Virus record (IMG/VR): IMGVR_UViG_3300007511_000096
Span: 1-29,328 of that record
Reading direction: 5' to 3' (one strand)
Source: a virus
Length of the DNA stretch: 29,328 bases
Below the pieces are notes generated by a model that was not told the DNA's origin, made no database searches, and was given only the letters and a program-made list of their open reading frames with translations. Shown in pieces: positions 1-29,328 of the stretch. A program made the translations under genes and the position numbers. Numbering within the stretch: the stretch's first letter is position 1; the number at the start of each line of letters is the position of its first letter.

Positions 1-782
1 GCACGCACTGCTAGTTTTGCTTTGGTAGCGGCACGCTTCATTGAACGTTTTCGTTTCATGATAAACGCTGGTTTTTTCGCTTGGATTTTCATCCGAAGCC
101 CCATTTTTCTTCGTTGTGCAGGATTAAGAACTTCTTGCATTTCTTCTTCCCCATCCCATTCTTCTTTTAATTTCATTTTCATTCCTTTTGCTACTGCATA
201 AAACAGGTTGTGACAATCTTTTTCGGATACTCCAGCAGGAACACCCATTTTAAATGAATCATAATCTCCTGCAACGACTGCGGCCCGCATCTTGGATGCA
301 GACATTCCTTCTGCACCATCTGCATCTGGGTCACGTTCTCCAGCAGAAATTACTTCTATTTGTTTGAAATCATAAAATCCATGTTTGTTCTTTTCCCCAT
401 TATATTGATTCAATATTTTTTTAAATTCTTTAACACGATCACTTCCTACAATCATTACCAATTTAGAATAATGCCCCGTATCATATAATTGAGATGCAAC
501 TTCTAATGCAGTTCGTGCATTTGATTTCGCAATATTAGAACGATGTTTTGGAAACATTAATTTCATAAACATCATTTTCTGATCATAACTAAGAGGATTT
601 TTCTTTGCATCCTGTGAATGACTCATGAATACAAAATAATCTCCTTTTTCTTTGGTAGCGGTATTCGCAACTACTTTAACAAGTTTTTCATGGCCGATTG
701 TTGGGGGATTGAATCGACCAAATGTGAATACCGCTGTACTTCCATGAGTTTCTTTGATAAATTGTTCGTAATTTTTACTCAT
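1..782 (-). CDS. Nucleotidyltransferase (HxGH/cytidylyltransferase fold), partial
   Basis: The gene runs off the left edge, so its C-terminus is missing; about 260 residues are visible. A T-I-G-H motif at residues 28-31 follows GRFNPP, a GSDR motif lies near 113-116 and an SASKMR motif at 161-166. Together these are the hallmarks of the NMN adenylyltransferase/cytidylyltransferase superfamily, which transfers a nucleotide from NTP to a phosphorylated substrate. The substrate cannot be read from the sequence. After residue 220 the protein becomes very basic (many Lys/Arg), an extension unlike plain NMNAT enzymes that may bind nucleic acid. The start ATG overlaps the TGA of the upstream ligase-like gene (TCAT at 779-782), so the two are translationally coupled. 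Family membership is secure; function is open. Confidence 0.85.
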   Translation of the reverse strand, partial: MSKNYEQFIKETHGSTAVFTFGRFNPPTIGHEKLVKVVANTATKEKGDYFVFMSHSQDAKKNPLSYDQKMMFMKLMFPKHRSNIAKSNARTALEVASQLYDTGHYSKLVMIVGSDRVKEFKKILNQYNGEKNKHGFYDFKQIEVISAGERDPDADGAEGMSASKMRAAVVAGDYDSFKMGVPAGVSEKDCHNLFYAVAKGMKMKLKEEWDGEEEMQEVLNPAQRRKMGLRMKIQAKKPAFIMKRKRSMKRAATKAKLAVR

Positions 783-2002
783 TTTGTCCAGTTCTTTGCG
801 GCCGTGAAGTTTGCTTGAGAAAATTCAAGACGGTCAACCAACTTAACTGCATCTCCCATCTGGTCTATTGCTACAAAACCTTCAGCTGGTGTCACACGAT
901 ATCCATTGTCTGTCCGTATGAAAGTATCCATAACCCCTTTTGCTTTTTCTAATTTACGAATTATCATGTTCTTCGCATCAGTCAAGAGGTTTTGCATATC
1001 AAAAATTATTTTGAGATTTCCTTTGTTAGAAGAAAGGAAACCAATTAGGTCATCTTTGACCTTCTGTTTTGCATCTTTTGCTTTCGGGGTCTTTACACCA
1101 TCTATGTTTTTCTGCATTTTAACATCAACATATTTAATCAAATCTTGAGAATGTTTAGAAGTATTGGAAATTTTCTGACCTTCTCTGACCTTTGTGTTAT
1201 TAAATGTTTTTATCAGAAGTACCACATCTTGTCTAGACATTAATTGTTTTGTAAATTGAGAATTAAATTTGTGAAATATTTTTCCTGCTTGAGACAAAAC
1301 AGAGGTAATTGAAGTGGTTTCAGCTTTATTGAAATTGATTGTTCCAGATGTATCTTTATAGTCTGCATCTGTAAACCAGACATCATTTGTCTTTGTTAGA
1401 CCCTTCACACTAGTACCGAAAGACGCCCGCATGGATTGTAACGTGTCTCCTGAGTAAGTGGTATGCCAGACAATACCCATTTTCGATTTTTCGATCTTAC
1501 TGGAGCTTTCCTTTGGTACAGCATACGTGATTGTATTGGGAGTAAAGGTTGTATACGGAATTCCATCTATTGTCTCAGTTGAAAGGTCATCTTGTGTAAA
1601 TAACATATCTCCTTGTAAGACATCCGTTATTCCTAACTTTGGGAGATACTTGAGTGCAACTTTTAACTTTGCATTGAGTCCTGCCGAAGAATGATTTGCA
1701 TCTATGTCTGCATCTGTATAATTGACTTTGGGAGTTTTGTTAAACACTCCTTTTGTTCCCACAAAGAACTTATCATTCTCTGGATTAATCCCTGCAAATA
1801 CCGCAGGAGCGCCATCCCACTTGACAGATACATTAACACTCTTCTTTGCGCTCCCTGCAAGCATATCTCTGAGAGAGCGTAAGAAATTGATTGCGGCTCT
1901 TGTTCCATTGATACCATTATTCAATACCTCATCCTCTAAATGTTCTAAATGAAGGTTCTTTCCTTCCTTAACTTCTATGAGATATTGTTTGAATCGTAAC
2001 AT
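779..2002 (-). CDS. KxDG-motif protein resembling nucleic-acid ligases (conserved in T4-like marine phages)
   Basis: A 407-residue protein. I recall very similar proteins from T4-like cyanophages, annotated as a domain of unknown function. It carries K-W-D-G at 61-64, matching the KxDG nucleotidylation motif (motif I) of the ATP-dependent ligase/capping superfamily. EGFVA at 374-378 matches motif IV and a lysine at 387 (VKLV) sits where motif V would be. GDML at 131-134 could stand for motif IIIa. The spacing between motifs I and IV is longer than in compact RNA ligases, so this may be a divergent or inactive member. It is coupled by a 4-base overlap to the nucleotidyltransferase downstream. 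A late promoter and a structured leader lie just upstream. The gene call is firm; the enzymatic role is inferred. Confidence 0.8.
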   Translation of the reverse strand: MLRFKQYLIEVKEGKNLHLEHLEDEVLNNGINGTRAAINFLRSLRDMLAGSAKKSVNVSVKWDGAPAVFAGINPENDKFFVGTKGVFNKTPKVNYTDADIDANHSSAGLNAKLKVALKYLPKLGITDVLQGDMLFTQDDLSTETIDGIPYTTFTPNTITYAVPKESSSKIEKSKMGIVWHTTYSGDTLQSMRASFGTSVKGLTKTNDVWFTDADYKDTSGTINFNKAETTSITSVLSQAGKIFHKFNSQFTKQLMSRQDVVLLIKTFNNTKVREGQKISNTSKHSQDLIKYVDVKMQKNIDGVKTPKAKDAKQKVKDDLIGFLSSNKGNLKIIFDMQNLLTDAKNMIIRKLEKAKGVMDTFIRTDNGYRVTPAEGFVAIDQMGDAVKLVDRLEFSQANFTAAKNWTK

Positions 2003-2052
2003 TATTACAAACTTTTAATTTTTTATAGGAAGGTAATTACAATCTATAGAGG

Positions 2053-2121
2053 GGAGAGGTCATGCCTGAAAGGTACAAAGAATCTTCTCTCAGTGTAAGT
2101 TCCCTGACTTGCACCCTCACC
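2053..2121 (-). ncRNA. Candidate three-way-junction RNA in the late leader of the ligase-like gene
   Basis: Three helices can be drawn on the minus strand. P1 pairs GGTGAGG (2121-2115) with CCTCTCC (2059-2053), 6 of 7 pairs. P2 pairs GTGCAAGT (2114-2107) with ACTTACAC (2100-2093), 7 of 8, with loop CAGGGA. P3 pairs CTGAGAG (2093-2087) with CTTTCAG (2072-2066), including one G-U. P2 and P3 abut and share base 2093. The P1 5' strand begins where a transcript from the late promoter at 2125-2132 should start, so the RNA would open with this fold. I could not match it to a known riboswitch. It may be an mRNA-stabilising 5' structure. Confidence 0.45.
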
Positions 2122-2124
2122 AAT

Positions 2125-2132
2125 TATTTATA
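2125..2132 (-). promoter_or_regulatory. T4-type late promoter, TATAAATA
   Basis: The minus strand reads TATAAATA, the exact T4 late-promoter -10 consensus. It lies 3 bases past the stop of the 102-residue gene and about 120 bases upstream of the ligase-like gene, which it most likely drives. Confidence 0.7.
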
Positions 2133-2135
2133 AAA

Positions 2136-2444
2136 CTAGGATACTTCGGGTGGTTCTTCGCCCATTGCTGCGGCCGCATATTCTTGAACATTAGACTTAA
2201 CAAATTCTGGAGGCGGGTCATCTGTCCGAAATGTCGCTAAATTTCCAAAATGATCTTCAACAATGAAATGGACTTCATTGTTTTTTGTGTGCATTGGTAT
2301 GGTCATACCAATACAATGTAAATGAACACCCATTTCTGGGTGTTTATAATACTCCCCTACTTTAATTTTAAGACTAAACTTTTCTTTACGAAACTGATCT
2401 AGATTAACAACTTTCTTATCTTCTTCTCCACTCATTCTGTTCAT
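2136..2444 (-). CDS. Hypothetical protein (102 aa)
   Basis: Unrecognised soluble protein with no membrane segment or clear motif. The middle (about residues 27-75) looks like a small beta-rich domain with alternating hydrophobic residues and two histidines (HLHC). The C-terminus is acidic and Pro/Glu-rich. The start is uncertain: Met1 overlaps the end of the bS21 gene by 29 bases, and Met4 (start 2435) is an alternative; neither has a convincing Shine-Dalgarno. Overlap with rpsU suggests co-expression with it. Confidence 0.6.
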   Translation of the reverse strand: MNRMSGEEDKKVVNLDQFRKEKFSLKIKVGEYYKHPEMGVHLHCIGMTIPMHTKNNEVHFIVEDHFGNLATFRTDDPPPEFVKSNVQEYAAAAMGEEPPEVS

Positions 2445-2649
2445 TTTCTATCTGTCGAATGAGTTTCATTTCATCTTTCACACGTTGTCGTTGTGCTTCT
2501 TCACGTTTCAACTTTCGTTTCAAACATGGTTTCACGAAATGAGATTTATCCCTAACCGCTTTCATGATACCTTCGTTCATAACTGCAGCCTTGAAACGAC
2601 TCAATGCCCGATTGATATTTTCTTTTGGTTTTACTTTAATTGTAATCAT
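2416..2649 (-). CDS. rpsU: Ribosomal protein bS21
   Basis: A 77-residue basic protein with the bS21 layout: a beta-strand-like start ITIKVKPKE, then NINRALSRFK and an alternating hydrophobic/basic helix, a KP turn near 40-41, and a long Lys/Arg-rich C-terminal helix ending in WRRR. bS21 sits at the 30S platform near the anti-Shine-Dalgarno and is the ribosomal protein most often found in phage genomes, where it may replace the host copy and bias initiation. I chose ATG 2649 because AAGGTGA sits just upstream; a GTG 9 bases earlier lies inside that ribosome-binding site. Its promoter is at 2709-2737. The first gene on its transcript, it overlaps the next unknown gene. Confidence 0.88.
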   Translation of the reverse strand: MITIKVKPKENINRALSRFKAAVMNEGIMKAVRDKSHFVKPCLKRKLKREEAQRQRVKDEMKLIRQIENEQNEWRRR

Positions 2650-2708
2650 GATAATCACCTTTCTTATTATAATTATGTGATAAAATATTCTTTCATTCTT
2701 ATATTCAT

Positions 2709-2737
2709 ATTATACCAATTTATGCATATTTTGTCAA
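2709..2737 (-). promoter_or_regulatory. Sigma-70-type promoter for rpsU
   Basis: Minus strand: TTGACA (2737-2732), 17-base spacer, TATAAT (2714-2709), both hexamers perfect. It sits just inside the space after the Na/Pi gene stop. Unlike the other early-type promoters here it lacks an A-tract before the -35. Confidence 0.85.
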
Positions 2738-2738
2738 G

Positions 2739-3221
2739 TCAAAATCTAGACACAAACCTTGCAATATGTTGAGCAAAAGGAAGAAGTGCAGTTGCCATGA
2801 AAAGATTCACGCCTGTATGAATCATTGCGATATGTTTTGTGATTCCTGTCGGCATTCCATCTGAAACAAGAATTCCTGCAAGCCATATCGTTCCTGTGGT
2901 TCCAATGTTTGCACCAAGGACTGCACCAATCGCAGCTGGTAAAGGCAATGCACCACCTGCAACCAGACCAATGATTGCAGTAGTAGAAAGTGATGAAGAT
3001 TGCCACAAGAGGGTCATAATGATTCCTCCGAAAAACATATAGATTGGATTTCCGAGAAACCATTGAAGATGGTCAATATTTCCCATCGCCTTCATGCCAC
3101 CCGAAAATAGCTTCAAACCAAAATAAAATATGATGAGGCCCAAAATTGTTTGAAATAACGGATTTGACATTTCCATCTTTTGAACCTTCTTAATAAGTTT
3201 TGCTTTCTTTGATACCTTCAT
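2739..3221 (-). CDS. Half-size Na+/phosphate cotransporter (NptA/PF02690-like)
   Basis: A 160-residue inner-membrane protein with about four hydrophobic segments (roughly 22-45, 57-72, 78-112, 130-155). It carries the family signature: QSSSLSTT at 74-81 and GANIGTTGT at 103-111. Full-length cotransporters have two inverted copies of this repeat in about 300-600 residues; only one is present here, so it would have to assemble as an oligomer or work with a host subunit. The N-terminus (1-17) is basic. A late-type AATAAATA site lies about 60 bases upstream. Together with the nearby amt gene it suggests help with nutrient uptake during infection. Family assignment is confident; transport activity of a single repeat is not. 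Confidence 0.85.
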   Translation of the reverse strand: MKVSKKAKLIKKVQKMEMSNPLFQTILGLIIFYFGLKLFSGGMKAMGNIDHLQWFLGNPIYMFFGGIIMTLLWQSSSLSTTAIIGLVAGGALPLPAAIGAVLGANIGTTGTIWLAGILVSDGMPTGITKHIAMIHTGVNLFMATALLPFAQHIARFVSRF

Positions 3222-3280
3222 GCAAGTATATATTTTTTTCTAAAATTACATTGTTAGACAAATGTTAAAATAAGGAATGA

Positions 3281-3718
3281 TTATTTATTATATTCTGGTT
3301 TGGTAGGATCATCAACCCAATGTTTGGGCATTTGAAATAGAACATTAACCCAATCTGATGGTCTGTTTCGACTGAATACTACCCATCCGACAACCTTCTT
3401 ATCCTTAAAATGTTCTTCCTTGAATTCTTCCATCGATCCACCAGTTGTCAATACATCATCAACAATCAAATAAGGATCTTCTGGATTTTGAGTTGAGTAT
3501 TCATTCAAATATGAACTCAATGTCAATCCGCCTCTAGGTATTCCTATTGCAGCTTGAAATGGTCTTGTTTCATATTCCATAATCATTCTTGCAATGCATT
3601 TCCATTCTGTTTCATCTAATGCATCCATCTCTATCTTCCAATGAAGTTGTCCACCAGAATGTCCTGTAAAATCTTCTTCTATGAAAAGATGAGTATGTCT
3701 CCCGACTCGTTCTAACAT
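3281..3718 (-). CDS. Phosphoribosyltransferase (type I PRT fold)
   Basis: A 145-residue protein with the PRPP-binding signature LIVDDVLTTGGS at 84-95 and an upstream IGIPRGG loop at 58-64 that would bind pyrophosphate. This is the type I fold of the orotate and purine salvage enzymes, which use PRPP to convert a base to its nucleotide. The protein is shorter than OPRT (about 210) and the hood that selects the base is not diagnostic, so the substrate is unknown. I chose ATG 3718 because GGAG lies 7 bases upstream; an ATG at 3730 is possible. Its TAA stop overlaps a late-promoter-like site for the next gene. A second PRT gene lies beyond amt. Confidence 0.85.
   Translation of the reverse strand: MLERVGRHTHLFIEEDFTGHSGGQLHWKIEMDALDETEWKCIARMIMEYETRPFQAAIGIPRGGLTLSSYLNEYSTQNPEDPYLIVDDVLTTGGSMEEFKEEHFKDKKVVGWVVFSRNRPSDWVNVLFQMPKHWVDDPTKPEYNK
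3282..3289 (-). promoter_or_regulatory. Late-type promoter, AATAAATA
   Basis: NATAAATA on the minus strand, overlapping the stop codon of the phosphoribosyltransferase gene and about 60 bases before the Na/Pi cotransporter start. One mismatch from T4 consensus, at the variable first base. Confidence 0.45.
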
Positions 3719-3897
3719 ATTTTTCTCCATTGTAAAAAAGAGCGCTAGTGTATCTCTCTGTGACCCCCACAAACATCAAATTTTGTAAGTTTAAAATAAT
3801 GGCCAATCCTTTGCAGAAATTTACTAAGCAGTTGACGAATACTGCCGGTCTAGGTGTAGAAAAGTTGTCATCTTTTCGCACTAGCACGCAACACTCT

Positions 3898-4133
3898 TTA
3901 TTTCTCTTCGACTAATCTCAGACAACCATCTTCATCTCTTTCCATTTTCATTGCACGATATAATTTGCCTGGATAAAAAGAATCGAGATGACAATCCTTA
4001 TGAGTCAAACATTTTATATGTGGCCAACTGACCATCTTATGTGTTTGAACTTTTTTTTTAGTTCTTCATCTACAAGTTTACGATAGGCTGCCCAACCTTC
4101 AGAAATTGGGTTAGGTTGTTTTATCTTACTCAT
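3898..4133 (-). CDS. Hypothetical protein split by a -1 frameshift at an A9 run
   Basis: The reading frame starting at ATG 4133 gives 39 residues and stops at 4014-4016. At the A9 run (4051-4059 on the plus strand) a -1 shift joins it to a second open frame that continues to TAA at 3898-3900, for 78 residues. The run reads A-AAA-AAG in the zero frame, a canonical -1 slippery heptamer like that of E. coli dnaX. A small hairpin (TGGTC/GGCCA, loop AGTT) lies about 15 bases downstream. The joined product has WPHIKCLTH and FYPGKLYRAMKME segments and looks like one globular protein of unknown function. A homopolymer sequencing or assembly error is equally possible. Confidence 0.6.
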
Positions 4134-4141
4134 TTAGGTTA

Positions 4142-5314
4142 TCATACTCCTTCCGAGCTAAGTTGATGATCAAACGAATATGCTGTTTGACCAAATTCTG
4201 AAATGTCAATTCCTTGAGTTTCATCTTCCAACGAAACCCTTATTCCCATAATAAGTTTAATGACATACCAAGTGACAAAACTTGAAAGAAATACAAATGA
4301 ACCAATCATTCCTACTCCCCCTAGTTGAGCCATAAAGGAAACTTCCGAATTGAAAATTCCTACCGCTAAAGTTCCCCAAATTCCCGCTACAAGATGTACA
4401 GATAATGCACCAACTGGATCATCAATCCTTGCTCTATCAAACATAGGTATTGCAATAACCGCAAGTCCTGCTCCAACTGCACCAATAACTATTGCCAATC
4501 CCATTGTTGGATAATCGGGCCCAGCAGTTATAGAAACCAATCCTGCAAGAGCACCATTGAGAACCATCGTGAGATCTATTTTTTTGTAAAGAATTTGAGT
4601 TAGAATTGCAGCAGTAATTACTCCCGCTGCAGCTGCAATGTTTGTATTGACAAACACGGCACTTATTGCATCAACATCTTCCCTAGTTGCCATTGCAAGT
4701 TGAGAACCACCATTAAAACCAAACCAACCTAACCAGAGAACGAATGTTCCCAAAGTTGCAAGAGGAAGATTTGATGGTGGTATTAGATTTGCTTTTCCGT
4801 CTTCCCTGTACTTACCATGTCTTGCACCAAGAAGTAAAACCCCTGCAAGTGCAGCCCATCCACCAACTGAATGTACTATGGTTGAACCAGCAAAATCCGA
4901 AAACCCCATTTCTGACAAGAAACCTCCACCCCAAGTCCATGCACCTTGTAGTGGATATATGAATGCAGAAAGTACTGCAACAAATGCCATGAAAGGCCAG
5001 AACTTCATCCTTTCTGCAATTGTTCCTGAAATGATAGACGCTGCGGTTGCAACAAAGACTACTTGGAAAAAGAAATCTGATAAACCAGAATGGTCACCAT
5101 TAGATATGGCACCATACATCACTTGATATCCAATTGCGAAAAATGCGAGACAACTCAAAGAGTATAAACAAATATTTTTTGTAAGAATTGCTGTCGTATT
5201 CTTAGTTCGTACCAAACCCGATTCTAACATTGCAAATCCTGCCGCCATATAAAATACAAAGGCTCCAGAAAATAATAATAGAAACGTGTTCAGAATATAC
5301 TGAACATCAGACAT
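4142..5314 (-). CDS. amt: Ammonium transporter (Amt family)
   Basis: A 390-residue polytopic inner-membrane protein with about eleven hydrophobic segments, the family's normal length. Signature segments include GFAMLESGLVR near 26-36, the twin pore histidines His148 (TIVHSVGG) and His307 (LSVHLVAG), and a conserved cytosolic tail with QGIDISEFGQTAY, the region that contacts GlnK/PII in characterised homologues. Amt/AmtB trimers import ammonium. The gene looks intact, with all key residues, so it should be functional. It sits between two phosphoribosyltransferase genes and near a Na/Pi cotransporter, so it is best read as a nutrient-uptake auxiliary gene. A ribosome-binding AAGGA lies about 10 bases before the ATG. 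No PII gene is visible here. Confidence 0.95.
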   Translation of the reverse strand: MSDVQYILNTFLLLFSGAFVFYMAAGFAMLESGLVRTKNTTAILTKNICLYSLSCLAFFAIGYQVMYGAISNGDHSGLSDFFFQVVFVATAASIISGTIAERMKFWPFMAFVAVLSAFIYPLQGAWTWGGGFLSEMGFSDFAGSTIVHSVGGWAALAGVLLLGARHGKYREDGKANLIPPSNLPLATLGTFVLWLGWFGFNGGSQLAMATREDVDAISAVFVNTNIAAAAGVITAAILTQILYKKIDLTMVLNGALAGLVSITAGPDYPTMGLAIVIGAVGAGLAVIAIPMFDRARIDDPVGALSVHLVAGIWGTLAVGIFNSEVSFMAQLGGVGMIGSFVFLSSFVTWYVIKLIMGIRVSLEDETQGIDISEFGQTAYSFDHQLSSEGV

Positions 5315-5385
5315 GATTCGTATCCTTCCGATAACTTATTGTGTCAAAGAAGAACTTCCATTCTTCATTTAATATATAGGTATTT

Positions 5386-5868
5386 TCAAACAGGAGCATT
5401 CCACCAAAGCTCATGTGGAAAATGTATCCACACATCTTCTGAATCTTTAGCCAACTCTTGTGCATAATAATGGGGTTCAAATTTTTCTGGTGCTTCGTTG
5501 TTCCACCAAAGAGAACAATATCTCACTTCAGTTGGGAGTTCCATCGGTTGATTCATTCTAGGCCCTTTTATGAAACTTGCTATTTTGGAAAATGTTTCAC
5601 CCGAATCACAAATATCATCTACGATTAGAACTCGTTCATCTGTCTTTTTAGGCAAATAATCATCCCATGCCGGAAAATCTCTCATTGATGCTCTAACAGG
5701 TTTAAATGGAAGTTTAAACCAATGACTCATCATAACTCCAGGCACAAGTCCACCTCTTGAAATTCCAACAATGACTTGTGGCTCAAATTTATCTAAAACG
5801 ATTTCCCGACACAATACATTCACATCACGCCGCATCTCTTCCCATGAATACCAATACTTATTGCTCAT
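5386..5868 (-). CDS. Phosphoribosyltransferase, xanthine/guanine type (Gpt-like)
   Basis: 160 residues, close to E. coli Gpt (152). VIVGISRGGLVPG at 32-44 is the pyrophosphate loop and VLIVDDICDSGET at 80-92 is the PRPP motif; both are complete. Enzymes of this type convert guanine, xanthine or hypoxanthine plus PRPP to nucleotides. The gene is last in the tight operon that begins with guaC, which makes purine salvage the natural reading: guaC plus a purine PRT would feed the nucleotide pool. AGGAGAGA precedes the ATG. Exact base specificity is an inference. Confidence 0.85.
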   Translation of the reverse strand: MSNKYWYSWEEMRRDVNVLCREIVLDKFEPQVIVGISRGGLVPGVMMSHWFKLPFKPVRASMRDFPAWDDYLPKKTDERVLIVDDICDSGETFSKIASFIKGPRMNQPMELPTEVRYCSLWWNNEAPEKFEPHYYAQELAKDSEDVWIHFPHELWWNAPV

Positions 5869-5884
5869 AATTTATATATCTCTC

Positions 5885-6943
5885 CTATCTTTTATACATT
5901 TTTTCAACTGGTACTTCAAAAACCTTTAATGGAATATCTAATTTCATAAATCTTCTATTACGAATAATTGAAAGTGTTACTATATCTCCCACATTATATT
6001 CTTCTAATATATTTGACATTTCTACATGAGTATTGAAAAGTTTATCATCTATCGCAAATAATGTATCAAATTCTTTGATATTTTCTGGCATATTATCTGA
6101 TTTTTGAATCAACATTCCAAACGTACTTGGTATCTGGCCGGGTTTTGCAGATGGATTTTCTTTATATAATTTTATTCTTTCTATGTCACTTGTACCCAAA
6201 CCAACGATCATAATTCCAATTGCTGGTCTGTCAACCTTTCCTTTTTCCAACATGGTTTTAAAAGATTTCTGTACAGTATCCCTTCGGATTGCAAGTCCTA
6301 TTCCAGCACTCTCCTTTACTTTGGAAATAATCAACGTATTAATTCCAACAATCTCTCCTTTCATATTCAAAAGAGGCCCACCAGAATTTCCAACATTGAT
6401 TGCTGCATCAGTTTGAATTGAATGTATATATGGATGCCTTGCATATCTATCTTCATGAGAAATCACACCCCTTGAAACAGACCACACCATTCCCATAGGA
6501 TGACCAAGTGCAAATACATCTTGTCCAGATTTAATTTCTTCGTTTGAAAATTTTAATTCTGGAACTGGTTCGTCCTTATCAACTGCTTTGAGAAGAGCCA
6601 AATCTCCAAGTGGATCTGTTCCTATAACTTCTACATCATAATCATTCCAATCCTCTTTGTTCCAATAGTAAATTTTAATATATTTTTGTTCATGTATACA
6701 ATGATAATTTGTTATTATATATTGCAAATCAACAACTGCGCCAGAACACATTGAATTCTGAGTTGAATTGATAGTAGGATCTTCGTTTTGTCTTGCAGAT
6801 ACCAATACAATAGATTCCTTTACACGATCTATGACCGATGGAAAATCATTATTTTCTGTATTGTTTGATATGTTAGCACTATTTGTCGCACAACTAAAAA
6901 TGAATATAATAAAACATATCAAGCATAAAATTTGCTTGATCAT
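5885..6943 (-). CDS. HtrA/Deg-type trypsin-like serine protease, probable lipoprotein
   Basis: 352 residues. The N-terminus is a lipoprotein signal (hydrophobic 4-17, lipobox IFSC with Cys18), so the mature enzyme should be anchored in the envelope facing the periplasm. The catalytic triad is visible: His81 (NYHC), Asp114 (GDLALL) and Ser187 (GNSGGP). The C-terminal region from about 230 to 340 looks like one PDZ domain (FGMLIQKS... DTLFAIDDK... VGDIVTLSIIRN). This layout matches DegS-like proteases that cleave misfolded or signalling proteins in the envelope. The gene sits 15 bases after a secreted-protein gene and belongs to the ExbB/ExbD/SbmA operon, so its target may be a component of that system or a host envelope protein. 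Confidence 0.9.
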   Translation of the reverse strand: MIKQILCLICFIIFIFSCATNSANISNNTENNDFPSVIDRVKESIVLVSARQNEDPTINSTQNSMCSGAVVDLQYIITNYHCIHEQKYIKIYYWNKEDWNDYDVEVIGTDPLGDLALLKAVDKDEPVPELKFSNEEIKSGQDVFALGHPMGMVWSVSRGVISHEDRYARHPYIHSIQTDAAINVGNSGGPLLNMKGEIVGINTLIISKVKESAGIGLAIRRDTVQKSFKTMLEKGKVDRPAIGIMIVGLGTSDIERIKLYKENPSAKPGQIPSTFGMLIQKSDNMPENIKEFDTLFAIDDKLFNTHVEMSNILEEYNVGDIVTLSIIRNRRFMKLDIPLKVFEVPVEKMYKR

Positions 6944-6958
6944 TTTAATTCCTTATTC

Positions 6959-7552
6959 TTATCCTTGAAAAATTGTTTCTGAATCGCCTATAGATTCTTC
7001 TTTGTTTTGGTCTGGTGATGACTCTTTAGAATCTTCTTTAGGTTCTTCTTTTGGTATTGTTGTATTATCAATAATTGTTTCATTATCTGATTTTGTTGTA
7101 AAAAAACTTGGTAAAGTTTTATATTCTTTAATGCATTCTGAGGCCTTTGTCAGAAAAAGATTTCCTATAAACTCTTGATCAAAAATATTTTTTCTATATT
7201 TTTTTACTGGTTGTTCATTTCTAACTTTATCCACCACACAAAAACAATGTTCTACCATTTGTCTTTGTGCCATGGGCCCGGGCATTTGACCTAGAAGTAC
7301 TGGATTACTTATTAGTATCCATTTTATTGTTCCTTGATAACAAGCGCCTATTGTATCATAGATAAGTTGAGAAGACCATTTGTTGTCTTCTATTATCTTA
7401 GGATATGCAAATCGGAAATCCGGCTCAGATATTGTCTTATTATCTTCCCCTCTTACTTGACTAACCATAACCATAGCACCAAAGAAAAATAAAATTAAAA
7501 ATACTATTTTAATAAAATCAACTCCCTTGAAATAATCTTCTCTATTTTGCAT
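6959..7552 (-). CDS. Hypothetical secreted or membrane-anchored protein (197 aa)
   Basis: One hydrophobic segment at about 13-33 after a short charged start looks like a signal peptide or anchor; the rest should be periplasmic. The central domain (about 60-135) holds four cysteines (GACYQG, HCFCVV, ASECIK) that could form disulfides. The last 45 residues are a Glu/Asp/Lys/Ser-rich low-complexity tail (EEPKEDSKESS), probably disordered. I do not recognise the family. It lies between the sbmA-like and HtrA-like genes with 15-base gaps on each side, so it is likely a dedicated partner of that system. Confidence 0.75.
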   Translation of the reverse strand: MQNREDYFKGVDFIKIVFLILFFFGAMVMVSQVRGEDNKTISEPDFRFAYPKIIEDNKWSSQLIYDTIGACYQGTIKWILISNPVLLGQMPGPMAQRQMVEHCFCVVDKVRNEQPVKKYRKNIFDQEFIGNLFLTKASECIKEYKTLPSFFTTKSDNETIIDNTTIPKEEPKEDSKESSPDQNKEESIGDSETIFQG

Positions 7553-7567
7553 AATGCCCCCACTTTC

Positions 7568-8545
7568 TTATTTTGCATTCTCCAATAGTTTTGCTTCGAA
7601 TTCTCTTAACCTTCTATAGACACTCATCAATTCAATGATGGTCGGCCATGACTTTAAAAGATATTGCATTGAGCCTTCCACTCTACCAAATGCTCTTATT
7701 ATTTGTTGCATTACACCCAGAGTCATTACTCCTGCAACTATTGCTGGTGCTAAGAAAACATATGCTGATAGAACATTTGCTTGTAAGTAAGCCATTCTTC
7801 CGATATTAAAATACAGATATCGCAAATAACTTAAATAGTGAATCTTTCGAACATCATCAAAAAATTCTTCAATCTTCTTTGGTCTGACAGTACCATCATC
7901 TTCTGCAATCACAAGTATTTTACGATATGCGGCTTCTTTTTTCTGTATGTCGTATTCAATGCCAACCAAACGCAGAATCCACCCCAGAAGAATCAAAAAT
8001 GCAGTACCACCTATGGTCCAAAGTAACGCACCTGTAATCAATCCATATTGCCAATCACCAAAAAAGAATATCGGAATACCCATTGACAATCCGAATAGTA
8101 TAGGAATGAATTGTACCAAAACCATAACTGATTCTATGAAAGATGTTCCCAAACCTTCCATGATACGAGTAAATTTTATCGTATCTTCTTGAACTCTTTG
8201 AGATGCACCTTCTATTGTTCTAGCTTGTTCATACACACTATGATACCATTCAACCATTGCTGTGCGCCATCTAAACAAATAATGAGCAGTAAAATAACTT
8301 ATTATAACATAGAGTCCGACATATATTCCTGCAAGTGTAATGAAAGAAAATAAACTTGCAAAATATTCTTCTATTGTAACTGCATTCGGAGTGGCAAGTG
8401 CCTTTTGAATCATGTCATAAAAGACGCCGAACCATTCATTTATTTTGACATCAATTTCAACTTGAACCCAAAGTGACCCCAAAATAATTATTGAGCCTAA
8501 CCACGACCATAAAAACCATTTTTTGTTTGTAAAAAAACTAAACAT
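7568..8545 (-). CDS. sbmA: SbmA/BacA-family peptide transporter
   Basis: 325 residues, an inner-membrane protein with about six hydrophobic helices. It matches E. coli SbmA closely along the core: EWFGVFYDMIQKAL, HYLFRWRTAMVEWY, IEGASQRVQEDT, EAAYRKILV, YLRYLYFNIGR and LLKSWPTIIELMSVYRRLR all have direct counterparts. SbmA/BacA imports peptides (microcins, proline-rich antimicrobial peptides, bleomycin) using the proton gradient. Compared with E. coli SbmA (about 406) it lacks roughly the first 80 residues and starts at the core domain. It lies in an operon with ExbB/ExbD-like and HtrA-like genes. Identification is confident; finding this family in a phage is unexpected. Substrate in this setting is unknown. 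Confidence 0.92.
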   Translation of the reverse strand: MFSFFTNKKWFLWSWLGSIIILGSLWVQVEIDVKINEWFGVFYDMIQKALATPNAVTIEEYFASLFSFITLAGIYVGLYVIISYFTAHYLFRWRTAMVEWYHSVYEQARTIEGASQRVQEDTIKFTRIMEGLGTSFIESVMVLVQFIPILFGLSMGIPIFFFGDWQYGLITGALLWTIGGTAFLILLGWILRLVGIEYDIQKKEAAYRKILVIAEDDGTVRPKKIEEFFDDVRKIHYLSYLRYLYFNIGRMAYLQANVLSAYVFLAPAIVAGVMTLGVMQQIIRAFGRVEGSMQYLLKSWPTIIELMSVYRRLREFEAKLLENAK

Positions 8546-8554
8546 AATATTCCT

Positions 8555-9037
8555 TTATTCTTTATGAAACATATTTGTTTCATATTTCCATTCATAAAAA
8601 CTAATATCTCCCCCAAGAGTATGTCCACCAGAAGATTCTTTTTCTTCATCCTCACTTGGTGCCCCATTTTTATTTTTCTGTTTTCCTAACATCATAAATT
8701 TACCCTCTTCAGATTTTACTTCTACCTTCTCCAAAGAAGAATGTCTTTTTTTTGTATATGGAATCTGAAAATTTTTTGGAATATTGTTTTCGTCCACAAT
8801 CCAAAGATATATCCAAAATGGTTCATCGATATAATGTTTTAAATATATTCCTTCTTCTGGTAATTCTCTTTTTGGATTTCCTAATATTGAAGTATATGTA
8901 ACATAAGTTGAAGTAGTCAATACAAGCAGAACAGGGATAAACCAAATTAAAAATTTAGGATTATTTCTTCCTTCTATTAAAAGCCACAAACAAAGAACAG
9001 TTAATGAAAGTAATCCAAATATTAAAAATTCAATCAT
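8555..9037 (-). CDS. Hypothetical membrane protein (160 aa)
   Basis: Two adjacent N-terminal transmembrane segments (about 2-20 and 29-48) are followed by a soluble domain of about 110 residues with an aromatic-rich patch (FWIYLWIV) and a Glu/Lys-rich hydrophilic stretch before a C-terminal segment with FYEWKYE. No family recognised. The ATG at 9037 overlaps the TAA of the ExbD-like gene (TAATG) and is preceded by AAGGAG, which argues against an upstream TTG. It is 9 bases from sbmA. Probably a further membrane component of the same envelope complex. Confidence 0.75.
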   Translation of the reverse strand: MIEFLIFGLLSLTVLCLWLLIEGRNNPKFLIWFIPVLLVLTTSTYVTYTSILGNPKRELPEEGIYLKHYIDEPFWIYLWIVDENNIPKNFQIPYTKKRHSSLEKVEVKSEEGKFMMLGKQKNKNGAPSEDEEKESSGGHTLGGDISFYEWKYETNMFHKE

Positions 9038-9681
9038 TACCAACTCCTTGTTTCATTAGAATTACTTGCAGCACTATTAGGAAGTACAAATTTCTTATTT
9101 AAATATTTAAAAGAACCAACCATTTTCCCTTCAGTATCTATAGTAAATCTAACAAAAGTTTCTTCTTGTCCCTTTCGATAATATTTCTTTTCCCATATTC
9201 CCAAAATACTATAAGGATTGACCTTATGAAGTTCCACCTTTACATTGAGTGCCTTGTCTTTAGTTCTATTCAAATTATATGGAGAGTAATAATGTGCGTT
9301 TATTATCCATTCGCCTGGAATGATTCCACGAATTGTTACTACTTCTCGATTTATTGGAATAATTTTTAAAGTTCCATCTGACATTATAACAGAATCATTT
9401 CGAGATCCCAAATCATCTTTATCTAAATGACTAAAATTGACTCTTGGATGCCGAAAACTTACTATTCCTCCAAGTGGGTCACTAACATACAGATCTAAAT
9501 CGTCTGGAACTCCTTTATCCCATTCCAATACAACAATATATTCTGCCCTTCGTTCAAAATCTTTTTTCTTGGACTCTGGTTTAATAAGGATAAAGGCCAC
9601 AATGAAAAGGAAAGCAAACCCAACAAGAATGTTGAAAAGAAGATCAATGAAACCAATTGAAGATTTATATTTTTCATTCAT
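9037..9681 (-). CDS. ExbD/MotB-like protein with periplasmic beta domain
   Basis: 214 residues. A single N-terminal transmembrane helix, GFIDLLFNILVGFAF at 10-24 and onward to about 33, carries Asp13 at the position of the proton-binding aspartate of ExbD/TolR/MotB. After a charged linker, residues 45-150 resemble the YfaP/DUF2135 type of beta domain: LEWDKGVPDDLDLYVSDP at 52-69 and GEWIINAHYYSP at 123-134. There is no OmpA-type peptidoglycan motif. In known systems the aspartate couples proton flow through the ExbB/MotA pore to movement of the periplasmic part. It overlaps the ExbB-like gene by 8 bases, a typical pair arrangement. Confidence 0.82.
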   Translation of the reverse strand: MNEKYKSSIGFIDLLFNILVGFAFLFIVAFILIKPESKKKDFERRAEYIVVLEWDKGVPDDLDLYVSDPLGGIVSFRHPRVNFSHLDKDDLGSRNDSVIMSDGTLKIIPINREVVTIRGIIPGEWIINAHYYSPYNLNRTKDKALNVKVELHKVNPYSILGIWEKKYYRKGQEETFVRFTIDTEGKMVGSFKYLNKKFVLPNSAASNSNETRSW

Positions 9682-10132
9682 TCAATGCTACTTCGAGATT
9701 AACCAGTTGAACTTTAATGATGAGAGAACATACTAATCCAATCAAAGTAGTATATAATGCTGTACTCATCCCTATAGCCATATCAGACAAGGCTTGTTGT
9801 AATGTTGCTGCATTTGAAACATCTATATTTGAAAATGCAGTTCCTAACATTATAAGAAACCCTGTAACAGTTCCCACCATTCCAAGTGCAAGACATGATT
9901 CTGCAACGAACCATCCTACATCGGCTCTCTGATTATAATCCTCTAACCTATCTACGAGATAAGTTTTATTACCAACCCAAATAGAAGTACATGCAAATAT
10001 TAAAAGAATCAAAAAACTTATTTTTGTCATATCTGATTCATACAAATTTATATGTAAATCAAAATATACACATATTCCAATACCCAACATTGTAAGACAC
10101 GCTATAAGCCACCACTTTAAAACATGTATCAC
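9674..10132 (-). CDS. MotA/TolQ/ExbB-family proton channel
   Basis: 152 residues with hydrophobic helices at about 5-25, 37-54, 79-100 and 119-142. The family core is clear: LGMVGTVTGFLIMLGTAF at 83-100 corresponds to the ExbB/TolQ GxxGTVxG helix with its conserved Thr, and MSTALYTTLIGLVCSL at 122-137 to the second pore helix. These proteins form a pentameric ring around the ExbD/TolR/MotB dimer and use the proton gradient to do mechanical work. The protein is shorter than E. coli ExbB (244). Its ATG overlaps the guaC stop (4 bases), so it is co-translated from the guaC transcript. Confidence 0.88.
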   Translation of the reverse strand: MIHVLKWWLIACLTMLGIGICVYFDLHINLYESDMTKISFLILLIFACTSIWVGNKTYLVDRLEDYNQRADVGWFVAESCLALGMVGTVTGFLIMLGTAFSNIDVSNAATLQQALSDMAIGMSTALYTTLIGLVCSLIIKVQLVNLEVALNE

Positions 10133-11100
10133 TTGAAAACCTCGTTTAATTGTCTATTTACCTTCACGAAAGTTGTACATTTCGGAAGAGATTTTAACGT
10201 TTGAGCCCCTGCATATGTACAGGCACTTCTTAACCCCCCAAGAATTTCTTCAATGGTTTTATCAACTGAACCACGATAAGGAACTTGAACTACCTTTCCT
10301 TCACTTGCTCTATAATGTTGTTTCTCACCATAATATTTCAATTGTGCTTCTTCAGAGGACATACCGTAAAATATCATATTTCCATCTTCTATCTCACCAT
10401 AACATTCATCATGTCCGGCAAACATTCCACCTAACATTACAAAATCAGCTCCTGCACCAAATGCTTTCACAATATCGCCAGGGGAAATACAACCACCATC
10501 ACTCATTACATGACCACCCAATCCATGAGCCGCATCTGCACATTCTATTATACAAGAAAGTTGTGGATAACCTACTCCTGTCATTTTGCGTGTTATGCAA
10601 ACCGAACCAGGGCCTATCCCTATCTTAACAACATCGGCTCCTGCCAATAAAATCTGTTCAGTGACTTCAGGAGTGCAAACATTCCCAGCGACGATTATTG
10701 AATTAGAATGTTTCTCCCTAACTTTATTTATGTAGTTAATAAATCTTTCAGTATATCCATTCGCTACATCAACACACAACCATTGTGGCGTATCAAATTC
10801 TAATTCATCATCAAGACCAATCGTTTTCATTAAAAAATTTAAATTATCATTTTCTGGAAATTTCTCAAACTTACATAATGCAGTGAGCATATTTCGTTCT
10901 GATAAAACCTTGGCCATTGCAATTGTTCCAGTATGATCCATATTGGATGCAGCTATAGGAACACCTTTCCAATGATGTTTGGAATACTTAAAGGTAAATT
11001 TTCTATCTAATTCTGCATTCTTACGAGAAACAAGAGTTGACCGTTTTGGACGAATCAGAACATCAGTGAAATCAAGTTTTATATCTTCTTCAATTCTCAT
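10129..11100 (-). CDS. guaC: GMP reductase
   Basis: 323 residues, an IMPDH/GMPR TIM barrel closely resembling E. coli GuaC from the first residues (MRIEEDIKLDFTDVLIRPKRS). The catalytic Cys168 lies in GIGPGSVCITRKMTGVGYPQ, the loop specific to GMP reductase, and there is no CBS insertion. It reduces GMP to IMP with NADPH, letting the phage reroute guanine nucleotides. I chose ATG 11100 with GGAGA upstream, giving normal family length; an upstream alternative would add 20 foreign residues. A strong terminator ends only 18 bases before this ATG and no promoter fits between, so expression depends on read-through. It heads the exbB-exbD-sbmA-htrA operon. Confidence 0.95.
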   Translation of the reverse strand: MRIEEDIKLDFTDVLIRPKRSTLVSRKNAELDRKFTFKYSKHHWKGVPIAASNMDHTGTIAMAKVLSERNMLTALCKFEKFPENDNLNFLMKTIGLDDELEFDTPQWLCVDVANGYTERFINYINKVREKHSNSIIVAGNVCTPEVTEQILLAGADVVKIGIGPGSVCITRKMTGVGYPQLSCIIECADAAHGLGGHVMSDGGCISPGDIVKAFGAGADFVMLGGMFAGHDECYGEIEDGNMIFYGMSSEEAQLKYYGEKQHYRASEGKVVQVPYRGSVDKTIEEILGGLRSACTYAGAQTLKSLPKCTTFVKVNRQLNEVFK

Positions 11101-11118
11101 GTTTACTTTTCTCCAGAC

Positions 11119-11156
11119 AAAAAAAATGGGGAGGAGCTCTACGAGAACCCCTCCCC
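11119..11156 (-). terminator. Strong intrinsic terminator between the small membrane protein and guaC
   Basis: Minus strand: GGGGAGG (11156-11150) pairs with CCTCCCC (11134-11128), with an inner CTC/GAG pairing, followed by T8 at 11126-11119. It lies about 18 bases upstream of the guaC ATG. Confidence 0.9.
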
Positions 11157-11189
11157 ACACAATTCATTTTATTGTACACTATCTATGGA

Positions 11190-11411
11190 TTATTTCTTTT
11201 GGTAAATTCCCCATAGTACCCATACTGCAACTAATCCGACTAAACCTTCTGAGCCAAATTGTTTCACAAGACCGACCACCGAACCAACAATGTCTAATCC
11301 AAGAAAAGGAATTGCTGCTCCGAAAATAATTTGAAGGACTACACCCAATGCAATAACTGCGAGTCCTAATTCTGTGAGTTGGCGAATCCAACCCAAAGCT
11401 TTATCTAACAT
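11190..11411 (-). CDS. Small two-helix membrane protein (73 aa)
   Basis: Two hydrophobic helices, about 13-36 and 43-69, separated by a short Gly/Asp turn, with charged ends (MLDKALGWIRQ and YQKK). I believe similar small proteins occur in other T4-like marine phages, but I know no function; the size and shape would fit a holin or a structural membrane peptide. GGAGG lies 8 bases before the ATG. A CATAAATA late site lies about 40 bases upstream and a strong terminator follows, so it can form its own short late transcript. Confidence 0.8.
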   Translation of the reverse strand: MLDKALGWIRQLTELGLAVIALGVVLQIIFGAAIPFLGLDIVGSVVGLVKQFGSEGLVGLVAVWVLWGIYQKK

Positions 11412-11447
11412 ATGAAAACCTCCATAGTAGTTAAAAGAATGTAATTA

Positions 11448-11455
11448 TATTTATG
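11448..11455 (-). promoter_or_regulatory. Late-type promoter, CATAAATA
   Basis: NATAAATA on the minus strand, overlapping the thyX stop codon and about 37 bases before the 73-residue membrane protein gene. The 15 bases ATAAATATAATTACA are identical to those at the site near 18996-19003. Confidence 0.55.
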
Positions 11456-12104
11456 TATTCCTAAGTTCTATCCATGATATCGGAAACAATCCTTCACACT
11501 CCTTATCGATTAAATTTGCAACAATACGTGTTTCATATTGTGCATCTTGAGTACACCTTAGATTGCAAACTCTAGCAAATGCGTATAAACTTCCTGACCA
11601 ATACCATTCAGTCATCATGCTTTGTGGTAAAATCATTCGTGCTTGTTCTGGAGCAACACCAGCATCAAGCATTTCTTTATATCCTTGTAGTGCATGATAT
11701 TCTACATTGTGTTGAACAGTTCCCACACGTTCACCACGATTTACCCACTCAATAGTATCATCTGGGTCTGAACCTTGTTTCTTGTTCTCCGCACGTTTTC
11801 TCCACACATCAACGATATAAAACTCTGGTTCGTAATCTACATATCTCCGACTGATTTCATTCCAGACAAGCCCCACAGTATGCTTAACCAATTGTCTAGC
11901 AACAAATATTGGCGCTTTAATTCTAAACTGTAAAGATGCATGACCGAATGGCGACCAATGATTATGTTTTGCAAGATACTTGATTAACTTCTCATCTCCT
12001 GCCGACATTTCAGTTTTTCGTTTACCAAATGAAACACGGGCCGCATTGACTATTGTTAAATCTGAGCCCATCTTGTCAATTAGTTCTACTTCTATTTTAG
12101 ACAT
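11451..12104 (-). CDS. thyX: Flavin-dependent thymidylate synthase
   Basis: 217 residues. The ThyX signature is present as VKHTVGLVWNEISRRY (residues about 73-88), the variant of RHRxxSxNExSxRY seen in many phage enzymes; Asn82, Glu83, Ser85, Arg87 and Tyr88 are in place. It methylates dUMP to dTMP with methylene-tetrahydrofolate and FAD/NADPH, supplying thymidine for phage DNA. ATG 12104 overlaps the upstream TGA (TGATG) and has GAGG 7 bases before it. Length matches the family (about 210-250). Confidence 0.95.
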   Translation of the reverse strand: MSKIEVELIDKMGSDLTIVNAARVSFGKRKTEMSAGDEKLIKYLAKHNHWSPFGHASLQFRIKAPIFVARQLVKHTVGLVWNEISRRYVDYEPEFYIVDVWRKRAENKKQGSDPDDTIEWVNRGERVGTVQHNVEYHALQGYKEMLDAGVAPEQARMILPQSMMTEWYWSGSLYAFARVCNLRCTQDAQYETRIVANLIDKECEGLFPISWIELRNT

Positions 12105-12421
12105 CAAAACACCTCTACTTCATCATTACCGGCCCAGGCCTCTGAACGAAACCAACTCTCTGCTTCGTTTAAACTACGAAAAACTTGATTGTCCCATTGT
12201 CTGCTTGCTTGCCAATTTATAAGAATAAAATTCTTTCCGAATACTCTAACTTCACCATCCATTCTTGCAGAGATTCCAAAAGTAAAACCTTCATAAGATT
12301 TTCCCTTCTTGGATTTTCCTTGAGTATCAATTCCTGCTGTTGGTGAAGACATTTTTCCAAACTCATGTGCTACACCTCTAAGAGTATCAAGAATTGTTTG
12401 TTTTATATCTTGTTCTGCCAT
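12104..12421 (-). CDS. Hypothetical protein (105 aa)
   Basis: Soluble protein of unknown family. An N-terminal helix (1-25) is followed by a Gly/Lys-rich linker (IDTQGKSKKGKSYEG) and a domain rich in Phe/Trp with WQASRQWDNQVFRSLNEAESWF near 70-91. It overlaps thyX by one base (TGATG) and abuts the HNH-like gene, so the three are probably co-transcribed. Confidence 0.7.
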   Translation of the reverse strand: MAEQDIKQTILDTLRGVAHEFGKMSSPTAGIDTQGKSKKGKSYEGFTFGISARMDGEVRVFGKNFILINWQASRQWDNQVFRSLNEAESWFRSEAWAGNDEVEVF

Positions 12422-12422
12422 A

Positions 12423-12719
12423 TTATCTTTTCTCGTATTGCCACATTACTGCATTACAATAAGCATGTACTGCACCTTCTGTCATATTCGTTTCATGATT
12501 GTGTTGTAGATGAATCGGCCATTTTAAAAATCCAGATGGAAATATACTGAAATTTATTTCTTTCTCTGTTATAGTAGATGGCGGATCATCATGTAAATCA
12601 TGGTTACAATATAAACACAACCAATCCTGCAATTTACAATATTTTTCACGAACCTTTTTTCTAATCTTAGGAGACAATTTTGTATAATCTACAGGTAATT
12701 TTATTTTTTCCTTTGTCAT
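12423..12719 (-). CDS. HNH/endonuclease VII-like zinc protein
   Basis: 98 residues from ATG 12719. Cys35 and Cys38 (CLYC) form one half of a zinc site and His85/Cys88 (HAYCN) the other. Between them lies IHLQHNHETNMTEG, matching the LDHxHxTGxxxG core of the His-Me finger in T4 endonuclease VII and related HNH nucleases. A role in resolving branched DNA or nicking is likely by family but not shown; the core HxH is kept. An upstream ATG at 12782 is rejected because the extension would cross a terminator hairpin (12743-12773). Confidence 0.72.
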   Translation of the reverse strand: MTKEKIKLPVDYTKLSPKIRKKVREKYCKLQDWLCLYCNHDLHDDPPSTITEKEINFSIFPSGFLKWPIHLQHNHETNMTEGAVHAYCNAVMWQYEKR

Positions 12720-12742
12720 AATAATTTTCTGTAAATAAAGCA

Positions 12743-12773
12743 AGAGGAAGATGGGGATCAACCACCTTCCTCT
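12743..12773 (-). terminator. Probable intrinsic terminator
   Basis: Minus strand: AGAGGAAG (12773-12766) pairs with CTTCCTCT (12750-12743), with an inner TGG/CCA, followed by TGCTTTATTT. The 8-bp stem is solid; the T-run is interrupted. Confidence 0.6.
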
Positions 12774-12880
12774 CATAATCAACTTACCTTCAAGGATCTT
12801 CTATCGGGAACTACCCACGCATCAGAGTTGTTAACTCACTATAGCGTCTTGAATCCGCATCCCTCCACACCTCAGTTGAC
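12774..12880 (-). other. Gene-free stretch, possible small RNA or 3' leader
   Basis: About 107 bases without a credible reading frame. On the minus strand it can form GCG/CGC around GATTCAAGA and GAGTT/AACTC hairpins, and it ends at the terminator above. I see no consensus promoter, so it may be only a 3' untranslated tail of the gene at 12881-13342. Confidence 0.3.
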
Positions 12881-13342
12881 TTAGCTTATTTCATTTTCTT
12901 CTGCAAGTTGTTCTTGCCATGTTTTCACTGGTTTATTCTTATTATATATTTCACGAAATCTCGATTCAATTGTACTATTACTATTTTTTTCTTCTCCCTG
13001 TTCTTGTTGTTTCAGAGATTCTTTTGATTCCTGTTTCTCAATATCAACATCATCTTCTTTTTTTTCTTTTTTCTTAGAACCCATATTTTTGAGAATAGTC
13101 ACACGATTGATATAAGTCAATGGTCTACCATCAAATGTACTTATACGATGATCTGCAATCGTTCCTTTGAGAAGAACGCATTCATCTTCTTTGAATTCTT
13201 CTCCTTTGTAATTATAGAACATCGCTTTTCGTCCAATACGGTCTTCCATGATGTTCATTATATAATCTGGTTTCCTCACTCTCCTGACCAATTTTAAAAA
13301 CAATTCGGGTTTTGATTTTATTGGACCAAGATAATCTTCCAT
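12881..13342 (-). CDS. Hypothetical protein (153 aa)
   Basis: Residues 1-90 look like a compact domain with a beta-rich centre (DECVLLKGTIADHRIST near 53-69). Residues 91-125 form a low-complexity Lys/Glu/Gln-rich linker, and the last 28 residues (IESRFREIYNK...WQEQLAEEN) look helical. Unrecognised. AAGGAAAT precedes the ATG. Its neighbours on both sides are also small unknown genes of the same transcript. Confidence 0.7.
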   Translation of the reverse strand: MEDYLGPIKSKPELFLKLVRRVRKPDYIMNIMEDRIGRKAMFYNYKGEEFKEDECVLLKGTIADHRISTFDGRPLTYINRVTILKNMGSKKKEKKEDDVDIEKQESKESLKQQEQGEEKNSNSTIESRFREIYNKNKPVKTWQEQLAEENEIS

Positions 13343-13344
13343 AA

Positions 13345-13776
13345 TTATTTCCTTTTATCGTATTCGGGATATTGGTAGTAAAAAGAATTCTTTCTCAACT
13401 TCTGTGATTTTTTAGTGAATCTACATCCACACTCACAATGACCTTCCAATTCAAATCCTCTTCTATGTACCAGATATTCTTTTCTAGATTTGATATCTTG
13501 ACGATGTACTTTCCCATCTTTCCTAATTCTCATCGGTTCTTTCCAGAAGGAATCAAGATAATCATACCCCCAATCAACTCTCAAACCTTCTTCACCATAT
13601 CTCTTTGGAAAATGAGAATCGGGAACTTTTGACAGTTGTTTGACGAACATTTCACCATGTTCCTCAAAAGCCTCTACCATGATATCTGAATAACTTTCCA
13701 CCTCAACATCATCGTAGTAATACAAGTCAGGATCAGTTGCATATCTCATCCGATCAACATATTCAATTTTTTCCAT
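13345..13776 (-). CDS. Hypothetical protein with Cys-rich C-terminus (143 aa)
   Basis: An acidic N-terminal half (DPDLYYYDDVEVES) is followed by a basic half; HCECGCRF near 116-123 places three cysteines and a histidine together, a possible metal site. The end (LRKNSFYYQYPEYDKRK) is basic and Tyr-rich. No family recognised. I chose ATG 13776, 4 bases after GAGGA; ATG 13779 or a more distant ATG at 13818 are possible. Confidence 0.65.
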   Translation of the reverse strand: MEKIEYVDRMRYATDPDLYYYDDVEVESYSDIMVEAFEEHGEMFVKQLSKVPDSHFPKRYGEEGLRVDWGYDYLDSFWKEPMRIRKDGKVHRQDIKSRKEYLVHRRGFELEGHCECGCRFTKKSQKLRKNSFYYQYPEYDKRK

Positions 13777-13808
13777 CATATCCTCTATTTTTCTTGAATT
13801 ATGATTAA

Positions 13809-14141
13809 TTATCGACATGGATGTGAGTCAGGAAACCCAGTAAATAATCCAGCCCTTCTCAATTCACCACCATCTGGATCCCACAAAGCATAAATTTCTT
13901 GTTCTTCCTCAATCTCTCTCTTTCTTTCTTTTAGAATTTCTTTATATTCTTTTAAAGTCCACCCCTGTTCTAATCTCTCACATTCACATTTATCCGGCCA
14001 CGACCTATTTAAAATTGAACACCACTTGCGACCATTTTTCGGAATAGGTCTTTGAGATACTGGAAGTTCAAATTCTTCAAGAAACATTTCCCAATGCATC
14101 TTCGTTACCCATTTGCGCTCCGTATAATCTTTTTTTTCCAT
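13809..14141 (-). CDS. Hypothetical protein (110 aa)
   Basis: Charged soluble protein with an Arg/Lys/Glu-rich helical stretch (LKEYKEILKERKREIEEEQEIYALW) ahead of a Gly-rich end (DPDGGELRRAGLFTGFPDSHPCR). Trp and Cys are frequent in the middle (RKWCSILNRSWPDKCEC). No family recognised. ATG 14141 has AGGAG 8 bases upstream. Confidence 0.68.
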   Translation of the reverse strand: MEKKDYTERKWVTKMHWEMFLEEFELPVSQRPIPKNGRKWCSILNRSWPDKCECERLEQGWTLKEYKEILKERKREIEEEQEIYALWDPDGGELRRAGLFTGFPDSHPCR

Positions 14142-14156
14142 AATCAATTCTCCTAT

Positions 14157-14354
14157 TTAACGTAGTCCACTCCAATTCCAATCTTCACTATTGAACATAT
14201 CCATTTGTCTCTGATCTCTCATTCGTTCAAGAGCCGCATCGACTTTCGCTTCATCTATAACGTGCTGAGGAACTTTTTTCTTATCCTCTTGTACCACATC
14301 TTCTTTTAATGGTTCGTTTGCAACTTTCTCTGCAATCTTATCTACATTAATCAT
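14157..14354 (-). CDS. Hypothetical protein (65 aa)
   Basis: Small, highly charged and probably helical (VDKIAEKVANEPLKED; EAKVDAALERMRDQRQMDMF). A GGGAG ribosome-binding site precedes the ATG. Overlaps the preceding gene by 8 bases. No recognised domain. Confidence 0.62.
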   Translation of the reverse strand: MINVDKIAEKVANEPLKEDVVQEDKKKVPQHVIDEAKVDAALERMRDQRQMDMFNSEDWNWSGLR

Positions 14355-14541
14355 TTATAATCTCCCAATTAAAGTTTTTATCATTACTATTATCTATCCA
14401 CCGCCAATCTTTATCGGGGGTTTCAGTACAGAAACTAGTTGTTCTCATATGAACGACAACAACAGAATCACCATGTTCACGCACACGATTCTTTCCGTGC
14501 CGTGTCTTTGGTATCAATCTTATTTTATCTCCTAGTTTCAT
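14347..14541 (-). CDS. Hypothetical small basic protein (64 aa)
   Basis: Starts MKLGDKIRLIPKTRHGKN, then a hydrophobic strand GDSVVVVHMRTTSF and a Trp/Asp-rich end; this looks like a small beta-barrel. ATG 14541 lies 11 bases after the previous stop (14552), which suggests re-initiation; a longer start in the same frame would overlap that gene. Confidence 0.62.
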   Translation of the reverse strand: MKLGDKIRLIPKTRHGKNRVREHGDSVVVVHMRTTSFCTETPDKDWRWIDNSNDKNFNWEIIND

Positions 14542-14551
14542 AATCAAATAA

Positions 14552-14800
14552 TCAATCCATAATTGTAAAATCTTGAAAACTAGCTTCTTTTGGAGCAATT
14601 GTCATTAAATTACTAGTTCTTCCAGGCAATGGGCGAAAAAAGGCCAATTCTACACTATTCCCAAAAGTCAAACGAACATCTTTAATCTTCCGTCTAACAT
14701 TAAACTTACTTCGTGGATTCCAAACAAAAGTTCGACCCTTAGAAGACATAAGAGAATTCATTACATTCTTAATAAGTTTTGTCTTCACATCATTGTGCAT
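14552..14800 (-). CDS. Hypothetical protein (82 aa)
   Basis: Basic N-terminal half (VKTKLIKNVMNSLMSSKGRTF; RSKFNVRRKIKDVRLTF) followed by a hydrophobic strand and GRTSNLMTIAPKEASF. It may bind nucleic acid on charge alone; no family recognised. GAGG is 6 bases before ATG 14800. Confidence 0.65.
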   Translation of the reverse strand: MHNDVKTKLIKNVMNSLMSSKGRTFVWNPRSKFNVRRKIKDVRLTFGNSVELAFFRPLPGRTSNLMTIAPKEASFQDFTIMD

Positions 14801-14801
14801 A

Positions 14802-14981
14802 TTATACCTCAAAATTCATTGCGTGGTCTTCAAGTTCTACACGAGCTTCATCTATAGCTTTAAGTTCCTCTCCAATCTCTGCAAGTTTAGCTTCAATTTT
14901 TGCATTACTAACAGAATCAAGTTCTCCACGAACTTCAGAAAGACACACCATTTCATTCATTAAATTATCAAAACGACTCAT
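14802..14981 (-). CDS. Small coiled-coil protein (59 aa)
   Basis: MSRFDNLMNEMVCLSE start, then a continuous Glu/Lys/Leu-rich helix with heptad-like spacing (KIEAKLAEIGEELKAIDEARVELED). Its stop is one base before the next gene's ATG, so the two are coupled. Function unknown. Confidence 0.65.
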   Translation of the reverse strand: MSRFDNLMNEMVCLSEVRGELDSVSNAKIEAKLAEIGEELKAIDEARVELEDHAMNFEV

Positions 14982-14990
14982 ATTCGCTCC

Positions 14991-15200
14991 TTATTTGACA
15001 ACTACAATTTCACCATTAAACACATTGACTTCAAAGTGATTCATAACCAGATCTTCATCTGTCCAACGATCACTCTTATCAGCGATCCTGAAAGCAAGTT
15101 CCCTTGCCCACTCTAGACCCTCATCAAGAGTCTCAAAACTCTCACGATGATTGAAGGAACCAAGTCCCTTCTCTTTTGTCTTAACTTCTGATATCCACAT
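14991..15200 (-). CDS. Hypothetical protein (69 aa)
   Basis: Small alpha/beta protein: strand WISEVKTKEKG, helix LDEGLEWARELAFRIADK and strands EVNVFNGEIVVV. The strand-helix-strand layout recalls small phage proteins that bind a partner, but no family is recognised. It is the first gene after the early promoter at 15243-15271 and its shared leader. Confidence 0.68.
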   Translation of the reverse strand: MWISEVKTKEKGLGSFNHRESFETLDEGLEWARELAFRIADKSDRWTDEDLVMNHFEVNVFNGEIVVVK

Positions 15201-15242
15201 ATTCAATCTCTGAAAAGGTTATTCTCTCACTCACTTGATTAC

Positions 15243-15271
15243 AGTATACCAAATATATCCTCAGATGTCAA
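15243..15271 (-). promoter_or_regulatory. Early sigma-70-type promoter with A-tract
   Basis: TTGACA (15271-15266), 17-base spacer, TATACT (15248-15243), preceded by A6. The transcript begins with the GTGAGTGAGAGA leader shared by several promoters here. Drives the gene at 14991-15200. Confidence 0.88.
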
Positions 15272-15277
15272 CTTTTT

Positions 15278-15475
15278 TCACGCAGCGATATTGTATCCCC
15301 TCTTGACTTCAACCTTTTCGGCCACTCCACAATGTGGACAATGATGTTCAATTCCATCTGGCATTTTCATTTCTGCATTAGAAAGGATTATTGGGGTTAC
15401 TGCATAACTCCACCAATTCGAACAGACTCCGCAATTGAAATGATACAAGACCTCAACTGTATATTCATGTTTCAT
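15278..15475 (-). CDS. Small zinc-ribbon protein (65 aa)
   Basis: Two CxxC knuckles, CGVC at 15-18 and CPHC at 46-49, separated by a strand-rich linker; the second is followed by Gly, as in rubredoxin-like zinc ribbons. Probably a structural zinc protein binding nucleic acid or protein. Its ATG overlaps the previous stop (ATGA) and GGAG lies upstream. Confidence 0.7.
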   Translation of the reverse strand: MKHEYTVEVLYHFNCGVCSNWWSYAVTPIILSNAEMKMPDGIEHHCPHCGVAEKVEVKRGYNIAA

Positions 15476-15609
15476 AAAGCTCCATTAAAAATATTTTGAT
15501 CTAACCATACCCATTGTTCTTCCGAAAGATCCATCCATCTCAGAAATTCACATATCTTCCGAAACAGATAGATCTGGAATTCATTCCAAGTATTAATCAA
15601 AGCGTGCAT
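15472..15609 (-). CDS. Small aromatic-rich protein (45 aa)
   Basis: MHALINTWNEFQIYLFRKICEF-type helix followed by RWMDLSEEQWVWLDQNIFNGAL; Trp and Phe make up about a fifth of residues. It overlaps the upstream gene by 17 bases and the downstream ATG by 4, a good fit to translational coupling. Function unknown. Confidence 0.55.
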   Translation of the reverse strand: MHALINTWNEFQIYLFRKICEFLRWMDLSEEQWVWLDQNIFNGAL

Positions 15610-15970
15610 GCACATAACAACTCAGTCCTGCATCACCCAAAACTCTTGCGAATGCCTCGCAATATGCTTCTTTTCTTGTAAGTGACTGATTAAACTCTCG
15701 ACAAGTGTAATAGAAACCACCATAGTAGTGTTTCCAACCAAGTCCCATCTTTTTAAGAAAAGAAACAAACTTCCCTCGAGCCGGTTTAATAACCACACCA
15801 GCGAAACCACACACACCATCTGAAACATGATATGTTGATTTGTCCCAATCAATCTCATTACCGAACAATTCGGTAGGAGTTCCGACTACCATCGGAGTAA
15901 CACCAACCTCACGACCAGCTTTCAAACCCGCTTCGTGGGCACTTTCAAACAAACGTGTTTCTACACTCAT
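15593..15970 (-). CDS. Hypothetical protein (125 aa)
   Basis: Compact protein with a helical start (ETRLFESAHEAGLKAGREVG), a Gly/Val-rich centre (GVCGFAGVVIKPARG) and a helix-turn end (RKEAYCEAFARVLGDAGLSCYVHARFD). Four Cys and several Tyr (HYYGGFYYTC). No family recognised; it reads as a normal, conserved phage gene. GGAGATTTGTT precedes the ATG. Confidence 0.72.
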   Translation of the reverse strand: MSVETRLFESAHEAGLKAGREVGVTPMVVGTPTELFGNEIDWDKSTYHVSDGVCGFAGVVIKPARGKFVSFLKKMGLGWKHYYGGFYYTCREFNQSLTRKEAYCEAFARVLGDAGLSCYVHARFD

Positions 15971-15993
15971 AACAAATCTCCATTAGAGAAGTT

Positions 15994-16104
15994 TCAAAAA
16001 ATAAATGTAGGAAGAATTATCCCACATACCATAAAGAGTATTTCACCTACAATCAAATAAAAGATAAAACCATGAACAATCCAATCTATAGTTCGACCTA
16101 CCAT
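15994..16104 (-). CDS. Single-helix membrane peptide (36 aa)
   Basis: MVGRTIDWIVHG followed by a nearly continuous hydrophobic helix to the end. Its ATG overlaps the upstream gene by 7 bases. Too short for family assignment; coding is supported by layout and composition only. Confidence 0.45.
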   Translation of the reverse strand: MVGRTIDWIVHGFIFYLIVGEILFMVCGIILPTFIF

Positions 16105-16226
16105 GTTACCTTACCACGACAAGCCTTCTTGGAAAGACGTTTTTTGTCATTCCCTTTACGTTTGGTGCTGAAACGAGACATCCTCAATAACGCATCAAAC
16201 TTTTTCAATTCAGATAGTGATTTCAT
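16098..16226 (-). CDS. Small basic protein (42 aa)
   Basis: MKSLSELKKFDALLRMSRF, then a Lys/Arg cluster (TKRKGNDKKRLSKKACRGK). It may bind nucleic acid on charge alone. It is the first gene after the promoter at 16256-16284 and has GAGG before the ATG. Confidence 0.55.
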   Translation of the reverse strand: MKSLSELKKFDALLRMSRFSTKRKGNDKKRLSKKACRGKVTW

Positions 16227-16255
16227 AATTACCTCTTTTTTTACCTTTCACTTAT

Positions 16256-16284
16256 AGTATATCAAAAACGAGATAGAATATCAA
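16256..16284 (-). promoter_or_regulatory. Early sigma-70-type promoter with A-tract
   Basis: TTGATA (16284-16279), 17-base spacer, TATACT (16261-16256), preceded by A7. Drives the genes at 16098-16226 and 15994-16104. Confidence 0.82.
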
Positions 16285-16300
16285 GTTTTTTTCAAAAGTC

Positions 16301-16465
16301 CTACCAGACTATCTCTTCACCTTCCAGAATCATCTCTTCGGCCATTTTCCTAGCCCGAATCAAATCTTCTACAGACCAATATTCATACTTCTTAAGCGCT
16401 TCCAAAACATCTCTATCGTATGCAGCCATTTTAGTATCAAATTCAACATCTGTCATTTTAATCAT
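16301..16465 (-). CDS. Small acidic helical protein (54 aa)
   Basis: MIKMTDVEFDTKMAAYDRD, then two amphipathic helices (EALKKYEYWSVEDLIRARKMAEEMI). AAGGAAA precedes the ATG. The early promoter lies just after its stop. Unknown function. Confidence 0.6.
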   Translation of the reverse strand: MIKMTDVEFDTKMAAYDRDVLEALKKYEYWSVEDLIRARKMAEEMILEGEEIVW

Positions 16466-16475
16466 ATCATTTCCT

Positions 16476-16652
16476 TTATATTACAAGTTCACCACGATCC
16501 ATTGCATCAATTGCACGAGCACGAAGTTTCGCTTTCTCAAGAACCGACATGTTCTTTTCAAGTGCAACCTCATCTACACGAGCATTTAACCTTGCCTTCT
16601 TTGAGACCAGATGAGCTTTGGCGATACCTTCTACGATTTCTAATTCTTTCAT
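16476..16652 (-). CDS. Small helical protein (58 aa)
   Basis: Ala/Lys/Arg-rich helices (AKAHLVSKKARLNARVDEV; LEKAKLRARAIDAMD). The start overlaps the previous stop (ATGA). Function unknown. Confidence 0.62.
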   Translation of the reverse strand: MKELEIVEGIAKAHLVSKKARLNARVDEVALEKNMSVLEKAKLRARAIDAMDRGELVI

Positions 16653-16909
16653 AATGTAAACCCTTCTTTAATGATGTTAATTTTTTCATGGAGAGTCAAC
16701 GCCTCTCCCTTTTCAAGACACTCAAAAGAAGACCCCTCTTCTAGAAGTCGAATCTTGTTTACCAGTTCCCACTTTGTTCTACGAGCACCATCAAGGTCAC
16801 TTTCCAGAACAGCAATTCGGGAACACACATCTACCAAATCTTCGTTGGCCATCTCTAACATGATATCACGTTTGCCACGATTATAATCATTCATTTCTTT
16901 TTCCGTCAT
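16649..16909 (-). CDS. Coiled-coil protein (86 aa)
   Basis: Largely helical, with a heptad-like stretch from about 22 to 60 (LVDVCSRIAVLESDLDGARRTKWELVNKIRLLEEG). Overlaps neighbours by 4 bases on both sides. No recognised family. Confidence 0.68.
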   Translation of the reverse strand: MTEKEMNDYNRGKRDIMLEMANEDLVDVCSRIAVLESDLDGARRTKWELVNKIRLLEEGSSFECLEKGEALTLHEKINIIKEGFTL

Positions 16910-17109
16910 ACAGACTCCATTGTAAAATGAGGATAAACCTCAAATTCACTATCAAAGAAGTTAGCCATTCGTGAACAACGAACCTCAACCCACTCACCAG
17001 TATGGTCTTTGAAGGTCTTGACTCCGTAACGAGTCAAAAATTCCAAACCGGCCTCGACACTCTCAAGTCCAATCTCATACTCTGTAAACTCTTTTTTTAC
17101 CATTCCCAT
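16906..17109 (-). CDS. Hypothetical protein (67 aa)
   Basis: Charged start MGMVKKEFTEYEIGLESVEAG, helix LEFLTRYGVKTF, then strands with a C-terminal aromatic patch (NFFDSEFEVYPHF). First gene after the promoter at 17150-17178, with GGAGATTTGTT before its ATG. Confidence 0.66.
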   Translation of the reverse strand: MGMVKKEFTEYEIGLESVEAGLEFLTRYGVKTFKDHTGEWVEVRCSRMANFFDSEFEVYPHFTMESV

Positions 17110-17149
17110 AACAAATCTCCGAAAGGGGTTATCTCAATCACTCACTTAT

Positions 17150-17178
17150 ACTATATCAAATTTTTCTATGAATGTCAA
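17150..17178 (-). promoter_or_regulatory. Early sigma-70-type promoter with A-tract
   Basis: TTGACA (17178-17173), 17-base spacer, TATAGT (17155-17150), preceded by A7. Leader AAGTGAGTGATTGAGATAAC then CGGAG before the gene at 16906-17109. Confidence 0.87.
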
Positions 17179-17202
17179 ATTTTTTTCAAGTTTTTTATGT
17201 GG

Positions 17203-17559
17203 TCACAATAACAATCCATATTCAGACCAATAATGTTTTTTCTCTCTAGAGTATACTCTGTGTTTTTTGATTTTCCATTTCTCAATTACAGGATTTCCTT
17301 CTTCATCTTCATCCAGAAGAATATAGGCTACAGTTTTCAGAACCTTTGCCATACGAAATCCCCTGTCCATTTTCCAAGGAGTAGTCACCCAGACTCGATG
17401 AACATATTCTGATTTCAAACCATAATCAGCATACGCAACCCAATCCTCTTCCTTGGCTTCCGAATACTCAAAAAATTTACCAGTTTCTTTGGATTCAAAT
17501 GAACCAATAATTGAACTGTCTCCTACATTGAAATAGGTACTAGAATCAGCAAACGCCAT
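17203..17559 (-). CDS. Hypothetical protein (118 aa)
   Basis: Soluble, aromatic-rich protein (FFEYSEAKEEDWVAYADYG; VHRVWVTTPWKMDRGFRM) with an acidic turn (LLDEDEEGNPVIE) and a basic end. It may form a small beta-rich domain. No family recognised. First gene after the promoter at 17602-17630. Confidence 0.68.
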   Translation of the reverse strand: MAFADSSTYFNVGDSSIIGSFESKETGKFFEYSEAKEEDWVAYADYGLKSEYVHRVWVTTPWKMDRGFRMAKVLKTVAYILLDEDEEGNPVIEKWKIKKHRVYSREKKHYWSEYGLLL

Positions 17560-17601
17560 ATCAAATCTCCAAAAGGGTTATTGTCTCACTCACTTGACTA
17601 T

Positions 17602-17630
17602 AGTATACCAAAGATAATGTCCAATGTCAA
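17602..17630 (-). promoter_or_regulatory. Early sigma-70-type promoter with A-tract
   Basis: TTGACA (17630-17625), 17-base spacer, TATACT (17607-17602), preceded by A6. Leader CAAGTGAGTGAGACAATAAC then TGGAGATTTGAT before the gene at 17203-17559. Confidence 0.88.
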
Positions 17631-17635
17631 CTTTT

Positions 17636-17974
17636 TTACAATTCCATTCCAAGTTCAAGTCCCATCGTAGAAAGTACAAATTTTATTTCCGTTATTGTTC
17701 TTCTACCCCGAACTCCCTTCGTATAAAGTTCTTTCTCAGAATTACTTACCAAGTCCCTTACAGTTACAATATTTAACTTGTGTAATGTATTAATGGAACG
17801 AACTGAGAAATCGATATCTATAATATCAAGTGAAAGTTTCTTATTCACATCTACAGATTTATTTTCTCTATATTCTTCTAATTCCTTCTTCATCTCCAAA
17901 TTTTCATCACGTAACTCTCTGACTTCAACTATCAGAAGAGCAAGTTCCTCAATCAATCTTTCTCTACTTACCAT
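17636..17974 (-). CDS. RNA polymerase alpha C-terminal-domain-like protein
   Basis: 112 residues. Residues 1-40 form a coiled coil (RLIEELALLIVEVREL, EMKKELEEYREN). Residues 47-112 match the bacterial RpoA C-terminal domain along its whole length, including the ending GLELGMEL. Residues that contact UP-element DNA in E. coli alpha are kept or replaced conservatively: Arg59 (R265), Asn62 (N268), Gly90 (G296), Arg92 (K298), Thr93 (S299), Glu96 (E302). There is no alpha N-terminal domain, so it cannot be a core subunit; it should bind A-tract DNA and perhaps polymerase, with the coiled coil giving dimerisation. Its own promoter (18016-18045) and eight others here have A-tracts before the -35. 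Family call is confident; the regulatory role is inferred. Confidence 0.88.
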   Translation of the reverse strand: MVSRERLIEELALLIVEVRELRDENLEMKKELEEYRENKSVDVNKKLSLDIIDIDFSVRSINTLHKLNIVTVRDLVSNSEKELYTKGVRGRRTITEIKFVLSTMGLELGMEL

Positions 17975-18015
17975 AATGAATCTCCAAAAGGGTTATCTCT
18001 CTCACTCACAGGTAC

Positions 18016-18045
18016 ATTATATCACACTTTACCATCGAATGTCAA
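18016..18045 (-). promoter_or_regulatory. Early sigma-70-type promoter of the alpha-CTD-like gene
   Basis: TTGACA (18045-18040), 18-base spacer, TATAAT (18021-18016), preceded by A7. It overlaps the 3' end of the upstream gene. Leader GTGAGTGAGAGAGATAAC then TGGAGATTCATT before the alpha-CTD ATG. Confidence 0.85.
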
Positions 18046-18207
18046 GTTTTTTTCTGGATAAAAACACTCAACTTCATCTCCATCAATAAAATTTTCTGGA
18101 AAATCATCTGCCTCATCCATCCAACCAAATAAAATATCTTCTTCATCATCTTCATTATGAGCAACGAATGGCTCAAGAAAAATCTTATCAAATCTGAAAT
18201 CATTCAT
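18022..18207 (-). CDS. Small acidic protein (61 aa)
   Basis: Very acidic (EDDEEDILFGWMDEADDFPENF), with few basic residues, resembling small phage proteins that mimic DNA or bind basic partners, though this is only composition. Its ATG overlaps the preceding TAA by one base (TAATG). Confidence 0.62.
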   Translation of the reverse strand: MNDFRFDKIFLEPFVAHNEDDEEDILFGWMDEADDFPENFIDGDEVECFYPEKNLTFDGKV

Positions 18208-18338
18208 TACGCAACCTTTCTCAAGAATATCTTTACTTTTTTACGAACACCTTTATTGGCCATTCGCTTCAGAATCTTATTGTTTGTTCTACCCCAACAT
18301 GCAGCGAACTTTCTACCTAATTTGTTTTCGTTTTTCAT
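18207..18338 (-). CDS. Small basic protein (43 aa)
   Basis: MKNENKLGRKFAACWGRTNNK, then a Lys/Arg-rich helix (KRMANKGVRKKVKIFLRKVA). It directly precedes the acidic 61-residue protein, an opposite-charge pairing in one transcript. Function unknown. Confidence 0.58.
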   Translation of the reverse strand: MKNENKLGRKFAACWGRTNNKILKRMANKGVRKKVKIFLRKVA

Positions 18339-18853
18339 TCTAGTCCTAATTCAGATTCGATGTTTTTCCAGACTTTCAGGAATCCATACAGGAGTCCTTT
18401 CTCTCTTCCGTAAGCTTCAATCTCATAAGGAAGTTCAAAATACTCCATGAGATTTTCTGGATTATGATTGACTCCCTTGTACAGAAGTCCTGCATCTCTC
18501 CACTTCAACTCATCCATCACATACTGTTTCACATGAACCAGTTCATGGGCAAGAGTTTTGAGAATTTCAACAAACCACTCCATATCCGTTCTCTCTTCAC
18601 CTGTCATCTCATTTGTCTTCATTCGATGATGGTCAAGTATCACACGAAATGCCCTAGGGCGATACCGATTCGTTTCCTCATCCAACATCGCTTCACCTTC
18701 ATTGGAATGGTGTTTCAGATGAATATGAACTTCAATATTATCTCTCAATTTCTTTGAAGGTATCAACCTTAAAAGTGCAAACTCTGTCATGCCGTACATT
18801 GCAAGTTTGAATTTTGTGTCAAAACCTTTGGAATGTAATCTGATGTATGCCAT
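18335..18853 (-). CDS. Zinc metallopeptidase-like protein (HExxH)
   Basis: 172 residues. The zincin motif HELVH at 103-107 lies in a helix (ILKTLAHELVHVKQYV), and a downstream PYEIEAYGREKG at 142-153 supplies acidic residues suitable as a third zinc ligand. This is the arrangement of SprT/WLM-type and related phage metalloproteins. The N-terminal third has strand-rich segments (IEVHIHLKHH; FRVILDHHRM). A protease role is likely by family; the target is unknown. It is driven by the promoter at 18898-18926. Confidence 0.82.
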   Translation of the reverse strand: MAYIRLHSKGFDTKFKLAMYGMTEFALLRLIPSKKLRDNIEVHIHLKHHSNEGEAMLDEETNRYRPRAFRVILDHHRMKTNEMTGEERTDMEWFVEILKTLAHELVHVKQYVMDELKWRDAGLLYKGVNHNPENLMEYFELPYEIEAYGREKGLLYGFLKVWKNIESELGLE

Positions 18854-18897
18854 ATCCTTTTTTTGTCAAAGGGTTATCTCTCAACCAATCAGATTAT

Positions 18898-18926
18898 AGT
18901 ATAACAAAAACATGACAGGATGTCAA
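18898..18926 (-). promoter_or_regulatory. Early sigma-70-type promoter with A-tract
   Basis: TTGACA (18926-18921), 17-base spacer, TATACT (18903-18898), preceded by A7 and by the TGACGGA repeats. Leader TTGAGAGATAACCC. Drives the metallopeptidase gene. Confidence 0.88.
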
Positions 18927-18935
18927 GTTTTTTTA

Positions 18936-18980
18936 TCCGTCATTTATCCGTCATATCGAAAGTGACGGAAAAGTGACGGA
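18936..18980. repeat. Paired inverted repeats, TCCGTCA x2 and TGACGGA x2
   Basis: TCCGTCA at 18936-18942 and 18947-18953, and TGACGGA at 18963-18969 and 18974-18980. The copies on each side are 11 bases apart, one helical turn. The array can fold into a long hairpin or bind a dimeric protein twice. It lies directly upstream of the A-tract and -35 of the promoter at 18898-18926. Confidence 0.85.
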
Positions 18981-18995
18981 TATAAGGTGTAATTA

Positions 18996-19003
18996 TATTT
19001 ATC
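18996..19003 (-). promoter_or_regulatory. Late-type promoter-like site, GATAAATA
   Basis: NATAAATA overlapping the stop codon of the 51-residue membrane protein. It shares 15 bases (ATAAATATAATTACA) with the site at 11448-11455, which makes chance less likely. It could add late expression of the metallopeptidase gene. Confidence 0.45.
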
Positions 19004-19154
19004 CGCCAAAACGAGGGCCGTTGCCTCCTTCTCGGATTATGTCAGTAAACCCAGCAAGAACTCCAATCACCAACGCATCGTATATTATGTCTCCGCCCAT
19101 CATACCAAAGAAGAACAGATAGGGAATGCCAAATAGATAACGCAATTTCATCAT
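18999..19154 (-). CDS. Small membrane protein (51 aa)
   Basis: MMKLRYLFGIPYLFFFGMMGGDI, then a second hydrophobic stretch (YDALVIGVLAGFTDII) and a polar GREGGNGPRFGG-type end. Two possible membrane segments. The start overlaps the MazG-like stop (ATGATGA); the second Met is an alternative. Function unknown. Confidence 0.68.
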   Translation of the reverse strand: MMKLRYLFGIPYLFFFGMMGGDIIYDALVIGVLAGFTDIIREGGNGPRFGG

Positions 19155-19432
19155 ATAAGTCGGCTCCATTTTTTGAGTTTCGTTCTTTTCTCTGCTACAC
19201 CTTGTCTGATATCAGCCCAATCCACAAGGCCTTCTGTTTGCAACAATTCAATCATGCACTGAACATCTGCGACTTCTTTAGCCAAATCCTTCATCATAGA
19301 TTCCTCAAGAGTCTTTTTATTCTCCAACTCCCGCTCCTCCAAATCTCGTTTTCGTAAAACCTTGGAACAGGCTTGTGTCAACTCACCACACTCTTCCATT
19401 GTAATAATCAACAATTCTGTTAACTTATCCAT
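19151..19432 (-). CDS. mazG: MazG-like nucleotide pyrophosphohydrolase
   Basis: 93 residues, all-alpha. The metal-binding signature is complete: EECGE at 13-17 and EVADVQ at 53-58 (Glu13, Glu14, Glu17, Glu53, Asp56). Enzymes of this fold hydrolyse NTPs or dNTPs to monophosphates; T4-like marine phages commonly carry one, proposed to act on nucleotide pools or alarmones. It is one domain, shorter than two-domain MazG of E. coli. GGGGAG precedes the ATG. Confidence 0.85.
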   Translation of the reverse strand: MDKLTELLIITMEECGELTQACSKVLRKRDLEERELENKKTLEESMMKDLAKEVADVQCMIELLQTEGLVDWADIRQGVAEKRTKLKKWSRLI

Positions 19433-19444
19433 TGTTTCTCCCCC

Positions 19445-19684
19445 CTACATCGCATCTGGCCCAAACATGAAAAGATCTTCATCTTCTTTATTCCCTATCA
19501 TTTTCCCTTTGGTTGGATGTGGGATTCTGATACCTTCTTCATCTGGGTTGTCCCATTTCTCTCCACAACTGGCACATAACTGCCCTACACCAGAAATATA
19601 ATGTCTACGAAAATCTACATGTGTATCGATATTAATGTCTGTTTGTGTGCCACACGAAACACACGTTTCCGTTTTTTCGCTCAT
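19445..19684 (-). CDS. Small zinc-ribbon protein (79 aa)
   Basis: CVSC at 8-11 and CASC at 37-40 form a four-cysteine zinc ribbon; the remainder is polar with an acidic C-terminus (NKEDEDLFMFGPDAM). Overlaps the upstream gene by 4 bases. Role unknown. Confidence 0.7.
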   Translation of the reverse strand: MSEKTETCVSCGTQTDINIDTHVDFRRHYISGVGQLCASCGEKWDNPDEEGIRIPHPTKGKMIGNKEDEDLFMFGPDAM

Positions 19685-20043
19685 GTTGATTCTTCGTTTC
19701 CAAATTGTTTATCTGTAAGTGCAACCGGGCCGTTTTTCCGTATCTCTGTTTCACTATTCGCCCAGTTTTGTGTCGCTTGTTTAACTTCATCATCACCTGA
19801 AACTTTAGGTACGACTTCACCCCGAATTCCAAACTGCCGAATTTCCACCTCTTCCCTTCCAGCCGAAGGAAACATTGCAACTGGTTTATGATCCATCCAA
19901 GTACCATCCTGCACCATTTGCCACAACTTATCTTTACATGCAACCGAACAGACCTTTGAAATATCTGGGTCATTATTCCACCAATGGCCGACATTAAAAC
20001 CTTCATTGGTAAATCGATTATAACAACAACTACAAATACTCAT
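19681..20043 (-). CDS. Hypothetical protein with N-terminal zinc site (120 aa)
   Basis: CSCC at 4-7 and CSVAC at 32-36 could bind one zinc. The rest (about 45-120) is polar, with little predicted secondary structure. ATGA overlap with the zinc-ribbon gene suggests two related small zinc proteins made together. Confidence 0.68.
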   Translation of the reverse strand: MSICSCCYNRFTNEGFNVGHWWNNDPDISKVCSVACKDKLWQMVQDGTWMDHKPVAMFPSAGREEVEIRQFGIRGEVVPKVSGDDEVKQATQNWANSETEIRKNGPVALTDKQFGNEEST

Positions 20044-20057
20044 AATAATATTATCTC

Positions 20058-20306
20058 CTAATTCAAAAGAGGAACTTCCTCGCCAACTGGTTCGTCTTCA
20101 CTCTTGAGATGCTCCTCATAATCTTCCTCATTATCAAATGCAATGAAAGATTTTTGCAACTCTCCGTACTCATCAAACTCAATATCCACATCAATGATTT
20201 CTCCATCTGGTGTTTCCAGATAGATAGACATTTCTTTCAATGGCATTTTTATTGATTTCAAATGTTTGAGAAGTTTGATACCTTCTTTGAAAATCACTTT
20301 GCTCAT
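20058..20306 (-). CDS. Hypothetical acidic protein (82 aa)
   Basis: Basic start (SKVIFKEGIKLLKHLKSIKMP) followed by a strongly acidic middle and end (ETPDGEIIDVDIEFDEYG; DNEEDYEEHLKSEDEPVGEE). Overlaps the upstream gene by 4 bases. No family recognised. Confidence 0.68.
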   Translation of the reverse strand: MSKVIFKEGIKLLKHLKSIKMPLKEMSIYLETPDGEIIDVDIEFDEYGELQKSFIAFDNEEDYEEHLKSEDEPVGEEVPLLN

Positions 20307-20725
20307 GCTGTCTCCTTTTCTTTTTCCATTTCAGCAATTCTGGCCTGGACTGCATCTTCATCGATACCACCATGCTTTTTGAGAACTTGGTCAACAAGTT
20401 TTACTGGTACAAAACCATAAACTGTGTTACACAGCCTAGGGTCATCATCGCCCTCAATTTCCCAATCCTCTGCATACTCTGCAATCAACGGCTCAGGCAC
20501 CGAAGGATAACCAATCTCAACCTCACGATATTGCTTCGCAACATCTCTTGGAGAGCTGTACAACGATTGGCCACATTGTACCGACATAACAAAACCATCT
20601 TTACAAATTACAAGAGGGTTACGAGAAACTGCCATGTTTCCTATTCCACCATCATAAAGATTAGGTACATCGGGGTACTCAGTAACAGTTCTGTACTTCT
20701 GGATAAATTCATTAATGTTATTCAT
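20303..20725 (-). CDS. Hypothetical protein (140 aa)
   Basis: Reads as a normal globular protein with hydrophobic centre (NPLVICKDGFVMSVQCGQ), a Pro/Glu-rich segment (YPSVPEPLIAEYAEDWEIEGDD), and a C-terminal helix (VQARIAEMEKEKE). I recall similar sequences in T4-like marine phages but no function. AAGGAGAT precedes the ATG. Confidence 0.72.
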   Translation of the reverse strand: MNNINEFIQKYRTVTEYPDVPNLYDGGIGNMAVSRNPLVICKDGFVMSVQCGQSLYSSPRDVAKQYREVEIGYPSVPEPLIAEYAEDWEIEGDDDPRLCNTVYGFVPVKLVDQVLKKHGGIDEDAVQARIAEMEKEKETA

Positions 20726-20958
20726 GATTTTATATCTCCTTGTTCTATCATTTTTTCAAAACAATCCATCAACCTTCTGCATCGAATTGCGTGTAACTCA
20801 GAGATACCAATCAAACAATTGTGTAACTCATCTTCAGTATGCCCTGCTGAGTCATCACAAATCTTCCACATCAGATTGTCTATATCATCTTTTGTGGTCC
20901 AAGTAGCTTGAATCAGTTCCTCTAATTTAAATCTATCATTCTTCATTATATTAATCAT
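20722..20958 (-). CDS. Hypothetical helical protein (78 aa)
   Basis: Helical throughout (FKLEELIQATWTTKDDIDNLMW; NCLIGISELHAIRCRRLMDCFEKMI), with four Cys. Overlaps both neighbours (4 bases). No family recognised. Confidence 0.68.
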   Translation of the reverse strand: MINIMKNDRFKLEELIQATWTTKDDIDNLMWKICDDSAGHTEDELHNCLIGISELHAIRCRRLMDCFEKMIEQGDIKS

Positions 20959-21134
20959 GATAATTCCTTTTCTTGTTGTTGTTGTTGTTGTTGGTGGTGA
21001 CGGCAGAATGTTTCATCATTCAAGATTTCGATTAATCGTTTTATTTTTTCGGGAGAAAGGCTTCTCAACAATCCAATTGTTGCGCCATCGAATCCCATTT
21101 TGTATAGTTCGTTATGCCCTATTGCTGTATACAT
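20955..21134 (-). CDS. Small protein with poly-Gln tract (59 aa)
   Basis: Residues 1-45 look globular and helical (GLLRSLSPEKIKRLIEIL); HH is then followed by seven consecutive Gln, all CAA, and EKELS. The CAA repeat (plus-strand TTG repeat) is length-variable in principle. Overlaps DHODH by 16 bases and the next gene by ATGA. Confidence 0.6.
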   Translation of the reverse strand: MYTAIGHNELYKMGFDGATIGLLRSLSPEKIKRLIEILNDETFCRHHQQQQQQQEKELS

Positions 21135-21853
21135 TGTTTCAGTAATTTCTTCATCTTAAACCAATTCAAACAAACACTCCCAATCGAAACATGGTCTGCT
21201 CCTCTTGCCAAGTAATCCTGTACGGCGCCAATGCTATCCACACCACCCCCAGCAATCACCTCCACGGCCGCACCCCAACGCTCTCTTACTATATCTATCA
21301 ATTCCATCGTGTAAGGCCGCAACTCTGGGCCAGACAACCCACCGCCCTCCGACAAGGGTAATGTGTTGCTAAAGTGTAACTGTTTAAACCCCAATTCATC
21401 TACCAAGAATTCTAATTGTTCTGGTGAAGTCAAGGGTGAAAGTTTTGCGATACACCACTCACGCTTCCTCTCTCTCAAGAAAATCTCTGCATCATCCCAA
21501 GGAAGTGTCTTTCCCAAATTCGGGCAAGAAAGATTCAATTCCACACTCTGGTTTGCAGGAATAAGAGATGCAAGTGTTTCAAACTCACCTCTCTTTGTTT
21601 CTGCAATTGAGAGAACAGTAGTTGCACCCATTGTGGTTGCATCCATCTTCTCCAATCCCACTTTGATGCCTGGATTGGGTAAACCTAGTTTGTTTGTCCA
21701 CCCTTTGTGTCTGCGGCTCCACCTGAGACTCTTCACCACACTCCACAATCGATTCCCTCTAGGATGTAAAGTGTATGTCCCTACTGTAGAGATTGCATTT
21801 GGATGTTTGATGTAATTACCAAACGGTGCAGAAATAAAAAACTTCGGGGTCAT
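21119..21853 (-). CDS. pyrD: Dihydroorotate dehydrogenase-like protein (class 1 type)
   Basis: 244 residues, a flavin-binding TIM barrel. NLSCPN at 107-112 is the class 1 catalytic-cysteine motif (Cys110), followed by GPELRPYTMELIDIV, an AGGGVDS phosphate-binding loop and GADHVSIGS near the end. It would oxidise dihydroorotate to orotate in pyrimidine synthesis; with ThyX and the PRT genes it completes a nucleotide-supply set. It is shorter than class 1A enzymes (about 310), mainly in the N-terminal region and the loops, so activity should be tested. A structured RNA gene lies upstream. Confidence 0.82.
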   Translation of the reverse strand: MTPKFFISAPFGNYIKHPNAISTVGTYTLHPRGNRLWSVVKSLRWSRRHKGWTNKLGLPNPGIKVGLEKMDATTMGATTVLSIAETKRGEFETLASLIPANQSVELNLSCPNLGKTLPWDDAEIFLRERKREWCIAKLSPLTSPEQLEFLVDELGFKQLHFSNTLPLSEGGGLSGPELRPYTMELIDIVRERWGAAVEVIAGGGVDSIGAVQDYLARGADHVSIGSVCLNWFKMKKLLKQCIQQ

Positions 21854-21859
21854 CTTTTT

Positions 21860-22006
21860 TTATTTTGTTTCTGTGCCGCAGCAACCATCCACCTCAACAT
21901 GATTGCGGAGATAAGTCAGTTGCTTGTTTGCGAATGTTCCGTATGTGAGAAACAACAAATTGATTGCTATCACTTTCCAGAGTGGTGCTCCTGCGAAATC
22001 TATCAT
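21860..22006 (-). CDS. Small membrane protein (48 aa)
   Basis: MIDFAGAPLWKVIAINLLFLTYGTF, one hydrophobic helix, then a polar tail ending in DGCCGTETK. ATG 22006 has GGAGAAA 5 bases upstream and ends 6 bases before DHODH. A longer start would add 12 residues. Function unknown. Confidence 0.58.
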   Translation of the reverse strand: MIDFAGAPLWKVIAINLLFLTYGTFANKQLTYLRNHVEVDGCCGTETK

Positions 22007-22124
22007 GATGGTTTCTCCGCAGATTGTGGCTTCTTTAATCATTGTTTTGCTTTTGGGAAGGGTTTTTAGCCAGAAAAAAATTTTTAAAAACTATACATGG
22101 AAAATGTTTATGCGAAATCCTTTG

Positions 22125-22146
22125 AAAAAAAGTGGTATATAACCAC
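22125..22146 (-). terminator. Intrinsic terminator of the large noncoding RNA
   Basis: Minus strand: GTGGT (22146-22142), loop TATAT, ACCAC (22136-22132), then T7 at 22131-22125. Short stem, perfect T-run. Confidence 0.65.
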
Positions 22147-22516
22147 ACCTCTGCTCGCTCTCATCACTACACAAGGCCGCTGTTTAAACCCAGCATATGC
22201 AAAAGCAGACTATTGCGTGAGTTCCAAGTCAGAATAGTCTGCATCTTGCGTGGAGAGTGTTATGAAGTTATGACCCTTCTTTTGCTGATGTGCATAATGT
22301 AGTGTATTGTATGTCAACACCAGCAGGGAAACACCGCTCTCTGGCTCCCCTATTATTTTGTAAGATTAGCGGCAGACCACCAAGACTGCTGCCGCTCAGT
22401 CCGTATTAGCGTTTCCGACTCTTGGTCTTTAAAGATGCGCTAAGTGACACCTGTGGAATGCGTGTTACTGCTATCCGAAGACCGTAACCATCTCTTAATC
22501 ACTCCATCACTCCATC

Positions 22517-22566
22517 GGACCTAAATACCACATAACGTGTTGGACCAAAATACCACATATCATGTT
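22517..22566. repeat. Two tandem 25-bp direct repeats inside the noncoding RNA
   Basis: Plus-strand units 22517-22541 and 22542-22566 share GGACC, AAATACCACATA and TGTT and differ at four positions. Each RNA copy carries TATGTGGTATTT and GGTCC. Confidence 0.88.
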
Positions 22567-22915
22567 GGGTAGAAAGAAGTCATTATCAGCAGTCTTATGG
22601 ACTAGTCTAATGGACTGCTGTTGGTTTGTCGGGCTTGTTTCCCGACTTGCATCTCCCAACTCACTTCGTTCGCCGTGACAACCAGCCGCACTGTCTCCGA
22701 ATTGCACTCACTCGCACACTTCACCAGAGGTCTTACGTGAGCATTTAGTTTACTCACCCCTCTTCGGAACTCCACAGGTCACTAGCGGGGAAGGTGGGAG
22801 TGTCACCCTTCCCTATTATCGTTTGGTCATTTAACCCATAACTATCACCTGTAGTCCTTTCTTAAGCAGGCAGTTACTATTTCAGAGAAGGTCTTTTCTC
22901 ACCCTCACATATACT

Positions 22916-22944
22916 ATTATACCAAATTAAACACCAAATGTCAA
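22916..22944 (-). promoter_or_regulatory. Sigma-70-type promoter of the large noncoding RNA
   Basis: TTGACA (22944-22939), 17-base spacer, TATAAT (22921-22916), both hexamers perfect, preceded by A5. No protein gene follows within 900 bases, so it serves the RNA. Confidence 0.87.
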
Positions 22945-22950
22945 GTTTTT

Positions 22951-22996
22951 GTCTCATCGGTATTTCGTCTAGACCACCTTAGGGCCCCGATGAGAC
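22951..22996. repeat. 10-bp inverted repeat hairpin
   Basis: GTCTCATCGG (22951-22960) and CCGATGAGAC (22987-22996) pair perfectly across 26 bases that contain a GTCTAGAC palindrome. There is no T-run on the minus side, so it is not a standard terminator for that strand; it separates the upstream gene from the noncoding RNA promoter. Confidence 0.85.
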
Positions 22997-23005
22997 TTGT
23001 TTGAT

Positions 23006-23062
23006 GTGTGGGCTGTGGCTCTTGCTTCACTGGTAGTATCAAAAGAGGGACTACACCCACAC
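23006..23062 (-). ncRNA. Candidate three-way-junction RNA with loop-loop contact
   Basis: Minus strand helices: P1 GTGTGGG/CCCACAC (23062-23056 with 23012-23006), P2 GTAGT/ACTAC (23054-23050 with 23037-23033) and P3 with GTG/CAC plus GC/GC (23030-23015). Bases 23043-23047 in the P2 loop are complementary to 23019-23023 in P3 (CTCTT with AAGAG), a possible kissing contact. It lies 11 bases after a stop codon. Resembles a compact regulatory RNA in shape; unmatched to any class by me. Confidence 0.45.
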
Positions 23063-23072
23063 CATTTCGGGA

Positions 23073-23318
23073 TTATATTTCTTCCCAACTCCCAAGTCTT
23101 TCTATTTCAGACTCTCTCACGTAACATTCCGGCCATCGATAGGCATAATCCTTTCCCTCTTTGATTTCTATGAGGTCTAATATTTCATCGTACTGACGAG
23201 AGAATGCTTTCTCATGGTCAGGAGAGAGTGCATACTCAATCTCATAACCCATAAACTTAAGTTCTTCACGGAGTTCTGGAACACTAAGTTTTCCGTAGTA
23301 GTCGCTGAATAATTTCAT
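23073..23318 (-). CDS. Hypothetical protein (81 aa)
   Basis: Helical N-terminal half (VPELREELKFMGYEIEYAL), middle QYDEILDLIEIKEG, and a Trp/Tyr-rich end (YAYRWPECYVRESEIERLGSWEEI). No family recognised. Driven by the promoter at 23477-23505. A structured RNA follows its stop. Confidence 0.68.
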   Translation of the reverse strand: MKLFSDYYGKLSVPELREELKFMGYEIEYALSPDHEKAFSRQYDEILDLIEIKEGKDYAYRWPECYVRESEIERLGSWEEI

Positions 23319-23476
23319 ATCGTTCCTTTCGATAAGGTTGAAGAAAAGCGGTTTTGAATTTTCGTTTCGTTTATATAAAAGTTTCTCTCTCTGGGCAGTC
23401 GTGCTGGTCCCCCACCCCCCACTGACGGAGGGGCTCCGATCATCAAAAATTCTTTCTCTCTCAACCTCACAATTAC
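23319..23476 (-). other. Leader with a G-rich element, upstream of the 81-aa gene
   Basis: About 150 bases with no reading frame. On the minus strand it contains CCCCTCC, then GTCAGT and a G6-T-G5 run (23408-23420 region), unlike its AT-rich surroundings. It can pair C-run with G-run or form a G-quadruplex-like fold. AAAGGAACGAT precedes the ATG. Confidence 0.45.
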
Positions 23477-23505
23477 ACTATAACAAATTTATCTCTGAAT
23501 GTCAA
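23477..23505 (-). promoter_or_regulatory. Early sigma-70-type promoter with A-tract
   Basis: TTGACA (23505-23500), 17-base spacer, TATAGT (23482-23477), preceded by A7. It overlaps the 3' end of the upstream gene and drives the gene at 23073-23318. Confidence 0.87.
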
Positions 23506-23738
23506 GTTTTTTTCAATACCTCATCCAATTTCTTATTCAATTCCTTCCAGTATTGAGGGTCATCAGCTTGCCCATCTGAATACAATTCCTTCCACGGCAC
23601 AGTTGGAATCATCTCCATTGTGTGGGATTCGAGCATCTTAATTTCAAATCCATGTTGTCGGGCTGCAGGGGTTGGGTCTAGTGTGGTGATATGTCCACCA
23701 CGTTTCAGGTACTCTTCAACAGTTTCATTTCTACTCAC
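23502..23738 (-). CDS. Hypothetical protein (78 aa)
   Basis: MSRNETVEEYLKRGGHITTL start, a Pro/Ala turn, then strands and a C-terminal helix (QYWKELNKKLDEVLKKT). No family recognised. First gene after the promoter at 23791-23819. Confidence 0.68.
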   Translation of the reverse strand: MSRNETVEEYLKRGGHITTLDPTPAARQHGFEIKMLESHTMEMIPTVPWKELYSDGQADDPQYWKELNKKLDEVLKKT

Positions 23739-24138
23739 TTTACCTCTTTTGTGATTAGGTTATACTTACACTTAAAAACTCCACAGAGTTATTATAACAT
23801 ATTCTGGCGGGTTTGTCAAGTTTTTTGTCGGTATGATTATTGCAAGCCCTGCACGTGCCGTCATGAGCTCGCCCCGAGCGGCATGAGGAAAGAGCGGCAG
23901 CGGTATGTTTTTTGCATGGATTTTTGTGTGAAACGGCATTTGTGTGGAGTTTTGTGGGGGGGAATTTTGTGTGGAATATCAGATACAAGATGTCAGATAA
24001 AAGTCAGAAAGCCCGGAAACACACAAACAGCACATCCCGATTTATCTTACATTTAAAAAACAAGACTTAGCCATTCCGCTTTTTTCACCAACAGCCACAC
24101 TACCCCAACGCGGCAGCACCCCCTCAGCAGGGTTTTTT
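23739..24138. other. Gene-poor stretch of about 400 bases
   Basis: Contains the promoter at 23791-23819. The remaining 23820-24138 has no credible gene: frames are low-complexity and cross the promoter. It holds a GC-rich hairpin (GCTCG/CGAGC near 23868-23880), repeated CACACAAAA-like tracts, and on the plus strand CCCT/AGGG followed by T7 near 24119-24139. Composition differs from its neighbours. Confidence 0.5.
23791..23819 (-). promoter_or_regulatory. Early sigma-70-type promoter with A-tract
   Basis: TTGACA (23819-23814), 17-base spacer, TATAAT (23796-23791), both perfect, preceded by A6. Drives the gene at 23502-23738. Confidence 0.88.
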
Positions 24139-24333
24139 TCATTCAATCTCATCTTCTATGTCTGATTCAACATAAAATATCTCTCTTGGCGGTCCATGTT
24201 CTTCTATATCGAAGACTTCGTTACATCCCTCTATATAATCGTACCTATGCAACGAATCTTCACTAATAATTCCCCACAGATTAGGACCAAACCCCACCTT
24301 GTACATCTTTTGGTGATAAGATTTTAAAGGCAT
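24139..24333 (-). CDS. Hypothetical acidic protein (64 aa)
   Basis: MPLKSYHQKMYKVGFGPNLW start, then an acidic C-terminus (FYVESDIEDEIE). Overlaps the upstream gene by 10 bases. No family recognised. Confidence 0.62.
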   Translation of the reverse strand: MPLKSYHQKMYKVGFGPNLWGIISEDSLHRYDYIEGCNEVFDIEEHGPPREIFYVESDIEDEIE

Positions 24334-24515
24334 CCTGACTCATCCACGTATTTCTGATAATAAGAAGGATCAACAAAACCATCTAATCTCTTCTTCTCTT
24401 TTCTTTTATCAATCTCTCTCCCTACTTCCTCTCTAAACTTTATCTCTTCATCTATACGTTTTGAGAAGTCTTTTAATTCTTTTGTTGTCTTGTTCTTAAT
24501 TTCCATGAGATCCAT
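24324..24515 (-). CDS. Small charged helical protein (63 aa)
   Basis: A Lys/Glu-rich helix fills residues 4-45 (EIKNKTTKELKDFSKRIDEE; EVGREIDKRKEKKR), followed by a short polar end. Overlaps both neighbouring genes. Probably a coiled coil. Confidence 0.62.
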   Translation of the reverse strand: MDLMEIKNKTTKELKDFSKRIDEEIKFREEVGREIDKRKEKKRLDGFVDPSYYQKYVDESGCL

Positions 24516-24669
24516 CTTCTTTATATCCTTCTTCTAATACATTAATTTGATTATATACTTCACGTAATTCTTTTCTTATTACAGCACGTTCTTGCATTGT
24601 TTCTTGTTTCTGTAATTCTTTTTCTAACATGTGCTTTAATTTAATTGCATCCGCCAATGTTGTTTCCAT
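24496..24669 (-). CDS. Small coiled-coil protein (57 aa)
   Basis: Glu/Lys/Gln-rich helix (ADAIKLKHMLEKELQKQE; VIRKELREVYNQINVLEEG). Overlaps the next gene by 20 bases. No clear ribosome-binding site. Function unknown. Confidence 0.58.
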   Translation of the reverse strand: METTLADAIKLKHMLEKELQKQETMQERAVIRKELREVYNQINVLEEGYKEDGSHGN

Positions 24670-24670
24670 G

Positions 24671-24877
24671 TTATCCTATCGTAATTTGAATAGCAATCCA
24701 TAGTAACAATATGTTGGATATCATTAACTCAAGGCACAAGAGTGTGTGATACCATACCCATCTAGTCTCGTATCGCTTGTCTCTTTCCAACTCGACTTTG
24801 GTCTTTCCTTCTTGTATTCTGGGGAGCCAAATGTTTTCCCAACCTTCTTTTATTTTTTTGTAGAAATTCATTTTCAT
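24671..24877 (-). CDS. Small C-terminally anchored membrane protein (68 aa)
   Basis: Charged amphipathic N-terminal 40 residues, then one hydrophobic helix (LLCLELMISNILLLWIAIQI) at the end. Met3 (24871) is an alternative start. It ends one base before the coiled-coil gene. Confidence 0.62.
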   Translation of the reverse strand: MKMNFYKKIKEGWENIWLPRIQEGKTKVELERDKRYETRWVWYHTLLCLELMISNILLLWIAIQITIG

Positions 24878-24882
24878 TTAGA

Positions 24883-24978
24883 TTACTGGATAAATGTGAT
24901 ATAGATAAACCCTAGAAAAAAGATTGTCGTGCCGATTTTGTGCAACCTTTGATTGGTGTTGAAAACCATTGGAGTCAT
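24883..24978 (-). CDS. Single-helix membrane peptide (31 aa)
   Basis: MTPMVFNTNQRLHKIG, then a hydrophobic helix to the C-terminus (TTIFFLGFIYITFI). It fills the gap between two genes on the same strand; support is layout only. Confidence 0.42.
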   Translation of the reverse strand: MTPMVFNTNQRLHKIGTTIFFLGFIYITFIQ

Positions 24979-24979
24979 G

Positions 24980-25264
24980 TTATCCCTTCTTCCCATCTAT
25001 TAATTTTATTTTAGAAACCAACTCATCAGTCAGTTTCATCTGTTCAAGTTTCTTTGCGATTCTTGCAGATTTGGAATTCTCTTCTCTACTCTTTTCTTGT
25101 CGATATAACTCTTCAAACTCTGCGTATAAAGTGTCACAATACTGTTTTAACTTTTCGTCTTCTTCTTTCCAATCATTTCGTAAGTAGTCTCGATGTTCGT
25201 AATACCAGTAGTACTCCATCAAGGCTTCAGTAGACGTTCTTTTCTTCTCATAAATTGTTTCCAT
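24980..25264 (-). CDS. Hypothetical helical protein (94 aa)
   Basis: Tyr-rich N-terminal half (TEALMEYYWYYEHRDYL) and a long charged helix (DEKLKQYCDTLYAEFEELYRQEKSREENSK). No family recognised. Starts 8 bases after the previous gene. Confidence 0.65.
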   Translation of the reverse strand: METIYEKKRTSTEALMEYYWYYEHRDYLRNDWKEEDEKLKQYCDTLYAEFEELYRQEKSREENSKSARIAKKLEQMKLTDELVSKIKLIDGKKG

Positions 25265-25272
25265 TCACTTTT

Positions 25273-25488
25273 TCATGAGATATTTCCCATTCCGTCTGTC
25301 TTGATTGACACATGATAACCATCATCATTTAATCTTTTTGCTAGTTTTTGTGCATCTTTTCGACTCTGACAAAATCTTTTTGAAATTTCTTTTGGATCTG
25401 GCGGTATCCAACGGGCATTTTCTTTCATTTGTGCATGATTATTTTTTCGATTATCATTATATTTGAAATACTCTAACCATATATTCAT
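25273..25488 (-). CDS. Hypothetical basic protein (71 aa)
   Basis: MNIWLEYFKYNDNRKNN start, then a helix with RFCQSRKDAQKLAKRLNDDGY and a strand pair (HVSIKTDGMGNIS). GAGG sits 6 bases before the ATG, and the gene starts 16 bases after the selenoprotein stop. Confidence 0.66.
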   Translation of the reverse strand: MNIWLEYFKYNDNRKNNHAQMKENARWIPPDPKEISKRFCQSRKDAQKLAKRLNDDGYHVSIKTDGMGNIS

Positions 25489-25504
25489 GGTGCCCTCGTT
25501 TTTT

Positions 25505-25750
25505 TTAATCCTGTGTGAATAATTCTCGGCCAGATTCTAACATTTTTTCTTTAACTTCTTCTATGCCGAAGAATTTTCCATTTGAGGGCCGCAAAAATGA
25601 CTCTCCGTTGAAAAAAAGTTCAAACTGCCCTGTCTCACCCTCTTCAATTTCACATGTATCTAGGAGTGTATTATTGTTGATTGCGGCAGAAAGCCTTTCT
25701 GCTTGTGGTCTGTAGTTTCAAGACCCACAATATTTTATTTTCCACATCAT
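25505..25750 (-). CDS. SelW/Rdx-family selenoprotein (in-frame UGA, CxxU)
   Basis: 81 residues if the UGA at 25720-25718 is read as selenocysteine. The N-terminus MMWKIKYCGSU (Cys8, Sec11) is the CxxU redox motif after a first beta-strand, exactly where SelW/SelT/SelH proteins carry it. The rest fits the small thioredoxin-like Rdx fold: a helix after the motif (AERLSAAIN), then GETGQFELFFNGESFLRP, matching the family's G-x-F-x-V-x-x-x-G strand, then a C-terminal helix. A hairpin 15 bases after the UGA (25702-25686) is a good bacterial SECIS. AGGAGG lies 7 bases before ATG 25750. Other genes here use TGA as a stop and TGG for Trp, so genetic-code reassignment is unlikely. A plain stop codon would leave only 10 residues and waste 70 conserved-looking codons. 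SelW-like proteins are thought to act in thiol-redox reactions. Confidence 0.88.
25686..25702 (-). promoter_or_regulatory. Candidate bacterial SECIS element
   Basis: Minus strand: GCAGAA (25702-25697), loop AGGCT, TTCTGC (25691-25686), a 6-bp stem and 5-base loop with G near its start. The loop begins 22 bases after the UGA, within the accepted 16-37 range for SelB-dependent decoding, and it lies within the coding region as bacterial elements do. Confidence 0.75.
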
Positions 25751-25768
25751 GAGGTTTCCTCCTCGTCT

Positions 25769-25948
25769 TTACAGTTTATTTTCTATTCTTCTTATTTTTT
25801 CTTTTAGTATATTAATTTCAGTCCAAATGTCTTCTAGATAAATTTTCACAGAATTCATTCCGCCTCTTTTTTCGGATATCACCTCGTCTTTTTCTTCTCT
25901 GTCGTGCATATGTTCGTATGCAAGTTCGTCTTCTGTCTTTCGATTCAT
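25769..25948 (-). CDS. Small charged coiled-coil protein (59 aa)
   Basis: Asp/Glu/Lys/Arg-rich first half (EDELAYEHMHDREEKDEV), then a helix with hydrophobic heptad positions (IYLEDIWTEINILKEKIRRIENKL). Ends 18 bases before the selenoprotein start. Function unknown. Confidence 0.62.
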   Translation of the reverse strand: MNRKTEDELAYEHMHDREEKDEVISEKRGGMNSVKIYLEDIWTEINILKEKIRRIENKL

Positions 25949-25950
25949 CT

Positions 25951-26418
25951 TTATTCGTACTCGAAAATAGCAGTGTATTCAAAATTATAAGAAACAGGGT
26001 TTTCCTGCAATAATTTTGCACCATTGTCTATATGAAACTTCATGGCCATTTTTGTTTTTGGGCTCATCGTGACATAACGATTGTTGGGATGTTGGGATTT
26101 TAAAAATAAGTCTAATGTATCAAATACAATTTTTCTTCCACAACCTTTTCGATTCGACCATACTGAATAAAATACAGAAATATCACCCACCCCAAACGAT
26201 AACAATTCGTCTTCATTTATCGGTATTTCATTCAAATGTGCAACACATAATACTGCATCGATTGTTTTTATTGATCCTCGATGATTTCCCCATCTGGAAT
26301 CCAAATAAAATACTTCTTTCCAATTCGGCTCAACTCTCCATCCAAGAGGAAGATTGGGTCTAACTGGATCGTTTTTGCAAATTTCGTTTGCAAGGTCTAC
26401 TTCTGCCTTTTGTAACAC
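25951..26418 (-). CDS. GNAT-like acetyltransferase domain protein
   Basis: 155 residues, GTG start with GAGGA upstream. RKGCGR at about 100-105 corresponds to the R/QxxGxG/A acetyl-CoA phosphate loop, followed by a helix (KIVFDTLDLFLKSQ) and a strand-turn VTMSPKTKMAMKFHIDNGAKLL, the usual GNAT layout. The preceding strand ISVFYSVWSN is also typical. Substrate unknown. Divergent, so the fold is more secure than activity. Confidence 0.7.
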   Translation of the reverse strand: MLQKAEVDLANEICKNDPVRPNLPLGWRVEPNWKEVFYLDSRWGNHRGSIKTIDAVLCVAHLNEIPINEDELLSFGVGDISVFYSVWSNRKGCGRKIVFDTLDLFLKSQHPNNRYVTMSPKTKMAMKFHIDNGAKLLQENPVSYNFEYTAIFEYE

Positions 26419-26426
26419 ACTATTCC

Positions 26427-26576
26427 TCAGTTTCCTTGGCCACGATATCGTTTCCAGTTTTGTTTTTTGTGTTTGTTTTTTGGTCTGGAATTTTTAGACC
26501 TTCCAATAGAAGTCCGTTTTGGTTTTGGTTTTAATTTCTTCTGATTTATTATTCCAAATGCAGATTTTTTAGCCAT
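26427..26576 (-). CDS. Small very basic protein (49 aa)
   Basis: MAKKSAFGIINQKKLKPKPK start, then Lys/Arg/Asn-rich to RYRGQGN, no acidic residues. I recall near-identical small proteins in T4-like marine phages. Probably nucleic-acid binding by charge. Overlaps the upstream gene by 8 bases. Confidence 0.68.
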   Translation of the reverse strand: MAKKSAFGIINQKKLKPKPKRTSIGRSKNSRPKNKHKKQNWKRYRGQGN

Positions 26577-26751
26577 TTGCTAATTCTTTCCTCTTTTCTT
26601 CTTGTATATGAGTTCTTTTCAACTGCACTTCTGAAATATCAGAATGCAAACTCACCAAATCAGTAGTTGTTAAATAATGCAATCCATATCGTATTGCATC
26701 CAGTATTTGATCATGGGACATTCCTTTAAAACAACTATTCTCGTCATTCAT
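26569..26751 (-). CDS. Hypothetical small helical protein (60 aa)
   Basis: Helix DQILDAIRYGLHYL followed by DLVSLHSDISEVQLKRTHIQEEKRKEL. No family recognised. Overlaps the basic 49-residue gene. Confidence 0.62.
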   Translation of the reverse strand: MNDENSCFKGMSHDQILDAIRYGLHYLTTTDLVSLHSDISEVQLKRTHIQEEKRKELANG

Positions 26752-26810
26752 CTTTGTACAGGGCCTTCATGAAAATCCAAAAAGAAACTTTTCCCTCGTT
26801 CCCTTCGTGT

Positions 26811-26975
26811 CTAGTCTTTTTCTTCATATTTTTCTTTCTGCAATTGTCGTAATAGTGATAATGGATGTCTACCCTTTATATTGCCCATCCAACGAATAGC
26901 GGTACACAATGTGCAACGTGGATTTCTTTTTCTCCACCCTTTGCGTTTTCGTTTACCTGTTTTCTTTTTACTCAT
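26811..26975 (-). CDS. Small basic protein with Cys pair (54 aa)
   Basis: MSKKKTGKRKRKGWRKRNPR start, CTLC at 21-24 as a possible half zinc site, then RWMGNIKGRHPLSLLRQLQ and a Glu/Lys tail. Overlaps the upstream gene by 8 bases. Function unknown. Confidence 0.6.
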   Translation of the reverse strand: MSKKKTGKRKRKGWRKRNPRCTLCTAIRWMGNIKGRHPLSLLRQLQKEKYEEKD

Positions 26976-27273
26976 CGTCTATATCATCCTTGTCTGAGTC
27001 CCATTCATACATTCTTTTCAATATTCTAATAGTTCCATTTTCTTTATCTATCCGAAACACTAAATCACCATGCTCTTTTGTATGCATTACTTCTGGTATT
27101 TCAATGTATGGTAACATTCCCATATCCTGTTTGGTTTTGATTATGAGATGTTGTTTTTCAAATGTTCTATTCTTTATTTTAACACTATCTCTTTTCATTT
27201 CATTTCTAAATTTGTGCAACTGTTTTAGAAACTCCTTTCGTTCATTTCTATCATTTGGAATATTCTGAGACAT
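26968..27273 (-). CDS. Hypothetical protein (101 aa)
   Basis: Basic N-terminal half (NERKEFLKQLHKFRNEMKRDSVKIKNRTFEKQ) followed by a strand-rich part (MLPYIEIPEVMHTK; GDLVFRIDKENGTIRIL) and an acidic end. I took ATG 27273; upstream ATG would extend into the Fe-S gene by 30 residues. Overlaps the Fe-S carrier gene by 23 bases. Confidence 0.66.
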   Translation of the reverse strand: MSQNIPNDRNERKEFLKQLHKFRNEMKRDSVKIKNRTFEKQHLIIKTKQDMGMLPYIEIPEVMHTKEHGDLVFRIDKENGTIRILKRMYEWDSDKDDIDDE

Positions 27274-27631
27274 TGTTCCATCCAAGCTGTTTATCACTAT
27301 TGAGAGGAGTAAAAGATTCTCCACACCCACACACTGTTCCTTTATCGATTCTTCTAAATACAAATCCTTGTTCCACTAAATTTGCTCTGCTATATTCAAC
27401 TCTTAAATTTCCAATAAGATTTTCATGTTGTTCTGTATCTATAATCAATTGAATACCACGTTCCTCAAACAAACTATCAGTAGGATCTACACTATTATCC
27501 GTATCAAGTGTAAATGTCCACCCCGAGCATCCACCTGGCCTTGCACCTATTCTAAGATAGGGTTCTGGGTCTATTCCTTCAACTGATCTTTTAAATTCTT
27601 TTGCCGCTTCTTCTGAGATACTTAATTCCAT
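27251..27631 (-). CDS. A-type Fe-S cluster carrier (IscA/SufA/ErpA-like)
   Basis: 126 residues. All three cluster-ligating cysteines are present: Cys35 in GGCSGWTF and Cys101/Cys103 in VCGCGESF. The helical start ISEEAAKEFKRSV and the Gly-rich strand are typical of the HesB/IscA fold. A-type carriers pass [2Fe-2S] or [4Fe-4S] clusters to target proteins; similar genes occur in T4-like cyanophages. A 20-residue C-terminal extension is beyond the usual end. Overlaps the upstream gene by 10 bases. Confidence 0.9.
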   Translation of the reverse strand: MELSISEEAAKEFKRSVEGIDPEPYLRIGARPGGCSGWTFTLDTDNSVDPTDSLFEERGIQLIIDTEQHENLIGNLRVEYSRANLVEQGFVFRRIDKGTVCGCGESFTPLNSDKQLGWNNVSEYSK

Positions 27632-28140
27632 AGAATATTTTCTGGAATCTCTTCTGACAATTGTTCCTCTTCTTCATGATTCTTACGCATTTGGTTTAAT
27701 ATTTCTTTTTTTGCACGTTTTTCCATGATGCTCTTTATATGATTCTGATGTATCTGGAACAATTTACTTTCGTCATATGGTTTCCCATCTTCTAATTTTT
27801 GTGCAATTGCAACTGCATCTTTTGGGTCATTCAACCATTCAGATTTCCATATTCCTTTTATTTTAACAGGACATTTTCTTGGATTATCATATACAATTCC
27901 ATTATCCTCATTCACCCACCAGAGATGTAAAACTCCAATAAACCCTATTTCTTCGTTTCCAAACGCTTGTAAAACATTCTTGATACCCAAGGATTGTAGA
28001 AAAGGAAATTGTTGGTCGTTGTAGAACCTATGACGAAATTGTATTTCCATTGCGTGTCGCAATTCCGCCTGTAAATTCTCATTGGGAACTTTGTTGTACG
28101 GAATAGTGATTGATTCTATTTGTTTGTTTGTTGTTTCCAT
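27622..28140 (-). CDS. Hypothetical protein (172 aa)
   Basis: Globular N-terminal part with aromatic clusters (FRHRFYNDQQFPFLQSLG; GVLHLWWVNEDNG) and a C-terminal Glu/Lys-rich helix (MEKRAKKEILNQMRKNHEEEEQLSEEI). No family recognised. ATG overlaps the preceding TAA (TAATG). Confidence 0.7.
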   Translation of the reverse strand: METTNKQIESITIPYNKVPNENLQAELRHAMEIQFRHRFYNDQQFPFLQSLGIKNVLQAFGNEEIGFIGVLHLWWVNEDNGIVYDNPRKCPVKIKGIWKSEWLNDPKDAVAIAQKLEDGKPYDESKLFQIHQNHIKSIMEKRAKKEILNQMRKNHEEEEQLSEEIPENILWN

Positions 28141-29328
28141 TAATATACCTTACCATATACTGATGCATCAAACATATCTTTTAACCCCAAAGAATGTGCA
28201 TAAGAAAATAATGCAGTAATTAATGTTCCTGCATTTCCTTTTTTTGCAAGAATATTAAGTGCTCCTGCAATTTGTGTAGATTGTATTTTTGATACGAAAA
28301 AATCATCTTTTATTTTTTGTTCAAACTTCCCCTGTTTATTTGCAAATTCTTTATTTGAAAGTTCTTGTTTCAATCTATTTACAGAATATTCTGTAAATCC
28401 TGCCTTTGCATAACCATCTGCAATTTCTTTTACTTTTTGGTCTTCTGTCAATTTAACAATCTGGTCTTTATCCTTAATGGTTACTCCTGCGAGTTTTTTA
28501 ACTAAATATGAAGTTACCCCAAATCCGGCCTTTCCTCCGGCCGCATTTTTCCCTTTGATTTCACATTGTATGTTATTATTATAATCAAATGTTCTGATTT
28601 GTATTTTCATATCGCCTACATTTTTACCGACTTCAACATACATATCCTTTGAATTAGTTCCAGTTTTTGGTGGAACAATTTTCTTAAACGCAAAATCAAT
28701 TTTTTGATTTGGTAGATTGTAAGTATCATATCTTGGATTCTTTCCAAGTTTTTTCAATGAAATTCCCATTATATCTGCATTTGTGTATTTTTCTAACAAA
28801 TAATTATTCATTTTATCAACAGATGGCAAATCCTTTTTGGTTGGAAATTGATTCTCCGCACTAATCCAAATATCGCCAGGATTCCACTTATCACCAGAAA
28901 TTCTCAATCCTATTGTATTGAGTTCTTTTAAATTTGTTTGAAATAATTTATAGATACTATTCATAAAAGTAGAATCTCTATGGAAATTCCAATTTTTTGT
29001 TGTTCCTCTCAATTTTTCTTTGTAAATTATTTCTGCTGTTTCTATTGTAGTTTGAAACCAAACATCATCTCCCTTTAACCAATCATATATTAATTTTAGT
29101 TCTCTTTTAGTATCATGGGGGCCTAAATCAACAATTACATCCATTTTGTTAAATTCATCCATATCCAATGGTAATTCTTTTCCATTATTTTTTGTTTTAT
29201 ATGCAAGTGCAATACACACAGCGGATTCTGCCCATCGTGTAACAGTTGCACCAGCCCCACTTCCACCTGTTGAATAAGGAGTTTTATTTATTTTAGTCCA
29301 TGCAAATGCAGACCCATCAGCAGTAATG
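28140..29328 (-). CDS. Large hypothetical protein, 5' end beyond window
   Basis: Open to the right edge (at least 396 codons): no stop precedes the first visible Met-like codon, and in-frame coding continues to the last base (GGSGAGATVTRWAESA before CIALAY). So the protein starts outside the window. It reads as a soluble multi-domain protein with Lys-rich surfaces. Segment YVEVGKNVGDMKIQIRTF and the following NIQCEIKGKN could be a nuclease-like core, but I cannot name it; an ordinary structural or DNA-processing protein is equally likely. It is the first gene of the local transcript. Confidence 0.72.
   Translation of the reverse strand, partial: ITADGSAFAWTKINKTPYSTGGSGAGATVTRWAESAVCIALAYKTKNNGKELPLDMDEFNKMDVIVDLGPHDTKRELKLIYDWLKGDDVWFQTTIETAEIIYKEKLRGTTKNWNFHRDSTFMNSIYKLFQTNLKELNTIGLRISGDKWNPGDIWISAENQFPTKKDLPSVDKMNNYLLEKYTNADIMGISLKKLGKNPRYDTYNLPNQKIDFAFKKIVPPKTGTNSKDMYVEVGKNVGDMKIQIRTFDYNNNIQCEIKGKNAAGGKAGFGVTSYLVKKLAGVTIKDKDQIVKLTEDQKVKEIADGYAKAGFTEYSVNRLKQELSNKEFANKQGKFEQKIKDDFFVSKIQSTQIAGALNILAKKGNAGTLITALFSYAHSLGLKDMFDASVYGKVY

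Follow-up and report, generated by a model that had tools for sequence, protein, structure and literature searches.

A stretch of about 785 nt on the minus strand of an IMG/VR virus record very probably represents a genuine structured non-coding RNA, judging from its sequence and that of one relative. This conclusion draws on the absence of a credible gene from the stretch, a core shared with a second viral contig (hereafter L002), a hairpin (Pb) in which base pairs have changed on both sides of the stem, and the break of the reading frame through the core at a 4-nt indel. An earlier note had proposed a structured RNA of this size with its own promoter and terminator, and both the anatomy of the locus and the homologue with its compensatory base-pair changes bear this out.

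The window, i.e. the whole stretch of DNA analysed, is the linear record IMGVR_UViG_3300007511_000096 (29,328 bases). It encodes a DUF6267 protein (phrog_455), a trypsin-like protease, IMPDH-like and DHOdh-like proteins and a Thy1-type thymidylate synthase; the phage also carries genes for an ammonium transporter (4142–5314) and an SbmA/BacA-like transporter (7568–8545). This fragment contains no tRNA genes. The nearest isolates, as identified through DUF6267, include the Melnitz group of Methylophilales phages (50% at the amino acid level; Melnitz itself is classed under Kyanoviridae), along with phage C48C1, cyanophages and Pelagibacter phage HTVC008M. The source appears to be an uncultured marine T4-like phage. 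The RNA locus comprises the following elements:

22916–22944, minus strand: sigma-70 type promoter, TTGACA-17-TATAAT with TG before the -10 element, 12 of 12 consensus positions
22125–22909, minus strand: proposed structured non-coding RNA of about 785 nt, based on ORFs, stops in the sense frames, a GC peak and the homologue in L002
22125–22146, minus strand: intrinsic-terminator-like stem-loop with a run of seven T; a similar stem with a run of six T lies at L002:561–580

The promoter is as perfect as the earlier note had claimed, and transcription would start near 22910–22908. Counting this one, the window has six strong matches, and a similar leader accompanies several of them. Near-consensus promoters recur across the early region (17150–23819), some sharing the surroundings of the -35 element and a TGTGAG-type leader, and several related records also yield promoter-plus-leader matches in blastn searches with the RNA as the query. 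Downstream of the RNA promoter, the longest ORF inside the RNA is a 66-aa frame starting from GTG (22507–22707), and all three sense frames contain several stops each, in agreement with the claim that no credible gene is present. The GC content of the RNA (46.4%) is the maximum among 1142 sliding 785-nt windows, compared with a mean of 36.4% for the whole window. The stem and the T7 run of the claimed terminator (22146–22125) are confirmed; the stem (GTGGT/ACCAC) has only 5 bp and such sites are hardly more frequent in the RNA region than expected by chance (four, against a mean of 2.8 in shuffled sequences). The locus has the general layout of a large structured phage non-coding RNA, several hundred gene-free nucleotides with a promoter and a terminator of their own.

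Two features of the upstream neighbourhood deserve mention in their own right. A perfect 10-bp inverted repeat, GTCTCATCGG/CCGATGAGAC (22950–22999, found by eye), is located just upstream of the RNA promoter and falls in the 3' region of a gene for an 81-aa protein. The 5' leader of that gene (23319–23510, minus strand; promoter at 23505–23477) contains a GC-rich block, GGAGCCCCTCCGTCAG...GGGGGGTGKGGGAG...AGCACGAC, that shows strong conservation, being similar in the window, in L002 (4630–4820) and in two other contigs, L128 (65–280) and L129, and is possibly a structured cis element.

The only homologue of the RNA was found through a search for relatives of the DHOdh-like protein, in viral contig IMGVR_UViG_3300020473_000108 (L002). 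Positions 6–212 of this contig are 88% identical to RNA nucleotides 90 to ∼ 292, which defines a 204-nt core; because the contig ends 5 bases beyond the match, the L002 copy lacks its 5' part. Between these two phages, protein identity is 51% for the DHOdh-like protein and 75% for DUF6267. Beyond the core there is no overall DNA alignment between the two copies; 3' of the core, both have, in the same order, hairpin Pa, then hairpin Pb, then a short stem followed by a run of T. The elements within the RNA are as follows:

22617–22820, minus strand: conserved core, 88% identical to L002:6–212, represented by core model R1
22788–22813, minus strand: core hairpin GGGAAGG/CCTTCCC with a 12-nt loop, identical in L002
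22675–22782, minus strand: proposed core closing helix GUGAC/GUCAC (22778–22782 with 22675–22679), invariant in both sequences, showing no covariation
22737–22757, minus strand: core hairpin GTGAGTA/TGCTCAC with loop AACTAAA, identical in L002
22695–22729, minus strand: core stem with an inner helix (22703–22718), from comparison with L002
22628–22646, minus strand: core hairpin GTCGGG/CCCGAC with loop AAACAAG; stem identical and one loop change in L002
22587–22620, minus strand: hairpin Pa (8 bp), with a counterpart hairpin at L002:210–232
22517–22566, minus strand: a pair of tandem 25-nt repeats within the variable part, seen in the sequence of the window RNA
22368–22396, minus strand: hairpin Pb, with an 8-bp stem and a loop containing GTCTTGGTGGT, from comparison with L002

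Perfect stems are present, as the earlier note had stated. The proposed closing helix GUGAC/GUCAC encloses further core helices. The core itself tells little about pairing, because 36 of the 40 proposed pairs never vary; two show one-sided changes, one has changed on both sides and one is broken. For the core stem at 22695–22729 and its inner helix, the comparison with L002 gives one two-sided change, two one-sided changes and one broken pair. Nor is the core alone unusually stable (folding z of -0.79 and -1.62). The tandem 25-nt repeats were not seen, on inspection by eye, in the shorter counterpart stretch of L002.

The clearest signal of selection on structure comes from Pb. Four of its eight stem pairs differ from L002 on both sides, all eight staying intact, with the loop kept at 12 of 13 positions. 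When the criteria were an 8-bp stem present in both sequences, a loop identity of 85% or more and two or more two-sided changes, no such hairpin appeared in 300 pairs of dinucleotide-shuffled 3' parts; shuffling the columns of the two-row alignment gave 33 of 500, which is about the best that two rows can yield. The compensatory changes expected of a large phage non-coding RNA are seen at Pb. A T-box likeness of GGUGGU...CCGC in Pb was considered and rejected, as there was no Rfam match and the motif is not kept in the L002 stem.

The loop of Pa is complementary in both sequences to the bases preceding Pb (22397–22402), forming a candidate pseudoknot of 5–6 bp in the window and 6–7 bp in L002, counting G-U pairs; one pair is A-U in one sequence and U-A in the other (by eye). 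Shuffled loops reach five pairs in 13.5% of cases for the window and six pairs in 4.1% for L002, so that the pseudoknot is suggestive only. The earlier note had claimed a 7-bp pseudoknot without giving its position; the only candidate with any comparative support has 5–6 bp in the window. Two other pairings were rejected: the 9-bp ACCTGTGGA/TCCACAGGT, for which no clear 3' arm was seen by eye in L002, and the 10-bp AAGACTGCTG/CAGCAGTCTT, which would disrupt Pa and Pb, both of which have L002 counterparts. Overall, the proposed structure appears well supported at Pb and plausible in the core. Covariation in helices, which the earlier note had named as a test, is present at Pb but rests on two sequences, one of them truncated on its 5' side, and is thin beyond that hairpin.

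The whole RNA folds below its shuffled versions (z of -3.55 with 20 shuffles and -3.32 with 30), compared with a z of -2.07 for the opposite strand, and L002:1–580 also folds well below shuffles (z of -4.77). We give folding energy little weight because, among 35 other segments taken from the minus strand of the window, one has a lower score (-3.46) than the RNA.

Searches for further relatives added no third member. With the window RNA as query, blastn against 50,697 phage records and 72,556 plasmid records gave either nothing or matches that were promoter-like or short and due to chance, and the same was true of the L002 copy against the phage records. In viral contigs, two exact patterns recovered the L002 contig only, and two gapped patterns recovered it again together with L123 and L130–L134, which were judged by sequence and blast to be due to chance; in genome contigs, two patterns returned zero and four stretches, the four showing no similarity outside the pattern. 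Used as a viral-contig query, the protein encoded at 28140–29219 had no relative, the 81-aa neighbour led to two contigs that lack the RNA and start just short of its expected place, and DUF6267 gave 80 loci. Among the records of 50 DUF6267 relatives, blastn with the window RNA found promoter and leader matches and one 19-nt match to the 3' end; with the L002 copy, it found matches of 15–21 bases only. Core model R1 recognized only the two known copies in 49 records, and likewise over sets of 36 and 11 loci. A descriptor of Pb, run over 143 loci, matched an 8-bp stem solely in copies of the window and L002 sequence, its other matches having 5–6 bp and different loops. GC-rich ORF-poor stretches in the loci of distant relatives were examined and rejected, most of them carrying tRNA arrays and manA RNA rather than this RNA. 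The absence of the RNA from several relatives means little because their contigs end before or near the region, and near-identical records may have been left out of the searches.

We favour, with moderate confidence, the view that this is a phage-encoded, stand-alone RNA of about 780 nt, expressed early and acting in trans as a scaffold or decoy, with a conserved core and a variable periphery. It would be transcribed early in infection by the host RNA polymerase, as a separate transcript from its host-type sigma-70 promoter, and released at the intrinsic terminator as a presumably stable molecule. The ∼ 200-nt core would fold into a fixed shape surrounded by a fast-changing periphery, and Pb would present a fixed loop on a covarying stem. 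The invariant loops may contact either other copies of the RNA, as in GOLLD and ROOL, or a host component as partner, and the phage would gain from the contact. The combination of a conserved core with fixed loops and a variable periphery is what might be expected of a scaffold, a decoy or a self-assembling RNA.

Of the alternatives, a regulatory RNA that acts mainly by pairing its loops with host or phage messages would suit the several invariant hairpin loops. With an E limit of 0.001, a search of both strands of the 29-kb record found no other match, and hence no long match suggesting antisense action, which is in line with the preferred scaffold or decoy; short pairings could escape such a search. 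We consider predominantly base-pairing regulation unlikely.

Slightly less likely still is a long 5' leader controlling the downstream DHOdh-like operon through attenuation at the terminator. In both phages the RNA lies upstream of the DHOdh-like gene, and GTGGTAT, part of the tandem repeats, is the complement of ATACCAC in the terminator, in the manner of an antiterminator. However, in the nine other loci examined (L003–L008 and L010–L012) the DHOdh-like gene directly follows protein genes and the records give no match to the core model, which makes a leader role less likely; 780 nt is long for a leader, and small ORFs separate the RNA from the DHOdh-like gene in L002.

That the locus is a gene remnant or encodes a short protein, rather than a functional RNA, is very improbable. 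The core frame does read alike in the window and L002 for about 34 codons, and L002 has a 96-aa ORF over the core, but the frame breaks at the 4-nt indel and then diverges. The 11 substitutions before the indel are distributed 6/1/4 over codon positions 1/2/3 (hand count from the alignment), which reads as a non-coding pattern in these two sequences, and the compensatory changes in Pb also argue against a coding role. A conserved protein frame, which the earlier note had named as grounds for refutation, was thus looked for and judged absent.

The earlier note had suggested a possible marine member of the GOLLD or ROOL families, which the model searches do not support. A scan of the window with the whole Rfam library (4227 families) gave no match at gathering score; with E allowed up to 10, the sole match in the RNA region, to Xoo2 at 22363–22423, was rejected as due to chance (14.1 bits against a cut-off of 45, E of 7). 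The same kind of scan did find tRNAs and manA RNA in loci of distant relatives that share DUF6267. At the same E limit of 10, the GOLLD model (RF02032, gathering score 150 bits) had no match in the window, L002 and L128 records, nor did the ROOL model (RF03087, gathering score 99.1 bits) in five records including the window and L002. Because control genomes also score below the cut-offs of both models, distant kinship is rated as unlikely rather than refuted. A highly divergent GOLLD or ROOL RNA forming an RNA-only cage, suggested by the size, the phage setting, the division into a conserved and a variable half (a split into more and less conserved regions is also described for GOLLD, PMC12286853) and a tRNA-Cys gene ∼ 6 kb away in L002, is the least probable alternative given the failure of both models and of the Rfam library and the lack of tRNA genes in the window.

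Like GOLLD, the RNA is phage-borne, non-coding, about 800 nt long and divided into more and less conserved parts; unlike GOLLD, whose conserved region is at the 3' side (PMC12286853), it has its core towards the 5' side. The frequent proximity of GOLLD to tRNA genes has no parallel in the tRNA-free window fragment; in L002, the one tRNA-Cys gene is ∼ 6 kb from the RNA. It resembles ROOL as a large structured phage-borne RNA with a variable stretch, but does not match the 574-position ROOL model and is longer than it. In that paper, GOLLD is described as assembling into a 14-mer RNA cage and ROOL as an abundant transcript that forms an RNA cage; both are presented as cage-forming phage RNAs of unknown function, and whether other large RNAs form cages is posed as an open question (PMC12286853). 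A non-coding transcript of ∼ 800 nt in phage ICP1 has been compared in length to GOLLD and ROOL by its authors (PMC7567579). It is likewise a same-size ORF-less phage locus away from tRNAs and without an Rfam match (L141), but belongs to another phage, gives no match to the core model and lacks our three motifs except for one chance-like match. Two long non-coding RNAs of phage K have also been likened to GOLLD and ROOL (PMC9241854). The manA RNA (RF01745) is a structured RNA in loci of distant DUF6267 relatives, but has only ∼ 195 nt, is listed in Rfam as cis-regulatory and has no match in the window. In six of these relatives (L067, L073, L092, L093, L098 and L101), it is embedded in arrays of 7 to 25 tRNA genes. 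A literature search of partial coverage recognized no large structured RNA of marine T4-like phages.

The RNA is thus likely a new addition to the giant phage RNAs, matching no catalogued family and having one recognizable relative. The earlier suggestion of a new class is compatible with these data, although the known members are only two. To our knowledge, no function has been established for the giant phage RNAs, and models or structures exist for only a few of them. A bolder version, which we hold only tentatively and think improbable, is that the RNA represents a third independent giant class whose copies join through their invariant loops to form a multimer or cage made of RNA alone. Such a class, with no sequence relationship to GOLLD or ROOL and found so far in two T4-like viral contigs, would mean that these assemblies arose more than twice. 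A further sequence-unrelated giant RNA in a marine T4-like phage would suggest repeated origin, and its compact conserved core (∼ 200 nt) offers a handle for probing.

Follow-up and report, generated by a model that had tools for sequence, protein, structure and literature searches.

The window analyzed here, the whole 29,328-nt stretch of IMG/VR record IMGVR_UViG_3300007511_000096, carries on its minus strand, at 25750-25505, what is very probably a genuine phage selenoprotein gene of the SelW (Rdx) type. Its UGA codon would be decoded as selenocysteine (Sec) by the host, and the gene would have been acquired once from a bacterial Sec-SelW. Sequence comparison establishes the protein family, the conservation of the codon, selection on the region downstream, a conserved RNA structure and a single phage clade; from these we infer that selenocysteine is actually inserted at the UGA. 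The gene recurs, with the TGA codon and the RNA signal, in at least 35 further contigs that are viral or virus-like.

The SelW-like gene and its in-frame TGA

Read directly, the minus-strand frame from ATG 25750 to TAA 25507-25505 has a single interruption, a TGA at 25720-25718. With this codon translated as selenocysteine, the joined product has 81 residues, including one selenocysteine at residue 11, and begins MMWKIKYCGSUNYRPQAERLSAAINNNTLLDTCEIEEGETGQFELFF. Translation could start at ATG 25750 or at ATG 25747; homologues align with the latter. A Shine-Dalgarno-like AGGAGG (25763-25758, minus strand), a good predicted ribosome-binding site for this gene, lies 7 nt ahead of ATG 25750 and 10 nt ahead of ATG 25747. 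The segment just ahead of the start codon, GAGGAGGAAACCTC (25751-25764, minus strand), could form a small hairpin masking part of this site; its stability, -5 kcal/mol, is ordinary by shuffling.

The joined protein matches Pfam Rdx (PF10262) over residues 4-69 with 33 bits, against a gathering score of 22.6 (E 6.9e-8), and a six-frame search of the whole record also recovers Rdx, with '1 TGA' inside the match. The redox motif, YCGSU, follows strand 1, and C8 and C/U11 are invariant in the homologue alignment. In an AlphaFold model with the phage alignment as input (pLDDT 82), the elements are ordered strand-helix-three strands-helix (b-a-b-b-b-a), and the protein is modeled as a compact thioredoxin-like SelW fold. 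The best 20 Foldseek matches in the PDB are SelW-related or Rdx-type bacterial structures, with TM scores up to 0.76; MIEN1 and mouse SelW rank after these. By family membership, the product is expected to be a CxxU thiol/selenol oxidoreductase. A PHROGs search with the SelW-like gene returned no family.

Taken by itself, the window is compatible with a single TGY-to-TGA error, so that what lies here could be a Cys-type Rdx gene that was missequenced or has decayed to a pseudogene. We therefore turn to the homologues. Protein searches of IMG/VR gave 18 and then 26 loci, and one more relative, L041, lies on a phage contig that had been binned in a Chloroflexi MAG. A degenerate DNA pattern containing TGA returned 61 stretches, mostly real Rdx genes, of which 36 distinct versions over 50 bases from the codon, viral or virus-like, remained after filtering. 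The second redox residue of the C-G-S-U motif (25718-25720, minus strand) is TGA in all 36 of these intact-motif versions, which come from many metagenomes, and the base after the TGA is A in 35. When TGA was replaced by a Cys codon (TGY) in the pattern, four stretches were returned, none of them Rdx-like among those read, and no Cys version was found among the viral or virus-like homologues collected. In cellular homologues, the position is occupied only by TGA or TGY. Judging by a median dN/dS of 0.22 (105 usable pairs), the codons after the TGA are under purifying selection. The conserved TGA refutes sequencing error or decay, to which we assign next to no probability.

Of the 12 large ORFs in the window, five have TGA as their stop, so the codon is not reassigned genome-wide; recoding of this kind was rejected, TGA being the ordinary stop of other window ORFs. 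We also scanned the phage contigs for other conserved in-frame TGAs. Matches on the opposite strand are frame artefacts, and those on the coding strand resemble gene junctions on inspection. The initial annotation, made from the window alone, had described an Rdx-family frame broken only by a TGA in the CxxU position, in a genome that otherwise uses TGA as a normal stop, and each of these points holds. It had also looked to TGA/TGT/TGC variation in viral metagenomes and to Sec or Cys homologues in related phages for a decision; the former is absent from the 36 versions, and the latter are clearly present, all with TGA.

A conserved hairpin after the TGA

A bacterial SECIS-like hairpin occupies 25702-25686 on the minus strand (GCAGAAA-GGC-TTTCTGC; 17 bases in total, with a 7-bp stem and a 3-base loop). 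It begins 15 nt past the UGA, and its loop GGC (25695-25693) begins 22 nt past the UGA. The distance rule of bSECISearch for a hairpin after UGA is about 16-37 nt. With its location soon after the UGA and a G in the apical loop, the element has the features of a putative bSECIS. Thirty-six viral and about 26 cellular Sec genes have a stem-loop in this place and phase; the viral loops are GTC, GTT, GGC or GTA, the loop-initial G being invariant. Folded as a single sequence, the hairpin does not stand out against sequences of like composition (z about -1.4 to -1.6), and comparative tests were therefore needed.

Stem positions are paired in 234 of 252 cells (93%), against an expectation of 159±6 (63%) from 2,000 redraws of synonymous codons (maximum 179 paired cells), a codon-preserving null that overstates the count of independent cases because the sequences are related. 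For this reason, covariation was also scored. Among 17 phage genes, it reaches 0.250, compared with at most 0.145 in slid controls, and was matched by none of 500 shuffles; among 41 phage and bacterial genes, it is 0.526, compared with at most 0.229 in controls. Pair 3 of the stem occurs as A-U, G-C and C-G (GCA..TCT, GCG..TCC, GCC..TCG). These changes fall at third codon positions on both sides and leave Ala and Ser unchanged; protein-level selection would not generate such synonymous compensatory changes. Pairing is weak in a few relatives (4 of 7 stem positions in L020, L097 and L104).

In bacteria, the Sec-SelW genes of Chloroflexota and those from the phylum of G002 (annotated as Desulfobacteraceae) share this stem, with offset and codon phase unchanged; one example is GCGGCCA-GTC-TGGCCGC. 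The four Cys versions pair less well at this site (2, 2, 4 and 5 of 7). An Rfam search around the gene gave no matching family, only chance snoRNA matches. The codon null, the covariation and the offset common to bacterial Sec-SelW genes together uphold the SECIS-like hairpin that had been proposed from the single sequence.

We considered whether the TGA is instead read by ordinary suppression, or as Trp or another standard residue, which would make this a readthrough gene and no selenoprotein. The sampled phage fragments show no tRNA-Sec or SelB, as such a reading would have it, and Sec insertion is a prediction from sequence. However, the site is the redox Cys/Sec position of Rdx, the hairpin is common to cellular Sec genes at an unchanged offset, and TGA terminates other genes of the window. 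Readthrough is thus very unlikely, and selenocysteine remains the preferred reading of the codon.

Phage context and origin of the gene

The proteins of the window match PHROG families found chiefly in marine cyanophages, Pelagibacter phage HTVC008M and Methylophilales phages. In the relatives, the gene neighbors include a phage-type primase, RNR, ThyX, a RuvC-like nuclease and an exonuclease. Binning of L041 with a Chloroflexi MAG could suggest that the contigs are bacterial and the gene an ordinary bacterial SelW, but the neighbors of L041 lie at the same offsets as in the viral contigs L031-L035, which identifies L041 as a phage contig. Furthermore, the phage SelW proteins group in one clade (support 100/100) to which none of the sampled bacterial Sec or Cys proteins belongs. 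A bacterial origin of the contigs is extremely unlikely on this evidence, and the placement of the gene in a phage by the initial annotation stands. Membership of the T4-like phages is likely, as the window genes are homologous to cyanophage, HTVC008M and Methylophilales phage families. The window showed no hallmark structural gene; a Gp23 search of the fragments gave no match, nor did its control.

Other genes of the window, all on the minus strand, were assigned by Pfam family to an ammonium transporter (PF00909, 4142-5314), a fragment of a Na/Pi cotransporter (PF02690, 2739-3221), an SbmA/BacA-like transporter (PF05992, 7568-8545) and an IscA/HesB-like Fe-S assembly protein (PF01521, 27251-27631), the last 1.5 kb upstream of the SelW gene. 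IMPDH/GMP-reductase-like (10129-11160), dihydroorotate-dehydrogenase-like (21119-21853) and trypsin-like protease (5885-6943) genes are also present.

The tree is based on only 83 columns, and the source bacterium cannot be named from it. Most members of the phage clade share a TCEIEEG..GQF-type signature. Among the bacterial sequences sampled, none is close to the phage clade. With a bacterial Sec-SelW as query, the viral contigs yielded no relative, and hence no second independent capture was seen. A single acquisition from a bacterial Sec-SelW, SECIS included, is most likely, after which the gene would have descended vertically within a marine phage group. A tblastn search of 50,697 isolate phage records gave no relative of the SelW-like gene, so there is no cultured system.

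Five viral loci (L014/L039, L015, L016, L017 and L040) lack the TGA codon through in-frame deletions, and the remaining protein is conserved. They form one subclade (support 99/83, four distinct proteins in the tree), so selenocysteine was most simply lost once, probably by in-frame deletion after the acquisition. This subclade retains the gene, and selenocysteine is therefore not indispensable in every lineage; a host switch or an escape from Sec dependence is suggested. The sister subclade with its deleted Sec codon provides a natural experiment. Its old SECIS stem looks partly decayed.

Decoding, function and relation to known selenoproteins

Searches of 27 phage records for tRNA-Sec gave no match above the cut-off, and searches of 18 for SelB gave none; the records are fragments, none longer than about 44 kb. 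The host presumably supplies the decoding machinery, which is the simplest reading of these searches. In an infected bacterium with a selenocysteine pathway, the host SelB-GTP-Sec-tRNA(Sec) complex would bind the hairpin just past the UGA and selenocysteine would be placed at this codon; the product would be a thioredoxin-fold oxidoreductase of 81 residues whose active site reads Cys-x-x-Sec. If selenium or SelB were lacking, translation would yield no more than a stub of 10 residues. Genes carried by phages are normally written in the standard code. Here, the full-length product would require the selenocysteine pathway of the host, tying infection to hosts that have the pathway and a supply of selenium. 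A conserved phage Sec gene would thus offer a handle for host prediction.

In several lineages, the SelW gene recurs within a few kb of replication and nucleotide-metabolism genes, which suggests expression during phage replication. A thiol/selenol redox role at this stage, in which protein thiols would be protected or repaired through glutathione or thioredoxin, is conceivable, and we propose it tentatively. The Sargasso paper (PMC1088965) cites an interaction of SelW-like protein with glutathione.

In the Sargasso and GOS surveys (PMC1088965, PMC2398784), the SelW-like family ranks first in abundance among marine selenoproteins. Neither phages nor viruses are mentioned in the Sargasso text, and the word 'viral' occurs in the GOS text solely where the survey is described. 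The phage gene shares with these SelW-like genes, and with SelW of Desulfobacterota and Chloroflexota, the Rdx family (PF10262), the CxxU motif, the TGA codon and the offset and phase of the SECIS. It differs from the bacterial SelW-like genes in being phage-encoded, in forming its own clade, with the signature described above in most members, and in having no Cys version among those found.

The viral selenoproteins that we found in the literature are the poxvirus glutathione peroxidases of molluscum contagiosum and fowlpox (PMC8310308). These are likewise virus-encoded redox selenoproteins, captured from cells and decoded by the host, but they belong to a eukaryotic virus, to another protein family and to another SECIS type, whereas phage SelW has a bacterial-type SECIS right after the UGA. 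For isolate phages, the only other link to selenocysteine decoding genes that we found is the tRNA-Sec gene of Basilisk-like Bacillus phages (PMC6145125), for which no selenoprotein gene appears to be reported there; the phage SelW contigs show the reverse arrangement, a selenoprotein gene and no tRNA-Sec in the fragments searched. A viral seryl-tRNA selenium transferase has been inferred from hydrothermal-vent viromes (PMC5513705), which is not a phage selenoprotein. A later survey of trace-element families (PMC9402790) describes very few or no viral sequences in those beyond RNR II, plastocyanin and Cu-Zn SOD.

We found no literature attributing a marine SelW selenoprotein to phages; preprints (bioRxiv) lay outside this search and subscription journals were thinly covered, so an earlier report is possible. 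It is likely, then, that a whole marine phage clade encoding its own selenoprotein represents the first documented bacteriophage selenoproteins. If so, the family that leads marine selenoproteins in abundance would be viral in part, and selenium supply would be a factor in phage infection. Counts of marine selenoproteins would then seem to include viral genes.

Among the sampled bacteria, Sec-SelW is common in Chloroflexota and in the phylum of G002, and Nitrospirota have few homologues. The MAG that holds L041 encodes selB above the curated cut-off; since phage contigs are often mis-binned, this is a lead only. One candidate tRNA-Sec, in L022, was rejected, as ARAGORN calls it tRNA-Asn (gtt). 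At 97 bases (L022:6286-6382), it is an unusual tRNA with a long variable region and a weak match to the tRNA-Sec model. In the phylum of the Nitrospina MAG, the sole locus is a Cys locus that also occurs in G002. The Cys-type Rdx loci L042 and L043 are identical in sequence, yet the two MAGs that contain them carry different names (Desulfobacteraceae UBA2156 and an uncultured Nitrospina bin), so that one of these MAGs may be mis-binned or misnamed.
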